Part shown: positions 1 through 64,000 of the stretch, piece after piece
Position numbering within the stretch: position 1 is the first letter of the stretch
Layout: each line of letters starts with the position of its first letter
Origin: Acidobacteriota bacterium
GTDB lineage: Bacteria; Acidobacteriota; Thermoanaerobaculia; Gp7-AA8
Length of the DNA: 64,000 bases
Reading direction: 5' to 3'
Assembly (NCBI GenBank): GCA_016184115.1
Contig: JACPDH010000077.1
Coordinates: 1 to 64,000 of the forward strand
Position numbers and translations under genes: made by a program
Notes under the pieces: model-generated
The model's input: the letters and a program-made list of their open reading frames with translations, nothing else
What the model was told of the DNA's origin: nothing
Databases searched by the model: none

Positions 1-2249
1 AGCGCGAGGGCTTTCCGTCTCGATGGTGCCGCCCGGAACGCGCCGAGCGCGCCCAGGTAGGCGGAGCGTTCGGCCGGCGTCTTCGCGGTGGCGAGCCTGG
101 CGGCGATCGCGTCGAAGAGCGCTTCATCGCCTCGCCGCGCCGTCACCGCGAGTGCCGCCGCCGCGGTCGACGGTTCGACCGAGTGCGGGTCGGTCATGAA
201 TCTCTCTGCCTGCTCCGAGCTCCAGGCGATCACTTCGCGATCGCCACCGCGCATGCCGAGGAGCCGGATCAGGTCGGGACGGAGAATCGACGCGGTCTGC
301 GCCTCGCCTTCGCGCCGGTCGATGCCGATTCGATCGAGCGCAGGGCGAAGCGTCGCTCTGAGCCACGCGGCATACTCGTCGTCCAGATCGTCGTGGACGA
401 ATGCCGGCGTCGCGTTCTGCAAGCCGCCGATTACGGCGTCGACGACGCGCGGCTCCGGATCGCCCCCGAATGCGCGCAGCGCGCGGAAATAGTCGTCGCC
501 GTGGACGAGTCCGGCATCGAGCAGCGCACGGAGATTTCCGAGGAACGCGATCCGTTCCGCGGCGTTGAGGTCGCGTTGCGCGTTTGCGGCAAGGGCGAGC
601 ATCGCGTCGTGGTCGACGTTCCAGCGGTAATAGCCGGTCGCGTCCGCAAGCGGCATGATCCACGCAACGTTGCCTCCCGGCACGAGCTCGACTTCCCGCG
701 ACGCGCCGTCGAGCAGCACGGTCTTCGTCGCCTGACTGGTGCCGTTGGAATAGCGTAGCGACACGGGGATCGACCAGCTCTGAGCCGGGAGCGCCGTCCC
801 GGCGTTCGCGAGGCGCCTCTGCGTTAGGGCGACGCGACCGCCGTCGAGCGTCGTCAGGGCGACGAGCGGCATGCCCGGCTGGTCGAGGAAAGTCGTCATC
901 GCCTCGCCGACTGGTTGCCCTGCGGCCGTCGAAAGCGCAGTGAAGAGATCGTGCGCCCGCGCGTTGCCCCACACATGTTCGTGGAGATATGCGTTCACCC
1001 CGCGGCGAAAGTTCTCCTCTCCGAGCCATCGCTCCCACATTGAAAGGACTGCCTTGCCCTTGTCGTAGGCGAGGCCGACGTCACCGAGCAGATCGACGTC
1101 GCCGTCGACGGGCTTGCGGATCGCCTCGGCGCTTGCGCGGGCGTCTGCGAACATGATGTTCTGGATCTTCTGCAACTCGGCGAGCTGAACCTGGAACTCG
1201 GGGTAGAGCGCCTCGGTCGTCTTGTCGCCGAACCAGTCGGCGAACGATTCGTTCAGCCAGAGCTCGTCCCACCACTGCATCGTGACGAGGTCGCCGAACC
1301 ACATGTGCGCGAGCTCGTGCGCGATGATCTGCGCAAGGCGGCGACGCGCATCGGGGCTTGCGCGGTCGGGATCGAGAAGCATGATCCCGTCGGCGAAGGT
1401 CACCGCACCCGGATGCTCCATCGCGCCAGGCCAGTATTCGGGAATCGCGATGAAGTCGAGCTTCTCGTACGGATACTTCGTGCGAAACCAGCGCTCCTGC
1501 CAGGCGAGGATCGGCGCGACCATCGTCGCCCCGATCGACGCGAGCTTCGCCTGTCCGCGCGGCGTGTAGATCCGCCCGGGGATGTCGAGCCCTTCGACCG
1601 GAACGGAATCCATCGGCCCGACGGCGAGCGCCACGAGATAGACGGGCATCGGGGGCGTCCGCGCGAACTCGATCGTCTTCCATCCGCCTTCGCGAGACGT
1701 CCATGCGACCGGCATGTTCGTCACGGCCTCGTCGCTCTCGCGCACCGTCAACCGAAGCTGGAATGGCTGCTTGAACGACGGTTCGTCGAAGCAAGGGAAG
1801 GCCTTCCGTGCGTCGATTGCCTCGAACTGGGTGAAGGCGTACGCGTCGCCTCCGGCCTCCATCTTGTAGAGGCCGACGGCGCGACGGTTGAACTCGTTCC
1901 TGAAGTCGATGCGAAGCGAGTAGCTGCCGGGCGGGAGCGTTCTCGGTGGGCGAAGCGTCACGACCGTCTTGTCGCGGTCGAGCTTCAGCGGAATCGTGAC
2001 GTTTGGTCCATCGAGGCGCGTCTTCGTGATCTCGATCTCCTCGGCGTGAAGACGGATCACATCGGCCGGCTCGTCGATTCGCAGCACGATCCGAGTTAGG
2101 CCCGAATAGCCCTTCTGCGATGGATCGATCTTCATGTCGACGAACTGGTAGGTCGGCGTGACCGCGGTGCCGAGACGATAGCCTTCGGCGCGGGCCGACG
2201 GGGCGAGGCAGAGTAGGGATAGAACCGCGATCGTCACGCTGCGAAGCAT
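1..2249 (-). CDS. M1-family zinc aminopeptidase, C-terminus cut by window edge
   Basis: Exported zinc metallopeptidase that probably removes N-terminal residues from peptides in the periplasm or outside the cell. The first 749 residues are visible and the frame runs off base 1. A signal peptide (about residues 1-20) ends in ARA. The substrate-binding GAMEN motif reads GAMEH and lies about 35 residues before the zinc motif HELAH (residues 311-315), with the downstream NESFADWFGDK segment supplying the third zinc ligand Glu. The ATG at 2249 is chosen because GGAGG lies 6 nt upstream; the ATG at 2255 touches that GGAGG. M1 enzymes are usually about 850 residues, so roughly the last hundred are probably missing. 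Confidence 0.93.
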   Translation of the reverse strand, partial: MLRSVTIAVLSLLCLAPSARAEGYRLGTAVTPTYQFVDMKIDPSQKGYSGLTRIVLRIDEPADVIRLHAEEIEITKTRLDGPNVTIPLKLDRDKTVVTLRPPRTLPPGSYSLRIDFRNEFNRRAVGLYKMEAGGDAYAFTQFEAIDARKAFPCFDEPSFKQPFQLRLTVRESDEAVTNMPVAWTSREGGWKTIEFARTPPMPVYLVALAVGPMDSVPVEGLDIPGRIYTPRGQAKLASIGATMVAPILAWQERWFRTKYPYEKLDFIAIPEYWPGAMEHPGAVTFADGIMLLDPDRASPDARRRLAQIIAHELAHMWFGDLVTMQWWDELWLNESFADWFGDKTTEALYPEFQVQLAELQKIQNIMFADARASAEAIRKPVDGDVDLLGDVGLAYDKGKAVLSMWERWLGEENFRRGVNAYLHEHVWGNARAHDLFTALSTAAGQPVGEAMTTFLDQPGMPLVALTTLDGGRVALTQRRLANAGTALPAQSWSIPVSLRYSNGTSQATKTVLLDGASREVELVPGGNVAWIMPLADATGYYRWNVDHDAMLALAANAQRDLNAAERIAFLGNLRALLDAGLVHGDDYFRALRAFGGDPEPRVVDAVIGGLQNATPAFVHDDLDDEYAAWLRATLRPALDRIGIDRREGEAQTASILRPDLIRLLGMRGGDREVIAWSSEQAERFMTDPHSVEPSTAAAALAVTARRGDEALFDAIAARLATAKTPAERSAYLGALGAFRAAPSRRKALA

Positions 2250-2327
2250 CAGCATCCTCCGAGGGAGAAGTTCGATGGTGGATTCACGCAACACTACACT
2301 AGTGTCGGCGAGGCGGTGAAACACATC

Positions 2328-2467
2328 GAATGCAGAATGCAGAACGCAGAACGTAAGAATGCAAGAAAGGGTCGTGATCCGAATCGGTGCGCGACTCGTT
2401 GCGCGAGGGCCACATGCTGGCTACCCGGTTCTCCATTCTTCCGTTCTGCGTTCTGCACTCTGCACTC
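2328..2467. repeat. Heptanucleotide inverted-repeat element (AGAAYGC type)
   Basis: Left arm 2328-2353 is a run of 7-bp units of the form AGAATGC/AGAACGC. Right arm 2441-2467 carries the complementary units GCGTTCT/GCACTCT. It fills the gap between the divergent aminopeptidase and SulP genes. No gene is seen in it. Confidence 0.75.
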
Positions 2468-2531
2468 GTTGTGTTCCCTGAAAATTGGCGCGTGTGGCAG
2501 CGTCCGAGAGTAGAATTCCCCCCAGCTCCTC

Positions 2532-4775
2532 ATGGCTACGGGGGAAGGCGGTAGGGCGGCACCCGCTGCGGCGGAAGTACGGCCGGCTCCAGGTCTCGTT
2601 GCCGATCTCTGGGCCGGACTCGCGGCGATGCTCGTCGCGCTCCCCTCGGCGATCGCGTTCGGCGTCACGATCTTCGTCGCGGCCTCACCTTCGCTCGCCG
2701 GTGCAGGAGCACTTGCAGGCATCGTCGGCGCGGCGGCCCTCGGCGTGACCGCGCCTCTCGTCAGTCGAAACTCCGGCTTCATCACGGCGCCGTGCGCTCC
2801 CGCCGCGGCGGTCATGGCCGGGTTTGCCCTTCAACTCGCGGCGGACGGCAAGTTGACGGCCGATCAAATCGTCGCGCTTCTCGCACTCACCGCGCTCGTC
2901 TCGGCCCTGTTGCAGTTCATTTACGGCGCGGTACGTCTCGGGCGCGTCATCAAGTACATCCCGTTCCAGGTCGTCAGCGGCTATCTGTCTGGTGTCGCCG
3001 TGATCATCGCCGTCGCACAGATTCCGAAGCTCCTCGGCGTGCCGAAAGGGACGCGCTTCTGGGAAGGGCTCATCGCGCCACAACAGTGGGGACTGCCCGA
3101 CGTCATCGTCGGCGTGGTCACGATGGCGACGATGTTCCTTGCGCCTAGGCTGACGAAGAAAGTTCCGGGTGCGATCATCGGGCTCGGCTCGGGCATCGCC
3201 GCGTACTTCCTCCTGGCGATAGTGCGACCAGGCCTGCTGCAGCTGACGAACAACCCTCACGTCATAGGCCCGATCCGCGCGAGCGGGTCGTTCCTCGACG
3301 CGGTGACGGCGCGCGTCGGAGCGTTAGGCCATATCGACGCGGCGGCGATCGCTCTGGTGCTCGGCCCCGCGATCACACTCTCCGCGCTGCTTTCGATCGA
3401 CACGCTCAAGACCGGCGTCGTGCTCGACGCGCTGACGCGGAAGCGGCATGACTCGAACCGGGAGCTGATCGCGCAGGGGAGCGCGAACGCCGTGTCGTTC
3501 CTGGCCGGCGGAATCCCCGGTGCCGGAACGATGGGCGCATCGCTCGTCAACGTCACGAGCGGAAGCCGGACGATGTGGAGCAGCGTGATCGAAGGGGGAC
3601 TCGCGCTCGTCACGTTTCTCGTGCTCAGTCCGCTCGTCGCGTGGGTGCCGACGGGAGCCCTTGCGGGGATTCTCCTCGTCGTCGCGATCCGGATGTTCGA
3701 CTTCCGGATGTTCAAGCTGCTCGTGACGCCTGGGACGCGGCTCGACTTCGTCGTGATTGCAACGGTCATCATCGTTGCGGAAGGGGTCGGCTTGATCGAG
3801 GCGTCGCTCGTCGGCGTCTGCCTCGCGATCGTCCTCTTCATCCGCGACCAGATCAACGGCTCCGTGATCCTGCGCAAGCGCGACCTGCGCGAGGCCCGAT
3901 CGAAGCGGCGCCGCAGCGAGGAGGAGGCGCTGCTGCTCGGAGAGCGAGGCGAGCAGGCGGCGATCGTCGAGCTCCAGGGCAACCTATTCTTCGGTACGAC
4001 CGACCAGCTCTTCAGCGAGCTCGACGCCGATCTGTCGAGCCGTCGCTTCATCCTTCTCGATTTCCGTCGCGTACAGTCGATGGACTACACCGCCGGACAC
4101 CTTTTCCACCAGATGCACGAGAGGCTGCACGATGGCGGTGGCGAGCTGCTCTTCTGCGGCATGCCTTCGAGCCTGCCGAGCCGGCAGGACATCCAGCATT
4201 ACATGAGCCAGCTCGGCCTCGTCGGGGGAGGCGAAGGAATCACGATCTTCGACACGCGCGACAGCGCAATTGAATGGATGGAGCAGCGCATCCTCGAGTA
4301 CGCCGGCTGGGTGCCGCAGGAGGCGCGGCCACCACTCGAGCTCGGAGAGACGAGCCTCTTCCGCGGCATCGATCCCGTGTTGCTGACCGAGCTCGGCGAA
4401 ACGGCGCGATCGTTCAACCTGAAGGCAGGGGAGCTGCTCTTCTCTGCCGGCGACGCGGGCGATGAGATGTTTCTCATCCGCAAAGGAAGAATTCACATCC
4501 TGCTTCCCCTCGAGGCTGGCAAACGCCATCACCTCGCGACCTTCGCGCGCGGCGATTTTTTCGGGGAGATGTCGTTCCTCGACCAGCAGAAGCGCTCGGC
4601 CGACGCCGAAGCTGGAAGCGACTGCCAGCTCTACGCCCTCTCGCGCGACGCGTTCGAGACGGTCATCCGCAGGCATCCGGAAGTCGCCGCCCATTTCTTC
4701 GGCCACCTCTCGCTCGCGATGGGCCAGCGGCTCAGGGTGACGGGGGCGGAGCTGCGGGCGTTGGAAGAGCGGTGA
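2532..4775 (+). CDS. SulP-family anion transporter with STAS and cyclic-nucleotide-binding domains
   Basis: Inner-membrane transporter of the SulP (SLC26-like) family, 747 aa; the substrate (sulfate, bicarbonate or another anion) cannot be told from sequence. Residues about 20-440 form the hydrophobic SulP core. About 474-585 is a STAS domain. About 607-725 is a cNMP-binding domain with a phosphate-cassette-like FGEMSFLDQQKRSADA. The order SulP-STAS-cNMP suggests allosteric control by a cyclic nucleotide, which is inference. No strong Shine-Dalgarno precedes the ATG at 2532, so the start is the least certain part. Transcribed divergently from the aminopeptidase. Confidence 0.93.
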   Translation: MATGEGGRAAPAAAEVRPAPGLVADLWAGLAAMLVALPSAIAFGVTIFVAASPSLAGAGALAGIVGAAALGVTAPLVSRNSGFITAPCAPAAAVMAGFALQLAADGKLTADQIVALLALTALVSALLQFIYGAVRLGRVIKYIPFQVVSGYLSGVAVIIAVAQIPKLLGVPKGTRFWEGLIAPQQWGLPDVIVGVVTMATMFLAPRLTKKVPGAIIGLGSGIAAYFLLAIVRPGLLQLTNNPHVIGPIRASGSFLDAVTARVGALGHIDAAAIALVLGPAITLSALLSIDTLKTGVVLDALTRKRHDSNRELIAQGSANAVSFLAGGIPGAGTMGASLVNVTSGSRTMWSSVIEGGLALVTFLVLSPLVAWVPTGALAGILLVVAIRMFDFRMFKLLVTPGTRLDFVVIATVIIVAEGVGLIEASLVGVCLAIVLFIRDQINGSVILRKRDLREARSKRRRSEEEALLLGERGEQAAIVELQGNLFFGTTDQLFSELDADLSSRRFILLDFRRVQSMDYTAGHLFHQMHERLHDGGGELLFCGMPSSLPSRQDIQHYMSQLGLVGGGEGITIFDTRDSAIEWMEQRILEYAGWVPQEARPPLELGETSLFRGIDPVLLTELGETARSFNLKAGELLFSAGDAGDEMFLIRKGRIHILLPLEAGKRHHLATFARGDFFGEMSFLDQQKRSADAEAGSDCQLYALSRDAFETVIRRHPEVAAHFFGHLSLAMGQRLRVTGAELRALEER

Positions 4776-4780
4776 GGCAA

Positions 4781-5400
4781 TGCGGAATGCGGAATGCGGA
4801 AGGCGGAAGGCGAGGTGCGGAAGGCGGACTGCCGAATGAGGAACGCGAAACGCGAGATGAGGATTAGTTCTTTCGTGGCGATCCGTTCGACCTGGCCGTT
4901 CGCCCCGAAGCTACCAGGATAGCCAGAAGCTCGTTCGCCTCCTTCAGGAGCGGCTGGAGCCTTTCCGCTGGAAGCGTGTCTGAGTCGGAGAGCAGCTCGA
5001 GCCAGTAACAAGTCTCGTCGGCTTCCTTTTCCGCTACCGCGATCTTGTGAATGAAGTCAGCCCTGCTCTCGGCTCGACAGGCCTCACGATAGCTGGCGCC
5101 GATCGAGGTGCTCGATTTCAGGAGTTGCTTCCCAAGGACCCACTGTTTCGGGCCGCTACTCATCGCGTCGATCTCGGCCATGACGCTGAGCGCGAACCGC
5201 TTTGTGCGTTCTCGGAGGTCTGTCTGCACGAGCCGATCCTCCCTCGGCCGCGTTCGCAAAGCAAGCCTCGCTCGGCTGCCAAGAATCCAGCCCGCGACAA
5301 TGCGGAGGATTGCCGGTTCCGCCCCTGCCTGGCGAGGTCCGTCGTTCCGCAGGTCCCATGCCCCATTCCGCGTTCCGCAATCCGCGTTCCGCGTACCGCA
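4781..5400. mobile_element. Candidate element: four-helix-bundle gene between heptanucleotide inverted arms
   Basis: Left arm 4781-4858 is a run of 7-bp units AATGCGG/AAGGCGG. Right arm 5361-5400 carries the complementary units CCGCGTT/CCGCAAT. Between them lies the four-helix-bundle gene 4864-5229 with its own ribosome-binding site. This resembles the stem-loop-plus-ORF design of 23S rRNA intervening sequences, which encode S23 proteins of the same fold. Calling the unit mobile is inference; no target-site duplication was found. Confidence 0.45.
4864..5229 (-). CDS. Four-helix-bundle protein (S23/IVS-encoded family)
   Basis: A 121-aa all-helical protein of the four helix bundle family first described as the protein encoded in 23S rRNA intervening sequences. 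Typical features are visible: the start DLRERTKRFAL, the central STSIGASYREACRAES segment, and ETCYWLELL followed by LLKEANELLAI. The molecular function of the family is not established. The GTG start at 5229 is preceded by GGGAGG with an 8-nt gap. The open frame extends further upstream, but that part lies in repeat DNA. The gene sits alone between complementary heptanucleotide arms, which suggests it is cargo or actor of that repeat. Confidence 0.85.
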   Translation of the reverse strand: MQTDLRERTKRFALSVMAEIDAMSSGPKQWVLGKQLLKSSTSIGASYREACRAESRADFIHKIAVAEKEADETCYWLELLSDSDTLPAERLQPLLKEANELLAILVASGRTARSNGSPRKN

Positions 5401-5494
5401 TCCACTTGTCACCTCTCCCTCACTAAACCCTTTCCGGTTCGCCGCGTATATTCCTCCGGTAGCAACCAATATTCGAGCAGGAGACATCTCGAGC

Positions 5495-6781
5495 ATGAGC
5501 ACGAAGATGAAGGTCGCGATCGGCATCGTGATTCTGGTCGTTGGCGGCGCATCGGTCGCAATCGGTGTCAAGCAGAAGGATAAGAACGTCAAGCAGGTGA
5601 CGACGGCGAAGGTCGAGACGGCGAGCCTGGTGAGCAAGGTCTCGGCCAACGGCCAGATCGAAGCGAAGCGCAAGGTCGACATCTCGGCAAACGTCATGGG
5701 CCAGATCGTGAACCTCGCCGTTCGCGAAGGGGACCAGGTCGGGAAAGGGGACTTCCTCCTCCAGATCGACAAGGCTCAGCTCGCGGCGTCAGCTGCAGGT
5801 GCCGCGGCCTCGCTCGAAGCGCTTTTCGCTGACCGCGACGCGGCCCGCGCCTCGGTGGACAACGCGAAACGGACGTTCGATCGTGCAAAATCGAACTTCG
5901 ACCAGGGAATCGCGCCGAAGGCCGATTTCGACGTCGCCGAGACCTCGCTACGCTCGGCCGAAGCGAGCCTTGCGGCGGCAGAGAAGAGAATCGAGCAGGC
6001 GCGAGCAGGTCTTGCAGGCGCCCGCGACTCGCTCTCGAAGACGACGATCGCCGCGCCGATGGCCGGCATCGTGACCGCACTCCCCGTCGAGGAAGGCGAG
6101 GTGGCGGTCGTCGGGACGATGAACAACCCGGGAACGAAGCTGATGACCGTCTCCGACATGAGCGTCGTCGAGGCGGTGATGGAGGTCGATGAGACCGACG
6201 TCCCGAACGTGAAAGTCGGCCAGAAGGCGACGATCACGATCGACGCGTACCCGAACCGCAGTTTCGATGGCACCGTCACCGAGGTCGGGTCGAGCCCGAT
6301 CGAGAGCGCGCTCGGCGTCACCGGTGAGGCGGTGAACTTCGAGGTCAAGATCCAGCTCGACGACCCGTCGGAGGACATCCGTCCCGGGTTTTCCTGCTCG
6401 GCCGACATCATCACCGCGAGTCGCGAGAAGGTGACTGCGGTTCCGCTCGCGGCTCTCGTGATGCGCGAGAAGCCGAAGGGAGACCCGAAGGCCGAGGCGA
6501 AGTCCGACGCGACCGCGGGAGGCCCCGCGCCGAGGGGCAGGTCCGAGGAGGAAGGCGTCTACGTGTTCGACGAGGCGGCAAAGACCGTGAAGTTCACCTC
6601 AGTCGAGACCGGCATCACAGGCGACCTCTCGATCGAGATCGTCAAGGGCGTTTCGCCGGGCGCGACGATCGTGACCGGCCCCTTCCGCATCCTCCGCGAG
6701 ATCAAGGACGGCGACAAGGTGAAGGTGGAGGAGAAGAAGAAGGGGAAGGGCGGCGGCGAGGGGGGAGCGGAACAGGGGTAA
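5495..6781 (+). CDS. MacA-like efflux periplasmic adaptor (HlyD family)
   Basis: Membrane-fusion protein of 428 aa that would link an inner-membrane ABC transporter of the MacB type to an outer-membrane channel. Residues 5-25 are a membrane anchor. A biotinyl-lipoyl-like half (VNLAVREGDQVGKGDFLLQID) leads into an Ala-rich coiled hairpin (about 95-180), followed by the returning half (TIAAPMAGIVTALPVEEGEV) and a beta-barrel. A Lys/Gly-rich tail closes it. The ATG at 5495 has AGGAG 11 nt upstream; the open frame extends to 5108 but that part is repeat DNA. Two FtsX-type permease genes follow, as in macAB loci, but no ATPase gene is present. Confidence 0.9.
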   Translation: MSTKMKVAIGIVILVVGGASVAIGVKQKDKNVKQVTTAKVETASLVSKVSANGQIEAKRKVDISANVMGQIVNLAVREGDQVGKGDFLLQIDKAQLAASAAGAAASLEALFADRDAARASVDNAKRTFDRAKSNFDQGIAPKADFDVAETSLRSAEASLAAAEKRIEQARAGLAGARDSLSKTTIAAPMAGIVTALPVEEGEVAVVGTMNNPGTKLMTVSDMSVVEAVMEVDETDVPNVKVGQKATITIDAYPNRSFDGTVTEVGSSPIESALGVTGEAVNFEVKIQLDDPSEDIRPGFSCSADIITASREKVTAVPLAALVMREKPKGDPKAEAKSDATAGGPAPRGRSEEEGVYVFDEAAKTVKFTSVETGITGDLSIEIVKGVSPGATIVTGPFRILREIKDGDKVKVEEKKKGKGGGEGGAEQG

Positions 6782-6987
6782 TGCGGATTTCGGAATGCGG
6801 AATGCGGAATGAAGAACGCGGAACGCGAAACGCGATACGGAATGGGGAGCGGGGAACGCGAAACGCAGAACGCGGAACGGGGAACGCGGAACGGAATGGC
6901 AGCAGGAACCGCAACACGAAGCGAGAGACGCCTTGCGGATCTGGCATGGACGACCGAGAACTCCTCAGCACTCAGCACTCAGCACTT
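6782..6987. repeat. One-sided heptanucleotide repeat tract
   Basis: Units of the AACGCGG/AATGCGG type run in one orientation from 6782 to about 6900, and three CAGCACT units lie at about 6966-6987. No complementary arm is visible. It separates the adaptor from the first permease gene, and I see no gene in it. Confidence 0.65.
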
Positions 6988-7021
6988 CTAACAACTAACT
7001 ACTGATACCTAACAACTCCAA

Positions 7022-8242
7022 ATGCACGTTCCCGAAGTCGTCTCGATCGCCACGACCGCTCTGCAGAAGAACCGGTTGCGGAGCTTTCTCACCCTCCTCG
7101 GCGTGATCATCGGCGTCATGACGATCGTCGCGGTCGTCGCGGTGATCCAGGGGCTGAACAACTACGTGGCGACGCAGCTCTTCCAGCTCCGCCCTGACGT
7201 CTACATCGCGACGCAGTTCGGGATCATCACGAGCCGGGAGGAGTTTCTCGAGGCGCTGAAGCGGAAGCGGATCGACCGCGACGACGCTGCGGCGGTGGAG
7301 CGGCTCTGCAGCTCCTGCGCGCAGGTTGGCGTCTCGGTGAACGGGAACATGGTCGTGAAGTACAAGGCGCGGCGCCTTGCCGACGTCGCCGTCAACGGCG
7401 GCACGGCGAACATGGACCAGCTCACGAGCGTCGACCTCGAAGACGGCCGCTTCTTCACCGCGAACGAGGAGTTGCACTCGGCGCAGGTCACGGTGATCGG
7501 CTGGGACGTGAAGGACGAGATGTTCGGTCAGCTCGACCCGATCGGGCGTGTGGTCCGCGTCGACGGCAAGCCCCTCCGCGTGATCGGGACGATGCGCAAG
7601 CAGGGGTCGGTGCTCGGCCAGAGCCAGGATAAGCAGATCTACGTGCCGCTTCGCACCTACGAGAAGCTCTACGGCACGCGTAGGAGTCTCGCGCTCTTCA
7701 TCAAGCCGGTCGGCGGCATTCCCGCGATGAAGGTGAGCGAGGACGAGGTGCGCACGATCCTCCGCTCACGGCGCAACACGCCGTTCAGCGCGAAAGATCC
7801 CTTCTCGTTCGTCACGGGCGAGGCTCTGCAGAACGTCTGGAAGAACATTTCCGGCGGCGCCTTCGCGCTGATGATCTTCATCTCCGGGATCTCGCTCGGC
7901 GTCGGCGGCATCGTGATCACGAACATCATGCTCGTGTCGGTCGTCGAGCGAACGCGCGAGATCGGCATCCGTCGTGCGTTAGGCGCGAGAAAGCGCGACA
8001 TCATGCTCCAGTTCCTAACCGAGGCGGTGATGCTCTCCGGCGGCGGCGGCGTCGCCGGGATCCTCCTCGGCGCGGCGATCGCATACGGGATCGAGGCCGC
8101 CTTCCCGCTTCCGACCGCGGTCACTCCCGGCCTGCTCGTGACCGGGATCCTCGTGTCGCTGGTCACCGGCGTCGTCGCGGGCTTCCTTCCGGCCAGAAAG
8201 GCGGCGGGGCTCCCGCCGATCGAGGCGTTGCGCTATGAGTAG
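7022..8242 (+). CDS. ABC transporter permease, MacB/FtsX family (first copy)
   Basis: A 406-aa inner-membrane permease with one N-terminal transmembrane helix (about 20-42), a long periplasmic MacB-type domain (about 45-270) and three C-terminal helices (about 283-400). The FtsX signature is present as VVERTREIGIRRALGARKRDI. It probably works with the preceding adaptor and with the second permease as a hetero-pair, exporting an unknown substrate or acting as a mechanotransmission pump. No nucleotide-binding domain is fused or adjacent, so the ATPase must be encoded elsewhere. Its end overlaps the next gene by 8 bp, which implies translational coupling. Confidence 0.92.
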   Translation: MHVPEVVSIATTALQKNRLRSFLTLLGVIIGVMTIVAVVAVIQGLNNYVATQLFQLRPDVYIATQFGIITSREEFLEALKRKRIDRDDAAAVERLCSSCAQVGVSVNGNMVVKYKARRLADVAVNGGTANMDQLTSVDLEDGRFFTANEELHSAQVTVIGWDVKDEMFGQLDPIGRVVRVDGKPLRVIGTMRKQGSVLGQSQDKQIYVPLRTYEKLYGTRRSLALFIKPVGGIPAMKVSEDEVRTILRSRRNTPFSAKDPFSFVTGEALQNVWKNISGGAFALMIFISGISLGVGGIVITNIMLVSVVERTREIGIRRALGARKRDIMLQFLTEAVMLSGGGGVAGILLGAAIAYGIEAAFPLPTAVTPGLLVTGILVSLVTGVVAGFLPARKAAGLPPIEALRYE

Positions 8243-9560
8243 CGAGACTCTGATGCTTCAGCTCGGGCGTAGTCCCGAGCGCTTCCGCGTAGCGCGCGAC
8301 TTTGGTCGCGGGATGCTCGAGAGCATCCGCTTCGCGCGGCTCGCGCTCGTGTCGCACAAGCTCCGCTCCTCGCTGACGGTGCTCGGCATCGTCATCGGGG
8401 TCGCGACCGTGATCGCGATGGTCTCGATCATCGAGGGATTCAACCGCAACGTGATCGACAACCTCGAGCGCTTCGGCGCGACGCTGGTGCAGTTCCAGAA
8501 GTTCGACCAGCGCTTCGGCCCAGGGGGGCCTCCCGACGAGTCGATTCGCAACCGGAAGAACCTGACCTACGAAGACTCGCTCGCGCTCAAGGCGATGGTG
8601 CCCGACATGGCGGCCGTCTCGCCCGAGCGCTACTGGTTCTCGTTCGACGGCCAGCAGGTGCCGTACGCGAAGTACGGCGGCGAGGAAGCGCAGCCCGACA
8701 CGATGGTCGGCGTCAACGAGGACTACCCGCCGGCGAACAACCAATACGTAGGCGAGGGTCGATTCATCACCGCGGGCGACGTTCAGCGCGCAGCGCAGGT
8801 CGTCGTCATCGGCACCGACATCGCCGAGACGCTCTTCAAAGGGCTCGACCCGCTCGGCAAGAAGGTCTCGATCGGCGGGCGGAGCTACATGGTGGTCGGC
8901 GTGATGGAGAAGCAGGGGCAGAGCTTCTTCGAGTCGGTCGACCAGCATCTCTACATGCCGATCACGACCTTCGACTCGCACTTCCCCTGGATCAAGCGGA
9001 ACATCGGCGTGAACATCGCCACGATTCCCAAGCGCGCCGACCTGATGCAGAAGATCATGGACGAAGGAACGCAGGTGCTGCGGATCCGGCGCCACGTGCC
9101 CTTCAACAAGCCTAACGACTTCGGCATCCGGACGAACGAGGCGATGGTGCGCAACTTCAAGCAGATCACGGGCGGGATCGCCATGGCGATGGTCTTCATC
9201 GCCGGGATCTCGCTGCTGGTTGGGGGCGTCGGCGTGATGAACATCATGCTGGTGACCGTCACCGAGCGAACGCGCGAGATTGGGATCCGCAAGGCGATCG
9301 GCGCGGTGAGGCGCGACATCGTGACGCAGTTCCTCACCGAGGCAATGACGCTCTCGGCGATCGGCGGCATCATCGGGATCGGGATCGGCCTCGCGATCTC
9401 GGCGATCGTCCGGAAGGTGAGCCCGCTCGCCACGGCCACGCCGCTCTGGTCGATCCTCGTCGGCCTCGGCGTGTCGATCTCCATCGGCCTCTTCTTCGGC
9501 ATCTACCCGGCATGGAAGGCCGCGAAACTCGATCCGGTCGAGGCGCTGAGATACGAGTAA
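8235..9560 (+). CDS. ABC transporter permease, MacB/FtsX family (second copy)
   Basis: A 441-aa paralogue of the preceding permease with the same topology. A cytoplasmic N-terminal extension of about 35 residues precedes helix 1 (SSLTVLGIVIGVATVIAMV). The large periplasmic domain spans about 60-315. Three C-terminal helices contain the signature VTERTREIGIRKAIGAVRRDI. The start overlaps the upstream permease by 8 bp, so the two are probably made in fixed ratio and form a heterodimer. Both end in the similar sequence PVEALRYE or PIEALRYE, consistent with duplication of one ancestral gene. Confidence 0.92.
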   Translation: MSSETLMLQLGRSPERFRVARDFGRGMLESIRFARLALVSHKLRSSLTVLGIVIGVATVIAMVSIIEGFNRNVIDNLERFGATLVQFQKFDQRFGPGGPPDESIRNRKNLTYEDSLALKAMVPDMAAVSPERYWFSFDGQQVPYAKYGGEEAQPDTMVGVNEDYPPANNQYVGEGRFITAGDVQRAAQVVVIGTDIAETLFKGLDPLGKKVSIGGRSYMVVGVMEKQGQSFFESVDQHLYMPITTFDSHFPWIKRNIGVNIATIPKRADLMQKIMDEGTQVLRIRRHVPFNKPNDFGIRTNEAMVRNFKQITGGIAMAMVFIAGISLLVGGVGVMNIMLVTVTERTREIGIRKAIGAVRRDIVTQFLTEAMTLSAIGGIIGIGIGLAISAIVRKVSPLATATPLWSILVGLGVSISIGLFFGIYPAWKAAKLDPVEALRYE

Positions 9561-9571
9561 GGCAGGCGGGA

Positions 9572-9774
9572 GGCGATTTCGGAATTCGGAATTCGGAATT
9601 CGAAATTCGAACTTGATTTTCCCTCGTCGCTCTCGTTGACAAACCCCGTTCGTTTGTCATCGGGGCGTGGCAGCCACTCGGGAGCGGTCGAAGCGATAAC
9701 CGTGCGAGGGGACCGCGACGCAATTCGAATTCTTGGGGCTGGCGAAGCCAAATTCGAAATCCGAAATCCGAAAT
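9572..9774. repeat. Heptanucleotide inverted-repeat element (GGAATTC type)
   Basis: Left arm 9572-9612 opens with AGGCGATTTCGGA and then GGAATTC units. Right arm 9720-9774 carries AATTCGAA and ATCCGAA units. The middle has a small hairpin, GACAAAC (9638-9644) against GTTTGTC (9652-9658). No gene is seen. Confidence 0.65.
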
Positions 9775-9775
9775 G

Positions 9776-9805
9776 ACGCGAGGCTCCGTCTCCGGAGCCT
9801 CGCGT
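9776..9805. terminator. Strong hairpin downstream of the DUF2911 gene
   Basis: A 13-bp perfect stem (ACGCGAGGCTCCG, 9776-9788, against 9793-9805) with loop TCTC lies 23 bp past the stop of the minus-strand gene. There is no clean U-tract, so termination is inferred from position and stem strength. Confidence 0.5.
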
Positions 9806-9827
9806 CGAGAGCCACGTCGGAGCAGAC

Positions 9828-10982
9828 CTACTTCTTCTTCGCCGCGTCTTCGACCTGCTTGAGCACCAACTCGGCGTTCTGCTTGTTGGCTGGTGTCGGC
9901 GCGCTCTTCACCGCGAGGTTCGCGTGCTCGACCGCCTTCTTGTGGTCGCCAACGGAGGAGTAGCCGCGTGCGAGACCAATCTCGACCGGCCACTTGCCTG
10001 GGTTCCGCTTTGCGTTCATTTCGAAGATTGCGAGCGCCTCTTTGTGCTTCCCAGCGATTTGGAGCGTGCGACCGTACATGTGGATATCGATGACGGAAGC
10101 GCTCGGGTGCGCGAGAGCCTTCTTTCGCGAAGCAGCCGCATCCGCCGCCTTACCATTCGCTTCCTGCGCATCAGCGAGAGTCATGTACGTGTTGAAGCTC
10201 TCTTCGCCCTGTCCGCCGCGCACGCCAGTCACCGCTGTCTCGGCCCACTGAAGCGCCTCTGCGAGATTGATCTTGCGGTCGAGGCAGAAGCGAGCCGCGG
10301 CGCGCCAGTTCTCTGCGGTGAAGCCGGGATAGCTCCGGAGCTCCTGCCGGATCTGTGCAAGGTAGAGGTCGTTCACGTCGTCGACCGTGATCGAGAGCGG
10401 GATCGCGAGCTCCTCCCACTTCAGTGCGAGCACGGCGTGGTCGGGGTCACGATCGGTGAACTCGTAGGTGAGCCATTCGTTGTACTCAGCCTTCGCCGGT
10501 TTCACCTTAACGCGTAGCGCATCCTCGGCGGGGTTGTAGGTGTAGCTGCCCCAGCTCGTGGAGTCGTTTGAAAAGATGACGACCCACTCATCGTTGCCCG
10601 GGATCATGTGGAGCCCGTACGAGCCGGCAGCGAGCGCTTTCCCTTCGACCTTGACGTCGTGCGAGACGGTGAAGATCGTGTTCTCATTCGCACCTGCGCG
10701 CCAGGGGCACTCCTTGCACGGGCCGTATCCGAGATCGCTCAGGCCGTACGGGACGAGCGCGCCCCAGATCTTGCCCTTCCGGTCTTCTCCCTGCGGGCCG
10801 GTCACGTCGGGACTGCTGTACTCCACGGCGAGCTTCACGGGTCCAATGTATTGAACGACCTTCGCCTTCTGGTTGTCGCCGCTAGGCGGCAGCGAAATGC
10901 CGCGAATCTGCGCACTCGCGGTTCCCGCGCTGATAGCAGCCACGGCAATCGCCGCGGCGGTAATTCGTTTGAGCTGATTCAT
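9828..10982 (-). CDS. Exported DUF2911 protein with C-terminal TPR repeats
   Basis: A 384-aa protein with a signal peptide (about 1-24, ending ASAQ). The DUF2911 beta-domain spans about 30-185 and includes the family segments IWGALVPYG, WRAGANENT and AAGSYGLHMIPG. The C-terminal third is helical and TPR-like. The biochemical function of DUF2911 is unknown. The ATG at 10982 is set by AAGGAG 6 nt upstream. The insertion PCKECPW in the DUF2911 domain adds two cysteines absent from the paralogue at 38083-39126. It is a single gene between repeat-rich intergenic regions. Confidence 0.9.
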   Translation of the reverse strand: MNQLKRITAAAIAVAAISAGTASAQIRGISLPPSGDNQKAKVVQYIGPVKLAVEYSSPDVTGPQGEDRKGKIWGALVPYGLSDLGYGPCKECPWRAGANENTIFTVSHDVKVEGKALAAGSYGLHMIPGNDEWVVIFSNDSTSWGSYTYNPAEDALRVKVKPAKAEYNEWLTYEFTDRDPDHAVLALKWEELAIPLSITVDDVNDLYLAQIRQELRSYPGFTAENWRAAARFCLDRKINLAEALQWAETAVTGVRGGQGEESFNTYMTLADAQEANGKAADAAASRKKALAHPSASVIDIHMYGRTLQIAGKHKEALAIFEMNAKRNPGKWPVEIGLARGYSSVGDHKKAVEHANLAVKSAPTPANKQNAELVLKQVEDAAKKK

Positions 10983-11129
10983 CGTTTCTCCTTCGTCGTC
11001 AGTTGATGCCAGCGATGAACGCGATTCAACCACCGCGGTTTCACGCGGCGTGTGACAAAGGGGAAAAAGGGAAGATCGGGAGGACGGACGAGAATCCCAG
11101 CGAAGTGGAACGACGCGTCGAGAGCGACC

Positions 11130-11285
11130 GGGCGCGGACGCGGGCCCGTTCACGTTCACGGAATTCTCGAGCCCTCCCACGGCGCGCCCTGGCGAAGGCA
11201 AATTTTGCGGTGCTCGTGTGTTAGGCTCCATCGCTCACCCCGACCTCCGCTCCCCGTGAACGTGAACGCGCCCGAGTCCGCGCCC
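11130..11285. repeat. Inverted repeat with 32-bp arms
   Basis: Arms 11130-11161 and 11254-11285 are complementary at 30 of 32 positions and contain the doubled hexamer GTTCAC. The 92-bp spacer holds one GTTAGGC. The rest of the 516-bp gap 10983-11498 shows no gene that I can support. Confidence 0.7.
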
Positions 11286-11384
11286 GGTCTTTGACGTCGG
11301 ATGTTCCTACGCCGCCGGTGGGAGAGATGAATTCCCATAACCGCGGGGTGGATTCCCTTCCGGGGCGAACGGGACTAGAATCAG

Positions 11385-11398
11385 CTATCTTCAGATAG
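11385..11398. promoter_or_regulatory. Short palindrome upstream of the GGDEF-EAL gene
   Basis: CTATCT-TC-AGATAG is a perfect 6-bp inverted repeat with a 2-bp centre, about 100 bp before the GGDEF-EAL start. It could be an operator; no regulator can be named. Confidence 0.25.
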
Positions 11399-11433
11399 GT
11401 GACTACAACATCGAGGCGGCTCGGGGGGGCGTG

Positions 11434-11502
11434 ATGGGCGGGGGCTTTCGGGAGAACGAGGGCGGCTTGATGCGAGAGCTTCGCGTCGCCGCGCTCGCGT
11501 GA
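11434..11502 (+). CDS. Possible short coupled ORF ahead of the GGDEF-EAL gene
   Basis: A 22-codon frame (ATG at 11434) ends in a TGA that overlaps the GTG start of the next gene as GTGA. This is the usual geometry of translational coupling. The peptide has no recognisable feature and could be chance. Confidence 0.2.
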   Translation: MGGGFRENEGGLMRELRVAALA

Positions 11503-13481
11503 GCCTTCCGTACGACGGCCTCGTGTGGGGCGAGGCGTTGAGGCTCGTCGGAGTGACGCTGGCAGCCGCCCTCTTCGTCACGATGGCGCGCGACGATCGG
11601 TCGCACTCGGTTCGCAGTCTCGTCGTTTCGGCGTCGGCGCTCTTCACCTCGTCGGTCCTGCTGCTCTGTGCATGGTCGTTTGCCGGTGAGGTGCCACGGT
11701 GGACGCTCACGACGTTCGTGGCGCTTGCCGCTGCGGGTGCGGCGCTTCGCGCCTCGTATGCCGTTGGTGGAATTCGCGTCGCAGCCGTCGACCACCGGCA
11801 GGCGGCAACGATCGGTGGCGGCGTTGCGCTTGCGCTGATCGCCGCGCTGATGCCGGAGTGGTCGCCAGCATCCATCGCGTTCGCGGCGATGTCGATCGTC
11901 GAGGCGATGGCGCTCGGCGTCGTCGCGCTCGCGGCAGCCCGCATCCTCTCGTCGTGGACACCCGCGCGTGCCGCGATGTCGGCGACCGCCTTTGTCGCCG
12001 CCGGCACGGCGCTCGTACCGATCGCGGGAGTGGTCATCCCGGACATCGACGCGCGCTTCTGGATCGCTGCGGGAGCGTGCCGCGGGGTCCTCGAAGCGGG
12101 ACTTGCCCTCACGATCGCGTTCCATCGCAGTGAGCTCGATCGACGCCGAGCCCTCGCGGCCGTTGCGCAGGCCGAGGAGCTCGCCTACCACGACCTTCTC
12201 ACGGGGCTCCCTAACCGTGCTCTCTTTTTCGATCGGCTCAACGTCGCATTGGCGCATGCGGCGAGGCACAAGCACAAGCTCGCCGTCCTCTTCCTCGACC
12301 TCGATCGCTTCAAGAACGTGAACGACTCGCTCGGCCATTCGGCGGGTGACGAGATGATCCGTGAGGCTGCCCTTCGCCTCAACCGCTGCATGCGTCACGA
12401 GGACACCGTCGCGCGTTTCGGCGGCGACGAGTTCATCCTGCTGCTCCGGATCGTCGGCCGTGTCGAGGACGCCGGACGCGTGGCGCAGAAAGTCCTCGAG
12501 ACCGTCGCTCAACCCTACACGATCGGTGGCCGCGAGATCATCACGACGGCGAGCGTCGGGATCGCGCTTTACCCCGTCGACGGGATCGACGCCGAGACGC
12601 TCGTTCGCAACGCCGACTCCGCGATGTACCGCGCGAAGGAAGCAGGGCGCGACGTCTGTCGTTTCTACGCTCCCGCGATGAATGCGAACGCGCTCGAAGA
12701 GCTCGAGCTCGAGTCCGATCTTCGCCGTGCACTCGACCGCAAGCAGCTCGCACTCCACTACCAGCCACTCATCGACGTCGTCAAAGGGAAGATTTACGGT
12801 CTCGAGGCGCTGCTCCGTTGGGAGCATCCGAAGCTCGGGCTCCTCACTCCCGACCGATTCATTCCGCTTGCCGAGAGCACAGGGCTGATCGTTCCGATCG
12901 GCAACTGGGTGATCCGCGAGGCGTGCCGCCAGATCAAGGAATGGCACCGGATGCTCGGCCTCGATCTCGTCGTCGCGGTGAACCTCTCGCCCAGGCAGTT
13001 CGAACAGGCCGACCTGCCGGGACAGGTGCGTGCGGCATTTGAAGCCGCCGGCCTCAGGCCGCGATACCTCGAGCTCGAGATCACCGAATCGCACGCGATG
13101 GCCGACGTCGCGAAGTCGATTCGTATCCTGCGTGAGCTGAAGGTGCTTGGCGTTCGACTCGCGATCGACGACTTCGGTACCGGCTACTCGTCGCTCAGCT
13201 ATCTCAAGCAGTTTCCGGTTGACACGTTGAAGCTCGACCGCTCGTTCGTTCGGGAGATCACGGTCCCTGAAGATGGGGCGATCGCGCGCGGGATCATCGC
13301 GATGGCACACAGCCTCAGTCTTCGCGTGTTGGCGGAGGGAGTCGAAACGCTCGGGCAACTCGAATTCCTCAAGCAGAACGCCTGCGACCGGCTCCAGGGC
13401 TACCTCTTCAGCCGGCCGCTCCCGGCTCCGGCGTTCGAGAAGTTCGCCGTGCATCGCGGAAACGAGATGCGAGTGGCGTAA
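11499..13481 (+). CDS. Membrane-anchored GGDEF-EAL protein (cyclic-di-GMP turnover)
   Basis: A 660-aa c-di-GMP enzyme. The N-terminal 210 residues are hydrophobic, with several likely transmembrane helices like a MASE-type sensor. The GGDEF domain (about 225-385) keeps an intact FGGDEF near residue 307 and could synthesise c-di-GMP. The EAL domain (about 400-650) keeps LEALLRW near residue 435 and DDFGTGYSS, so it could degrade c-di-GMP. Which activity dominates cannot be told. GTG at 11499 is the first plausible start in frame and overlaps a preceding TGA. A nearby possible PilZ protein (17828-18448) could be an effector; this is inference. Confidence 0.93.
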   Translation: MSLPYDGLVWGEALRLVGVTLAAALFVTMARDDRSHSVRSLVVSASALFTSSVLLLCAWSFAGEVPRWTLTTFVALAAAGAALRASYAVGGIRVAAVDHRQAATIGGGVALALIAALMPEWSPASIAFAAMSIVEAMALGVVALAAARILSSWTPARAAMSATAFVAAGTALVPIAGVVIPDIDARFWIAAGACRGVLEAGLALTIAFHRSELDRRRALAAVAQAEELAYHDLLTGLPNRALFFDRLNVALAHAARHKHKLAVLFLDLDRFKNVNDSLGHSAGDEMIREAALRLNRCMRHEDTVARFGGDEFILLLRIVGRVEDAGRVAQKVLETVAQPYTIGGREIITTASVGIALYPVDGIDAETLVRNADSAMYRAKEAGRDVCRFYAPAMNANALEELELESDLRRALDRKQLALHYQPLIDVVKGKIYGLEALLRWEHPKLGLLTPDRFIPLAESTGLIVPIGNWVIREACRQIKEWHRMLGLDLVVAVNLSPRQFEQADLPGQVRAAFEAAGLRPRYLELEITESHAMADVAKSIRILRELKVLGVRLAIDDFGTGYSSLSYLKQFPVDTLKLDRSFVREITVPEDGAIARGIIAMAHSLSLRVLAEGVETLGQLEFLKQNACDRLQGYLFSRPLPAPAFEKFAVHRGNEMRVA

Positions 13482-13522
13482 GTGATTATTAGACTGTGGG
13501 TTACGGCTGGACACAGCGAATC

Positions 13523-13620
13523 CAGAATGAAGAATGCGGAACGATGAATGTAGAAAGGGCCGGAGCGTGGACGGCGAACACTTTCTGCATTCATCGTTCT
13601 GCATTCCCCGTTCTGCATTC
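13523..13620. repeat. Heptanucleotide inverted-repeat element upstream of the RNase gene
   Basis: Left arm 13523-13550 (AGAATGA, AGAATGC, GATGAAT units) pairs with right arm 13588-13620 (TTCATCG, TTCTGCA units). It occupies part of the 373-bp gap 13482-13854. The remaining 230 bp up to the RNase start shows no supported gene and is probably its 5' leader. Confidence 0.75.
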
Positions 13621-13854
13621 AAGCTTTTTGGCCTCTCGTCCAGTCGCCACCGTTCCCGTTCCGGAATCGCTGGCCCCCTTCCACCGGTTTGGGGTACTGT
13701 TCCATTGCGATTTCGGGCGAGGGGAGGGCCGCGGAGAGATCCGCAACGGCCATGCCGCGCCCGGAGTCGGCGGCCTGCTGCGCCCCAACGCGGCGACCGG
13801 CGCGCCTGGAGCGCGTGCGGAGGCCCGCCAGTAACACTTACAACCGGAGAAACA

Positions 13855-16266
13855 TTGTCACGTAGACTGCTCATCAATGCTGAGAAGCCTGAAGAGGTGC
13901 GCATCGCAATCCTCGACGGCGACCGGCTCGAGACCTATCAGGTCGAAGTAGCCGAAGGCGGCGTCAGCCGCGGAAACATCTACCGCGGGATCGTCGCGAA
14001 CGTCCAACCGAGTCTGAATGCGGCATTTGTCGACTTTGGCGCCGCCAAAGACGGCTTCCTGTCGATCCAGGACGTCGTCGAAGACTCCTGGCAGAAGAAA
14101 CCGAAAAACGCAGGCCATCCACGAATCGACGAAGTTCTCGAGCGCGGCAAGCCGATCCTCGTCCAGGTCTCGAAAGACATGGACGGCAAGAAGGGTGCGG
14201 CGCTGACGACGAACATCAGTCTTGCGGGCCGTTTCCTCGTACTCACCCCGTTCGACCCGAAGCGCGGTGTGTCGCGCAAGGTCGAGGATGAAGAGACGCG
14301 CAAGACACTGCGCGAACAGGCCGAGAGTCTGAATCTTCCGGAAGGCAGCGGATTCATCATTCGCACGAACGCCCTCGAGCAGAACAAGACGACGCTGAGC
14401 CGCGACTTCAACGCGGTAGCGCGACTCTGGAAGACGATTCAGACCGGGGCGAAGAAGGGGAAAGAGCCTGGTCTCCTTCACGACGACCAGGACATCGTCG
14501 TCCGTGCCCTTCGCGATTTTGTCGACGCCCGCATCGAAGAGGTTCTCGTCGACACGGACGAGGCGTGGGACAAGGCGAAGGAATACATGCGCGTCTTCAT
14601 GCCGCGCACGAAGACGAAACTCATCCGTTATACCGAGCGCGAACCTCTCTTCTCCCGTTTCGACGTCGAAAAACACATTCACGGAATCTACGATCGAAGG
14701 GTCAATCTCCCGGGAGGCGGATCGATCGTCATCGACCGCACCGAGGCGTTGACCGCAATCGACGTGAACTCCGGGCGTTCGACCAGGGCGGGGAGCCAGG
14801 AGGAAACGGCGCTCAACACGAACGTCGAAGCAGCCTCGGAGATCGCGCGACAGCTTCGGCTTCGCGACATCGGCGGCCTCGTCGTCGTCGACTTCATCGA
14901 CATGCGTGGCGGAAAGCATCGCGCGAAGGTCGAGAAAGAAATGCAGGAGGCGATGAAGGTCGACAAGGCGAGGCACACGGTCGGGCGGATCAGCGCGAAC
15001 GGCCTCGTCGAGATCAACCGCCAGCGCATCCGCAAGGAGCTCAACCTCCAGACGCACCGCCCCTGTCCAACCTGCGATGGCATTGGCCGCATCGCGAGCA
15101 CCGAGATGGTCGGCCTCAACCTGCTTCGGCAGATCGAGGCGCGCGCTGCGAGAACTCGCCTCGAGCGCGTTCGGATCGAGCTCCATCCCGAGCTCGCCGA
15201 CGCGCTGCAGAATGGACGCAGACGGCAGATCGCCGCAATCGAGCACGAGTTCGGCCTTCGCATCGAGATCATTGCGTCGAACCGGCTCCACCGCCCCGAG
15301 CAGGTCATCGAGTGGCAGGAAAAGCAGGGCGAGAGGCGCGAGCCGGAAAAGCAAGGCAAGGGCCAAAGGGCAGAGGCCAAAGCAGACGAAAAGCAGGCCA
15401 AAGGCCAGAAGCCAGGGGGCGAGCCCAAGGCCAAAGGTCAAAAGTCAAAGGTCAAGGCGGGCGCGGAGCAGGCCAGGGCAGATCAGGAACGAAGGGCGAA
15501 GGGTCACAATCAGCCGATTCCCGCGCTCGCGGTTGCAGAGCCTGAGCTCGAGAATCTCGACAACTTCGAGGACATCGACGGCGAGGACGATCAGGACGCG
15601 ACCGCTCCGGCTCAGCTTGCGCAGCCCGATGGCACCGCGCAGCCGGCCGAGAAGAAGGGACGGCGCCGTCGCCGCCGCCGTCGCGGCAAGAGTGGAGGCG
15701 AGGGTCACGGCGCCCAGCCTAACGGCGTTTCGTCGACGCAACCGCACGATCTCGACGATCATGACGTCCATCGCGACGCGGGCGATCAGGAAAAACTCGC
15801 CGCGAGTCTGCCCGATCCCGCTGACGCTCTTCTTCCGCTGACGTTCGAGTGGGGCGCCGACGATCATGAAGACGTCGACGAGGATCACCCTGACGACGGG
15901 CAGGAAAGCCACGCCGGAAGCGTCGCGACCGAGGGCGAAGGCGCGGAGCCGGGACGCGGCGGAAAGCGTCGACGTCGCGGTGGGCGCGGACGCTCGCGCC
16001 GACGCGAGGGAGCGCCGAATCCTGCCGCGATCGCCGTCGTCGTGCACGACGGCGCCGATGGATCGCTGACCGCGAAGCCCGCGGCGGTCATCGACAGAGA
16101 AGCGGACGATCTCGACGGCGCCGCTGCCGAACAACATCACGAGACTGGAGCCGGCGAGTCCGGCTCCGCGAAGCCGAAGAAGCGCCGCCGCCGTGGCGGG
16201 CGTGGGCGCGGCAAGAAGACGGAGCCGCCCGAGAGCGGTGTATCATCTCCTACGCATGAAAGTTGA
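13855..16266 (+). CDS. rne: Ribonuclease E/G with long basic and acidic tail
   Basis: Endoribonuclease of the RNase E/G family, 803 aa, cutting single-stranded RNA in mRNA decay and rRNA processing. From the TTG at 13855 (GGAGA 4 nt upstream) the catalytic residues fall at D303 (DVNSG) and D346 (VVVDFID), and the Zn-link cysteines at C404 and C407 (CPTC). These match the E. coli RNase E numbering, which supports this start. An S1 domain occupies about 38-125. Beyond about 510 the tail is low-complexity: a Lys/Gln/Gly stretch, acidic blocks and three Arg-rich blocks such as GRRRRRRRRG, likely RNA- or partner-binding. The stop overlaps the next gene by 11 bp. Confidence 0.95.
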   Translation: MSRRLLINAEKPEEVRIAILDGDRLETYQVEVAEGGVSRGNIYRGIVANVQPSLNAAFVDFGAAKDGFLSIQDVVEDSWQKKPKNAGHPRIDEVLERGKPILVQVSKDMDGKKGAALTTNISLAGRFLVLTPFDPKRGVSRKVEDEETRKTLREQAESLNLPEGSGFIIRTNALEQNKTTLSRDFNAVARLWKTIQTGAKKGKEPGLLHDDQDIVVRALRDFVDARIEEVLVDTDEAWDKAKEYMRVFMPRTKTKLIRYTEREPLFSRFDVEKHIHGIYDRRVNLPGGGSIVIDRTEALTAIDVNSGRSTRAGSQEETALNTNVEAASEIARQLRLRDIGGLVVVDFIDMRGGKHRAKVEKEMQEAMKVDKARHTVGRISANGLVEINRQRIRKELNLQTHRPCPTCDGIGRIASTEMVGLNLLRQIEARAARTRLERVRIELHPELADALQNGRRRQIAAIEHEFGLRIEIIASNRLHRPEQVIEWQEKQGERREPEKQGKGQRAEAKADEKQAKGQKPGGEPKAKGQKSKVKAGAEQARADQERRAKGHNQPIPALAVAEPELENLDNFEDIDGEDDQDATAPAQLAQPDGTAQPAEKKGRRRRRRRRGKSGGEGHGAQPNGVSSTQPHDLDDHDVHRDAGDQEKLAASLPDPADALLPLTFEWGADDHEDVDEDHPDDGQESHAGSVATEGEGAEPGRGGKRRRRGGRGRSRRREGAPNPAAIAVVVHDGADGSLTAKPAAVIDREADDLDGAAAEQHHETGAGESGSAKPKKRRRRGGRGRGKKTEPPESGVSSPTHES
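15355..15460 (+). repeat. Heptanucleotide repeat tract inside the RNase E/G tail
   Basis: Imperfect 7-bp units GGCCAAA and GGTCAAA run through the coding region and give the KGQ/AKGQK-type tail. The same GGTCAAA word forms the extragenic element at 20254-20317. Confidence 0.6.
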
Positions 16267-16591
16267 CGTCAGACATTTCGACGACGTGATCGTCGTCGAT
16301 CTCAACGGCCGGCTCGTCTCCGGCGACGGTGCCGACATCCTCGGCGAGATCGTCGCCGCGCTGCTCGAAGAGCACTGGACGAAGATTCTGCTCAATTTCG
16401 AGAAGGTAACCTCGATCGACTCGACCGGCGCCGGCGAGCTCGTCGCGAGCCTCAAGGCTGCGAAGGGCGTCGACGCATCGCTCAAGTTGCTCCGACCGCG
16501 CGAGCGCGTCGCGAAGAGTCTTCAGATCGGCCAGCTGTTGCCGCTCTTCGAGATCTTCGCCGACGAAGACGCTGCGGTGAAGAGCTTCTAG
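16256..16591 (+). CDS. STAS-domain protein, anti-sigma-factor-antagonist type
   Basis: A 111-aa single STAS domain like SpoIIAA/RsbV. The phosphorylatable serine is at residue 56 in SIDSTGAGEL, so it could be switched by an anti-sigma serine kinase. No kinase, phosphatase or sigma gene lies nearby. The ATG at 16256 lies inside the last codons of the RNase E/G gene (11-bp overlap), which implies coupled translation; the family's typical length supports this start over upstream ones in the same frame. Confidence 0.88.
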   Translation: MKVDVRHFDDVIVVDLNGRLVSGDGADILGEIVAALLEEHWTKILLNFEKVTSIDSTGAGELVASLKAAKGVDASLKLLRPRERVAKSLQIGQLLPLFEIFADEDAAVKSF

Positions 16592-16706
16592 CCTCGGGTC
16601 TCGCAGGAAACCACATCAGCTCGGGCTGCCTCCGGGGCTACTCGTGTCGATGTTGTTAGGGTGAGTCGAACGGCGAAATCGGCTTCCACTGCCGCATGGA
16701 AGGGCC

Positions 16707-17083
16707 GAAGTGAGCAGTGAGAACGGGGGATTCTGAACCCAGGCCCCACCGGCGCTTCCCGATCACCGATAACTGAAGAACCAAAATGCCCACGCCGGAG
16801 GCGTGACAGAAGGTAGCCCCGGGTCGCCGCAGGCGACCCGGGGTGGATGTTCGAGACACGGTTCGCACCCTGGAGGGGTGCCGGAAGCAAACGGATGCCG
16901 CGCTATCTGGCACCCCTCTGGGGTGCGACCCGTACCGCATTGGGAGTCCGGGGGTCGCCTGCGGCGACCCCGGCTAGCATCTGGCATCCCTTCGGGATGC
17001 GAGCACGCCAAATCCAAGTCGAGACTTCCGCAGCAGAAACAGGCTTCATTCTGGATTCACTCACCGCTCCAACTTCTAACTTC
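16707..17083. repeat. Composite extragenic element, copy 1 (multi-hairpin core)
   Basis: The core 16791-17009 carries successive hairpins, including CCCCGGGTCGCC paired with its complement, GCACCC...GGGTGC and GCATCCC-TTC-GGGATGC, and is a large imperfect inverted repeat overall. It is flanked by GATCACCGAT (about 16761) and CCGCAGCAGAAAC (about 17028). Weak outer arms are GAAGTGAG... (16707) and ...CTTCTAACTTC (to 17083). A near-identical core lies at 47181-47400. The 527-bp gap 16592-17118 holds nothing else recognised. Confidence 0.8.
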
Positions 17084-17118
17084 GGCCTCACGAGCCGGAG
17101 CCGAACGCGCCCGCCTCC

Positions 17119-17688
17119 TCACCCGCGCGCGTGCCGTCTCGCCGCGACGATTCCTCCCACGAAGCCGAAGACGTGTCCGGTCCAGGAGATGCCGCGCGTC
17201 ACGCTGAAGAGGCTGAACAGCGCGCCGCCATAGAGCATCGCGACGACGATCGAGATTGCGATCCAGAGGGCACTCTTCTCGAAAACGCCGCGCAGAAGCA
17301 GGAAGCCGATGAAGCCGAAGACGATGCTGCTCGCGCCGATGTGAATCGTTCCTGGTGCGCCGAGCGCCCAGGTACCGAGCCCGGCGATGACGATCGTTAC
17401 GCCGATGACGCGCCAGAAATCGTCCGCGCTCCTCGCCATCACGAGCCATCCAAGGATCACGATCGGAATCGTGTTCGCGACGAGGTGGGCGAACCCGCCG
17501 TGGAGGAACGGTGCGGTGAAGATGAACGGTAGCGAGCCGACGTGGCGTGGTCTGATGCCCCACGAATCGAGCGGCGTTCCGGGAAGAATGAAATCGACGA
17601 GTTCGAGACCCCAGAGCAGCGCGATGAACCCGAACAGGATCGAGGCGCGCTCCTCGAATCCGCGCTTGAGTTTCGTGATGGCGGCCAT
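17119..17688 (-). CDS. Rhomboid-family intramembrane serine protease
   Basis: A 189-aa six-helix membrane protein that would cleave transmembrane substrates within the bilayer. The catalytic serine is S120 in HIGASSIVFG, where most rhomboids have GxSG and this one has GASS. The catalytic histidine is H172 in TGHVFGF. The oxyanion-region HLVAN motif is at 68-72. No Shine-Dalgarno is evident before the ATG at 17688. It is a single gene on the minus strand with no functional neighbour. Confidence 0.88.
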   Translation of the reverse strand: MAAITKLKRGFEERASILFGFIALLWGLELVDFILPGTPLDSWGIRPRHVGSLPFIFTAPFLHGGFAHLVANTIPIVILGWLVMARSADDFWRVIGVTIVIAGLGTWALGAPGTIHIGASSIVFGFIGFLLLRGVFEKSALWIAISIVVAMLYGGALFSLFSVTRGISWTGHVFGFVGGIVAARRHARG

Positions 17689-17827
17689 TGGCTACGAAGA
17701 ATAGCGCGACTTGGAGCGCGATGGTCGCGCGTGTTGTGAGGTTCGTTCGGGCGCACGGGTGAATTCGCGTCGGTCTTTACAGGAGCGTCGCATGCTCGGT
17801 CGGAATCGGCGCGCCGCGCAGCCGGAA

Positions 17828-18448
17828 CTACTTGAGATGGTCGCGTTCCGAGATTGCGAGCTGCGCCATCATCCGGAGCATGTAGCGGTCGTCCTCGTCG
17901 TAGCGTTCGTACGCCTGCCGGAGCATCGTCACCGTGTCCATCGGCTCATCGTCGCACACGGCAAATCCGTCGATCGGTTGATTCGGATCTCTCGTGACCG
18001 TCACCGACCAGGTCGCCCTAACCAGACGATGCCAGGCGTACGCATGCGGCCGGTGCGGAATCGCTGCAAACGTCGGATGGGTGATCCGGCGCGTGCCTGC
18101 GAGATTCGCTTCCCACTCGGCGATCTTCTCGCGCGCTTCGTCGATGAGGATGCTGTCGATGAGCAGCTCCTGCTGGTCGTCGATCGCAAGGAGCTCCACT
18201 CCTGTCCGGAAGACCGAAGGGCTGCCGCCGGTACCGAGCAGCTGCAGTTGCGAGTGACGCACGACCACCTCGATCCGGAATGGCTGCCGTGAGTCGACGT
18301 GCAGATGATGTCGCTCTCCAACCATGACGGTGTGGGCGTGCTCGAGGCCCGCGCCACCGAGTCCGATCTCGACGATCGCGACTGGCAGATCACCGAGGCG
18401 CCCCTTGATCGGCGTCGAGAGATAGACTCGCTGGGTTTTGCGATGCAT
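17828..18448 (-). CDS. Hypothetical protein, possibly PilZ-like
   Basis: A 206-aa soluble protein. The first half is beta-rich and has the layout RVYLSTPIKGRLGDLPVAIV followed by EIGLGGAGLEHA, which loosely resembles a PilZ domain (basic start, then a short turn with glycines). The canonical RxxxR is not clear, so c-di-GMP binding is uncertain. The C-terminal half is charged and helical. There is no signal peptide. The gap 18449-18657 downstream of its start shows no supported gene. Confidence 0.6.
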   Translation of the reverse strand: MHRKTQRVYLSTPIKGRLGDLPVAIVEIGLGGAGLEHAHTVMVGERHHLHVDSRQPFRIEVVVRHSQLQLLGTGGSPSVFRTGVELLAIDDQQELLIDSILIDEAREKIAEWEANLAGTRRITHPTFAAIPHRPHAYAWHRLVRATWSVTVTRDPNQPIDGFAVCDDEPMDTVTMLRQAYERYDEDDRYMLRMMAQLAISERDHLK

Positions 18449-18657
18449 CGAATTTCGTGAATTCTATACCGAGAGTTTGACACGCGGAATGCGGGGCGTC
18501 GCTCGACCCGGAATTCGGGGCGGCGATTCTGACATGAAGGACACGAGATGACCTCAGACACGAACTCCATCATGAAACGGCTCGTTTCGGCGCCACCCAG
18601 GCATCGCTCGCTGTGCCGTTGTGCCCTCGAGACCCGAAGCGAGGTCACACTGTTAGC

Positions 18658-20277
18658 ATGAGCGAGCTATCACAAATTTCTCTCGTGGCCGACGCGCTTG
18701 CGCGGGCCGGTACTGCCGCTGCCCTCGCGACGATTCTCGAGGCGACCGGATCGACGTATCGTCGGGCAGGCGCAGTGCTGCTCGTCGAGGAATCGGGGAC
18801 GATGCACGGCGCCATCAGCGGCGGCTGCCTCGACGCCGACCTCCTCGAGCACGCCCGCGGCGTGATGCAAGGCGGCGAGCCGAAGATCGTCGACTATCGC
18901 TCGAAGGACGACGACACATTGTTCGGCGTCGCGATGGGTTGTGGTGGGGAGCTCCGTATTCTCGTCGAGCCGGTCGACGATGGCCTTCGCGCCGCTCTTG
19001 CGTTCGCGCGCGAGCACGACCGAGAGGAGCTTGTCGCGTTCGTGGAGTCTGGGACTCGCCCGTCGACCCGTGTCGTGACGCGCGATCGCTTCGGCGAACG
19101 GGAGATTACGGCGCGATGGTCGCGACCGCTTCCGGCATCGCGGGAGGTCGTGCTCTTCGGCGCGGGACCGGAGGCAGCGCCATTCTGCCGGGTAGCCGAG
19201 GAGTTAGGCTGGCGTGTGACGCTTTGCGATCACCGCGCTGCCCTCGTCGAAGGTCGCTTCCCTGGGGTCGAGTCGATCGTGGCGCCGGTGGCAGAGCTCG
19301 TCGCGAAGGCGAAGCCGCAAGAGCGTGCCGCTGCGGTCGTGATGATGCACAACCTTCCCCATGACCTGACTCTGCTGCGCGACCTCCTCCCGCTCGAGCT
19401 GGCCTACCTCGGAGTCCTCGGCCCGAAGCGACGGACCGAGACGCTGCTGCAATCGCTGCGCGATGAAGGGCTGGCCCTTGGTCGTAGAGCGGAGACGATT
19501 CACGCGCCAGTCGGTCTCGCGATCGGCGCTGAGAATCCCGCCGAGATTGCGCTTTCGATGGCGTCGGAGATCCAGAGTGTCTTCTCGGGGAGCGGAGGAG
19601 GATTCCTCCGCGACAAGGCGGGACCGATCCATGACCGCGACGAGACTGCCGCCGACACGCGACCGATGCTCGGTGTTCCTGTAGCGATCCTCGCGGCTGG
19701 CGCTTCGACGCGGATGGGGACGGCGAAACAGCTTCTCGATCTGGGCGGAGAGTCGTTGCTTCGACGCGTCGTAAATGGCGCGGTCGCGTCGCGCGCCGGT
19801 GAAGTCATCGTCGTCGTCGGTTCACGGAGCGATGAGGTCGCGAAGGAGCTCGACGGACTCGACGTCCGCGTCGTGATCAACGACGATTGGCAATCAGGGA
19901 TTGCCAGCTCCGTCATCGCGGCGATCCGCGAAGCGAGGGACCTCGGCGCGCCAGCCGTCGTGATCGCCCTCGCCGACCAACCCTTCGTGGGCGCGACGCA
20001 CCTCAGACGCCTCGCGTCGACGATTCGCGCAAGTGACGCGCGCATCGTCGCAAGCGCGTATCCCGAAGGTGGCGGCGTTCCCGCTGCGTTCGACCGCGCG
20101 CTCTTCGGCGAGCTCGAGGCACTCCGCGGAGATACCGGTGCCCGCGACCTCATTCGCCGGCTCCCTGCACTGACTCTAGAGATCCCGATCGAACGTACGG
20201 CCGATGTCGACACGAAAGAGGAGTACGAAAGGGCGGAAGCGAGCTGCCGCACAGAGGTCAAAGGTCAACGGTCATAA
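18658..20277 (+). CDS. XdhC/CoxI-family protein fused to MobA-like nucleotidyltransferase
   Basis: A 539-aa bifunctional protein for molybdenum-cofactor maturation of xanthine-dehydrogenase-type enzymes. Residues about 5-80 are the XdhC N-domain (GSTYRRAGAVLLV, ISGGCLDADL). About 160-320 is the XdhC Rossmann domain. About 345-525 is a MocA/MobA-type NTP transferase with LAAGASTRMGTAKQLL near residue 345. XdhC proteins insert sulfurated cofactor and MocA makes the cytosine dinucleotide form; fusing them is consistent with one assembly step. No molybdo-hydroxylase gene is nearby. The ATG at 18658 is preferred over a start at 18613 because homologous sequence begins there. The last codons and stop lie in a heptanucleotide repeat. 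Confidence 0.9.
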   Translation: MSELSQISLVADALARAGTAAALATILEATGSTYRRAGAVLLVEESGTMHGAISGGCLDADLLEHARGVMQGGEPKIVDYRSKDDDTLFGVAMGCGGELRILVEPVDDGLRAALAFAREHDREELVAFVESGTRPSTRVVTRDRFGEREITARWSRPLPASREVVLFGAGPEAAPFCRVAEELGWRVTLCDHRAALVEGRFPGVESIVAPVAELVAKAKPQERAAAVVMMHNLPHDLTLLRDLLPLELAYLGVLGPKRRTETLLQSLRDEGLALGRRAETIHAPVGLAIGAENPAEIALSMASEIQSVFSGSGGGFLRDKAGPIHDRDETAADTRPMLGVPVAILAAGASTRMGTAKQLLDLGGESLLRRVVNGAVASRAGEVIVVVGSRSDEVAKELDGLDVRVVINDDWQSGIASSVIAAIREARDLGAPAVVIALADQPFVGATHLRRLASTIRASDARIVASAYPEGGGVPAAFDRALFGELEALRGDTGARDLIRRLPALTLEIPIERTADVDTKEEYERAEASCRTEVKGQRS

Positions 20278-20317
20278 CTCCAAACAGGCACGACGTTAGA
20301 CCTCTGACTTATGACCT
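20254..20317. repeat. Heptanucleotide inverted-repeat element (GGTCAAA type)
   Basis: Left arm 20254-20278 has GGTCAAA, GGTCAAC, GGTCATA units. Right arm 20295-20317 has TGACCTC-like complementary units. The element supplies the last codons and TAA stops of both converging genes (ends 20277 and 20309). Confidence 0.7.
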
Positions 20318-22183
20318 GCCCCTCGCCTCGAACCGGTAGAGGTAGATCGACCCTCCCAGCACCTCGATCGGCTCGGACTCTCGCAGCTCGCGAATCATTG
20401 GCTCGAGCTCCCGGGCAAGGTCGATACCCTGCAGGTATGTCGCGCTGATTGCGAGCACTCCAGGCTCGTCGAGCGGAGCGCGCGGAGGGCCATAGGCGTA
20501 CCCGCCGAATGCGTTCACGTACGTGATGCCATACCCCGACGGGTCGGCCGATCCGTTGTAGACGAGGTAGAGCCTGTCTCCTGGATTCTCCGCCTGCCAA
20601 TCCGCGAGGAGCTTCAGGTCCTGCCCCCAGTCGAGGTTCGAGCCGCCTAACAGCGATACCCCTCCTCGGGGGCCCCCCGACGCCGCGTTGAAGAATGCGA
20701 TGTAATTCGGCCACGCCGCGAGGGTCTCGACCGCGAGGAGTGCCACGAGCGCCACGGTAGCCCGCCGTGCCGGCTGGCCGTAGACGCGAATCGCCCGTGC
20801 CGCGATTGCGCCCGTCGCGACGAAGATGAACGGGTAGAGCGGGAAGATGTGACGGACGCCGATGTTAAGCCGCGACGCCGCGGCGAAAACGGCGTAGACC
20901 GAAGGTGGAAGCGCGAGGCAGAGGAGAAGCCACGAGTGCCTGGCTGCGGCGATCTCGCGTCGGTGGAGCCAGCGCGCGGAGAGCACGAGCGCGGCGAACA
21001 CGCTGGCGAGCACCGCGATCGGTTCCTTGAAGAGCAACGCGACGGGAAAGTAAAAGAGGGAGCCTTCGGGCAAAATCCGTCCTGCGAGGAAGGCCGGGCG
21101 TTGCACTCTCCCAGATTCGTTCGCCAGCAACCCCCAGTTCCACGCTTCGGGGAGAAGCGAATGCTCCTGGCAGAAGAGCGCAAGTCGCGCCGTCGGGCTG
21201 AAGGCGAATGCCGCCACCTGCGCTTCCGTCGCCGGGAGAGCGTCGGGGTCGATGGCGCGCAGGTTCCCTTCGACGAGCTTTGTCTTCACTGCGTGGAAGT
21301 CGAGTGGCTTCTCTTCCGCGGTTGCGGAGAAGCGGACGCCGTAGGCGCACCAGATGAGCACCCAGCAGACGAACGCGATTTCGACGACGATCAACGCGGC
21401 GCCGATCGCGCGTGTGATCGGGCGCTCGAGCCTGGTCCGCCCTGCGAGCCACGGCCGCTCGTCGGCGGCGCGCAGCGCGAGAAGCAGCGTGGCGAGAGGC
21501 AGTGCCAGGATCCCACTGAACTTCACGAGCATCGCGCATGCGACGGCGGCCGCGAGCAGCGCGATCCGCGCGAGCGTGATTCGTTCTCCGACGCTCCATG
21601 CCGCGAAGGCAACGGCGAACCATGCAAACGCGAGCGCTACGTCGCTCGTCACGAGCGATGCGTGTCCGATCAAGTCGGGAGACAACGCGAAGAGCGTCGT
21701 CGCAACGATTGCTGCGACCGGCCCTCCGAGCCGCCATGCCCATGACGCGACCAGTGCTCCGAGCCCTACGCCGAAGAGGAGCATGGGGAGGCGCGCACGT
21801 TGAATGAAGTCGTCGCCCCCGACCGCCGGCGAGCGATAGACCGCGGCCACTGCCCAGTTCCATTGGAAGCGGGGGTTTGCGACGATCGCGCGCCAGAAGG
21901 TCGTCGTCGTCGAGTACTCGAGATCGAGGGGATCGTGCAGGGCTGCGGACACGAGTTTCGTCAGCGGCGGATGCTCCGGATCTGCACGATAGTCGTGGGC
22001 GTGGATGTACGTCCAGCCGGCGGCTGCGTGAAGCGTTTCGTCCCGTGTCGCACTCTTGGTGAGCGCGGCTGAGCGCGATAGGATCGCGAAAAGCGCAAGC
22101 AGGCCGAGCAAGGCCGCGACCGACGCGGCATTCCGTTTCTCCGTCGTGTTCATCGTCGCGATCCCGATCCTGCCGCGCGCCAT
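20309..22183 (-). CDS. GT39-like membrane glycosyltransferase
   Basis: A 624-aa multi-pass membrane protein of the dolichyl-phosphate-mannose/ArnT type (GT39/PMT clan), which moves sugars from polyprenyl-phosphate donors on the periplasmic face. The first loop has the acidic motif SATRDETLHAAAGWTY followed by DPEHPPLTKL, typical of the clan. About ten hydrophobic helices follow, then a soluble C-terminal domain containing GGSNLDWGQDLKLL. GGGAG 10 nt before the ATG at 22183 supports that start; the ATG at 22153 is an alternative. It is divergent from the Rieske gene. Confidence 0.82.
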   Translation of the reverse strand: MARGRIGIATMNTTEKRNAASVAALLGLLALFAILSRSAALTKSATRDETLHAAAGWTYIHAHDYRADPEHPPLTKLVSAALHDPLDLEYSTTTTFWRAIVANPRFQWNWAVAAVYRSPAVGGDDFIQRARLPMLLFGVGLGALVASWAWRLGGPVAAIVATTLFALSPDLIGHASLVTSDVALAFAWFAVAFAAWSVGERITLARIALLAAAVACAMLVKFSGILALPLATLLLALRAADERPWLAGRTRLERPITRAIGAALIVVEIAFVCWVLIWCAYGVRFSATAEEKPLDFHAVKTKLVEGNLRAIDPDALPATEAQVAAFAFSPTARLALFCQEHSLLPEAWNWGLLANESGRVQRPAFLAGRILPEGSLFYFPVALLFKEPIAVLASVFAALVLSARWLHRREIAAARHSWLLLCLALPPSVYAVFAAASRLNIGVRHIFPLYPFIFVATGAIAARAIRVYGQPARRATVALVALLAVETLAAWPNYIAFFNAASGGPRGGVSLLGGSNLDWGQDLKLLADWQAENPGDRLYLVYNGSADPSGYGITYVNAFGGYAYGPPRAPLDEPGVLAISATYLQGIDLARELEPMIRELRESEPIEVLGGSIYLYRFEARGRS

Positions 22184-22224
22184 TCTAATCGCGCTCCCTC
22201 ATGTGGCGCGCCTGGAGAGAACCG

Positions 22225-23286
22225 ATGACCGAATTCCGATTCGACCCGAGTCTGGCGCGCGCCGAGACGCTTCCGTCGTCGTACTACGTCGACACGGGCA
22301 CGCTCGAACGGGAGCAGCGCGAGGTCTTCGGCCGGAGCTGGCAGCTCGTTGGTCGCACGGAGCAGCTCGCGAGGTCGGGCTCGTACTTCACCGCCGCGGT
22401 CGCTGGTGAGCCTCTCCTTGTCGTCCGCGGCAAGGACGACACCGTGCGAGCCCTCTCGAACGTCTGTCGCCATCGCGCCGGTCCGGTCGCGTGCGGCGAG
22501 GGGCAGCGCCCCGCCTTCGTCTGCGGATACCACGGCTGGAGTTACGCGCTTGATGGCCGGCTCCTCGGTACTCCCGAGTTCGATGGGGTCGAGTGTTTCG
22601 AGCGGGGGGCAGTTAGGCTTCCCGAATACCGTGTCGAGACGCTCGGGTCGCTCGTGTTCGTCAACCTCGACGCTGCTGCGCCGCCGCTCCGCGAAGTCTA
22701 TGGCGAGATCGCGCCTCTTCTCGAGTCGGCGCCGCGCGACGGCTTTCGGCTCGCGGCGCGCAAGGACTGGTTCCTGGACTGTAACTGGAAGGTCTACGTC
22801 GACAACTATCTCGAGGGGTATCACATCCCGATCGTGCACCCGTCGCTTCACCGCGAGCTCGACTATGCGAATTACCGCACCGAGACGAAGAGCTGGTTTT
22901 CGCAGCAGCACGCGCCGGTGAAGCGTCCCGAGAGAATCAGGATCAGCGACGAGGAGCCGGAGGCACGCTACTACTGGATCTACCCCAATCTGATGGTCAA
23001 CGTCTACGCCGATAACTTCTCGACGAATTTGATCCTCCCGCGGGGGCCTCGTCGCACGCTGACCGTCTTCGAGTGGTTCTTTCGCGATCCAGACAGGCGC
23101 GACGACGTCGAGGCGACGATCTCGTTCAGCGACGAGGTTCAACTCGAAGACATCGCGATCTGCGAGGCGGTGCAGCGCGGCCTCGAATCTCCTGGGTATG
23201 ACCGCGGGCGATATTCCGTCGCCAGGGAGAACGGAGTCCATCATTTCCACGGACTGTACTGGGAGGCGATGGGCGAAAGGCGGTAG
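22225..23286 (+). CDS. Rieske non-haem iron oxygenase, large subunit
   Basis: A 353-aa oxygenase. The Rieske 2Fe-2S cluster is bound by C81, H83, C100 and H103 (CRHRAGPVAC, CGYHGW). The catalytic iron site has the sequence NWKVYVDNYLEGYHIPIVH, giving H200 and H205, with D193 as the probable bridging residue. It resembles the ring-hydroxylating and choline/carnitine-monooxygenase group; the substrate is unknown. The ATG at 22225 has GGAGAG 6 nt upstream and is preferred to 22201. No reductase or ferredoxin gene is adjacent, so it must borrow an electron donor. Confidence 0.92.
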   Translation: MTEFRFDPSLARAETLPSSYYVDTGTLEREQREVFGRSWQLVGRTEQLARSGSYFTAAVAGEPLLVVRGKDDTVRALSNVCRHRAGPVACGEGQRPAFVCGYHGWSYALDGRLLGTPEFDGVECFERGAVRLPEYRVETLGSLVFVNLDAAAPPLREVYGEIAPLLESAPRDGFRLAARKDWFLDCNWKVYVDNYLEGYHIPIVHPSLHRELDYANYRTETKSWFSQQHAPVKRPERIRISDEEPEARYYWIYPNLMVNVYADNFSTNLILPRGPRRTLTVFEWFFRDPDRRDDVEATISFSDEVQLEDIAICEAVQRGLESPGYDRGRYSVARENGVHHFHGLYWEAMGERR

Positions 23287-23289
23287 GCG

Positions 23290-23322
23290 ATTTCGGATTT
23301 CGGATTTCGAAATCCGAAATCC
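23290..23322. repeat. Heptanucleotide palindrome (TTTCGGA type)
   Basis: TTTCGGA units meet their complements in the middle, so the arms abut. It begins with the same AGGCGATTTCGGA lead as the element at 9572. It lies between the Rieske and GT2 genes. Confidence 0.65.
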
Positions 23323-23351
23323 CTCCTCTCTGCATGTACACTTCCCCCCCG

Positions 23352-24080
23352 ATGGACCTCTCCGTCGTCATCCCCGCTCGGAATGAAGCCGAGAACGTCA
23401 GTCCGCTCTGTGCCGAAATACGCGCTGCGCTCGAAGGGCGATTCGAGTACGAGATCATCTTCATCGATGACGGCTCGACCGACTCGACGGCGGCTGAAGT
23501 GCGGCGCTGCATCAAGGAGGGGAGGGTGAGGCTGCTACGGCATCCCCGCTCGTTCGGCCAGAGCGCGAGCGTGCAGAGTGGCGTCTGGGCTGCGAAGGCG
23601 CCGCTCATCGCGACGCTCGACGGTGACGGGCAAAACGATCCCGCCGACATCCCGCCGATGGTCGCGCATCTGAGATCGGCGCCTGCGGGCTCGAAGCTGA
23701 AGATGGTGATCGGCAATCGTGTGACGCGGCGCGACACGGTCGTGCGACGTCTCTCGTCGCGCATCGCGAACGGCATCCGCGGCTCGCTGCTACGCGATGG
23801 AACCCCCGACTCCGGATGTGGCATCAAAGTATTCGATCGCGACACCTATCTCCGCCTACCGTTCTTCGACCATATGCACCGGTTCCTTTCGGCGCTTTTC
23901 CTGCGTGCAGGAGCCGGCGTCGAGTCGATGCCGGTCGCTCATCGGCCTCGAACGCGCGGCACGTCGAAGTACGGCATCGCCAATCGCCTCTGGGCGGGCA
24001 TCGTCGACATGCTCGGCGTGATGTGGCTGCGTCGTCGAGGCTGTCCCGGTCTCGAGGTGTCGGAGGAAACCGAGGCGTGA
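23352..24080 (+). CDS. GT2 glycosyltransferase, dolichol-phosphate-mannose synthase type
   Basis: A 242-aa cytoplasmic transferase that would load a sugar onto polyprenyl phosphate. It shows VVIPARNEAENV, IIFIDDGSTDST and the metal-binding LDGDGQNDP. It lacks C-terminal membrane helices. The stop overlaps the GTG of the next gene (GTGA), so this GT2 enzyme probably makes the lipid-linked sugar that the downstream GT39-like protein uses. The ATG at 23352 is chosen because the family normally begins directly before LSVVIPARNE; an ATG at 23334 is possible. Confidence 0.9.
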   Translation: MDLSVVIPARNEAENVSPLCAEIRAALEGRFEYEIIFIDDGSTDSTAAEVRRCIKEGRVRLLRHPRSFGQSASVQSGVWAAKAPLIATLDGDGQNDPADIPPMVAHLRSAPAGSKLKMVIGNRVTRRDTVVRRLSSRIANGIRGSLLRDGTPDSGCGIKVFDRDTYLRLPFFDHMHRFLSALFLRAGAGVESMPVAHRPRTRGTSKYGIANRLWAGIVDMLGVMWLRRRGCPGLEVSEETEA

Positions 24081-25789
24081 CCGCGGAGTTGCCGGACGTC
24101 GAACCAAGCAAGGCGAAACGCGAGCGCATCCTTCTCCTCTTTGCCGCGCTCCTGATCTTCGGTGCCGGGATCGGCATGCGGAACCCGTGGCCTGCCGACG
24201 AACCGCGGTTCGCGTTGATCGCGCGCGACATGGTCGAGACGGGGAGGTGGTTCTTCCCGGAGGTAGGCGCGGAGCTTTACGCAGACAAGCCTCCGCTCTT
24301 TTTCTGGATGATCGCGGCGATCTACGCGCTGACCGGTTCGCTGAAGCTGGGTTTCCTGATGCCGTCATTCATCGGAGCGATGGTCGTCGTCGCAGCGATC
24401 TACGACCTGGGCCGGCGCTGGTGGGGGCACCGCGCGGGTCTTTGGGCGGCGGCGGCACTGATCGCGACCGTGCAGTTCGCGCTTCAGGCTCGCGCCGCGC
24501 AGATCGACATGACGCTCTGCATGTGGACGACGTTAGGCGTCTACGGCCTGGCGCGCCACCTCGTCGATGGCCCGAGGTGGGGTTGGTACGTCTTCGGTTT
24601 CGTGGCCGCGGGCGCCGGGATCATCACGAAAGGCGTCGGATTCCTTCCCGCACTCGCGCTCGTCCCGTGGGCCTGGGGCGCGTGGAAGCAGTGGTCCGGG
24701 GTGACGCGCGTAAGGAGCTGGAAGTGGATTCTAGGGCCGCTCGCGATGCTCGCGGTCGCATGCCTATGGCTCGTGCCGATGCTCTACCTCGTCGACGTCG
24801 CGGGTGATGCGGAGCATCTCGCGTACCGCAACGACATTCTCTTCAAGCAGACGGCAGAACGCTACGCGAGCTCGTGGCACCACATCAAACCTCCCTGGTA
24901 CTTCCTGGTCAGTGTGATCCCGTCGCTCTGGATGCCTCTCGTGCTCGTGGTCCCGTGGCTCCTTCCTCGTTGGCGTGAACGGTTAAGGGAGCGCGACGCA
25001 AAGGTTCTTTTGCTTCTCGGATGGGCGCTCAGCATCGTGCTCTTCTTTTCCGTGAGCCCGGGAAAGCGTGGCGTCTACATTCTCCCGGCGCTTCCTGCGG
25101 TCGCACTTGCGTCGGGCCCCTGGTTGCGCGAGCTCTGGAATCGCCGCGGCGTGAACCGCCTCGGCTTCGGGATCGCGCTGCTCGCTTCGATCGGCTTGTG
25201 GGGAGGGCTCGGCTACGTGAAGTTCTTGAGGCCCGACATGGTGGCCGAGGTGAACGCGAAGTACGACATGGCGTTCCCATGGGGACCACTGATCGCGCTA
25301 GCCGTCGTCGCGATCGCGTTCGTCGCGATCTTTCGCGTCAAACGAGGGGCGTCGGCTCTCGTCGGTGTCATCGCGTCGATCTGGATCGTGCTCGGCTTCT
25401 GGGTCGCGCCTTCGATCGATGCCGCGAGATCGGGCGACCGGCTGATGATCGCGATGGAGTCGAAACTCGCGCGATCCGAGGAGGTCGGCATGGTCGCGTG
25501 GAAAGAGCAATTCCTGCTGCAGGCCGAGCTGCCAGTGACCATCTTCGGCCATCGGCGCTTCGACGACGAGCAGGAGCTCTTCGACGGAATCACATGGGCC
25601 GAATCGAGCGCTCAGCGTCGTCTGTTCGTCGCCCAAGCAAAGCGCGATGCCTGCTTCGCGAACCGAGGCTCATTCGTCGGCCATGGTCATGGGGAGAATT
25701 GGTATCTCGTGAGCGCCTCCGAGGCCGAAGCAGCGTGCCGAGGCAAAGGCAACGTGAGCGTCGCGCACGTCTACAGACGGAAGAGGTAG
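24077..25789 (+). CDS. GT39/ArnT-like membrane glycosyltransferase
   Basis: A 570-aa multi-pass membrane transferase. The first periplasmic loop has WPADEPRFALIARDMVETG, the acidic motif of the ArnT group, followed by YADKPPLFFW. Eleven or twelve hydrophobic helices follow, with a soluble C-terminal domain. It would transfer a sugar such as an aminoarabinose-like residue from a polyprenyl carrier to lipid A or another envelope acceptor; the exact acceptor is unknown. The GTG start at 24077 overlaps the GT2 stop by 4 bp and has GAGGAAA upstream. Confidence 0.9.
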   Translation: MTAELPDVEPSKAKRERILLLFAALLIFGAGIGMRNPWPADEPRFALIARDMVETGRWFFPEVGAELYADKPPLFFWMIAAIYALTGSLKLGFLMPSFIGAMVVVAAIYDLGRRWWGHRAGLWAAAALIATVQFALQARAAQIDMTLCMWTTLGVYGLARHLVDGPRWGWYVFGFVAAGAGIITKGVGFLPALALVPWAWGAWKQWSGVTRVRSWKWILGPLAMLAVACLWLVPMLYLVDVAGDAEHLAYRNDILFKQTAERYASSWHHIKPPWYFLVSVIPSLWMPLVLVVPWLLPRWRERLRERDAKVLLLLGWALSIVLFFSVSPGKRGVYILPALPAVALASGPWLRELWNRRGVNRLGFGIALLASIGLWGGLGYVKFLRPDMVAEVNAKYDMAFPWGPLIALAVVAIAFVAIFRVKRGASALVGVIASIWIVLGFWVAPSIDAARSGDRLMIAMESKLARSEEVGMVAWKEQFLLQAELPVTIFGHRRFDDEQELFDGITWAESSAQRRLFVAQAKRDACFANRGSFVGHGHGENWYLVSASEAEAACRGKGNVSVAHVYRRKR

Positions 25790-25807
25790 TTGTTGGGAAA
25801 GGCCGAG

Positions 25808-25892
25808 GTTAGAAGTTAGAACGATGAACGTTGAATCCAGAAACGAGGCGGACTCGTTTCTGGATTCAACGTTCATCGTTCTAACTTCTAAC
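25808..25892. terminator. Long perfect hairpin between convergent genes
   Basis: Arms 25808-25847 and 25853-25892 are perfectly complementary over 40 bp with a 5-nt loop (GCGGA). The sequence contains the words GTTAGAA and GATGAAC seen in the other extragenic elements. It lies between the GT39-like gene and the efflux operon and could terminate both strands. Confidence 0.7.
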
Positions 25893-25944
25893 TTCAGCCT
25901 TTCTGACTACGAGCGACTCATCACGCATGACGCAGCATTTTCTT

Positions 25945-28900
25945 CTAAAGCGTCCCCCTCACCCAATCCAGATTGACCAGCGCGACCCTGTAGTCACGCC
26001 GCGCGCGGGCGAGGTTTCCCTCGGCTTGCCGCAGATTCAACTCCGCATCGTCGACCTCGATCTGCGTCTTTACGCCTAACGAGTAGCCACGCTCTGCCAT
26101 CTCCAGCAGTCGCGTCGCCTGCTCGACGGTTCCCGCGAGAGCCCTAACGATCTCCACTGCTTCGGAGGCGGCGTCGACGGCGATTCGCGCTTCGAGCGTC
26201 ACGTTGTCCGTCGCACGTTCCTGATCGATTCGCTGCCGTTTCAGATCGCTCTCGGCCTGGAGCACGCGACCCCGCGTGCGAAGGCCGTCGAAGAAGGGGA
26301 AGGAGAGATAGATTCCGGCGCTCCAGTTCGTTCCGTCGCCCGTGAGCTCTCCGGCCGAAAGCTCGCGCCAGCCGTAGTTGCCCCGAAGATCGAGGCGCGG
26401 CTTGTTGTCGGCCCTGGCGATCTTCACCAGCTCGCGGTAGACGCCGAGGCGATGCTCGAGCTCTCGGAGGTCGGGCCGGGCGCGAAGCGCGTTCTCGATC
26501 ACCTCGTCATAGGTGGGCGGATCGTGGAGCGGCGTTTCGAGCGTGCCGATGACCTCGTCATTGAGCTCGGGTTCGGCGAGGACGAGGCGCAAGCGTTCGT
26601 ACGCCGTGCGCACGAGGTTCTTCGCGCGGATCACGTCCGGTTTCGCGTTGTCGACCGCGACGGATGCCGAGAGGATGTCGTAGTCCGTCGCGACGCCGAG
26701 CTCGTATCGCCGTTTCGCTTCGACGAGATGGCGCTCCCGCTGCGCGAGCGTCGCCGTCGAGATCGATTCGAGCTCGCGTGCGAGCAGGACGTCGAAGAAC
26801 GCCGCACTCGTGTCACGCCGCGCCGCCTGTCGGTAGAGCTCGAGCTGGTCGTCGGCACTCTTGACTCCTTCCTTCGCGCCGCGGATCGCTGCGCCGACCT
26901 TTCCCCACGCGAAGAGCACCTGCGAGACGCTCACGTCGCCGAACGTGACATCCTGTTCGGCAGGGTAGAGGTCGCCGAAGAGCACCTGATATGTTTCGTC
27001 GCTCGAGCGTTGCAGTCCTGCCGTCGCAACGAAGCTCGGTAGTGCGGCCGCGCGCTCTTCGACGTATTTGCCTCGTACCCAGCGCTGATACTCGCGCGCC
27101 TTCTGCAGGTCCCGGTTCTTCTCTCCCGCGATCGCGAGCGCCCGGTCGAGCGTGAGCGGTTCCGCCGCGAGGGCGTCGCCAGGCGTCAGCGCGGCGAGCA
27201 ACGCGAGAATTGCGATCCCGGTGACGCGCGCGGCTCCCGGCATTGATTCCTCGGTTGCGTCCGTCGCGACCTCGTCGCCTTCGTGAACGACCGAGCCCCG
27301 CAACCTCCTCCTCATCACCGCCGTCAGGTCGTCGAGAAGGGTGTAGACGACGGGAACGACGATCAGCGTGAGGAGCGTCGAAGTGATCAATCCGCCGACG
27401 ACCGCGCGCGCCATCGGCGCCCGCATCTCCGCGCCCTGACCCAGCGCAAGGGCGAGCGGGAGCATCCCGAAGATCATCGCGAGTGTCGTCATCATGATTG
27501 GCCGGAGTCGTGTTCGTCCCGCGGTGATCAGTGCCTCGCGCCGGTCGAGCCCGCGTCGGCGCAACACCTTCGTATAGTCGATGAGCAGGATCGCGTTTTT
27601 CGTCACCAGCCCCATGAGCAGGATCAGGCCGATGAGCGACATGATGTTGACGGTGTCGCGGGTCAGCATCAGCAGCCCCGCCATGCCGACGATGGAAAGA
27701 GGTAGCGAGAGCATGATCGCGAGCGGGTCAATGAATGACTCGAATTGGGCTGCGAGAATCAGGTAGACGAAGATGATCGCGAGGACGAGCGCCTCGCCCA
27801 TGTAGCCGAACGACTCGACCATGATCTCCGTGTCACCCGCCATGCGGGCGCGATAGCCCGGGGCCATGTCGACGGTCGCGGCGGCTTCGAGTGCACGGGC
27901 CGCTGCCGTGCCTAACGGAAGCGCGTCGAGGTTTCCGGAGATCACCACCTGGCGAGACATGTCCTGCCGGCTGATCTCCGAGGGAGAGAGCGTCCGCTGA
28001 ATCGACACGAGATCGGCGATCGGCACGAGCGCGATGTCATCCTCGCCCGGCACCGCGATGCGGAGCGCCGCAACCTGGCGGATGTCCTGCCGCAGCTCCT
28101 TTGGCAGGCGGATCCGGACGTCGACAGCTTCGCCCGTCTCGTCCTCGTAGGTCGAAACGACCTGACCGCCGACGAGCGCGCCAATCGTCCGTACCAGATC
28201 GTCGGTCCCGATTCCCGATGCGCGCGCGCGTTCGCGGTCGACGACGAGACGGTACTCAGGCAGCTCCTGCTCGAGCGTTGCGTCGAGGTCGACGATGCCG
28301 CGGATGCCATAGAGCCTGCGTTTGATCGACGCGGCGTATTCCTTGAGCTTCGGAATCTCTTCGCCCCGGACGAGCAGCTGGAAAGGTTTCTGCATGTTGT
28401 CGGGGTCTTCCTCGACCGAGAGTACGAGCCCGGGAATCTCGCCCAGTTTCGCGCGAATGTCGGGCATCAACTCCCGCTGCGACCGCGTCCTTTCGCCCTT
28501 CTCGACGAGGTGTACGTAGACCATCGCAGTCTGGACCGTGTCTCCCTCGGCTGGCGCGATGGCCGCATAGGTTCTGTCGATCTCCTTGTAGGTGCCTAAC
28601 GTCTTCAGCACCGCGTCGAGACGTCCCTTCGTCTCTTCGATCGACGCGTCGGGCGCCGTGCGGAAACGAATCATGAGCTCGCCATGGTCGAACGACGGCA
28701 TGAACTCCGTCTCGATGGCCGCGAACATGACGAGCCCCGCGACGAATGCGAGCGCCGCGAGGCCTACGACTGCCTTGCGATGATCGAGTGACCAGCCGAT
28801 CAGCGAGGTGTAGCGATTGGCAGTCCGGTCGAACCAGCCGTTGAAGTGGTCGAGTGCGCGTGCAACCGCGTGCCGTTTCCCCTTACGCTCGACGTCGGGG

Positions 28901-30369
28901 TCGAACCAACGCGAGGAGAGCATCGGATCGAGCGTGAATGAGACGAATAGCGAGACCGCCACGGCGCACGCCACCGTCATGCCGAACTGGAAGAAGAAAC
29001 GCCCGATGATCCCCTTCATGAAGGCGACCGGTACGAAGACCGCAATGATCGACATCGACGTCGCGAGCACGGCGAGGCCGATCTCCGCGGTGCCTTCGCG
29101 CGCCGCCGTGTAGTGGTCCTGACCGTGCTCGAGGTGACGGACGATGTTCTCGCGCACGACGATCGCGTCGTCGATGAGAAGGCCGATCGCGAGCGAGAGC
29201 GCCATGAGCGTCATGACGTTGAGCGTCATCCCGAGGAAGTACATTGCGATGAACGAGGCGATGACCGAGATCGGAAGCGTTAGGCCAGTGATGACAGTCG
29301 AGCGCCACGAATTCAGAAAGCAGAAGACGATGAGGATCGTCAGCAATCCACCGATGACCATCGTGTTCTGCACGTCCGCAACCGATTCGCGAATGAAGTA
29401 CGACGCGTCGCGGATCACGTCGATCTCGGTCCCCGGAGGGAGCTCCGCCTTCAGTTGCTCGACCTCGGCTTTGACCGCGTCGGCGACACCAACCGTGTTC
29501 ACCTTGGACTGCTTCAGGATGTCGATGGCGACGGCGGGGACACCGTCGACGAGCGCGAGCGAGCGCTGCTCTTCGACTCCGTCGACGATCTCGGAGACTT
29601 CGTCGAGCGTGACGGGATGGCTCCCGCGGTGGCCAATGACCATCGAATCGAATCCGGGAACGAGCGCGGGCTTGCCTGCGATGCGGACCGGCGTCTCGGT
29701 TCGCTCGCGGTTGAGGCGGCCGAGGGGGGTATTCACGTTCTCTGCGGCGATTCCGGCGACGACCTCATCGACACCCATGCCGAGCGCTTCGATGCGCGCC
29801 GGATCGACGAGCACGTTCACTTCGCGACGGGAGCCGCCGACGAGGCGCACCTTGCCGACTCCCGCGATGTTCTCGAGACGGCGTTTGATCTTCCGATCGG
29901 CAAGTGTGGTGAGGTCGCGCGGTGTGAGCGTCGAGGAGCGGATGGCGAGGGAGACGATCGGCATTGCACCGATCTCCAGCTTCTGAATCACCGGCTCCTT
30001 CATCTGGTCGGGAAGCTCATTGCGGATCGAGTTGATCTTCGCGCGCACCTCCTGCGACGCGTCGTTGACGCGAACCTCGAGCTCGAACTCGACGATGACG
30101 GTCGAGAAGCTCTCGCGCGAGGTCGAGTAGATGTGCTTGACGCCGGAGATCGGGTTGACTGCCTCCTCGATCCGCTTCGACACCTCGCGCTCGACCGTTT
30201 CGGCCGACGCGCCCGGGTACTCGGTAATCACGGTGAGGATTGGCATCTCGACGTCGGGCATCATGTCGATCGCGAGGCGCCGGTACGAGAAGATGCCTAA
30301 CGTCAGCAGCGTCAGCATCAACACCGTCGCGAAAACGGGGCGCTTGATGGAGAGGTTGGAGATGAACAT
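25945..30369 (-). CDS. RND efflux permease fused in frame to a TolC-like outer-membrane protein
   Basis: A single 1474-codon frame. Residues 1 to about 1020 are a complete RND permease of the hydrophobe/amphiphile efflux type: N-terminal [13 protein letters not shown], the proton-relay pair in [12 protein letters not shown], and twelve helices. Residues 1043-1474 are a complete TolC-like channel (two outer-membrane-efflux repeats, coiled coil). The junction has its own start and signal peptide: M1043 (27243) begins [20 protein letters not shown] and ends ALAAE. GAGGA lies 6 nt before that ATG. So the channel may be released by signal peptidase or translated separately from the internal start. 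The upstream adaptor gene is 3 bp away. Confidence 0.93.
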
Positions 30370-30372
30370 GAC

Positions 30373-31473
30373 TCAGGCTCCCGGTCTCGCTACCCGGTCT
30401 CCCTCCTTCAGGTTGAATCCGCCGCGCGTCACGACCATCTCGCCCGCGGCGAGGCCGCGCTCCACCGGAATCAGCTCTCCCGAGCTCGTACCGGTGACGA
30501 CGTCCTTCCGCGTTGCGCGATCGCCGACGACGACGTAGACGACGCCGGCGCGCGTGGCCGGGTCCCACGTTACCAGCGCCGAGCGCGGAATGCTGAGCAC
30601 TCCCTTCCGCCTGCCCGTCACGATTGCACCTTTCGCGAAGAGCCCTGTCTTGAGCGCGCCGTCGGCGTTGTCGACGAGCGCGACGACTCGCAGCGTCCGG
30701 CTCGCGGCATCGGCGGCGGGATTGATGAAACTGACGTGGCCCTCGAACGTTCGTCCAGCAATTGCATCGGTTGAAAAGCGAAGCGGCTGCCCTAACTCAA
30801 CCGAGGAGATTGCGGACGACGGCACGGAGACCGTCAACTCCAACCTGCGATTGTTGATGACACGGAACATCGGAGCCGGGCCGCCCATGTTCTCGATGAA
30901 GTCGCCAGGGTTCACGGTTCGCTCGGCAACGATGCCGTCCATCGGCGAGACGACGTCACACTTTTCGAGCCGCGTACGCGCCATGTCTTCCTGCGCTCTG
31001 GCGGCGCCAAGTTGCGCGTCGGCTGCCTCGGTGGCGCTCCGTGCGTCGTCGAGTGTCTGCTGCGTCGCGAGTCCCGCGGCCTTCAGCTGCTCGCATCGCT
31101 CGAGCTCGCGCTGTGCGCGAGTCGCTCCGACTTCCGCCTGCATTCTCGCGGCGGTATAGGCCTTGAGAGCCGCCTCCGGCTCGCGCCGGTCGAAGCGTGC
31201 CAGCCGCTGTCCCTTTCTGACTGGCACCCACTCGGTGACATACACGTCAGTGATCGTGCCGGAGTATTCCGCCTTGATCTCGCCCTGAAACTTTGCGGCG
31301 AGCGTTCCGACAACCTGGATCGTCTCGTCGAGATCGGCCGGAGAGACGAGTGCAGCGTCGACGGCGACGGAGGGGCGTTCCGTCGTCGTCGTGGGCGACG
31401 ACTCGGAACAGGAGGTGAGAAGTAGGATGGTGGTTAGGAGGGCGATGAACAGTAGGGTGATCTTGCGTCCCAT
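30373..31473 (-). CDS. RND efflux adaptor lipoprotein (membrane fusion protein)
   Basis: A 366-aa periplasmic adaptor anchored by lipid at C22 (lipobox LTSC). It carries the barrel-sandwich halves (AEYSGTITDVYVTEW and CDVVSPMDGIVAERTVNPG) around a helical hairpin (about 95-160), followed by a beta-barrel. It joins the RND pump encoded 3 bp downstream to the TolC-like channel. The ATG at 31473 is chosen for the signal peptide, although no good Shine-Dalgarno precedes it. The gene is the second of a TetR-adaptor-pump operon. Confidence 0.93.
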   Translation of the reverse strand: MGRKITLLFIALLTTILLLTSCSESSPTTTTERPSVAVDAALVSPADLDETIQVVGTLAAKFQGEIKAEYSGTITDVYVTEWVPVRKGQRLARFDRREPEAALKAYTAARMQAEVGATRAQRELERCEQLKAAGLATQQTLDDARSATEAADAQLGAARAQEDMARTRLEKCDVVSPMDGIVAERTVNPGDFIENMGGPAPMFRVINNRRLELTVSVPSSAISSVELGQPLRFSTDAIAGRTFEGHVSFINPAADAASRTLRVVALVDNADGALKTGLFAKGAIVTGRRKGVLSIPRSALVTWDPATRAGVVYVVVGDRATRKDVVTGTSSGELIPVERGLAAGEMVVTRGGFNLKEGDRVARPGA

Positions 31474-31484
31474 GATGGTCGTTC

Positions 31485-32195
31485 TCAGCTGTTCGGAAGG
31501 TGAAGAAGAGGCGCGGGCGCATTCACGGCGCCTCGCGTGCGGACTCGATTCGTAGTGGAACGGGGAGCGATCGTGCGTGGTTTCGTCGCGATCCCTTCGA
31601 ACAGCAGTGAAATCAGTCGTGCAAGGTCGCCACTCGAGAACTGCCGTTCCGGCTCGGTGAGTGCTATCTCGGTCGCGATATTGAGCATCGCCTCGACGGA
31701 AGTCGTGACGTGGACGATGGGGCGGCGCTTCAGCTCTCCCGACGCGAAACCTCCGCGCAACGCCCCGCTGATCGCCGCGCGGAAATGACGGGGAAAGACC
31801 TGGAACTCGAAGAAGGGTGCGCTCTGCGGCGGTCCGTAAAAGACCGCGTAGAAGAAGCGCACGACGTCGATACGCTCGAGGACGAGGTCGAAAAGATCGG
31901 TGCACATCGCGGTGACGCGCTCCAGCGCCGACCCTTCGTGCTCGCGTCCTTCGGCGAGCCGATCCTCGAACTCGGCGAGAAGCTGCCCGACGAGCGCGAG
32001 ATAGATCCCTTCCTTGTTCGTGAAGTGGTAGTAGAGGACCGGCTTCGTCACCTCGGCACGCTCGACGATCTCGCGCACCGAGGTCGCAGCATAGCCGCGG
32101 CTCGTGAAAACCTCCGTCGCGGCCTGAAGCAGCCGTTCTCGGGGAGAACCGCGGAGCTTCTTCCGCGGGCGGGCAGCAACGTGGGAGCGAGGCAA
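31485..32195 (-). CDS. TetR-family repressor of the efflux operon
   Basis: A 236-aa regulator. The N-terminal helix-turn-helix reads TSVREIVERAEVTKPVLYYHF; the rest is a helical ligand-binding domain. The TTG at 32195 is taken as start because GGAG lies 6 nt upstream and because the frame upstream would run through a palindromic operator at 32228-32245. It is 11 bp upstream of the adaptor gene and so likely autoregulates the whole operon, being released by an efflux substrate. Confidence 0.88.
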   Translation of the reverse strand: MPRSHVAARPRKKLRGSPRERLLQAATEVFTSRGYAATSVREIVERAEVTKPVLYYHFTNKEGIYLALVGQLLAEFEDRLAEGREHEGSALERVTAMCTDLFDLVLERIDVVRFFYAVFYGPPQSAPFFEFQVFPRHFRAAISGALRGGFASGELKRRPIVHVTTSVEAMLNIATEIALTEPERQFSSGDLARLISLLFEGIATKPRTIAPRSTTNRVRTRGAVNAPAPLLHLPNS

Positions 32196-32227
32196 GATGT
32201 TCTCCGGCAGCCCCGATGCGCTCGGGA

Positions 32228-32245
32228 ACTTACCGACCGGTAAGT
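32228..32245. promoter_or_regulatory. TetR-type operator
   Basis: ACTTACCGACCGGTAAGT is a perfect 8-bp inverted repeat with a 2-bp centre, 33 bp upstream of the TTG start of the TetR gene. Its form is typical of AcrR/TetR-class operators. No second copy was noticed. Confidence 0.75.
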
Positions 32246-32479
32246 ATAGGTAGACGCTCGCGCGTCGTCTGTTCGCTCCGGCCATAGCGGATGTGATGTG
32301 TGGCACGCCCCGGGGCCGATCGGAGGCTCCGGTCGTGCCCAGAGGACGCAAAGCGGCGCCTCCTGGATCGCGCAATCGATTCCAGCGTCGTCTCTCGAAT
32401 GTCTGCCTGGAAATGAAACGGCTCGCAGCCGTCAGGCCACGAGCCGCTTCTTCCGATCAGCAATCAGCTGATGGTTGGA

Positions 32480-32908
32480 CTACCACTTCTTGATCGTCAT
32501 CCTGCTGACGTCCACGCCGAGGTTGATTCCTCGTCCCGTTCCTGCCTGTGCCAGCGAGACCGGACCCTTCGTCAGGACGCTTGCTTCGCCTGCCTTCAGA
32601 ACGCCTGCGTGAGCTTCGGCCTGAACGTAGGTGCCGAAGACCTCACCGATGTGCGAGACGTCCGAGAAGTCACCCTTACCATCGACGATCTTCGTCTTGC
32701 CGACGGTGAGGCCGACGCCACGCGCGTTGATCCTCACAGGCGACCATTGGCCGTTGTCACAGCTCACAACGCCGTGCCCCTTCGCCTCCTTGTAGAGGAG
32801 AGACCAGCTATCGAGCTTGTAACGCAGCTCGCAGTCAGTCGACGCAAGGAGCGGCCCGGTTGCCAGCAGCAGCACGACCGCGACGGATGCAACAGTGATG
32901 TTTCGCAT
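32480..32908 (-). CDS. Small exported protein of unknown function
   Basis: A 142-aa protein with a clear signal peptide (about 1-22, ending LLAS) and a strong ribosome-binding site (AAGGAGGAAACG before ATG 32908). Two cysteines (near residues 26 and 50) could form a disulfide. The C-terminal half is glycine- and valine-rich and beta-like (GVGLTVGKTKIVDG, then RGINLGVDVSRMTIKKW), faintly like DUF1134/EipA proteins. I do not assign it to a family. It stands alone between the efflux operon and the lyase gene. Confidence 0.75.
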   Translation of the reverse strand: MRNITVASVAVVLLLATGPLLASTDCELRYKLDSWSLLYKEAKGHGVVSCDNGQWSPVRINARGVGLTVGKTKIVDGKGDFSDVSHIGEVFGTYVQAEAHAGVLKAGEASVLTKGPVSLAQAGTGRGINLGVDVSRMTIKKW

Positions 32909-33055
32909 CGTTTCCTCCTTTTTTCGACTACCTCTGCGGCAACCACGGCTTCGATGACGAATAGTCCGACGCTTTCCGATCGACCCGACATCAATCGGCA
33001 ACTCGCTCCAATCTCGTAGTGCGAGCGAACGATTACGTCGTCGGTGGATCTAAGC

Positions 33056-34072
33056 TCAGTAGCCTGTCGCCTGCTTCGGGATGCGGCCGCTCTTGATCGT
33101 CTCGCTCCGCAGGCGGCGGCCTACGATCCGCTCGACCATCCGTCCCGCGTTGAGTAGCCGGTCGACGTCCATTCCTGTCTCGATTCCCATCTCGTCGAGC
33201 ATGACGACGAGGTCCTCGGTGCAGACGAGGCCGACGTTGTTCGGATCCTGGTAGTAGTACCGTCCCGTTCCCGACACGGGATAGCCGTCGAAGAAGTTCG
33301 CCGGCTGGCCGCCGATTCCGCCCAGGGTACTTTCGTAACGGACGATGCCGGCCTGCAGCGCGGCAAGGACATTCGCGAGGCCCCAGCCGCGCGTCACGTG
33401 GAAGTGGGCGACGTGTTTCGTGGCGTCGGGAATCGCGTCGAGGATCAGCGAGTAGTACTCGTAGACCTTGTTAGGCGGAGCTGACCCGTCGTGATCGGCG
33501 TGCTCGATATCGTCGGCGCCGATGTCGAGGAAACGTTTCGTGAAGGCGACGGCGTCCTCGAGCTTCGTCGGTCCCTCGATTGGACAACCCCAGATCGTGC
33601 TGACGGTACCGTTCACCTTGATCCCGGCATCGTGCGCCTTTCGGATGGCTCGTTCCGCCTCTGCCCAGTACTCCGCGTGGTCGAGCCCCGAGTTCTTTTT
33701 CATATGTGAGGCGGAGGTCGACACCATCATCAGGATGCGGTCGGGGCCGGCGCCTTCCTTCTGCAGCTCGATCGCGCGATCGACGGCGCGCTCGCGAATC
33801 GTGATCGCGGTCAGCTCGACGCCGTCGATGACCTTCGCGAGCCGTTTGCTCGCTCGAATCTGGCGTAGTAGCTCCTCGGCGTCGGCAAACTGAGGCATCC
33901 CTTTCGGATTGCCGAGATTCGTGACTTCGATTCGGCGGTATCCGGCGAGGATCAACTCTTCGGCGAGCCAGAGTTTCGCCGGCGTCGGAATCCACTTCTC
34001 CTCGTGCTGGAATCCATCGCGGACGGTGATATCGGCGAGCTCGACTTGCTTCGGGTAGTGAAGTGATTTCAT
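33056..34072 (-). CDS. HMG-CoA-lyase-like DRE-TIM metallolyase
   Basis: A 338-aa pyruvate-carboxyltransferase/HMGL-like TIM-barrel enzyme. The metal and catalytic motif is LADITVRDGFQHE, with the later conserved segments IEHADHDGSAPPNK, VAHFHVTRGWGLAN and STLGGIGGQPAN. This pattern fits hydroxymethylglutaryl-CoA lyase or a close relative that splits an acyl-CoA into acetyl-CoA and a keto product. Isopropylmalate or citramalate synthase is less likely because of its length and lack of a regulatory domain. Its ATG overlaps the stop of the upstream small membrane protein by 4 bp. Confidence 0.87.
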   Translation of the reverse strand: MKSLHYPKQVELADITVRDGFQHEEKWIPTPAKLWLAEELILAGYRRIEVTNLGNPKGMPQFADAEELLRQIRASKRLAKVIDGVELTAITIRERAVDRAIELQKEGAGPDRILMMVSTSASHMKKNSGLDHAEYWAEAERAIRKAHDAGIKVNGTVSTIWGCPIEGPTKLEDAVAFTKRFLDIGADDIEHADHDGSAPPNKVYEYYSLILDAIPDATKHVAHFHVTRGWGLANVLAALQAGIVRYESTLGGIGGQPANFFDGYPVSGTGRYYYQDPNNVGLVCTEDLVVMLDEMGIETGMDVDRLLNAGRMVERIVGRRLRSETIKSGRIPKQATGY

Positions 34073-34413
34073 TCTGGACTCTCTTCAGGATGCTGCTGTT
34101 CTTTCTCGAGGCGGCGGCGCGCAGCCTCTACGGTGAACGCGTGCGCGCCGAGCGTGATCGCGACCGTTGCGAGGAATCCGCTTACGAGGAACTCGATGCC
34201 GAGAGGATGCCTCTTCGCGCGTGCGATGAGCCGGTCGACGACGCCAGGGTCGTCGGGCCGAGCTTCGTGCGGTTGGGGTGCGATCGGAAGCGCGTCCGCG
34301 CGGACGGCACCTTCGTCCACGAGCTCGTGCATCGCGTGCAGTACTTCGGCCGCGGTCTCCTCCGTGAGCGAGGTCCTGCGCGCCAGTTCCTTGACGACGT
34401 CCCGTTCGTTCAT
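34069..34413 (-). CDS. Small single-pass membrane protein, unknown
   Basis: A 114-aa protein. The N-terminal 35 residues are helical (DVVKELARRTSLTEETAAEV) and loosely recall the first helices of HU-type proteins. One transmembrane helix (FLVSGFLATVAITLGAHAF) follows, then a charged tail. GGAG 7 nt upstream supports the ATG at 34413. Coupled by ATGA overlap to the lyase gene, so it may regulate or localise that enzyme. A palindromic element lies 48 bp upstream. Confidence 0.65.
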   Translation of the reverse strand: MNERDVVKELARRTSLTEETAAEVLHAMHELVDEGAVRADALPIAPQPHEARPDDPGVVDRLIARAKRHPLGIEFLVSGFLATVAITLGAHAFTVEAARRRLEKEQQHPEESPE

Positions 34414-34460
34414 GACATCTCCGGATCCAAGGGGACGATCGAATGTTCGGATCGTCGCTA

Positions 34461-34508
34461 CTAGTGGCCTGTATTGGAGGAATTGGTACCGCCGTTACAG
34501 GCCACTAG
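34461..34508 (-). promoter_or_regulatory. Palindromic upstream element containing GGTACCAATTCCTCC
   Basis: Arms 34461-34473 (CTAGTGGCCTGTA) and 34496-34508 pair perfectly around a 22-nt loop. The loop, read on the minus strand, is a near match (22 of 25) to the sequence upstream of the patatin gene at 56285-56309, in the same orientation to its gene. The role is unknown. Confidence 0.5.
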
Positions 34509-34661
34509 ATAGAGGTGCGAGGGGAGCGGCGTCAATGATGGCTGTCACACGCCTGCGACGGCGTGGCAAGGGGCGACGCAGGCTCGAACGGGGTGAACCA
34601 CCCGCCTGACGGCAGGATGTGAAGTTGGGAGGACGCCGAGCCGGCCGTCCCCAGTCGGGCA

Positions 34662-37600
34662 CTACGCGCCTGGCTGTGACTCCGGCGCTTCGACTTGGAA
34701 CAGCGGGATCACAACGGTGAAGGTGCTTCCTTCCCCCGGCGCGCTGTCGACGGTAATCGTTCCCTGGTGTAGCTCGACGAACTTCTTCGCGAGCGCGAGA
34801 CCGAGCCCTGTGCCGGAAGGCTTTTCGGTCTCGCTGGAGAGCTGCCGGAACTCTTCGAAGATGGCGTCGTGATAGTCGGGGTGAATCCCGATCCCTCGGT
34901 CCCGAACTGCGATGGCGAGCGAATCGCGCTGTAGCGGCGAGTCGTCCGCACGAAGCGGCTGAGCGTCGATGCGGACGAGCGATTTCGGCGGCGAGAACTT
35001 CGCCGCGTTCGAGACGAGGTTGTAGACGATCTGCTTGAGCTTCGTCGGATCGGCGATGACGCTCGTCACGCCGTTGCCGACGACCAGCTCGAATTCGATG
35101 GCTCGCTCGACCATGAGCCCGCGCGCGGTACGGACGACCGACTCGAGGAGTGGCGCGACATCGACCAGCTCCGTCTCGATCGTGATCTTCCCTGCCTCGA
35201 TCTTCGCCAGGTCGAGAATTTCGTTGATCAGCCTGAGAAGGTGCTCGCCCGATAGGGCGATGTTGTCCATGAACTTGCGCTGCCTTCCGTCGAGCTTCGC
35301 TGCTGCGCTCTGCTGTAGAACGTGCGCGAATCCGATGATCGCATTGAGAGGCGTGCGGAGCTCGTGGCTCACGTTTGCAAGGAAGGTGCTCTTCGCCCGG
35401 TTGGCCGCTTCGGCCTCGACGAGTGCCTCAGCCAGAAGGCGTTTCTGACTCTCGGCGATCTCCCTCGCGTCGTGCGCTTCCGCGAGCGCGAGGCGGATGT
35501 CCCCCGTGCGCTGTTCGACGAGACGGATGAGCTCGACTTCGCGCGTGCGCATCGAGTGGACGCGGCGGAGATGTAGCGCCAGCACGAGAAGCAATACTGC
35601 AGCCAGGATGAGGAGGGGAAACCAGACGGTTTGCACGAAGCGCGGCCAAAGATGAACGCCCAGCGAAGCGCCGTCCTCGTTCCAGATTCCGTCCGCGTTC
35701 GAGGCGATCACGCGGAATCGATAGCGGCCCGGTGGCACGCCGGTGTAGTAGGCGGTGCGACGCGTCCCTGCCTCGACCCATGCGCGGTCGAAGCCTTCGA
35801 GCCGGTAGCGGAACTTCGCTGCCTGCGGCGAGACGTACGTGAGAGCAGCGTAGTGGAGCTCGAGTTGCATCGCTCCGGGCGCGATGTCGATCTCGCTTCC
35901 TGACTCCATCGAGTTGCCGTCTACTACGACGGTCTCGATCTTGACCGGCGGCCTGCGCGTGTTGACCGGAAAGCTGTGCAAAGGGAGGATCGTCGCGACC
36001 CCGTCGACCGTCGGGAACCAGAGACGTCCGTCGCGCGTGCGAAGCGCCGACGGCGACACACTTCCATTGCACTGAACGCTGCGAATCCCGTCACCAACTC
36101 CGAAGCTCGTCGTCGAAACCGACGTCGCCTTACCGTCGGCAACGGCCTCGAGCTCCGCGAGCGGCGCATACCAGATGCCACGTCCACCTCCGGCCCAGAG
36201 CCGCCCGTCGTCGTCCTCCATCATCTGGAGAACCTTGTCGCTCGGCAGGCCGAGCGCCTTCGTGTATTGCGTGAAGCGGCCGTCCTTCATGCGGATGAGC
36301 CCGGCGCTGTCGGTGCCGATCCAGAGCGTGCCGTTCCGATCGAGATGGAGCGCGAGGATGTGGCCGTCGGGAAGCCCCTGTTCTTCTGCCCAGACGGTGA
36401 AGGTCCCGTTCGCGTAACGGGCGACGCCGCGACCATCGCTGCCGAGCCAGAGCGTGCCGTCGTCGCCTTCGGCAAACGCCTGCACGTAGGTCGTATCCCA
36501 TTGGTCCGCCGGCTTTACGCGCTCGAACTTCCCGTTCACGAACCGCAGCGCGCCGGCGTCGGTGCCGATCCAGAGCGTGCCGGAGCGGTCGCAGTGAATC
36601 GCGCGCACCGCGGGGCTCGGAATCCCCGCACTCTCGAGATATCTCGTGAATCTCCCTTCGAAATAGCGATTCACGCCTCGCGACGTGCCGATCCAGATCG
36701 CCCCGTCGAGCGTCTGGTTGATCGCGAAGACGTAGTCGCTGCTCAGCCCATCGGCGGTCGTGAAGACCTTCGTCTCGCCTCCGGAGATCCGGTTGAGGCC
36801 CTCCGCCGTGCCGATCCAGATGTTGCCTTCCCTGTCCTGGAACGCGGAGCGCACGTAGGCTTCCGAGAGCCCTTCGCGCGGACCGATCGTGACGAATTTT
36901 CCTGCGGTGAACGACTCGAGGCCACTGTTCGTGCCGACCCAGAGCGTCTGTTCCGCGTCTTCGAAGAGCGATCGAACGGAGTTGTTGAGCAGTCCCTCCC
37001 GCGCGGCGAGCTGATCCACCGAGCCGTTCGCGGCGAGGCGCCAGAGACCGTTGGCGTACGTCCCCACCCAGAGATTGTCGTCGTGATCTCGCAATAACGA
37101 CGTGACCTGATCGACAGGGATGGCTCCAACGCGCCTAACGCCTTCTTTCGCGACGACGAAGAGTCCGTCGCCCGCGCCGACGAGGAGGCCGCCATCGGTG
37201 TCGATCCTGAGCGCGTGTACGCTGCGCCCCTCGAATCCTTCGGCGTGCAGCACCCCATTGCGGAGTGCATAGAGCCCGTTGCTCCTCGTGCCGATCCAGA
37301 CCGTGTCGTCGGGCGCGACGGCGAGGCTGAGGATGGAGAAGAACTCCACAGGCGGCTTCTCCAGCGGGCTCTCGAGGCGGCCGTTGCGGAAAACGGCGAG
37401 GCCTGCGGCCGTGCCGATCCAGATATCACCGTCGTTTCCCTCGGCCAGGGCGGCGACGATGTCGCTCGGCAGCCCTTCGACGGCAGCGTACTGGCCGGCT
37501 GCGCCTCCGACGAACCGGCCTCCTCCTCCTCCGTTCGTGCCGATCCAGAGCGCTCCATCGCGTGCCTTCAGGAAGGCCAGCACGGTGTCGCGCCGAAGGC

Positions 37601-37895
37601 CAGGGAGGTTGCCCTTGTTGAACGGCGCGAAGCCATCGCCGTTGAATCGTGCGAGCCCTTCGTACGTTGCGATCCAGAGGTATCCATCGTCGGTCTGCGC
37701 GATTCCGCGGACTACGCTGTGAGGCAGACCGTCTTCGATGCGCCACGCGCGGTGCGCGTACTGGCTGATTGCGCGGTCGGGCGCGAGTGCGGCGAGCGGA
37801 AGCGCCGCGAACAGGAGCGCCGACACGAGTATGCCGCGTATCAGGGTCGCGGCCATGCGGCCCTGGGTGGCGTCGATAGCTCGAGGCGAGGACAT
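34662..37895 (-). CDS. Two-component-propeller sensor histidine kinase
   Basis: A 1077-aa membrane sensor. A signal or anchor segment (about 17-38) precedes about 14 repeated propeller blades with the motif DGxLWIGT. A Y_Y_Y domain (about 650-735), a transmembrane helix (about 750-770) and a coiled coil follow. The kinase has H844 in SHELRTPLN and a HATPase with GTGLGLALAKKFVELH. Such proteins usually sense extracellular polymers or their breakdown products. There is no receiver domain and no adjacent response regulator. Met14 (37856) is an alternative start closer to the signal sequence. Confidence 0.93.
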   Translation of the reverse strand: MSSPRAIDATQGRMAATLIRGILVSALLFAALPLAALAPDRAISQYAHRAWRIEDGLPHSVVRGIAQTDDGYLWIATYEGLARFNGDGFAPFNKGNLPGLRRDTVLAFLKARDGALWIGTNGGGGGRFVGGAAGQYAAVEGLPSDIVAALAEGNDGDIWIGTAAGLAVFRNGRLESPLEKPPVEFFSILSLAVAPDDTVWIGTRSNGLYALRNGVLHAEGFEGRSVHALRIDTDGGLLVGAGDGLFVVAKEGVRRVGAIPVDQVTSLLRDHDDNLWVGTYANGLWRLAANGSVDQLAAREGLLNNSVRSLFEDAEQTLWVGTNSGLESFTAGKFVTIGPREGLSEAYVRSAFQDREGNIWIGTAEGLNRISGGETKVFTTADGLSSDYVFAINQTLDGAIWIGTSRGVNRYFEGRFTRYLESAGIPSPAVRAIHCDRSGTLWIGTDAGALRFVNGKFERVKPADQWDTTYVQAFAEGDDGTLWLGSDGRGVARYANGTFTVWAEEQGLPDGHILALHLDRNGTLWIGTDSAGLIRMKDGRFTQYTKALGLPSDKVLQMMEDDDGRLWAGGGRGIWYAPLAELEAVADGKATSVSTTSFGVGDGIRSVQCNGSVSPSALRTRDGRLWFPTVDGVATILPLHSFPVNTRRPPVKIETVVVDGNSMESGSEIDIAPGAMQLELHYAALTYVSPQAAKFRYRLEGFDRAWVEAGTRRTAYYTGVPPGRYRFRVIASNADGIWNEDGASLGVHLWPRFVQTVWFPLLILAAVLLLVLALHLRRVHSMRTREVELIRLVEQRTGDIRLALAEAHDAREIAESQKRLLAEALVEAEAANRAKSTFLANVSHELRTPLNAIIGFAHVLQQSAAAKLDGRQRKFMDNIALSGEHLLRLINEILDLAKIEAGKITIETELVDVAPLLESVVRTARGLMVERAIEFELVVGNGVTSVIADPTKLKQIVYNLVSNAAKFSPPKSLVRIDAQPLRADDSPLQRDSLAIAVRDRGIGIHPDYHDAIFEEFRQLSSETEKPSGTGLGLALAKKFVELHQGTITVDSAPGEGSTFTVVIPLFQVEAPESQPGA

Positions 37896-38082
37896 GGCTG
37901 ACGCGCACGTTCAATTATGACGGAACGGCGACTCGAGGGACCTTTCCTTCGTTGTGCCGCACCAGAAAGGCATGCGGGCTCCGGATCGACGCGTTTCTGA
38001 ACCTTCGCACACAGGTCACCGCTCCGACACCACGCGCGCGGCCGCGACGCGTATCTTGGAGTCGAACCAACGAGGAGATCGT

Positions 38083-39126
38083 ATGAACCGACGTGTGCTG
38101 CCCCTGGTGGTCTGCTTGCTCACACTTCCCGTCATCGCGTTCGCGCAAGCTGGCGGGCTCAACACACCTGACGCGAGTCCAGCGGCGACGGTGACCCAGA
38201 TCATCGGCCTCACCGAGCTCGGCGCGTCGTACCACCGGCCTGCCGTAAACGGCCGGCAGATCTGGGGCGGCCTCGTGCCGTACGACCAGGTCTGGCGTGC
38301 CGGCGCCGACGAGAACACGACGGTGTCGTTCTCGACCGCCGTCACGGTGAATGGAACGAAGCTCGGCGCCGGGACCTACGGGCTCCACATGATCCCGACC
38401 AGCGGAGATTGGACGGTCATCTTCAGCACGGAATCGCATGCGTGGGGAAGCTTCAGCTACGACCAGAAGGAGGACGCAGCGCGCATCGTCGTGAAGCCGG
38501 AGCCTGCACCGTTCCAGGAACGACTCGGCTACAGCTTCGATGATCCGACACGCGATTCGGCCGTTCTCGCGCTGCGCTGGGAGAAGCTCCGCGTTCCGCT
38601 CACGATCAAAGTCGATGTCGCGCGCACTGTGCTCGAGGACTATAAAACGCAGATGCGCGGTCTCCCTCGCTTTGGCTGGCAAGGGTGGAACCAGCTCGCG
38701 AACTGGGCAGCGCAGAACGAGATCGACCTCGACGATGCGCAGGCGTGGGCCGATCGCTCGATCTCGATGAATCGGAATTTCACGAATCTCCGCACGAAGG
38801 CGCTCGTGATGACGAAGAAGGGGAATGCCGCGGAGGCGGAGACGCTGACGAAAGAAGCGATGAGCGTCGCGACCGAGGTGGAGGTCAACGCATACGGCTA
38901 CCAGCTTCTGGGGCAGCAGAAGGTCGACGAAGCGATCGCGATGTTCGAGAAGAACGTGAAGGAACATCCCGCGTCGTGGAACGTGCACGACAGCCTGGCC
39001 GAGGCGTACGCCATCAAGGGTGACAAGAAGAAGGCGATCGAGGGCTACTCGAAGGCGCTCGGCCTCGTGAAGCTCGAGGACCAGAAGGCTCGAATCACGA
39101 CGACGATCGAGGGGCTGAAGAAATAG
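38083..39126 (+). CDS. Exported DUF2911 protein with C-terminal TPR repeats (second copy)
   Basis: A 347-aa paralogue of the protein at 9828-10982. Signal peptide 1-22 ends AFAQ. DUF2911 segments IWGGLVPYDQVWRAGADENT and GAGTYGLHMIP are clear. The helical C-terminal part has at least two TPR-like repeats (AIAMFEKNVKEHPASWNVHD). The ATG at 38083 has AGGAG 5 nt upstream. Function unknown; the TPR part suggests protein binding in the periplasm. Transcription in this direction leads towards asnB, but a separate promoter and terminator lie between. Confidence 0.9.
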   Translation: MNRRVLPLVVCLLTLPVIAFAQAGGLNTPDASPAATVTQIIGLTELGASYHRPAVNGRQIWGGLVPYDQVWRAGADENTTVSFSTAVTVNGTKLGAGTYGLHMIPTSGDWTVIFSTESHAWGSFSYDQKEDAARIVVKPEPAPFQERLGYSFDDPTRDSAVLALRWEKLRVPLTIKVDVARTVLEDYKTQMRGLPRFGWQGWNQLANWAAQNEIDLDDAQAWADRSISMNRNFTNLRTKALVMTKKGNAAEAETLTKEAMSVATEVEVNAYGYQLLGQQKVDEAIAMFEKNVKEHPASWNVHDSLAEAYAIKGDKKKAIEGYSKALGLVKLEDQKARITTTIEGLKK

Positions 39127-39148
39127 CAGGGCAGGAGCGGGCGACTTC

Positions 39149-39177
39149 TTGACAGCAGGCATGGACGACCGCATACT
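39149..39177 (+). promoter_or_regulatory. Sigma-70-type promoter of the asnB leader
   Basis: TTGACA (39149-39154), a 17-bp spacer, then CATACT (39172-39177). The -35 is a perfect consensus and the -10 matches at 4 of 6. The predicted transcription start is about 39184, only a few bases before the leader-peptide ATG at 39190. Confidence 0.7.
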
Positions 39178-39189
39178 CGCGCCAATCCA

Positions 39190-39270
39190 ATGAAGCGCCG
39201 CAACTCCAACAACGCCACCTCGAATTCGCTGAATACCAACTTCAGCGCGACGGGGGGCTTGTTGCCTTAG
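39190..39270 (+). CDS. Asn-rich leader peptide of asnB
   Basis: A 26-codon frame, ATG to TAG, with 6 asparagine codons at positions 5, 7, 8, 12, 15 and 17 (it begins MKRRNSNNATSN). It lies between a near-consensus promoter and an intrinsic terminator that precedes asparagine synthetase. No Shine-Dalgarno is visible and the predicted transcript starts only about 5-6 nt before the ATG, so it would be translated as a leaderless message. The likely role is ribosome-mediated attenuation: ribosomes stalling at Asn codons when charged Asn-tRNA is short. This is inference from layout; no homologue is known to me. Confidence 0.65.
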   Translation: MKRRNSNNATSNSLNTNFSATGGLLP

Positions 39271-39310
39271 CGGCGTAGGACGATCGAAACGATCACAACG
39301 CGGCTCCCCG
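39251..39310 (+). promoter_or_regulatory. Candidate antiterminator pairing in the asnB leader
   Basis: CGGGGGGCT (39251-39259, the last codons of the leader peptide) can pair over 9 positions (7 Watson-Crick, 2 G-U) with 39302-39310, the left arm of the terminator. The two structures exclude each other. A ribosome at the leader stop would cover the first segment; one stalled upstream at Asn codons would leave it free. Confidence 0.6.
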
Positions 39311-39333
39311 GAAACGGGGAGCCGATTTTTTTT
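39301..39333 (+). terminator. Intrinsic terminator/attenuator before asnB
   Basis: A 10-bp perfect stem (CGGCTCCCCG 39301-39310 against 39315-39324), GAAA loop and eight T residues (39326-39333). It lies 30 bp past the leader-peptide stop and 33 bp before asnB. Confidence 0.9.
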
Positions 39334-39366
39334 GGGCGTCGAATGCGAACGAGGGGGAACAGCGAC

Positions 39367-41034
39367 ATGTGCTCGATACTCGGAATCCTGGAGGCAAAGG
39401 GGAGCGACGCCGCGTCGCTCCGCGCTCGCGCGGTGAGGCTCTCGCGGCTGCAGAGGCATCGCGGGCCCGACTGGTCGGGCGTTTTTTCGTGCGACCGCGC
39501 GGTCCTCGCGCACGAGAGGCTCGCCATCGTCGACGTCACGCACGGGGCACAGCCACTCATGAACGTGGAACGGACGCACGTTCTTGCCGTCAACGGAGAG
39601 ATCTACAACCATCGCGCGCTCCGCACGACGCTTCGGGAGCCTTACGCATTCCAGACGGAATCGGACTGCGAGATCATTCTCGCGCTTTACCGCGAGCGGG
39701 GAGCGGAATTCCTCGATGAGCTCAACGGGATCTTCGCCTTCGTCCTCTACGACGTCGAGCGCGATCGCTACGTGATCGGCCGCGATCACCTCGGCGTCGT
39801 CCCCCTCTACACCGGCCGCGACGAGGAGGGTCGTCTCTACGTCGCCTCGGAGATGAAGGCGCTCGTCCCCGTTTGCAGATCGATCGAGGAGTTTCCTCCC
39901 GGACACGTGCTCGACAGCGAGGATGGGACGCCTCGCCGTTGGTACGCGAGGTCGTGGCGCGCATTCGAGGCCGTGTCGGGCGCGGTCGGCGGTGCACGCG
40001 AGATTCGGCACGAGCTCGAGCAGGCAGTTAGGCGCCAGATGATGAGCGACGTGCCGTACGGTGTGCTTCTCTCGGGGGGGCTCGATTCGTCGATCATTGC
40101 GGCGTGCGCGCGCGAGTTTGCCGAGGGGCGCGTCGAAGACGATGGGAGAAGTGCCGCATGGTGGCCGCAACTCCACACCTTCGCGATCGGCCTCGACCAC
40201 TCGCCCGATCTGCCCAAGGCCGCCGAGGTTGCGGCGCATATCGGATCGGTGCACCACGAGTTCCGGTTTACGGTCGACGAGGCACTCGACGCCCTGCCCG
40301 ACGTCATCCATCACCTCGAGACCTACGACGTCACGACGATCCGTGCCGCGACGCCGATGTACCTGATGGCGCGACGTATCCGCGCGATGGGGATCAAGAT
40401 GGTCCTCTCCGGCGAAGGCTCGGACGAGATCTTTGGCGGGTATCTCTATTTTCACCGCGCGCCCGACCCACGCTCGTTCCACGAGGAGACGGTACGCAAG
40501 CTCGATCGGCTCCACCTCTACGATTGTCTTCGGGCGAACAAGGCGATGGCGGCGTGGGGCGTCGAGGCGCGTGTGCCGTTCCTCGACAAGCAGTTCATCG
40601 ACGCGGCGATGAGCATCGATCCAGCGATGAAGATGGCCGGCTCCGGAAGGATGGAGAAGCAGATTCTGCGCGAGGCATTCGCCGACATGCTTCCCGCATC
40701 AGTTGCATGGCGACAGAAGGAGCAGTTCTCCGACGGCGTCGGCTATGGATGGATCGACTCGCTGAAGGCGCATGCGGAGCGCGTGGTGTCCGACCGCGAT
40801 CTCGCGACGGCGAGGTTTCGGTTTCCGTACAACACGCCACCGACGAAGGAGGCGTATGTCTATCGCCGGATCTTCGATGAGCAGTTCCCGCTCGACGCGT
40901 GCGCGGAGTGCGTGCCTGGCGGGCCTTCGGTCGCCTGCAGCACGCCTGAAGCGCTGCGTTGGGATGCGACGCTGGCAGCGGTGACCGACCCGTCGGGCCG
41001 CGCGGTACGCGGAGTCCATCGCGAGGCGTATTGA
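39367..41034 (+). CDS. asnB: Asparagine synthetase, glutamine-hydrolysing
   Basis: A 555-aa enzyme that makes asparagine from aspartate, ATP and glutamine. Cys2 after the ATG at 39367 is the glutaminase nucleophile (N-terminal domain about 2-165, with RHRGPDWSG and NGEIYNH). The synthetase domain has the PP-loop SGGLDS at 236-241 and GEGSDEIFGGY. Length and motifs match E. coli AsnB. GAGGGGG 9 nt upstream is the ribosome-binding site. Expression is probably controlled by the leader peptide and terminator just upstream. A strong hairpin follows the stop. Confidence 0.96.
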   Translation: MCSILGILEAKGSDAASLRARAVRLSRLQRHRGPDWSGVFSCDRAVLAHERLAIVDVTHGAQPLMNVERTHVLAVNGEIYNHRALRTTLREPYAFQTESDCEIILALYRERGAEFLDELNGIFAFVLYDVERDRYVIGRDHLGVVPLYTGRDEEGRLYVASEMKALVPVCRSIEEFPPGHVLDSEDGTPRRWYARSWRAFEAVSGAVGGAREIRHELEQAVRRQMMSDVPYGVLLSGGLDSSIIAACAREFAEGRVEDDGRSAAWWPQLHTFAIGLDHSPDLPKAAEVAAHIGSVHHEFRFTVDEALDALPDVIHHLETYDVTTIRAATPMYLMARRIRAMGIKMVLSGEGSDEIFGGYLYFHRAPDPRSFHEETVRKLDRLHLYDCLRANKAMAAWGVEARVPFLDKQFIDAAMSIDPAMKMAGSGRMEKQILREAFADMLPASVAWRQKEQFSDGVGYGWIDSLKAHAERVVSDRDLATARFRFPYNTPPTKEAYVYRRIFDEQFPLDACAECVPGGPSVACSTPEALRWDATLAAVTDPSGRAVRGVHREAY

Positions 41035-41042
41035 CGAGGCGC

Positions 41043-41069
41043 GTGGCGCCGGCTCGATACCGGCGCCAC
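41043..41069 (+). terminator. Hairpin downstream of asnB
   Basis: A 10-bp perfect stem (GTGGCGCCGG against its complement) with a 7-nt loop starts 8 bp past the asnB stop. There is no U-tract. Confidence 0.5.
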
Positions 41070-41146
41070 CGCGTCATGCGCGTACGCTGCAGATTCTCCC
41101 GGTCGGCAGGCGGCCGTGAGCGAACCAGAGTGCGGCGCCTCGTGCG

Positions 41147-41674
41147 CTACATCTTCACGGGTGCTCGATGCGCGAGAATCGAGAAGAAGCGCCTTACTCC
41201 CTGATGAATCAGCATATAGACGACGAGTGCGATGATGTACGACATCATCAGCTGGAAGCTTCCGATCGATGGGTCGGGCATGACCCCCTTGAACGGAGCC
41301 ACGAGCGGCGCGGTCACGGTGCGCAGGAATTGCATGAATCCCGTACGGTCGCGCGCTCCGAGAAGCTCCAGCCCGATCAGAAGACCGATCAGCGCATAGG
41401 CGATGTAGAAGACGAAGTCGATGAACTGGTAGGCGCGCGATAGGCTTCGAGCTTTTCGCTCCAGCTGCTCCGACTCGGAGATACCCGCGATCACGTGCTC
41501 CTTCAGCTCGTGAGCGACTGCCTTCACCTCGCGGTTCTCGTCGGGTGAAGTCTGTTCTGCTTCGCGGGCAAGCTCGCGCTGCAATACGGCTTCGATGTGG
41601 CGGCGCGCATTCTTCTGTTCCTCGGGATCAGGAACGGTTTCGGGTGGATCCTGCGGTCTTGGATTTCCAGACAT
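41147..41674 (-). CDS. YggT-like membrane protein
   Basis: A 175-aa protein. Residues 1-75 are hydrophilic and acidic. Two hydrophobic segments (FVFYIAYALIGLLIGLELLG and LMMSYIIALVVYMLIH) flank TVTAPLVAPFKGVMPDP, the layout of YggT-family proteins. The role of YggT is poorly known. The ATG at 41674 is preceded by GAGGGGGAAC; an upstream ATG at 41752 would add a non-conserved stretch. It converges on asnB. Confidence 0.65.
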   Translation of the reverse strand: MSGNPRPQDPPETVPDPEEQKNARRHIEAVLQRELAREAEQTSPDENREVKAVAHELKEHVIAGISESEQLERKARSLSRAYQFIDFVFYIAYALIGLLIGLELLGARDRTGFMQFLRTVTAPLVAPFKGVMPDPSIGSFQLMMSYIIALVVYMLIHQGVRRFFSILAHRAPVKM

Positions 41675-41859
41675 GGTGCGTTCCCCCTCAGCCAGAGCGG
41701 GAGCAAGCGACGTGCCACGGCCGAGAAGCGCGCGATTCGGTTGCGCACACACCGATTTCGGAGTCCGGCCCCGAACTTCTTACACGCGAAGTTGTCAGAT
41801 TGACCGATCGAAAACCCGCCATTCGCTCAGGGCGCAGCGGATCGGTCGATTGCGCGCGC

Positions 41860-42555
41860 TCACTTCGTACGCTGCTTCACCAGTTCGGTCACCGATTCGA
41901 CGGAGCGGATGTCGTCCATCTCCATCGCAACTGTCACGCTCGACTTGACGAGGCCAACCGAGGTGGCGTACCAGGCGACACCGCGGATGACGTTAGGCGC
42001 TTCGTTGCCGGGCAGCGTCGTCGTGCTCTCCCAATCGACACGCCATGCTTCGAAGGTGCCTGCGGGGACGGAGACCATCTCGCGCTTCGTGACTCGGTTC
42101 GTAGTCCGCGTCGACTGGTTGACTCCGGGCCCCTCCATCGCGAAGCTCTGCGCCCAGCTTCCGCCGACCTCCATCGTTGCCGGGATGGACACGCCGGACG
42201 ACGTGATCTTCGTCTCGGGATACACGTCGTATTCGAGCGCGATGCCGTCGTTCCCGCAAAGCCACTTCGACTCCGAGGCGTTGCCTGCGCTCACGTTCTT
42301 CGTGCGGTAGCTGTTCGCATCGATGGCGGCGACTTCCTCGGTGTAGGTCGACGAAGCCTCCGATACGACGTTCCCTTCGGCGTCGAGCTGCTTCGAAGTC
42401 GTCTTGTACTCGCTCACGTTGCCGACTGCGACCGGGTAGTGGGCGAGCGAACAGCGGCTCGCCTGCGTTCCCGGCTTCTTTGACGGTTTCGCAGCGAGCG
42501 TGGCCGAAATGAGAAACGTGGCAGCGACGAGTGTGACGAAACGTGACGGGCTCAT
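41860..42555 (-). CDS. Exported hypothetical protein
   Basis: A 231-aa protein with a signal peptide (about 1-22) and then a predominantly beta sequence. Segments such as HYPVAVGNVSEYKTT, SVPAGTFEAWRVDW and RGVAWYATSVGLVKS resemble the exported beta-barrel-like proteins that bind lipid or report on cell-envelope state in soil bacteria, but I cannot name the family. Two cysteines (about 35 and 101) may pair. GGGAG 5 nt upstream supports the ATG at 42555. Confidence 0.8.
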   Translation of the reverse strand: MSPSRFVTLVAATFLISATLAAKPSKKPGTQASRCSLAHYPVAVGNVSEYKTTSKQLDAEGNVVSEASSTYTEEVAAIDANSYRTKNVSAGNASESKWLCGNDGIALEYDVYPETKITSSGVSIPATMEVGGSWAQSFAMEGPGVNQSTRTTNRVTKREMVSVPAGTFEAWRVDWESTTTLPGNEAPNVIRGVAWYATSVGLVKSSVTVAMEMDDIRSVESVTELVKQRTK

Positions 42556-42697
42556 GGCGCTCCCTTTCCCGAGGTTGTCCGGTGCGGGACGAAGTGTACG
42601 CCGAGAACGCGGCGAGGACGTGGATTCTTCGTCCTCGACAAACGAGTGCTGCGCGCCTGCCCGCGACTGCAACCGGGGGCGAAGGCGCAGCGGCAGC

Positions 42698-43573
42698 CTA
42701 ACGATGCTTGTACATCGTGCCGTGGAAGAAGAATCGGTCGGGGCTTACGGGCGTATCCTCGTCGTCGTAAGGGAACGCGATCCCTCGGAGGGTGACGCCG
42801 TTCGCGTCGGTGAGGATGAGCGAGTACCCGGAGAGCTTCCAGGTTCCGCTCGAGCCTCCCTGGGCGCTCGCGGCGATCTCCGTTCTGGCCGTCTCACCCG
42901 CGACGAACGAGATCGAGTCCCATTCGAAGGTTTCGTCCTCACGCAGCTCGAGCGTCTTTGCGACGGAGACACGGCTGCCGCCATGACTCAGCGACTCGCC
43001 TCCCTCCCATCTGCCGGCGATTGCTTCCGCGCCAGAGAATGGCTCGACGGGAACGAAGATGCCGCCATCCCAGGCGAAGCCGTCGCCGTCGCGCTCGACG
43101 TCGCTCGTCGTCGACTTCCCGTTGGACCAGGTGACGGTTAGCGAGTCTCCGGTCGCGCTGCACGTCCCGCGCTGACCGTCGTGCGCGGCGAGGTCGGCAT
43201 CCGAGAATCCCGTTTCGAGGTTTCCATAGACTTGTCCATCAGGGGCGAAGTACCACGCCGACTTCTCGAGTGTGCCGGTGTAGCTCCAGTAGCGGGTCAT
43301 GAAGTAGAGCCCGACTGGACGCCCTCCTTTGAACGTCGCATCGGCGGGAGTGTCTCCCGATCCGCCGCCGAATAGATCGCCAAATACACTCCCTCCGCCG
43401 TCATCCACGGCGGCCTCGTCATCGCCGCTCGGCGTCCGTGCGAAGTAGAAGGCGAGCAGAGCGATTCCGGCTGCGAAGAGGAGCATGCCCATACAGCCGA
43501 GCGCGATCGCGCCTCCCTTGAGGCAGGAAGAGCTCGAGGGCGGCGCGGGCGCTGTGACGTTGTTCGATTCCAT
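42698..43573 (-). CDS. Membrane-anchored hypothetical protein
   Basis: A 291-aa protein. A proline/serine-rich N-terminus precedes one hydrophobic helix (about 20-45), which would place the rest outside the cytoplasm after a glycine/aspartate-rich linker. The outer part is beta-rich with repeats of the type GxWxxxGxxxxxT, recalling lipocalin-like or DUF-type sensors of environmental bacteria. AGGAG 8 nt upstream supports the ATG at 43573. No homologue can be named. Confidence 0.72.
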   Translation of the reverse strand: MESNNVTAPAPPSSSSCLKGGAIALGCMGMLLFAAGIALLAFYFARTPSGDDEAAVDDGGGSVFGDLFGGGSGDTPADATFKGGRPVGLYFMTRYWSYTGTLEKSAWYFAPDGQVYGNLETGFSDADLAAHDGQRGTCSATGDSLTVTWSNGKSTTSDVERDGDGFAWDGGIFVPVEPFSGAEAIAGRWEGGESLSHGGSRVSVAKTLELREDETFEWDSISFVAGETARTEIAASAQGGSSGTWKLSGYSLILTDANGVTLRGIAFPYDDEDTPVSPDRFFFHGTMYKHR

Positions 43574-43750
43574 GGCATTCGCTCCTGGCGTGTCCGCCCT
43601 CGGTCGTTGGCTCCCGTAGCGCCCGCTGGCGCGTCGGGAGGAGCGACTGTAGCCGATCCCAATTTGCCAGGAAACAGGCGAAAGTTAGGGTAGGAATGGC
43701 AAGCGAGAACGCCAGTCGTTTGGAGATTGCCGCTCGTTCGCGCGGAGCGG

Positions 43751-44251
43751 TCAAGGCTTGCCGCGCTTCGTCGCCTTGCGCGCGGTCTCCTCTCCGGGGC
43801 CCTCGACGATGTTTCGCGTGACGGGTGACGAGAGCACGATCGACGTCGACGTCGACCCGAATGGCGTGAGACGGTCGATCAGAGCCTCGAGGTGCTCGAC
43901 CGATGCCACAGCGACCTTCATGATGAACGAGTCCGCCCCTGTGGCGCGATGGCACTCGAGGACCTCCGGCATGGTGCGGACCGCCGCGGTGATGCGCGTG
44001 AGCACGTCACCGACGGCACTCATGCGGATGACGGCGAGGATCGGCAGGCCGGCTTTGTCGAGGTCGATCTCCGCGCGGTATCCCGCAATGATCCCTGCCG
44101 CCTCCAGGTTCTTCACGCGCTCCGCCGCTGCGGGTGTCGAGAGACCGACGCGGCGCCCAAGCTCCGCGAAGCTCAGCCGTCCTTCGATCTGAAGCTCGCG
44201 AAGAAGCGCCCAGCCCTTCGCATCGAGCAGTTTTTCGTGTTTCGCATGCAT
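43751..44251 (-). CDS. Lrp/AsnC-family transcriptional regulator
   Basis: A 166-aa regulator. Residues about 10-60 form the AsnC-type helix-turn-helix (LSFAELGRRVGLSTPAAAERVKNLEAAGII). The C-terminal alpha-beta (RAM) domain would bind an amino acid (GADSFIMKVAVASVEHLEALID). It is divergent from the aromatic-amino-acid-lyase-like gene, with a 15-bp palindrome in between, so it most likely controls that gene in response to tyrosine, tryptophan or another amino acid. Confidence 0.93.
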   Translation of the reverse strand: MHAKHEKLLDAKGWALLRELQIEGRLSFAELGRRVGLSTPAAAERVKNLEAAGIIAGYRAEIDLDKAGLPILAVIRMSAVGDVLTRITAAVRTMPEVLECHRATGADSFIMKVAVASVEHLEALIDRLTPFGSTSTSIVLSSPVTRNIVEGPGEETARKATKRGKP

Positions 44252-44258
44252 TTCGCAA

Positions 44259-44273
44259 GTTTACTTAATAAAC
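44259..44273. promoter_or_regulatory. AT-rich palindrome, candidate Lrp/AsnC site
   Basis: GTTTACTTAATAAAC is a 5-bp inverted repeat around an AT-rich centre, flanked by two CGCAAGTT direct repeats (44254 and 44274). It sits in the 111-bp divergent gap between the Lrp/AsnC gene and the lyase gene. Confidence 0.5.
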
Positions 44274-44362
44274 CGCAAGTTAAATCGCGAAATCGTCGTA
44301 TGATTCTCGTTCAAACGTCGGTACTGCCTTTCGTAGCATTCTCCGCGCAAGGAGAGCACCGC

Positions 44363-47035
44363 ATGCCTGCCACCACGCCAAGCCATGAGCCGCACAAGAC
44401 CAAGACGGTCCGGCTCGTTTCATTTCCGTCCGTCGAAGAGCGAAAGCGCAATCTCGCCCGTGCGCACTTCAACGTGTTCAACCTGACGCCCTCGGAGATC
44501 GCATTCGACATGGTCTCGTACGGCACGGGAGCGATGAGCCAGGAGCAGATCTCGGGTCAGCTCATCGGCGACGAAGCCTACGCCGGGGCAACGAACTTCG
44601 AGACGTTGACCGCGGCGGTCAACAAAGTACTCGGCCACACATACGTCTGCCCGACGCACAACACGTTAGGCGCAGTGAAGCTGATCGTGGCGACGTTGAC
44701 GCCGGCAGGGTCGCTGATTCCGAGCAACGCGCGTGGCCGGATCGACATCCACTCACCGCGTGGCATCGAGATTGCCGACGTTCGCGACCACGAAGCAGTC
44801 GTCTTCACTGGCGACGTGAATATCGCAAGGCTGGAGACACTTCTGTCGGAGCGCAAGGCGGCGCTCATCGGTATGCAGTGCTTTGCGGACGGCCAGCACC
44901 CGATCAGCCTCGCAGGGCTGCGCGCCGTGCGTGCGACGGCCGATAAGCACGGCCTCCGGCTTCTCCTCGATGTCTCGCGCGTCGTGGAGAACGCGTGGTA
45001 CATCCAGCGGCACGAGCCAGGGATGGCCGACCGCTCGATCGCCGACATCGTGAAAGTGATCGCGAAGACGGCACACGTCATCCTGCTCGATGGCGCGCAG
45101 GACGCAAAGAGCAATACCGGGGGGCTCATCGCGACCGACAACCCTGCGGACAACGAGCGCTTCATGAACGAAGTCGTCGTTTTCGAAGGGCTGCATACGT
45201 ATGGCGGTATGGCGGGGCGGACGATGGAAGTTCTCGCGCGCGGCCTCACCGAGATGTGCGACGAGTCGGAAGTGCAGTGGGCGATGTACCAGACCGAGCG
45301 CTTCACCGCACGCCTCCGCGATGCGGGCGTTCCCCTCGAGCGCGGCTGCGACGGCGCCTACTTGAAGGCTGACGAATTCCTGCCCGACCTGAAGCAGCAT
45401 CAGCCGCATGCGCTCGCATGCGCGCTCTACCAGACGTCGGGCGTCCGTGCGCTGGTGACTGGCCTCATCGGCCGCGACGCGCTGCTTCCGGTCCAGATTC
45501 CGCGCCTCGCGATGTCGAATGCGCAACTCGATCAGGTCGCCGACGCGATCATCTCGCTTCACGCCCAACGTGGAAAGGTTCCGCCGATCGATCTCGAACG
45601 AGGAGGCGAGTGGCACGACGAGCTGCGCTTCCGCTCCATCTTCGCCGACTTCGCAATGTGCGAGCTCGACACGGCGCCGTTCGTGGTTCACACGACCGAG
45701 CCCGTGGCGCGCACGACGCGCGAACAGCGCGAACGGGCAATCCGTGAGGCGGGATACAACACGTTCCTTCTCCGCTCGGCGGATGTCGCGATGGATCTAC
45801 TCACCGACTCGGGAACGACGGCGATGAGCACCGATCAGTGGGCCGCCTACGACGGCGCGCGCGCGACTCCCGCGACGAGCGAGGCGTACAACCGCTTCGT
45901 TGCGCTCATGCAGGAGATCTACGGTTATCAGTACATCCTGCCGACGCACCAGGGGCGCGCCGCGGAGCACATCCAGAGCGAGGTGCTCATCAAGCCGGGC
46001 CAGTTCGTGCCGGGCAACATGTACTTCACGACGACGAAGCTCCACCAGGAGCTTGCCGGCGGCACGTTCTACGACGTCATCGTCGACGAAGCCCACGACT
46101 CACAGAGCGACTTCCCCTGGAAAGGGAACATCGACCTTGCCAAGCTCGATGCGCTGGTAGCGGAGCATGGAGCGGCGAAAGTCGCCTACATCTCCTTCGA
46201 GCTATCGGTGAACATGGCTGGAGGCCAGCCGGTGAGCATGGACAACCTGCGCGAGGTCTACTCGTACTGCAGGCCGAAGGCGATTCCGGTCCTTTTCGAC
46301 GCGACACGCGCTGTCGAGAATGCCTACATGATCAAGAAGAACGACCCGCGCTACGCGTCGACCGCGATCAGGGACATCCTGCGCGAGATCATGGAGTACG
46401 GCGACGGATGCACGGTGTCGGGCAAGAAGGACTTCCTCATCAACATTGGCGGACTGCTCGCCTTCAAGGACAACGCGGAATGGGCGCGCGCCGCCGAGGC
46501 GAAGCTGCGAATTTACGAAGGAGGCGTCCACGACGGCGGGCTGCCGGCGGCGGACCTCGCGGCGATGGCGCGAGGCGTCGAAGAGATGCTCGACGATCGC
46601 TACATTCGCGACCGCGTCGAGCAGACAGCGTGGCTTGCCGACCGGTTGAAGGAGGCGGGTGTCCCGGTCGTCAGGCCGACAGGGACGCACGCAGTCTTCG
46701 TCGACGTGAAGGCATTCCTCCCACATGTCGATCAGGACGAGTACCCGGCGCAGCGGTTGGCTGCGGAGATCTACATCGAGACCGGAGTCCGCGTGATGGA
46801 GCGCGGCAATGTTTCGAAGGGGCGCGATCCGAAGACGGGGAAGAACTACCGTCCGCAGCTCGAGCTCGTCCGGCTCACGATCCCGCGACGCGTCTATTCG
46901 AATGATCAGATGAAGGCGGTTGCCGACGGAATCGCGCGCCTCTACGAGCGGCGTGGCGAGATCAAGGGGCTCAAGTTCGTCTACGAGCCGCCGGCGCTCC
47001 GGTTCTTCCAGGGACGCTTCGAACCGATCGTGTAG
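44363..47035 (+). CDS. Tandem-duplicated tyrosine phenol-lyase/tryptophanase-like protein
   Basis: An 890-aa protein made of two beta-eliminating-lyase domains (about 15-430 and 450-890). Members of this family are normally one domain of about 460 residues that splits tyrosine or tryptophan to pyruvate, ammonia and phenol or indole. The second half is intact: K689 in TVSGKKDFLINIGG for PLP, PTHQGRAAE for the phosphate, and FDATRAVENAYMIK for the ring. The first half has Q246 at the lysine position (LLDGAQDAKSNTGG) and PTHNTLGAV in place of the QGR motif, so it is probably non-catalytic. The ATG at 44363 has AAGGAG 8 nt upstream. Confidence 0.92.
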   Translation: MPATTPSHEPHKTKTVRLVSFPSVEERKRNLARAHFNVFNLTPSEIAFDMVSYGTGAMSQEQISGQLIGDEAYAGATNFETLTAAVNKVLGHTYVCPTHNTLGAVKLIVATLTPAGSLIPSNARGRIDIHSPRGIEIADVRDHEAVVFTGDVNIARLETLLSERKAALIGMQCFADGQHPISLAGLRAVRATADKHGLRLLLDVSRVVENAWYIQRHEPGMADRSIADIVKVIAKTAHVILLDGAQDAKSNTGGLIATDNPADNERFMNEVVVFEGLHTYGGMAGRTMEVLARGLTEMCDESEVQWAMYQTERFTARLRDAGVPLERGCDGAYLKADEFLPDLKQHQPHALACALYQTSGVRALVTGLIGRDALLPVQIPRLAMSNAQLDQVADAIISLHAQRGKVPPIDLERGGEWHDELRFRSIFADFAMCELDTAPFVVHTTEPVARTTREQRERAIREAGYNTFLLRSADVAMDLLTDSGTTAMSTDQWAAYDGARATPATSEAYNRFVALMQEIYGYQYILPTHQGRAAEHIQSEVLIKPGQFVPGNMYFTTTKLHQELAGGTFYDVIVDEAHDSQSDFPWKGNIDLAKLDALVAEHGAAKVAYISFELSVNMAGGQPVSMDNLREVYSYCRPKAIPVLFDATRAVENAYMIKKNDPRYASTAIRDILREIMEYGDGCTVSGKKDFLINIGGLLAFKDNAEWARAAEAKLRIYEGGVHDGGLPAADLAAMARGVEEMLDDRYIRDRVEQTAWLADRLKEAGVPVVRPTGTHAVFVDVKAFLPHVDQDEYPAQRLAAEIYIETGVRVMERGNVSKGRDPKTGKNYRPQLELVRLTIPRRVYSNDQMKAVADGIARLYERRGEIKGLKFVYEPPALRFFQGRFEPIV

Positions 47036-47102
47036 CCGCTAGCGCGACCGCGGAGAGCAAAGGGGTCGCACACAATGGCTGTGGGTTGGGGACAAGGCTT
47101 TC

Positions 47103-47485
47103 GAAGTGAGAACGCAGAACGAAGAATGTTGAACCGAGTCTCCGGCTGACGATCACCGATGAGCAAGAAACCAATCAATGCACGCCGGAGGCGTGCCAGA
47201 AGGTAGCCCCGGGTCGCCGCAGGCGACCCGGGGTGGATGTTCGAGATACGGCTCGCACCCTGGAAGGGTGCAGGAGGATGCACCGGCTGTTTGCCTCTTG
47301 CACCCTTCCAGGGTGCGAATCGTTTCGCATTGTGGGTCCGGGGGTCGCCTGCGGCGACCCCCGGCTACCATCTGGCGTCCCTTCGGGATGCGGGCACGCA
47401 AGAGCCAAGCAGAGACCTTCGCAGCAGAAACGCTGCCCGGGGGCATTCTCCCGGTTCGCGGTTCATCGTTCATCGTTTTCACTTC
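47103..47485. repeat. Composite extragenic element, copy 2 (multi-hairpin core)
   Basis: Outer arms 47103 (GAAGTGAGAACGCAGAACG) and up to 47485 (CATCGTTTTCACTTC) enclose GATCACCGATGAGCAA, a core 47181-47400 close in sequence to 16791-17009, and TTCGCAGCAGAAAC. With the unit at 47656-47750 it fills most of the 787-bp gap 47036-47822. No gene is supported in that gap. Confidence 0.8.
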
Positions 47486-47655
47486 AGCCTCCTTCCTTTG
47501 ACTGAACGCCGTTGGGTTGCGACTCGAGATCCGCCTTCCGGAACGGCAAGCCATGGTGGTGAGGGTGCGTCATACGTCACACCGGCTCGAATCGGGGCTG
47601 CTGTACGATCGCTTGGGTGCGACCCCGACGGCCTGGAGTCGCGGACGACGGGCTC

Positions 47656-47750
47656 GAAGTGAGAACGCAGAACGATGAATGTTGAACCCGGAAAAAGGCC
47701 CTGGGTGGGGGTTTCTGGGTTCGCAATTCATCGTTCATCGTTCTCACTTC
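47656..47750. repeat. Heptanucleotide inverted repeat without core
   Basis: GAAGTGAGAACG at 47656 pairs with CGTTCTCACTTC ending at 47750, continuing through GAACGATGAATGTTGAACCC. It has the outer arms of the composite elements but nothing between them except a G-rich loop. Confidence 0.75.
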
Positions 47751-47822
47751 AGCCTCTTTCCCTCAACCGAAGGGCATTCGGTGCGACCCCCAAGCGCCCA
47801 GGCCCCCAAAAGAGGAATTGGA

Positions 47823-48950
47823 ATGCGGAACCTCCACGATCTCACGCGAGTGCACGAGCTTTCTTCGTTGATCGGTAACACGCCCCTGCTCGCCATCGAC
47901 TTTACGTACCGCGGGCGCGCGCGGACTCTGTACGCGAAGGCTGAGCACATGAACATGACCGGGAGCATCAAGGACCGGATGGCGCTGCACATCGTCGCGC
48001 AGGGATACACATCCGGGAAGCTCCGTCAGGGCGGCTCGATCGCCGAAGCGACGAGCGGAAACACCGGAATCTCGTTCTCGGCGATCGGTCGCGCGTTAGG
48101 TCACCCGGTCGTCATCTTCATGCCCGACTGGATGAGCGAGGAACGAATCAAGCTGATCAGGAGCCTCGGCGCGGGTATCCGGCTCGTCTCTCACGCGGAG
48201 GGAGGTTTTCTCGGGAGCATCAAGCTGTCCGAAGAACTTGCGGCATCGCGCGAAGACGTCTTCCTGCCACGCCAGTTCTCGAATCGAGACAACAGCGAAG
48301 CGCATTACCGAACGACAGGCCCCGAGATCTTCTGGCAACTCAAGGCGCGCGGACTCGAGCCCGATGCATTCATCGCGGGAGTGGGCACCGGCGGGACGAT
48401 CATGGGAGTGGGACGATTCCTCCGCGAGCAGCGTCCGTCGACGCGCATCTATCCACTCGAACCGTCGAACTCTCCCACGATGTCGACGGGGCACAAGGTC
48501 GGGAAGCACCGGATTCAGGGTATTTCGGACGAGTTCATTCCTCCGATCGTCGACCTCCCTTCACTCGACCGCGTCATCGCGGTCGACGATGGCGATTCGA
48601 TCCTGATGGCACAGAAGCTCGCAGCGGAGCTCGGGCTCGCCGTCGGAATTTCGTCGGGCGCGAACTTCCTCGGGGCACTCGAGGTTCTGGAGGAGTTAGG
48701 CGATGATGCGATCGTCGTTACGGTGTTCGCTGACGACAACAAGAAGTACCTGAGTACGGGTCTCCTGCAGGAGGAGCCGGTGAAGGCGAGCTCGCCGGTG
48801 TCCGGCATCGCGCTCAAGGGGCTTCGGGCCTTCAAGCGCGTCTGTCACACCTGCTGTTCTCCCGAGGAGTGCGCGGCGTATGTGTCGGCGACGGCGATGG
48901 CCTCTGGCATTCTTCCGTTCTGTCCCCGTGGGGCAACGCTGGCTACGTAG
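47823..48950 (+). CDS. Cysteine-synthase-like PLP enzyme with Cys-rich tail
   Basis: A 375-aa fold-type II PLP enzyme of the cysteine synthase/CBS group. K50 in [10 protein letters not shown] is the Schiff-base lysine, TSGNTG (77-82) binds substrate and GTGGTIMG holds the phosphate. Cysteine synthases usually end near residue 310-330. This one adds a tail with five cysteines ([15 protein letters not shown], then LPFCPRG), which could bind a metal or sense redox state. The ATG at 47823 has GAGGA 6 nt upstream. The gene lies alone between two extragenic elements. Confidence 0.9.
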
Positions 48951-48982
48951 CCTCAATCGCCTGTAGTTGAGAGGAAGAGGCT

Positions 48983-49343
48983 GAAGTCAGAACGATGAAC
49001 GATGAACGATGAACGATGAAGTTTGAACCCAGGCCCCGGCTGACGATCACCGATGAGCAAAGCGTGCGCGAGTCGTCATTCCGACGAGCCCGTTCGACTC
49101 GCTTCGCTCGCTCAGGGCAGGCTTCGCGAGGAGGGATCTCGCAGGTTGGTATCCTCGTGCAACGTGCCACCTCGCCCGTGGCGCGAGCGTCTTGACCTGA
49201 GAGGTCCCTCTTCCCCGCTTCGCGTGGTCGTCGGGACGACATCAGGTCTCGGCGGGACAAACTGTCAGCGCCTTTCGCAGCAGAAAGGGGCCCCGGGCGG
49301 GGGTTTCAGGGTTCAACACTCATCGTTCATCGTTCTAACTTCG
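48983..49343. repeat. Composite extragenic element, copy 3 (different core)
   Basis: Left arm GAAGTCAGAACG plus four GATGAAC units, right arm of GTTCATC units ending CTAACTTC. Between them are GATCACCGATGAGCAA, a core unlike copies 1 and 2 (about 49062-49260, with CGAGCGAAGCGAGTCGAA-type sequence on the minus strand) and TTCGCAGCAGAAA. No gene is supported in the gap 48951-49458. Confidence 0.75.
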
Positions 49344-49458
49344 AAACTTTCGTCCCTAGGTTCAGGCCATTTGGGCTAGCTCTCGCGCGACAGCTGCCCC
49401 GTGCTAGACCTGTCCATCGTGATTTCGGGCGATCGTGACTCCCGTGTAGAGTAACGGG

Positions 49459-52400
49459 ATGCGTTGGCGCGAGGTTGCGCTCGTCGCCGCGGTCGCGACG
49501 CTCCTGATCGGAGCGCCCGGTGCCTCGGCGCAGCGATTCCGCTTCGAGCGATTCGGGACGGAGCAGGGCCTCGCTTCGTCCCAAATCTACGCGATCGAGG
49601 AAGACGAGCAGGGCTGTCTCTGGCTCGCGACCGCGGAGGGTCTCAGCCGCTTCGACGGCGTCGAGTTCCGCAATTTCGATGCCGGCTCGGGTCTCGTCGA
49701 TCAACGGATCATCTCGATGAAGCGCGATTCGAAGGGTCGCTTCTGGCTTGGGACAGAGCAAGGCGTCTCGCTGTACGACGGACGCGAGGTGCGCAACTTC
49801 ACTCCGAGGGATGGGATCGGACGGGGGACGGTGTGGGGAATCGATGTCGATCGGGAGGGGCGGGTCTGGGCCGGAACGCAGGCGGGCGGCGTGAGCGTGA
49901 TCGACGGCGACAGAGTCCGCACGTACACGACGAGTGACGGACTCCCATCGAATTTCGTCGGGGAAGTCTTCGCCGACTCCGTGGGGCGCGTCTGGCTCGG
50001 CACACGGCAGAACGGCATCGCCGTCGCGCGGCTGCACGACGACGGCGTGCTCGCGATCGAGAAAGTATGGACGGCACGCGACGGACTGAGTGAGACCCCT
50101 TCATCGCTGGTCGAAGAATCGGACGGATCGATCCTTGCGGGGACGTGGGGCGGCGTCGCAAGAATCGACACGAAGGGAAGACTCACGCGCCTCGAGACCG
50201 GGATCGCGGGAAGCTCGATCTACTCGATGTTCCTCAACCGCGAGGGGCGGCTCGTCGCGACGACGCTCGACGCGGGAGTGTCGATTTGTTCCCCGCCTAA
50301 CTACGCGGCATGCCGGCATCTGAATCGAGAGAACGGACTCCCCGTGAGCACCGTATCGAGTGCGCGCCAGGACCGCGAGGGAGGAATCTGGATCGGAACG
50401 ACGGGGGGTCTGCTTCGATTTGCGGGGCACCGCTTCATCAACTTCACTGACGCCGACGGTCTGCCTGCGACGACGCTGATCAGCGCCGTCCCTGACGGAG
50501 AGCACGCCGTCTGGATCTCAGGTCTCGGCGGCGCATCTCGCATCGATCTGGGTGACGCGCCTAACTCGGAGCCGGTGGTGGCGACGCTTACCGTTCGCGA
50601 AGGGCTTCCGGCGAATTCCGTCTTCCATACACTGCGCGATCGCCGTGGACGTCAGTGGTTCGGTACTGGCGGCGGGCTCTGCCTGCGCGAGCGGGATAGC
50701 TGCCGGACCTTCACGACACGCGATGGTCTGCCCGCGGACCAGATTCTCCACCTCTTCGAAGCGCGCGACGGCACGCTTTGGGTCGGTACGCGAAACGGGG
50801 CGGCGAGGCTCGTCGAGGCCGGCGACGGCTCGATTCGCTTCCAGGCGGTTACGGGTCGCGACGGGCCTGGCGCCACGAGCGTCAATGCGATCGCGGAAGA
50901 TCGCGAGGGAGGACTCTGGCTCGCGACGAGTGGCGGGGTCGGACGGTACGACGGCCGCGGAGTGACATGGTTCGGTGCGTCGGACGGCATTGGAACTTCG
51001 AGCGTCAACGATGTCGTCGTCGTGGGCGACGGAACTGTCTGGCTCGCGACGAGTGGCGCGGGAATCGTCCGTTTCGACCGGAGAGCTCGCGACGGCCGCT
51101 CGTTCCGTGCGTTCGGAATCGAGAACGGACTTCCATCCAACTCGGTGCGCTCGATGGTCGAGGATGAAGAGGGCATGCTCTGGCTCGCCACGCCGTCGGG
51201 TGTCGTACGCGTTTCGCCGCAACGTGCGGGAACGAGCGGGTTCATCCTCGACCACTACACGACCGACGATGGCCTGGCCTCACACGAGGCGTTCGGGTCG
51301 AACGCATTCAGTCGAGGAGCCGCAGGCGAGCTCTGGTTCTGCTTCAGCGACGGAGTGACGCGTCACCGGCTCGTGAAGGCGGACACCCCTCCGGCGGTCC
51401 CCGAGGTCACGATCGAGTCAGCGTCGGCGGGAGGCGAGCTGCTCTGGGCCGCGCCATTCTCGACGATGAAGCCCGCCGGATCGACGCCGGCCGCGGAACC
51501 GAGGCGCAGCTCGCGCGACGTGCGCTTCGAGTATCGTGCGGTCTCCTTCCGTTACAAGAATGCGGTCAGCTATCGGGTTCGTCTCGAGGGCTATGACGAT
51601 GGATGGTTGGAGCCGACGCGCAGGAGGTCGAAGGAGTACACGCGGCTCGGGCCAGGGCGGTATGCGTTCCAGGTGGAGGCACGCATCGGCGCTGGGCCGT
51701 GGAGCAAAGCCGCCTCACACGAGATCGAGATTCCGGCGCGATTCCAGGAGACGCCATGGTTTCTCATGCTCGCTGCGCTCGTGCTTGCGATCGCGGTGTT
51801 CTGCGTACATCGACTGAGGCTGCGTGCCATCGGCAGGCGGAACGAGGAGCTCGAACGAATCGTTGCAGAGCGCACAGGCGAGCTCGAGGAGCAGAGGCGT
51901 GAGCTCGCCCACGCGAACGCGGAACTTGCCGACGCAAACGTCGCCCTCGGAACGGTCAACGAGATCGTGAAGGAGGCGGATCGCGCGAAGAGCCGCTTCC
52001 TCGCCAACATGAGTCACGAGCTGCGGACTCCGATGAACTCGATCATCGGATTCACCTCCTTGCTCCTCGAGCGATCGCGCTCCGACCATGACGAGAAGCA
52101 ATCGCGTTTTCTGAACAACGTGAAGCAGTCGGCGCAGATCCTCCTTGCCCTGATCAACGACGTTCTCGACGTGTCGAAGATCGAGGCGGGCCGCATGGAG
52201 GTGAGCGTCGAGCGAGTGTCGATCGGGCCGCTCGTGAACGAGGCCGTCGACACGGTGAGGGGGCTCGCCGAGCCGAAGAACGTGACTTTGAACGTGGTCG
52301 TCGAGCCGGAGGTGCCGCTGGTGAAGGTCGATCCGGCAAAGGTCCGGCAGATCCTCATCAACCTCTGCTCGAATGCCGTCAAGTTTTCGCCTAACGGAGG

Positions 52401-52731
52401 CTCGATCGACGTTGCGATCGGGGCGCGGCGTGACGGATCGTCGCCGATCGGGCGGGACGCGATCGAGCTCTGCGTCGCCGACCGCGGGCCCGGGATTCCG
52501 CAGGAACAGCTCGAACAACTCTTCACCGAGTACAGGCAGGCTCGCGCGACCGCACGCCTCGGCCTTGGCACGGGGCTCGGGCTCGCGATCGTCAAGAACT
52601 TCGCAGAGCTTCAGGGGGGACGCGTGAGTGTCGAGTCGGCCGTTGGGGAGGGGAGTACGTTCCGCGTCTGGATACCGATCGACGCGAGCCCCTGGGACAC
52701 GGAAGCTCGCGGCAATGAACCCGGAGCCTGA
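49459..52731 (+). CDS. Two-component-propeller sensor histidine kinase (second copy)
   Basis: A 1090-aa sensor with the same architecture as 34662-37895. Signal peptide 1-25 ends ASAQ. About 14 propeller repeats (DREGGIWIGTTGG) fill about 30-640. A Y_Y_Y domain precedes a transmembrane helix near 770-790 and a coiled coil. H853 in SHELRTPMN is the phosphorylation site, and the HATPase ends GTGLGLAIVKNFAEL. No receiver domain and no regulator gene is adjacent. The ligand is unknown. Confidence 0.93.
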   Translation: MRWREVALVAAVATLLIGAPGASAQRFRFERFGTEQGLASSQIYAIEEDEQGCLWLATAEGLSRFDGVEFRNFDAGSGLVDQRIISMKRDSKGRFWLGTEQGVSLYDGREVRNFTPRDGIGRGTVWGIDVDREGRVWAGTQAGGVSVIDGDRVRTYTTSDGLPSNFVGEVFADSVGRVWLGTRQNGIAVARLHDDGVLAIEKVWTARDGLSETPSSLVEESDGSILAGTWGGVARIDTKGRLTRLETGIAGSSIYSMFLNREGRLVATTLDAGVSICSPPNYAACRHLNRENGLPVSTVSSARQDREGGIWIGTTGGLLRFAGHRFINFTDADGLPATTLISAVPDGEHAVWISGLGGASRIDLGDAPNSEPVVATLTVREGLPANSVFHTLRDRRGRQWFGTGGGLCLRERDSCRTFTTRDGLPADQILHLFEARDGTLWVGTRNGAARLVEAGDGSIRFQAVTGRDGPGATSVNAIAEDREGGLWLATSGGVGRYDGRGVTWFGASDGIGTSSVNDVVVVGDGTVWLATSGAGIVRFDRRARDGRSFRAFGIENGLPSNSVRSMVEDEEGMLWLATPSGVVRVSPQRAGTSGFILDHYTTDDGLASHEAFGSNAFSRGAAGELWFCFSDGVTRHRLVKADTPPAVPEVTIESASAGGELLWAAPFSTMKPAGSTPAAEPRRSSRDVRFEYRAVSFRYKNAVSYRVRLEGYDDGWLEPTRRRSKEYTRLGPGRYAFQVEARIGAGPWSKAASHEIEIPARFQETPWFLMLAALVLAIAVFCVHRLRLRAIGRRNEELERIVAERTGELEEQRRELAHANAELADANVALGTVNEIVKEADRAKSRFLANMSHELRTPMNSIIGFTSLLLERSRSDHDEKQSRFLNNVKQSAQILLALINDVLDVSKIEAGRMEVSVERVSIGPLVNEAVDTVRGLAEPKNVTLNVVVEPEVPLVKVDPAKVRQILINLCSNAVKFSPNGGSIDVAIGARRDGSSPIGRDAIELCVADRGPGIPQEQLEQLFTEYRQARATARLGLGTGLGLAIVKNFAELQGGRVSVESAVGEGSTFRVWIPIDASPWDTEARGNEPGA

Positions 52732-52771
52732 GCCGCTGGTCGTCAAGTGGCGGGCGGCGAAGCGGTACGAG

Positions 52772-53446
52772 TTAGGCGCGGCGCGCGATCCAGACGAGAA
52801 AACGCGATCCGCCGGCGCGGCCGCGAGCGCGGACCGGATGTTCTTCGACTTGAAAACCGGCTTGTCGCAGCCGCTTCGTGAACGCCGGGTCGTGGTCGGC
52901 CGACCAGACCGCGAGGACGCCCCCGGGTCGTAATGCCGCGTACGCGGCGTCGAGTCCTCGCGTTCCGTAGAGGCGATGATTCGCTTTCGAAGTAAGCGCG
53001 GATGGGCCATTATCGACGTCGAGGAGAATCGCGTCGTACGCGCCCTTTTCCGCGCCGATGAGCGTCGCGACGTCGCCCTCCCGCACGGTTACGCGCGAAT
53101 CGGCAAGCGCTGCGCCATTGAGCTCCTTCAGCTCGGTGCGATTCCAGCCGATGACGGCGGCGACGAGCTCGGCGACGTCGACGCGCGTGCTCGCTCCTGC
53201 GTGCGAAAGAACGGCAGCGAGGGTGAAGCCCATGCCGAGGCCGCCGACGAGGATCCGTGTGCGCTCGTGGCCTGCGAGAGCCTTGCATGCGAGCTCGGCG
53301 AGCGCTTCCTCCGAGGCGTGCACGCGGCTGTTCATGAGCTCGTGCGGACCGACGCGAATCGAGAACTCCGCACCGCGCCTGTAGAGGCGCATCTCGCCTC
53401 CATCACCAGGGATCGACGTCGATGCCAGGAGCACCCAGGGAACCAT
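52772..53446 (-). CDS. Spermidine-synthase-like methyltransferase-fold protein
   Basis: A 224-aa Rossmann protein. The SAM/decarboxy-SAM-type loop is ILVGGLGMGFTLAAVL, followed by the acidic VDVAELVAAVIGW and the DAILLDVDNGP motif. It resembles spermidine-synthase-like proteins of unknown substrate rather than classic SpeE. The start at ATG 53446 gives VPWVLLASTSIPGDGGEMRL, the usual N-terminus of this group. It ends 40 bp from the convergent kinase gene. Confidence 0.85.
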   Translation of the reverse strand: MVPWVLLASTSIPGDGGEMRLYRRGAEFSIRVGPHELMNSRVHASEEALAELACKALAGHERTRILVGGLGMGFTLAAVLSHAGASTRVDVAELVAAVIGWNRTELKELNGAALADSRVTVREGDVATLIGAEKGAYDAILLDVDNGPSALTSKANHRLYGTRGLDAAYAALRPGGVLAVWSADHDPAFTKRLRQAGFQVEEHPVRARGRAGGSRFLVWIARRA

Positions 53447-53478
53447 GCGCCGTGAATGGTAGCCGATTGGTGTCTGCT

Positions 53479-56127
53479 CTACTGCACTCTCAGGATCGAG
53501 TCACCCGTGCCGTTGTCTGTCGACGAGACGGTCGGGATGACGCGGCCGGAACCGCCGATCACTTCGAACTTGAGCTGCAGGTTCCGGATGTCGCCATAGT
53601 CGGCGCGTGCCGCGCCGAGGATGTCGTTGGTAATTCGGTTGATCCGGAAGAGTTGCCTCGGCGCGATCTCGTACGTCTTCGACGCAACCGTTCCGGCAAG
53701 GCTTCGCCCGTCGGCGAAGAGGAGCGTGATGCGCACCGTTGCGGAAGCGCCCACCGTCTCGACCATGTCGACATTCGTGCGGAACGTGCCAGGTGTGGCG
53801 GCTGACAGCGTGGCGAGCGACGAATCCTGGAGTCCTGCGATGACCCGTTTCCCGCCCGTGCCCAGCGCGGCGGAAAGCGGGATCGCCGGTACCGCGGTGC
53901 CGAATGTAGCGGCCGATCCCGAGACCGTGGTGTAGGTCCGGCTCGTCACCGCGATGCTGCGGCCGAGCGGCTCGACGACGATGTACCCGAGCGAGTCTCC
54001 GGCGACGTTGAAGAGAGTCTTCACGATGTCTTGAACGACGTAAGAGCGGTTAGGCGCAAGATTGACCGTGCGAACGACTTCGGCCCCACCGCTCGGGCGA
54101 TATGTAAGGCGGATGTTTCCCGTGCCGCTTCCGATGTTCGTTGCCGCAACGTCGGTGCGGAAGAACGTGCCGAGCGCACCTGCGGCAGAGCCTGCGATCG
54201 GCACGATGACCGTGCCCGTCGGCGCTGAGCCATACGATACGTTCCAGTCGGTGACCGCCCACGTGTCGCCGCTTTCGGCGTCGAGGGGAGTGGCGTATCC
54301 GCTGACGGTGCCAGTTCCGCTCGTCTGCGTGACGATGGCCGCGACCGTACCCGCCGGTGCGGGGTTCACGATCTGCAGCATGCGGAAGGGCTGGAGCGCA
54401 TCGGTGCGCGCACCGAGGACGGTTCCGTTCGCGTTGAGGAAATCGATGCGGACCGTCGGGTTGCCGCCGCCTGTCTCCTGCAGGTAGAAGTTCGTTCGGT
54501 GGGTGGCGTCCTGGACGAGTCCCGGGAGATAGAGCTTCTGGCCGCTCCCGATCGCCCGATCGGAGCGCAGGACGGGAATCGCGGTGCCGAAAGTGCCGCG
54601 CGGGTCGCTGGCGTTGAAGATGTTCGCCGCGAGGGCCACGCTTTCGATCGAGCCGGCACGAATCTGCAGGGTGCCGACGGTCTGATCGTTGTTGTAGACG
54701 TTCTTCACGACATCGGCGAGGCTTACCGCCTGGTTCGGGAGGAGCGTGGAGATCGTCGATTGCGTCGCGTTCGCGGACGACCCATCACGCGGCGTGAAGT
54801 AGAGCGAGACGTTGCCGATGCTGAATGCATCGACGGCGTTGCCGATCGTGACGTCCGAGATGAAGACGACGTTGTTGCCTCCCGTCACGTGACCGACGCC
54901 CGTGAGGAAGAACGCGGGTCCGGCAAGCGGAGGAATCGCCTGCGTGGTCGTGGTCGGTTTCGTCGTGTCGATCACTGACACGAGACTCGCGCCGCTCGTG
55001 CCATTGAAAGGCAGCCGTGCCGAAGCACTCGTCAGAAAGCGGAGACTGATCGTGCCGACGATCGAGCCGAATGAGCTCGCGCCTTCGGGGCGAAGCGAAC
55101 GGTCGGTCCGAAACGTCACGTTGACCGTCTGTCCCGGCGCGATGGTGATCACGCCGCTCTGCGGAATGAGCCACGGCGCATCGGAGACCGCGATCGCCTG
55201 GAGCGTGGCGCTCCCGTCGTTTTTGAAGCTGACGCTGCCGCTGGGATTCTGGCCTAACGACGCCGCCAGGTCGACTCGGTTCTGGGAGGCGACCGCGCGC
55301 ACCGTTCCGTTCGGGGGGACGGCGGACAATAGGTTGACCGGTACCCGGAATAGAGTCGCGCCTCCCGAGCTCACGTTCGATGTTCCGCCGAACGAACCGG
55401 GCCCCTGCGTCAGGCCGGTCAGGGTCACCTTCTGCGTTGCCCCCGCGGCGATCGTGAAGCTCGACGGCGACTGGGTGAAGAACTGTCCAGTCTGTCCCAG
55501 CGTGACCTGTGCAGTGAGGCTTCCGCGGTTCGCGATGGTGTAGCTGTCGCTGCCGCCTCCGGAGCCCGCGGGCTGAAGCATCCCCTGAGGCTGCGAGATG
55601 ATCGCGAGCAGGACGCCATCCGCGCGGAGATTGTCGATGGCGATCAGGTGCGGCGTGACGCTCGAGATTCGCAGGCGCGTGAACGACGAACCTGGAGCGA
55701 GATTGACGAATCCTTCGCCGAATGCCCCGCCCGAAGGAACGATCGCATTTTTCACGACGGAACCGACGCTTGTCGTTCCTGAAAACGCCTCGGCCTTGAG
55801 TTGCGCGATCTCGGAGGAATTACTTTGCGCAAACGAGAACGACGCACTCGATACCGGCGTCTGGAACGTGATGTCGAGTGTTCCAGGGGTGTCGGGCTGA
55901 AAGAGGCAGCTGCCGCCGAGGCTCACGAAGACGAGTTGTTTCGTGTCGATCGTGTACCAGGTTCCTGCGGGAGATGGCACGAAGGTCACGCCGGGGATAC
56001 CGAGGTTCTCCGCCTGGAAACCGGTGGGGAACTGGTTGAAGTCGACGTTGTAGGTCTGCGCCGCTGCTTCGAACGAAGCGCCGAGCGAGACCAGAAGGAG
56101 AAGGCGTGTTGCAAGTACGCGTAGCAT
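53479..56127 (-). CDS. Large secreted beta-rich protein with repeated domains
   Basis: An 882-aa exported protein (signal peptide 1-24, ending EAAAQ). After a jelly-roll-like first domain (about 25-175) come Ig/choice-of-anchor-like domains rich in Gly, Ser and Thr. Three related segments contain patterns like TFFRTDVAATNIGSG, FYLQETGGG and FRTNVDMVETVG, each with a conserved Asn and aromatic core. These proteins are common in Acidobacteriota and probably lie on the cell surface or outside; no catalytic motif is seen. Confidence 0.85.
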   Translation of the reverse strand: MLRVLATRLLLLVSLGASFEAAAQTYNVDFNQFPTGFQAENLGIPGVTFVPSPAGTWYTIDTKQLVFVSLGGSCLFQPDTPGTLDITFQTPVSSASFSFAQSNSSEIAQLKAEAFSGTTSVGSVVKNAIVPSGGAFGEGFVNLAPGSSFTRLRISSVTPHLIAIDNLRADGVLLAIISQPQGMLQPAGSGGGSDSYTIANRGSLTAQVTLGQTGQFFTQSPSSFTIAAGATQKVTLTGLTQGPGSFGGTSNVSSGGATLFRVPVNLLSAVPPNGTVRAVASQNRVDLAASLGQNPSGSVSFKNDGSATLQAIAVSDAPWLIPQSGVITIAPGQTVNVTFRTDRSLRPEGASSFGSIVGTISLRFLTSASARLPFNGTSGASLVSVIDTTKPTTTTQAIPPLAGPAFFLTGVGHVTGGNNVVFISDVTIGNAVDAFSIGNVSLYFTPRDGSSANATQSTISTLLPNQAVSLADVVKNVYNNDQTVGTLQIRAGSIESVALAANIFNASDPRGTFGTAIPVLRSDRAIGSGQKLYLPGLVQDATHRTNFYLQETGGGNPTVRIDFLNANGTVLGARTDALQPFRMLQIVNPAPAGTVAAIVTQTSGTGTVSGYATPLDAESGDTWAVTDWNVSYGSAPTGTVIVPIAGSAAGALGTFFRTDVAATNIGSGTGNIRLTYRPSGGAEVVRTVNLAPNRSYVVQDIVKTLFNVAGDSLGYIVVEPLGRSIAVTSRTYTTVSGSAATFGTAVPAIPLSAALGTGGKRVIAGLQDSSLATLSAATPGTFRTNVDMVETVGASATVRITLLFADGRSLAGTVASKTYEIAPRQLFRINRITNDILGAARADYGDIRNLQLKFEVIGGSGRVIPTVSSTDNGTGDSILRVQ

Positions 56128-56284
56128 GCGTGCCCCCGAGTGGTGGGTGCCGGTGTTTCTTGATTCTTCTCTCGCGAGCGCGTTTGTGCAAGTCTGTTCG
56201 ATAGGAACAAAGATGGCATGACCTGATCATCGACGATGCCACCGCATCGCCTCCTCCTCGTTCTAGCCCGGCAAGCAGCGCCAG

Positions 56285-56313
56285 CGGTGGTACCAATTCC
56301 TCCTTTACAGGCT
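56285..56313 (+). promoter_or_regulatory. Upstream element shared with the 34.4-kb gene
   Basis: CGGTGGTACCAATTCCTCC followed by TTTACAGGC lies 24-52 bp before the patatin ATG and nearly matches the loop and arm of 34461-34508 in the same orientation to the downstream gene. It could be an operator or a 5'-leader element. Confidence 0.45.
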
Positions 56314-56336
56314 GCCAGTGATATCGTCTCTCCGCC

Positions 56337-57287
56337 ATGGCGAATGGCCTCAAGATCGGAATCGCACTCAGCAGCGGTGGTGCCGCCGGGATGGCTCACG
56401 TCGGCGTACTCGAGGAGTTGCAGTCGGCTGGGATTCCGATCGATTGCCTGGCTGGAACGAGCGCGGGAGCGATGGTCGGGGCGGCGTGGGCGGCAGATAG
56501 GCTTGCCGGATTCAGGACGGCGATGTGCTCGCTCACGCGGCGCGGCGTCCTCGCACTCTTCGATCCGACATGGCCGCGCACCGGACTGCTCGAAGGGCAG
56601 CGTCCGCTCGACTTGATCAAGCCTTACATCGGCGAGACGTTCGAGGAGCTTCAACATCCCTTCGCCGCGGTCGCCACCGATCTCCTTACGGGCAAGGAAG
56701 TCGTGTTGCGACAGGGGAGCGTGCCTGACGCCGTTCGCGCGAGCGCCGCGATCCCTGGATTGCTCACCCCCGTGACCGTCGGCGGGCGGATGCTCGTCGA
56801 CGGAGGAATCGTAAACCCGATTCCGGTCGACGTCGTGCGCGCACTCGGTGCCGACCTCGTCATCGCGGTAACCGTTCTCGATGTCGCGGTGGAGACTCCC
56901 GTGGAGAGACCGACCGAGAGCGTCCACGAGCTCGCGGCGCAGTGGCTTGCGAAGCTCTTCCCGAGAGACGAGGCGAAACGCGTGGCGCCGCCCGTGAGTC
57001 ATGAGGCGCCCGCCACGACAGCCGACCAGCTTGGGCTCATCGACATCATGTCGCGTTCGTCCCGAATCGTGCAGGCGCGGCTCGCGGAATACAGGCTGCG
57101 CTCCGAGCCTCCCGACGTGATGATCCGGATCCCGCTGCCGAAGATTGCGCTATTCGACTTCGACTGCTCGAGTCAGGCGGTCCTCGGTGGCCGGCAGGCT
57201 GCGGTTGCCGCGCTGCCGGCGATTCGCGCGGCGATCGAGCATGCGGAATCGATCCCTGGGCGCGTGTCGAGGATGCTGAAGATCTAG
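56337..57287 (+). CDS. Patatin-like phospholipase
   Basis: A 316-aa lipid acyl hydrolase. The oxyanion loop LSSGGAAGMAHVGVLEEL, the nucleophile S42 in GTSAG and D155 in VDGGIVNPIPV form the Ser-Asp catalytic dyad. It resembles the RssA/YjjU-type bacterial patatins that act on membrane phospholipids or on lysolipids. Its TAG stop is the first base triplet of the 183-bp MITE-like element. A conserved motif precedes the start. Confidence 0.92.
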   Translation: MANGLKIGIALSSGGAAGMAHVGVLEELQSAGIPIDCLAGTSAGAMVGAAWAADRLAGFRTAMCSLTRRGVLALFDPTWPRTGLLEGQRPLDLIKPYIGETFEELQHPFAAVATDLLTGKEVVLRQGSVPDAVRASAAIPGLLTPVTVGGRMLVDGGIVNPIPVDVVRALGADLVIAVTVLDVAVETPVERPTESVHELAAQWLAKLFPRDEAKRVAPPVSHEAPATTADQLGLIDIMSRSSRIVQARLAEYRLRSEPPDVMIRIPLPKIALFDFDCSSQAVLGGRQAAVAALPAIRAAIEHAESIPGRVSRMLKI

Positions 57288-57467
57288 CCCGGACTATTCA
57301 TGAGAGTTCTGCTGCGGAGCGCGATAGGCGCGTGTTTACTTTGTTGCGCTCGGTTCGGCTCCTCGACGTAGTCTACGGCTACGCCTTCGTCGCCGAACCT
57401 TCGCGCGCCTCGTATCCACGCACCTCTCACGCGCCTCGCGACGAACCCTCATGAGTAATCCGGGCCG
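57285..57467. mobile_element. MITE-like element, copy 1
   Basis: About 183 bp with 22-bp imperfect terminal inverted repeats (left 57287-57308 starting GCCCGGACTATTCATGAG; right 57444-57465; 19 of 22 match). It has no coding capacity. It differs from copy 2 (63504-63686) at about a dozen positions with no gaps, and its left end supplies the patatin stop codon. Confidence 0.8.
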
Positions 57468-57469
57468 GC

Positions 57470-59632
57470 CTAACGATCGAAGTGAAGGGTCAGGAGGATC
57501 GAGCGGCCGGGCTGCGGAAGGAGCGAGTTGTAGAACCCTGCCGATCCGTGCCAGTTGCCGTCGTTGTCGAAGCTGCCGGGCGTGATTCCGGCGCTGGCGT
57601 CGCGGACGCCGGGATGGAAATAGCCCTCATCGAGCAGGTTCTCGACGCTGAGCGAGACGCCGATGCCTGACGACGCGATGTTGGAGGCCACGAGGTTGAG
57701 GTCGAGCGTGGCGAACGAGTCGGTACGGCGAACCGGATTGCTCTCGATGGTCTTGCGCCCGCCGACCCAGCGTCCACGCAGCGTCGCGATCCAGCGATCG
57801 TCGACCGTCGCCGTTGCGCCGAGCCAGAACTTGTCCTTCGCGATGTCGGGAACCGGGCCTTCACCATCGATCGTACCGTCGGATGTGTACTTGTCCTCTC
57901 TGCTCCTGAGGATCCGCGAGTAGTAACCCCAGGCCTTCACGCGCGCGCGTCCATTCCCGTGAATGATTGCCTGGCCGTGAAGGTCGATTCCGGTCACGTC
58001 CCGCTCGCCTATGTTGGCCGCCCCGCTCGCGGTGTTGACGAAGGTATCGAGGTTCTCGACGGTCCAGAGGCTCGCGAGGCCTGAGAGGCGAGCAGTCGTT
58101 CGCGAGGCGCTGAGCTCGAGGGTGCGGGAGCGCTCGGGATCGAGCGTCGGATCGCTCCCCGAGCCGTCCCATCCGCCATAAAGGAGTCGCTGGCTAGGCT
58201 CCTGAAACGCTTCTCCATAGAGCGTGCGCAGCGTCCAGTCGCCGAACGAGCCGACCCATCCCACGCGGAGGGTCGTCGCGGTGCCGTATTTCGAGTTGTC
58301 GTCGACACGTACGCCGAGGTTGAGTCGTTGCCGTTCGGCGGCGAGCCAGCGAAGTTGAACGTATCCGCCAATGTCCTCGGTCGTAATCGAGTTGTTCGGC
58401 GCCACGGAATCGCCGGGCGGCGTGGGGAACGGGTAGGTCGTGAGGTCGATCTCGTCCGGTGCTAGTGCCGGGCCATATGCGGTCTGGTATGCCTTCTGCA
58501 GGTCCTTCTGTTCGAATTCCACGCCCGTCTTCAGCGCGAGAGTCGGAGAGATCGTGACGTCGAGATCTTCGGAGACGCTCACGCTCTCGTTGAGCGTCTG
58601 CCAGAGCGAGAAGTCGACGAGGCGAGGCTGGCCGTTGCCCGAGGCGACGGCGACGAAATTCGAATCGTTCTCGACGTCGCTCGTCCGGTAGCGGAGTGTG
58701 GTCGTCGCGCGAAGCCCGCTCCGAAGCTCCCGCGTGTCGCGAACGAGTGCGCTCAGCTCGGGTCGCGACCAGACGGCAGAGTTCTGCGCCTGATCGGCGG
58801 CGTACTCGACACCGTAGCCCGATGAGGTGCGGAAATACTGAAGCCTTGCCTCGACGCTGCCGAGAGCGATGCGCAGGTCGAATCCACGGTGCTCGTGCTT
58901 CGAGCGGAAATCGCCGCCGAAGTCGGGGTTGTCGATGAAGCCGCCCCAAAGGGCGCGATCGCGGTAGTAACGCCGCCGGGTGTACTCGTACGACTCGCTG
59001 ATTCCCGGGTCGAGCTCCCCGTTGTCGACGCGGGCGGTGAGGCGGAGACTTGCGCTGCCGACGTCCCAGGCGAACGTCGCGTCTGCGATGCGAGCCTCGT
59101 CGGAGCCACCGGTTAGGGCAAGGCTCGACGGCGCGACTCCGGTGATCACATTGATGACTCCCATCGATGCGTTCGCGCCGTAGACGGCGGAGGCGGGGCC
59201 GTAAACGATCTCGAGACGCTCGACGTTCGACATCGGAATCGCGGCGAGGATGTCGGCGGTGTTGAAGTAGAGATGGTTGAAGACGACGCCATCGACCATG
59301 ACGAGGAAGGGATCGCCGATTGTGTTGCGGTAGCCGCGCCAGTAATTCTTGAACCATGTATCGCCGCGAGGGCGAGCCATCTCCATTCCGGGGAGGTCGT
59401 CGAGAACTGCACTGAGCTCGCGATAGCCACGTTCACGGAGCTCGGCGCGAGTCACGACGATCACGGTGGCGGGTGCGTCTCCGAGCCGCTCCGAGACGTT
59501 GGACGCCGAGACGATCGGGACGCGCATCAACTCCTCGAGGCTCATCTCCCCGAGCTCCTGCGCGCCCGCGATCGGGTCGAGATGGGCCGCCAACGCAAGG
59601 GTGATCGCTGCAGCAACGTTTCTTGCTCGCAT
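57470..59632 (-). CDS. TonB-dependent outer-membrane receptor
   Basis: A 720-aa receptor with signal peptide 1-24 (ending AGAQ). The plug domain (about 40-165) has VIVVTRAELRERGYRELSAV and the typical NVERLEIVYGPASAVYGANA. A 22-strand-type barrel follows, ending in LLPQPGRSILLTLHFDR with a terminal aromatic region. AGGAGG 6 nt upstream sets the ATG at 59632. It lies 42 bp downstream of the hybrid kinase gene in the same direction, so the kinase may sense or control uptake. The substrate is unknown. Confidence 0.93.
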   Translation of the reverse strand: MRARNVAAAITLALAAHLDPIAGAQELGEMSLEELMRVPIVSASNVSERLGDAPATVIVVTRAELRERGYRELSAVLDDLPGMEMARPRGDTWFKNYWRGYRNTIGDPFLVMVDGVVFNHLYFNTADILAAIPMSNVERLEIVYGPASAVYGANASMGVINVITGVAPSSLALTGGSDEARIADATFAWDVGSASLRLTARVDNGELDPGISESYEYTRRRYYRDRALWGGFIDNPDFGGDFRSKHEHRGFDLRIALGSVEARLQYFRTSSGYGVEYAADQAQNSAVWSRPELSALVRDTRELRSGLRATTTLRYRTSDVENDSNFVAVASGNGQPRLVDFSLWQTLNESVSVSEDLDVTISPTLALKTGVEFEQKDLQKAYQTAYGPALAPDEIDLTTYPFPTPPGDSVAPNNSITTEDIGGYVQLRWLAAERQRLNLGVRVDDNSKYGTATTLRVGWVGSFGDWTLRTLYGEAFQEPSQRLLYGGWDGSGSDPTLDPERSRTLELSASRTTARLSGLASLWTVENLDTFVNTASGAANIGERDVTGIDLHGQAIIHGNGRARVKAWGYYSRILRSREDKYTSDGTIDGEGPVPDIAKDKFWLGATATVDDRWIATLRGRWVGGRKTIESNPVRRTDSFATLDLNLVASNIASSGIGVSLSVENLLDEGYFHPGVRDASAGITPGSFDNDGNWHGSAGFYNSLLPQPGRSILLTLHFDR

Positions 59633-59674
59633 CGCAACCTCCTCCGGGCCGGGTTCGGGTCTCGGCGCTGGCGC

Positions 59675-61936
59675 TCATAGGCGCCGAGCCCGTTCGCTTC
59701 GCGCCTCTTCGCTTCTTGCCGACTGTGCGAGCCTCCTGACGGTTGAGGCGAGCTGGTCGGTCGTCAAGCGCTGCTTCTCCACGATCGCTTCCATTCTGCC
59801 GCGAAGGCGCGAGCGAATTTTCGCGTCGACATCGGCGGCGGTGACGATCATGATCGGGATCGAGCTCGAGAGCGGGTTGCGTCTGATTCGGAGCGCGACC
59901 TCGAATCCGTCCATTTCGTCCATCATCAGATCGAGGATGACGAGCGAAGGAGGCCGGTCGGCGATCATCTGGAGTCCCTCCCTGCCACTGCACGCGTGGC
60001 GGACGCGATACCCCGCGGGCTCGAGCTGAGCGTCGACGAGATCGTGAAATGACGGATCGTCGTCGATGAGCACGACGTCGCGACCTCCCGCGCTGCCTCC
60101 GACAATGCGACGCAGCGTCTCGACGATCGTTCCTCCGTCGACCGGCTTGGTCAGGTAGGCGTCGACGCCCAGTGCGAGGCCGAGCTCACGGTTGTCGACC
60201 ATCGAAACGATCGCCACGGGGATGTCTCGTGTCGCGACATCACTCTTGAGCGCGCGCAGAACGTCCCAGCCGCCGACACCGGGCAGGACGATGTCGAGCA
60301 GGATCGCTGCAGGGCGCAGCGATCGAGCGAGCTCGAGCCCTTCCTCTCCCGTTCGTGCCCAGGTCGCCGCGAACTCCGTAGGGCCGAGCGCCGTGGCGAT
60401 CGACACGAAGGCGCTCTCCTCGTCCTCGATCACGAGAACGCGCGGTCGCGGGTCGAGCGTTTCGACGGGAATCGGCAGGGGAGTCTGGTACTTCGTGACG
60501 CCGCGGAATTCGACCGGAAGAATGACGGTAAACGTGCTGCCCTTGCCGAGCTCGCTCTCGAGCGTGACGCGCCCTCCGTGCATGTCGACGTATTTCCGGA
60601 CGAGCGCGAGACCGAGACCCGTGCCCTCGAACTGCCGCGACGCGCCGGTGTCGACTTGTTGAAATTCGTGAAAAACGATCGAGTGGTTCGTCGGGTCGAT
60701 GCCGATTCCATGGTCGATGATCGAGACGGCAATCGAGTCGCCGAAGATCGGAGAGCGGTCGGCCGGGATCGAAAAGGCGCGAATCGAGACCGTCGACCCT
60801 TCCGGCGAGAACTTCACCGCGTTTGAAAGGAGGTTGTAGAGCACCTGCTTGACCTTCACGGTGTCGGCCATGAGGGGCGGCAGGCCCGGCTCGACCACGA
60901 CGTCGAGTGCGATCGAGCGGCGAGAGGAGACTCCCCGCATCAGACTCGTCACGCCGTCGATGGCGGCATCGATCGAGAAGCGTTCGGGGCTCATCTCCAT
61001 CCGTCCTGCTTCGATCTTGGACAGGTCGAGGATGTCGTTGACGAGTCCGAGCAAGTGCTCACCCGAGGAGTGGATGTTGTCGACGAATTTCCGCTCCTTG
61101 TCGTTGAGGCGGTCGGTGAGGCGAGTGCGCAGGATGTCGGAGAAGCCGATGATCGCGTTGAGCGGAGTGCGGAGCTCGTGGCTCATGTTCGCGAGGAACT
61201 GGCTCTTCTCGCGGCTCCGCTGGTCTGCCTCGTCGCGCTCGCGCTGACGCCGCTCGATCTGCGCGAGCATGTCGTTGAAGCCGTCGCTCAATTCGCCGAT
61301 CTCGTCCTCGGAGGCCTTGTTGACGCGAAGCGAATAGTCGTGCCGTTCCGAGATCTCGCGCGTGGTGCGGGCGAGGGTGAGGATCGGTCCCGAGATCAGG
61401 CGCTCGAGCCGAAGCGCGGCGACGGAGGCTGCGGCAACGAGAAAGATGGTTAGGCCAGCAATGACGATCAGGTGCTCGACGATTCTTGCCCGGAGCGGTG
61501 CCGTCGACACGGCCAGGTGAATCGCACCGTAGTGGTCGCCGCGGTAATCGATCGACTCGCTCAATTGAAGGTATGTACCGATGAGCTCCGCATGCCCTTC
61601 CGCGATCTTCGGGGCGTCGATCGGCTTTCCGCGCTGCCACGTCGCGAACTCGTTGCCCGAGGCGTCAAAGACCCACGCGGCCTCGATCTCGGAGACGGCG
61701 CTCAGCTTTTCCAGCGTGCGGAGTGTCTCCTCATTGTCGTCGAATGCCAATCCCGCGACGCACTGCTCTCCCGTGATGCGGGCGATCGCTTTCGTCGATT
61801 CGACCATGCCACGCCGTAGAGCGCGAATTTCGTAGATCAGCGTCGCGGTGAGGCCGACCACGACGGCGAGCGTCGTTGTGAGCATGATGATCGCGGCGAT
61901 CTTTCCGCGGATCGATCGTCTCGACGGCGCGCCCAT
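59675..61936 (-). CDS. Hybrid sensor histidine kinase with two receiver domains
   Basis: A 753-aa kinase. Two transmembrane helices (about 14-36 and 155-177) bracket a periplasmic sensor like CHASE8. HAMP (about 178-230), HisKA with H253 in SHELRTPLN, and a HATPase (GTGLGLALVRKYVDMHGG) follow. Two receiver domains come last (VLVIEDEES... with LLDIVLPG, and VVLIDDDPS... with ILDLMMDEMDG). The ATG at 61936 overlaps the YfiR stop as TAATG and has AGGGAGA upstream, so the two are coupled. Confidence 0.93.
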   Translation of the reverse strand: MGAPSRRSIRGKIAAIIMLTTTLAVVVGLTATLIYEIRALRRGMVESTKAIARITGEQCVAGLAFDDNEETLRTLEKLSAVSEIEAAWVFDASGNEFATWQRGKPIDAPKIAEGHAELIGTYLQLSESIDYRGDHYGAIHLAVSTAPLRARIVEHLIVIAGLTIFLVAAASVAALRLERLISGPILTLARTTREISERHDYSLRVNKASEDEIGELSDGFNDMLAQIERRQRERDEADQRSREKSQFLANMSHELRTPLNAIIGFSDILRTRLTDRLNDKERKFVDNIHSSGEHLLGLVNDILDLSKIEAGRMEMSPERFSIDAAIDGVTSLMRGVSSRRSIALDVVVEPGLPPLMADTVKVKQVLYNLLSNAVKFSPEGSTVSIRAFSIPADRSPIFGDSIAVSIIDHGIGIDPTNHSIVFHEFQQVDTGASRQFEGTGLGLALVRKYVDMHGGRVTLESELGKGSTFTVILPVEFRGVTKYQTPLPIPVETLDPRPRVLVIEDEESAFVSIATALGPTEFAATWARTGEEGLELARSLRPAAILLDIVLPGVGGWDVLRALKSDVATRDIPVAIVSMVDNRELGLALGVDAYLTKPVDGGTIVETLRRIVGGSAGGRDVVLIDDDPSFHDLVDAQLEPAGYRVRHACSGREGLQMIADRPPSLVILDLMMDEMDGFEVALRIRRNPLSSSIPIMIVTAADVDAKIRSRLRGRMEAIVEKQRLTTDQLASTVRRLAQSARSEEARSERARRL

Positions 61937-62478
61937 TAATTTCTCCCTGGGGCGCTTGCCCGCGCCAGCTTGAGCAGCTGCGCGCTTGCCTGAAAGCCCG
62001 TCTGCTCGAGTTGCCGTTCGTTGATCTCGAAGCGCACACGGTTGTCGGCTTCGTAGAGGTTGATCATCACCCCCGCCGAAAGCGCGCCGGGGGTGTCTGC
62101 GATCGTGAGCACCGGTCCCTTGCGCGCGTGTGCAGCGATCTCGGCGAACCGGCCTCGTTCGGATGCGGCGATGAAGAGAATCTGACAGGAGCCGGCTGCG
62201 TCGAGCGACGTCAGACGGTGGATGCGGACGGCGCGTCCCTTGATCGTGCGGTCCCGCGCGATCGCATCGAGGTACGTCCCAAAGGGATCGCGCCCGATGA
62301 CTCCGATCACGAACGGCTCGCCAGGCGGCGGCACGACTCCTGCGGGCCACTCGACGAAGCGGGTGAATCGTTCGATGAACTCGGCCTTGATCTGGTACTC
62401 GGTGAGCTCGGCGGCACCTGCGCACACCGACAGCGAGACCGAAATCGCGACCGCGATCTTACGCAGGCTCGTTGTCAC
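61936..62478 (-). CDS. YfiR-family periplasmic protein
   Basis: A 180-aa exported protein of the YfiR/DUF4154 family. In Pseudomonas, YfiR restrains the diguanylate cyclase YfiN in the periplasm; here the likely partner is the hybrid kinase encoded with a 1-bp overlap. Signal peptide 1-22 (ending GAAEL) follows the GTG start at 62478, which has GGGAG 8 nt upstream. The family segments IKAEFIERFTRFVEWP and INLYEADNRVRFEIN are visible. ATG 62517 is a possible longer start. Confidence 0.85.
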   Translation of the reverse strand: MTTSLRKIAVAISVSLSVCAGAAELTEYQIKAEFIERFTRFVEWPAGVVPPPGEPFVIGVIGRDPFGTYLDAIARDRTIKGRAVRIHRLTSLDAAGSCQILFIAASERGRFAEIAAHARKGPVLTIADTPGALSAGVMINLYEADNRVRFEINERQLEQTGFQASAQLLKLARASAPGRN

Positions 62479-62586
62479 CGCGCGCACTCCCGTCTGCCGA
62501 TGTCGACGAATTGGCACCTAGCCAAAGACGAGCCGAGTCTAGCATGCGCTACGCGGTGCGCGAACCGGCCGGAGGAGGGAGGCGGA

Positions 62587-63378
62587 TTACTTCCGCACGA
62601 GCTTGATCGTTCCTTTGTGGGTCTCGACGCGGATGTTCGGACCTCCGCCGTTGACGTGCGCCTTCACGTTCGCTTCGCCGCCGGTTCGCTCGATGACCAT
62701 CGGGAAGTCGGAATTGAAATCCGCGGAATCGTCGTCGAGGATCGCGTCGACATCAAACCGCGCCGCCGCCGGGATGCGGAGCGTGATCGTCCCTTTGTGC
62801 GTTTCGAAGCGGCTAGGCTTCGACACCGATACGAAATCGACGTCGATCGTCCCCTTATGCGTGTCGACGCGTACCGGGCCCGACTGCGACACGATCTTCG
62901 CACTTCCCTTGTGTGTTTCGATCGTCAGATCGCCTCCGAGTCTGGAGACCACCACGTCCGACTTGTGGTCTTCGATCTCGAGCGAAGCTGATGTAGGCAT
63001 CTGGATCTCGTAGTTCACGAACGGCATCGTCCCGCCGGTGACGCCGAAGAGTGCGCCGAATAGGCCTTCACGAACTCGGTTCGCCTCGCTGTAATCCGAC
63101 TCGATGTCGACGTGCCCGGAGGACGAGCTGATCCGGACCTCGGTGAGCTCGACCCGTTCCTCCTGCTTCTCGCCTGACGGGTCGGGCGCGATCGTTGCGA
63201 CGATCTCGACGCGTGGCTGGTTCCAGGTTCGCACGCGCACGGTTCCCTTGAATGTGTCGAGGGAGACGCGCCCGTCAGGGCGTAACTCCACCTGCTTGCG
63301 CACGACGCGCGTGTCGTCGGCGACTGCGGTCGCGGTGACGAGAAGGAGTAAAGCGGTCATGGCAGCTGGCTTTCGCAT
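62587..63378 (-). CDS. Exported DUF4097-like protein with THKGTI repeats
   Basis: A 263-aa protein with signal peptide 1-20. The mature part is a repetitive beta structure. Four closely similar THKGT/THKGS motifs occur (ETHKGSAKIV, DTHKGTIDVD, ETHKGTITLR, ETHKGTIKLV) plus a related FKGTVRVR earlier, which indicates repeated beta-strand turns as in DUF4097 beta-helix proteins. Function unknown; related proteins are often paired with envelope-stress regulators. GGAG 9 nt upstream supports the ATG at 63378. Confidence 0.82.
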   Translation of the reverse strand: MRKPAAMTALLLLVTATAVADDTRVVRKQVELRPDGRVSLDTFKGTVRVRTWNQPRVEIVATIAPDPSGEKQEERVELTEVRISSSSGHVDIESDYSEANRVREGLFGALFGVTGGTMPFVNYEIQMPTSASLEIEDHKSDVVVSRLGGDLTIETHKGSAKIVSQSGPVRVDTHKGTIDVDFVSVSKPSRFETHKGTITLRIPAAARFDVDAILDDDSADFNSDFPMVIERTGGEANVKAHVNGGGPNIRVETHKGTIKLVRK

Positions 63379-63503
63379 CGATAGAGTCTCCACTAAGCCT
63401 TGCTTACGCAGGCAACGAGCGGAAGTTTCTCGAAAGTTGTCCTTGCGGACCACCACGATCGGGAGCGAGGCTCGGAGCAGCCTCTCAGCTCGCGATCTCG
63501 CCC

Positions 63504-63686
63504 TAGCCCGGACTATTCATGAGAGTTCTACTGCGGAGCGCGATAGGAACGTGTTTACTTCGTTGCGCTCGGTTCGGCTCCTCGACGTAGTGTACGGCTA
63601 CGCCGTCGTCGCCGACCCTTCGCGCGCCTCGTATCCACGCACCTCTCGCACTCCTCGCGACGAACCCTCATGAATAATCCGGACTA
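63504..63686. mobile_element. MITE-like element, copy 2
   Basis: About 183 bp, same orientation as copy 1. Terminal inverted repeats are 63506-63527 and 63663-63684. Its outer bases read CTAG at both ends. The 125 bp between it and the DUF4097-like gene show nothing recognisable. Confidence 0.8.
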
Positions 63687-63687
63687 G

Positions 63688-63945
63688 TCAGCGTTTCTTG
63701 CCTCCGCCGAACCGGCGGATCGACGAAAAGTGCACGTCGATATACTGCGCGGCCTGCCGCACCGCCCGCGAAACGGCCGACGGTTCGCGGCGCTGGATTC
63801 CTTCGAGGTTCGAGCGCATGTGCGTCGGGAGTTTCTGCCGGCAGCGGCGGCAGAGCGCCGTGTCCATCGTCTTCGCACCGGTGCAGAGCGGGCACTGCTG
63901 CCGCCTGGCCAGTCGAAGAAGATTATCCGCGGTGAAAAAACTCAA
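63688..63945 (-). CDS. Small zinc-ribbon-like protein
   Basis: An 85-aa protein. Two Cys pairs (CPLC at 18-21 and CRRC at 32-35) could bind one zinc ion. The rest is basic and helical and ends RRFGGGKKR. The TTG start at 63945 has GGAGGGACGAA just upstream, a strong ribosome-binding site. Function unknown. The MITE-like element starts 2 bp past its stop. The last 55 bp of the window show nothing recognisable. Confidence 0.6.
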   Translation of the reverse strand: MSFFTADNLLRLARRQQCPLCTGAKTMDTALCRRCRQKLPTHMRSNLEGIQRREPSAVSRAVRQAAQYIDVHFSSIRRFGGGKKR

Positions 63946-64000
63946 TTCGTCCCTCCCTCGGGGCGATGTGCTCTAGCGTAATACGGCTGCCGCGTCGAAA

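Follow-up and report, generated by a model that had tools for sequence, protein, structure and literature searches.

The stretch of DNA analysed here (the window, 64,000 nt) belongs to G000, a 4.42-Mb draft genome in 126 contigs. Between a sulfate-permease-like (SulP-type) gene at 2532-4775 and a membrane-fusion-protein (MFP) gene at 5495-6781 lies a short open reading frame flanked by repeats (Table 1). The first of these neighbors encodes a sulfate permease with fused STAS and cyclic-nucleotide-binding domains. Profile searches match the short protein to TIGR02436 (E=4e-23; 82 bits, against a curated cut-off of 24) and PF05635 (E=1.5e-18; 67 bits, against 33.8). Its AlphaFold model consists of four helices (pLDDT 91.9), and the best match in the PDB is 2rld, an S23-family protein (TM 0.82), with further fold matches to 2gsc, to Avd (4dwl) and to complexes of diversity-generating retroelements (DGRs). 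A reading made from the sequence only had proposed a four-helix-bundle gene with its own ribosome-binding site, and both proposals hold, the gene being on the minus strand. The entries 2rld (BT_0352) and 2gsc (XCC0516) contain five chains each, in keeping with a pentamer. The S23 core domain has a mean net charge of 0.25 and so is not basic as a whole, and nothing in the protein suggests catalysis. The gene is under strong purifying selection, with a dN/dS of 0.06-0.16 at shared sites. The element encodes the S23 protein only, without a Y1 (HUH) transposase, and lies outside any 23S rRNA gene; the window has no Rfam match, and a profile search of G000 for reverse transcriptase gave no RVT_1 match.

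Table 1. Coordinates of the S23-type element and of the gene-less arrays in the window.
Feature	Position	Strand	Remarks
Gene-less inverted pair	2323-2470		GAATGCA units
3' arm	4779-4852 (about)	+	AATGCGG units on the + strand; complements the 5' arm in gene sense
S23-type four-helix-bundle gene, 2rld-like clade	4864-5229	-	PF05635/TIGR02436; 121 aa; likely GTG start at 5229
Ribosome-binding site AGGGAGG	5238-5244	-	8 nt before the GTG; read from sequence
5' arm (gene sense)	5337-5402 (about)	-	GAACGCG/GAATGCG/GATTGCG-type 7-nt units
Gene-less GAATGCG array and CTCAGCA (AGTGCTG) array	6778-6993		MFP-MacB junction
Gene-less inverted pair	9571-9778		GAATTCG / AAATCCG units
Single array	15421-15459		AAAGGTC-type
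Back-to-back palindromic array	23278-23324		GATTTCG
Near-perfect gene-less palindrome	25801-25905		Folds as RNA at -81.9 kcal/mol; has the arms of S23-bearing L004 of G000
GAACGAT arrays, L004 family	47448-47758		47448-47479 and 47712-47758
Inverted pair of L004-type arms	48974-49342		Spacing about 300 bp; S23 gene absent between the arms

The complementary 7-bp arms that the same reading had described around the gene beat all 2000 dinucleotide shuffles both in arm score (41; best shuffle, 33) and in 7-nt period (lag-7 identities of 26/28 and 22/28, each reached in 0/2000). They are more degenerate than was first described: the inverted alignment holds at 89% over 27 nt, but at about 71-77% over the full length (44-59 nt). 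Such repeats recur along the window, in which we found 13 strict period-7 arrays, against zero or one for each of the other periods from 4 to 13 (period 14 counts doubled 7-nt units). The last pair in Table 1 might be a decayed element.

The arms are a systematic feature of S23 genes. We aligned the left flank of each gene locally to the reverse complement of its right flank, with a score threshold of 30 and mismatched pairings of loci as the null. All five S23 genes of G000 have complementary arms, with units that differ between the genes (AGTGCTG, AGTCCTG, a GC-rich unit, GAACGAT/GAATTGA and GAATGCG). Arms were likewise detected at 53 of 55 S23 loci sampled from the phylum and family, at 17 of 18 loci of the focal clade within the family and at 19 of 20 loci within one genus, at least four of which repeat loci of the phylum and family sample. 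In a scan across unrelated phyla, which included an archaeal (Methanophagales) contig, 55 of 74 loci passed, against 1.2% for the null and 0.7% for shifted windows at those same loci; the pass rate of mismatched pairs is about 1% in the two largest samples. For focal-clade genes from other phyla the figure is 23 of 30, with a higher null (95th percentile 33). Other members of the family thus do have arms, in favor of the earlier reading, and S23 genes lie between complementary 7-nt arrays in most of the bacterial phyla sampled. In the five samples together, 30 of 197 loci have no detectable arms; a location of the armless genes inside rRNA was rejected, as none of 19 armless or weak loci has an rRNA match.

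Most elements have an individual unit, common to both arms and usually of 7 nt. The period that fits best was determined for 112 well-armed loci and is 7 in 76, 8 in 16 and 9 in 7; the median element is 494 nt long and its arms 33 nt. In gene sense, the 5' arm of these loci is rich in G (0.38, against 0.14 for C; G exceeds C in 102/112) and enriched 2.2-fold in AGT. Since the arms are mutually complementary, this polarity describes the element read inward rather than the orientation of the gene. An apparent inversion of the gene between its arms, seen on comparing L042 with L045, was rejected because the two contigs are oppositely oriented and the arrangement is identical. At L124, two matches to the Rfam family Acido-Lenti-1 (3468-3513 and 4041-4086) adjoin the S23 gene and resemble, by eye, the REP-type hairpins beside RAYT genes (L361, L366); the Rfam cut-off was not reached at any RAYT locus.

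Unit sequence follows the protein. In the home family, GAA-type units occur in 17 of 19 elements with a 2rld-like protein, the clade of the focal gene, and in none of 24 with a 2gsc-like protein (Fisher, 4e-10). Across unrelated phyla, unit similarity tracks protein similarity (rho 0.19; Mantel, 0/1000 permutations) and a clade test of unit type gives 1/5000; the other sets gave p values of 0.041, 0.024 and 0.003. The strict prediction that 2rld-like genes from beyond the home family have GAA units did not reach significance (11/23 vs 2/14, p=0.074), and the wider GA[AT]/AAT contrast was drawn post hoc, so the exact triplet does not generalize whereas the association of protein with unit does. 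Common descent of gene and arms accounts for this co-variation as well as direct recognition, and under either the gene and its arms act as one unit. Unit length may follow the protein too, a sub-clade (L060, L164, L174, L176 and L180) having 9-nt units of the AGTCTAGGA type at different sites. In several genera, S23 genes (L001, L012, L016 and L017) lie near the MFP genes of efflux operons that resemble one another, and their arms are of the AGTGCTG or AGGACTG type; an old insertion may explain this.

Gene junctions in related genomes show these elements present, reduced to hairpins or missing. Queries made by joining flanks from a related genus (41 genomes) found continuous matches at several S23 sites. 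Between rpsG and fusA, three species (G219, G218 and G215) are empty, with stop and start codons almost adjacent, 20 species have gene-less insertions at the identical point, mostly clear hairpins and with many unrelated units, and one genome (G188) has an S23 element. At the L165 site, G129 is nearly empty and G196 holds a gene-less hairpin whose unit, AGTGACG, is that of an S23 element about 1.5 kb away. Another junction holds two different S23 elements (L168 and L172, with arms AGAAGCA and CAAAAATC). The MFP-MacB junction lies 1.5 kb from the focal gene; across ten relatives it is occupied by differing hairpins or by single arrays, or is empty. Gene-less hairpins thus occupy and vacate fixed gene junctions. 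The empty sites that the sequence-only reading had called for exist at other S23 elements; for 4781-5400 itself no relative is informative, as SulP does not adjoin MFP in those relatives for which the upstream flank is covered and the contig of G001 starts at the MFP gene. No target-site duplication was recognized by eye. As a separate observation, the MFP-MacB junction (6778-7021 in the window; L064-L073) is a hotspot, with unrelated heptamer hairpins in different genera and none in others; at L067 of G009, a heptamer unit supplies the TGA with which the upstream gene stops.

Gene-less arrays are found where S23 genes are found. Across 707 kb of G000 there are 74 period-7 arrays, the commonest units of which match S23 elements (18 of the AATGCGG type, 14 of AGTGCTG/AGTCCTG); AACAACT, AAAGGTC and AAATCCG arrays have no matching S23 gene. 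The L004 arm has 31 matches, including further stretches of the window besides 25801-25905 and at least six short inverted pairs without a gene, the majority of them also having a non-repeat inner part of the arm (GAACCCAGAAAG). G017, which belongs to the same family and has a single S23 gene, contains, in 200 kb, eight arrays that pair into four hairpins, and three of these four copy the arms of its only S23 gene in unit order. The full-arm copies of L004 and the hairpins of G017 support the earlier proposal that the gene-less inverted elements are non-autonomous relatives. S23-rich genomes have 49 lag-7 arrays per 390 kb, against one per 367 kb in S23-less genomes of the phylum (p=3e-6, uncorrected for phylogeny), this one being a poly-G artefact, so that the real count is zero. 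G017 provides a control within the family; beside it, G204, with one weaker S23 match, has no arrays in 200 kb.

We propose that the focal segment is probably a gene-bearing copy of a widespread small intergenic element, in which an S23/Avd-type gene sits inside a hairpin of ~7-nt units. That these elements form a class with gene-less derivatives is very likely, and we are fairly confident that the arms are recognized specifically by the protein; that the S23 protein actively mobilizes them has a slightly better than even chance in our view. S23 proteins are known from stem-loop intervening sequences (IVSs) of 23S rRNA in Coxiella, Salmonella and Leptospira. The Coxiella IVS, of 428 nt, has a 28-bp stem of terminal inverted repeats around an S23 ORF described as undergoing reductive evolution (PMC4990558). 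The elements described here resemble it in protein family, in the ORF inside a terminal complementary stem and in size. In contrast to it, they lie between protein genes outside rRNA, their arms consist of ~7-nt tandem units that differ from element to element, they have dispersed gene-less copies, and their gene is strongly conserved; it is the protein that suggests a kinship with the IVS. Like MITEs, they include inverted gene-less derivatives of a gene-bearing parent, but there is no transposase parent and the arm sequence is not conserved across the class.

Heptamer repeats have been described before. An excess of heptamers and, in Xanthomonas, 70-75 inverted convergent heptamer pairs per genome have been reported (PMC4692102), and TAACTGA repeats are known in Beggiatoaceae (PMC4679880). 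These repeats, and the GGGAATC repeats of Xanthomonas and Nostoc, share the 7-nt unit and the intergenic location with ours, and the arms of an S23 element of Luteimonas are of the GGGAATC type; the papers, however, deal with a single repeat sequence in each genome or with G-quadruplexes and make no mention of S23 genes. In a survey of CRISPR-linked genes, a figure legend includes "23S rRNA IVP" among CRISPR-linked proteins (PMC10910872); one speculative reason is that heptamer arrays may have been taken for repeat arrays.

Could the gene be a mere passenger? Slippage and fold-back template switching by the host might make and homogenize the arrays, and the S23 gene would simply tolerate or favor such places, without any effect on the arrays. 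This would fit the arms remaining matched as units drift, the G000 unit families that have no S23 gene, and the mismatches within arms, which lack the G-U bias expected of selected RNA pairing (119 vs 145, p=0.12). Against it stand the lack of arrays in S23-less genomes, the prediction of the unit by protein clade, the G017 hairpins, which reproduce the unit order of the one S23 element present there, the strong purifying selection on the gene and the flanks of RAYT genes in these genomes, which have no period of 7. We therefore regard it as unlikely. The hairpins might instead be intercistronic sites of RNA control or processing, with S23 as a cognate RNA-binding regulator and dispersal as a secondary matter, a model to which we give similarly little credence. 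The location of hairpins between stop and start codons within operons (e.g., rpsG-fusA) and the conservation of the gene agree with it, as does the action of Avd, which has the same fold, within an RNA-protein complex (PDB 8ub7 and relatives). However, presence, absence and unit replacement at one junction among congeners oppose a conserved regulatory role. Nor do the mismatches show the wobble bias that a gene-sense RNA would lead one to expect; selection on a gene-sense RNA stem is disfavored on this ground, but RNA may have a role.

The closest parallel in plan is the REP/REPIN system with its RAYT (TnpA-REP), in which a gene is flanked by inverted repeats and many paired repeats without a gene lie between genes. 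RAYTs act on hairpin repeats, and a RAYT or IS200-type transposase could move the present hairpins in trans, with S23 as an accessory; the counts of S23 and Y1_Tnp are indeed correlated (rho 0.64, p=3e-4). We find this very improbable, however: G017 has S23-matched hairpins and no Y1_Tnp match, G140 and G016 carry 10 and 8 S23 genes with one weak Y1 each, and G032 and G191, which have Y1, lack an S23 gene and show no arrays across the sampled stretches. Moreover, S23 is not a Y1 transposase, the RAYT loci are separate, and their REP flanks lack the period of 7, in contrast to the present arms, in which the unit sequence is free and the period is kept. Many RAYT (Y1_Tnp) genes (L353-L372) are flanked by ordinary REP-type hairpins. 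Equally remote is a model in which S23, being Avd-like in fold (4dwl, TM 0.74; DGR ribonucleoproteins such as 8ub7) and PF05635 having been likened to Avd (PMC10053308), assists a reverse transcriptase that works in trans on hairpin RNA, since RVT_1 matches are absent from G000, G001, G017, G164, G172 and G196, template and variable repeats were not seen, and reverse transcriptase and S23 counts are uncorrelated (rho 0.12).

The occurrence in G017 of hairpins and an S23 gene, without a Y1 transposase or a reverse transcriptase match, favors an arm-recognizing protein that works with a host enzyme. In the mechanism we envisage for the proposed element, the four-helix protein, pentameric in its solved relatives, would recognize the repeat arms that enclose its gene, which it would most likely meet as folded single-stranded DNA or RNA, and would promote copying of the hairpin, either complete or stripped of the gene, into intergenic gaps. 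The copying step would employ a general host enzyme; no candidate recombinase or nuclease common to all carriers emerged among the genomes profile-searched for reverse transcriptase and Y1. Slippage and fold-back repair (template switching) would hold both arms alike while the unit drifts. More tentatively, and at somewhat less than even odds, the elements could constitute a new class of prokaryotic mobile element, set by its repeat period and not by its sequence. In such a class, a non-enzymatic S23/Avd-like protein would recognize its own ~7-nt units and, needing neither transposase nor reverse transcriptase, would use host enzymes to spread hairpins between genes; the class would also be the common source of the long-puzzling heptamer excess in bacterial genomes.

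Our literature search, which left preprints and most subscription journals outside its reach, turned up no publication connecting S23 genes with heptamer arms, and the elements apparently represent a widespread and undescribed kind of tiny mobile element, whose mechanism of mobility may be new. A very common orphan family, named from its insertions in rRNA, thereby gains a genomic context and, in its own arms, a candidate partner. S23 elements are also a likely cause of the surplus of 7-nt repeats reported for bacteria (cited in PMC4692102). Across the sampled genomes, their hairpins are found within core operons, rpsG-fusA among them, where they may affect gene expression and genome evolution in many phyla, and their movement, if confirmed, would represent a route to mobility without a known transposase.
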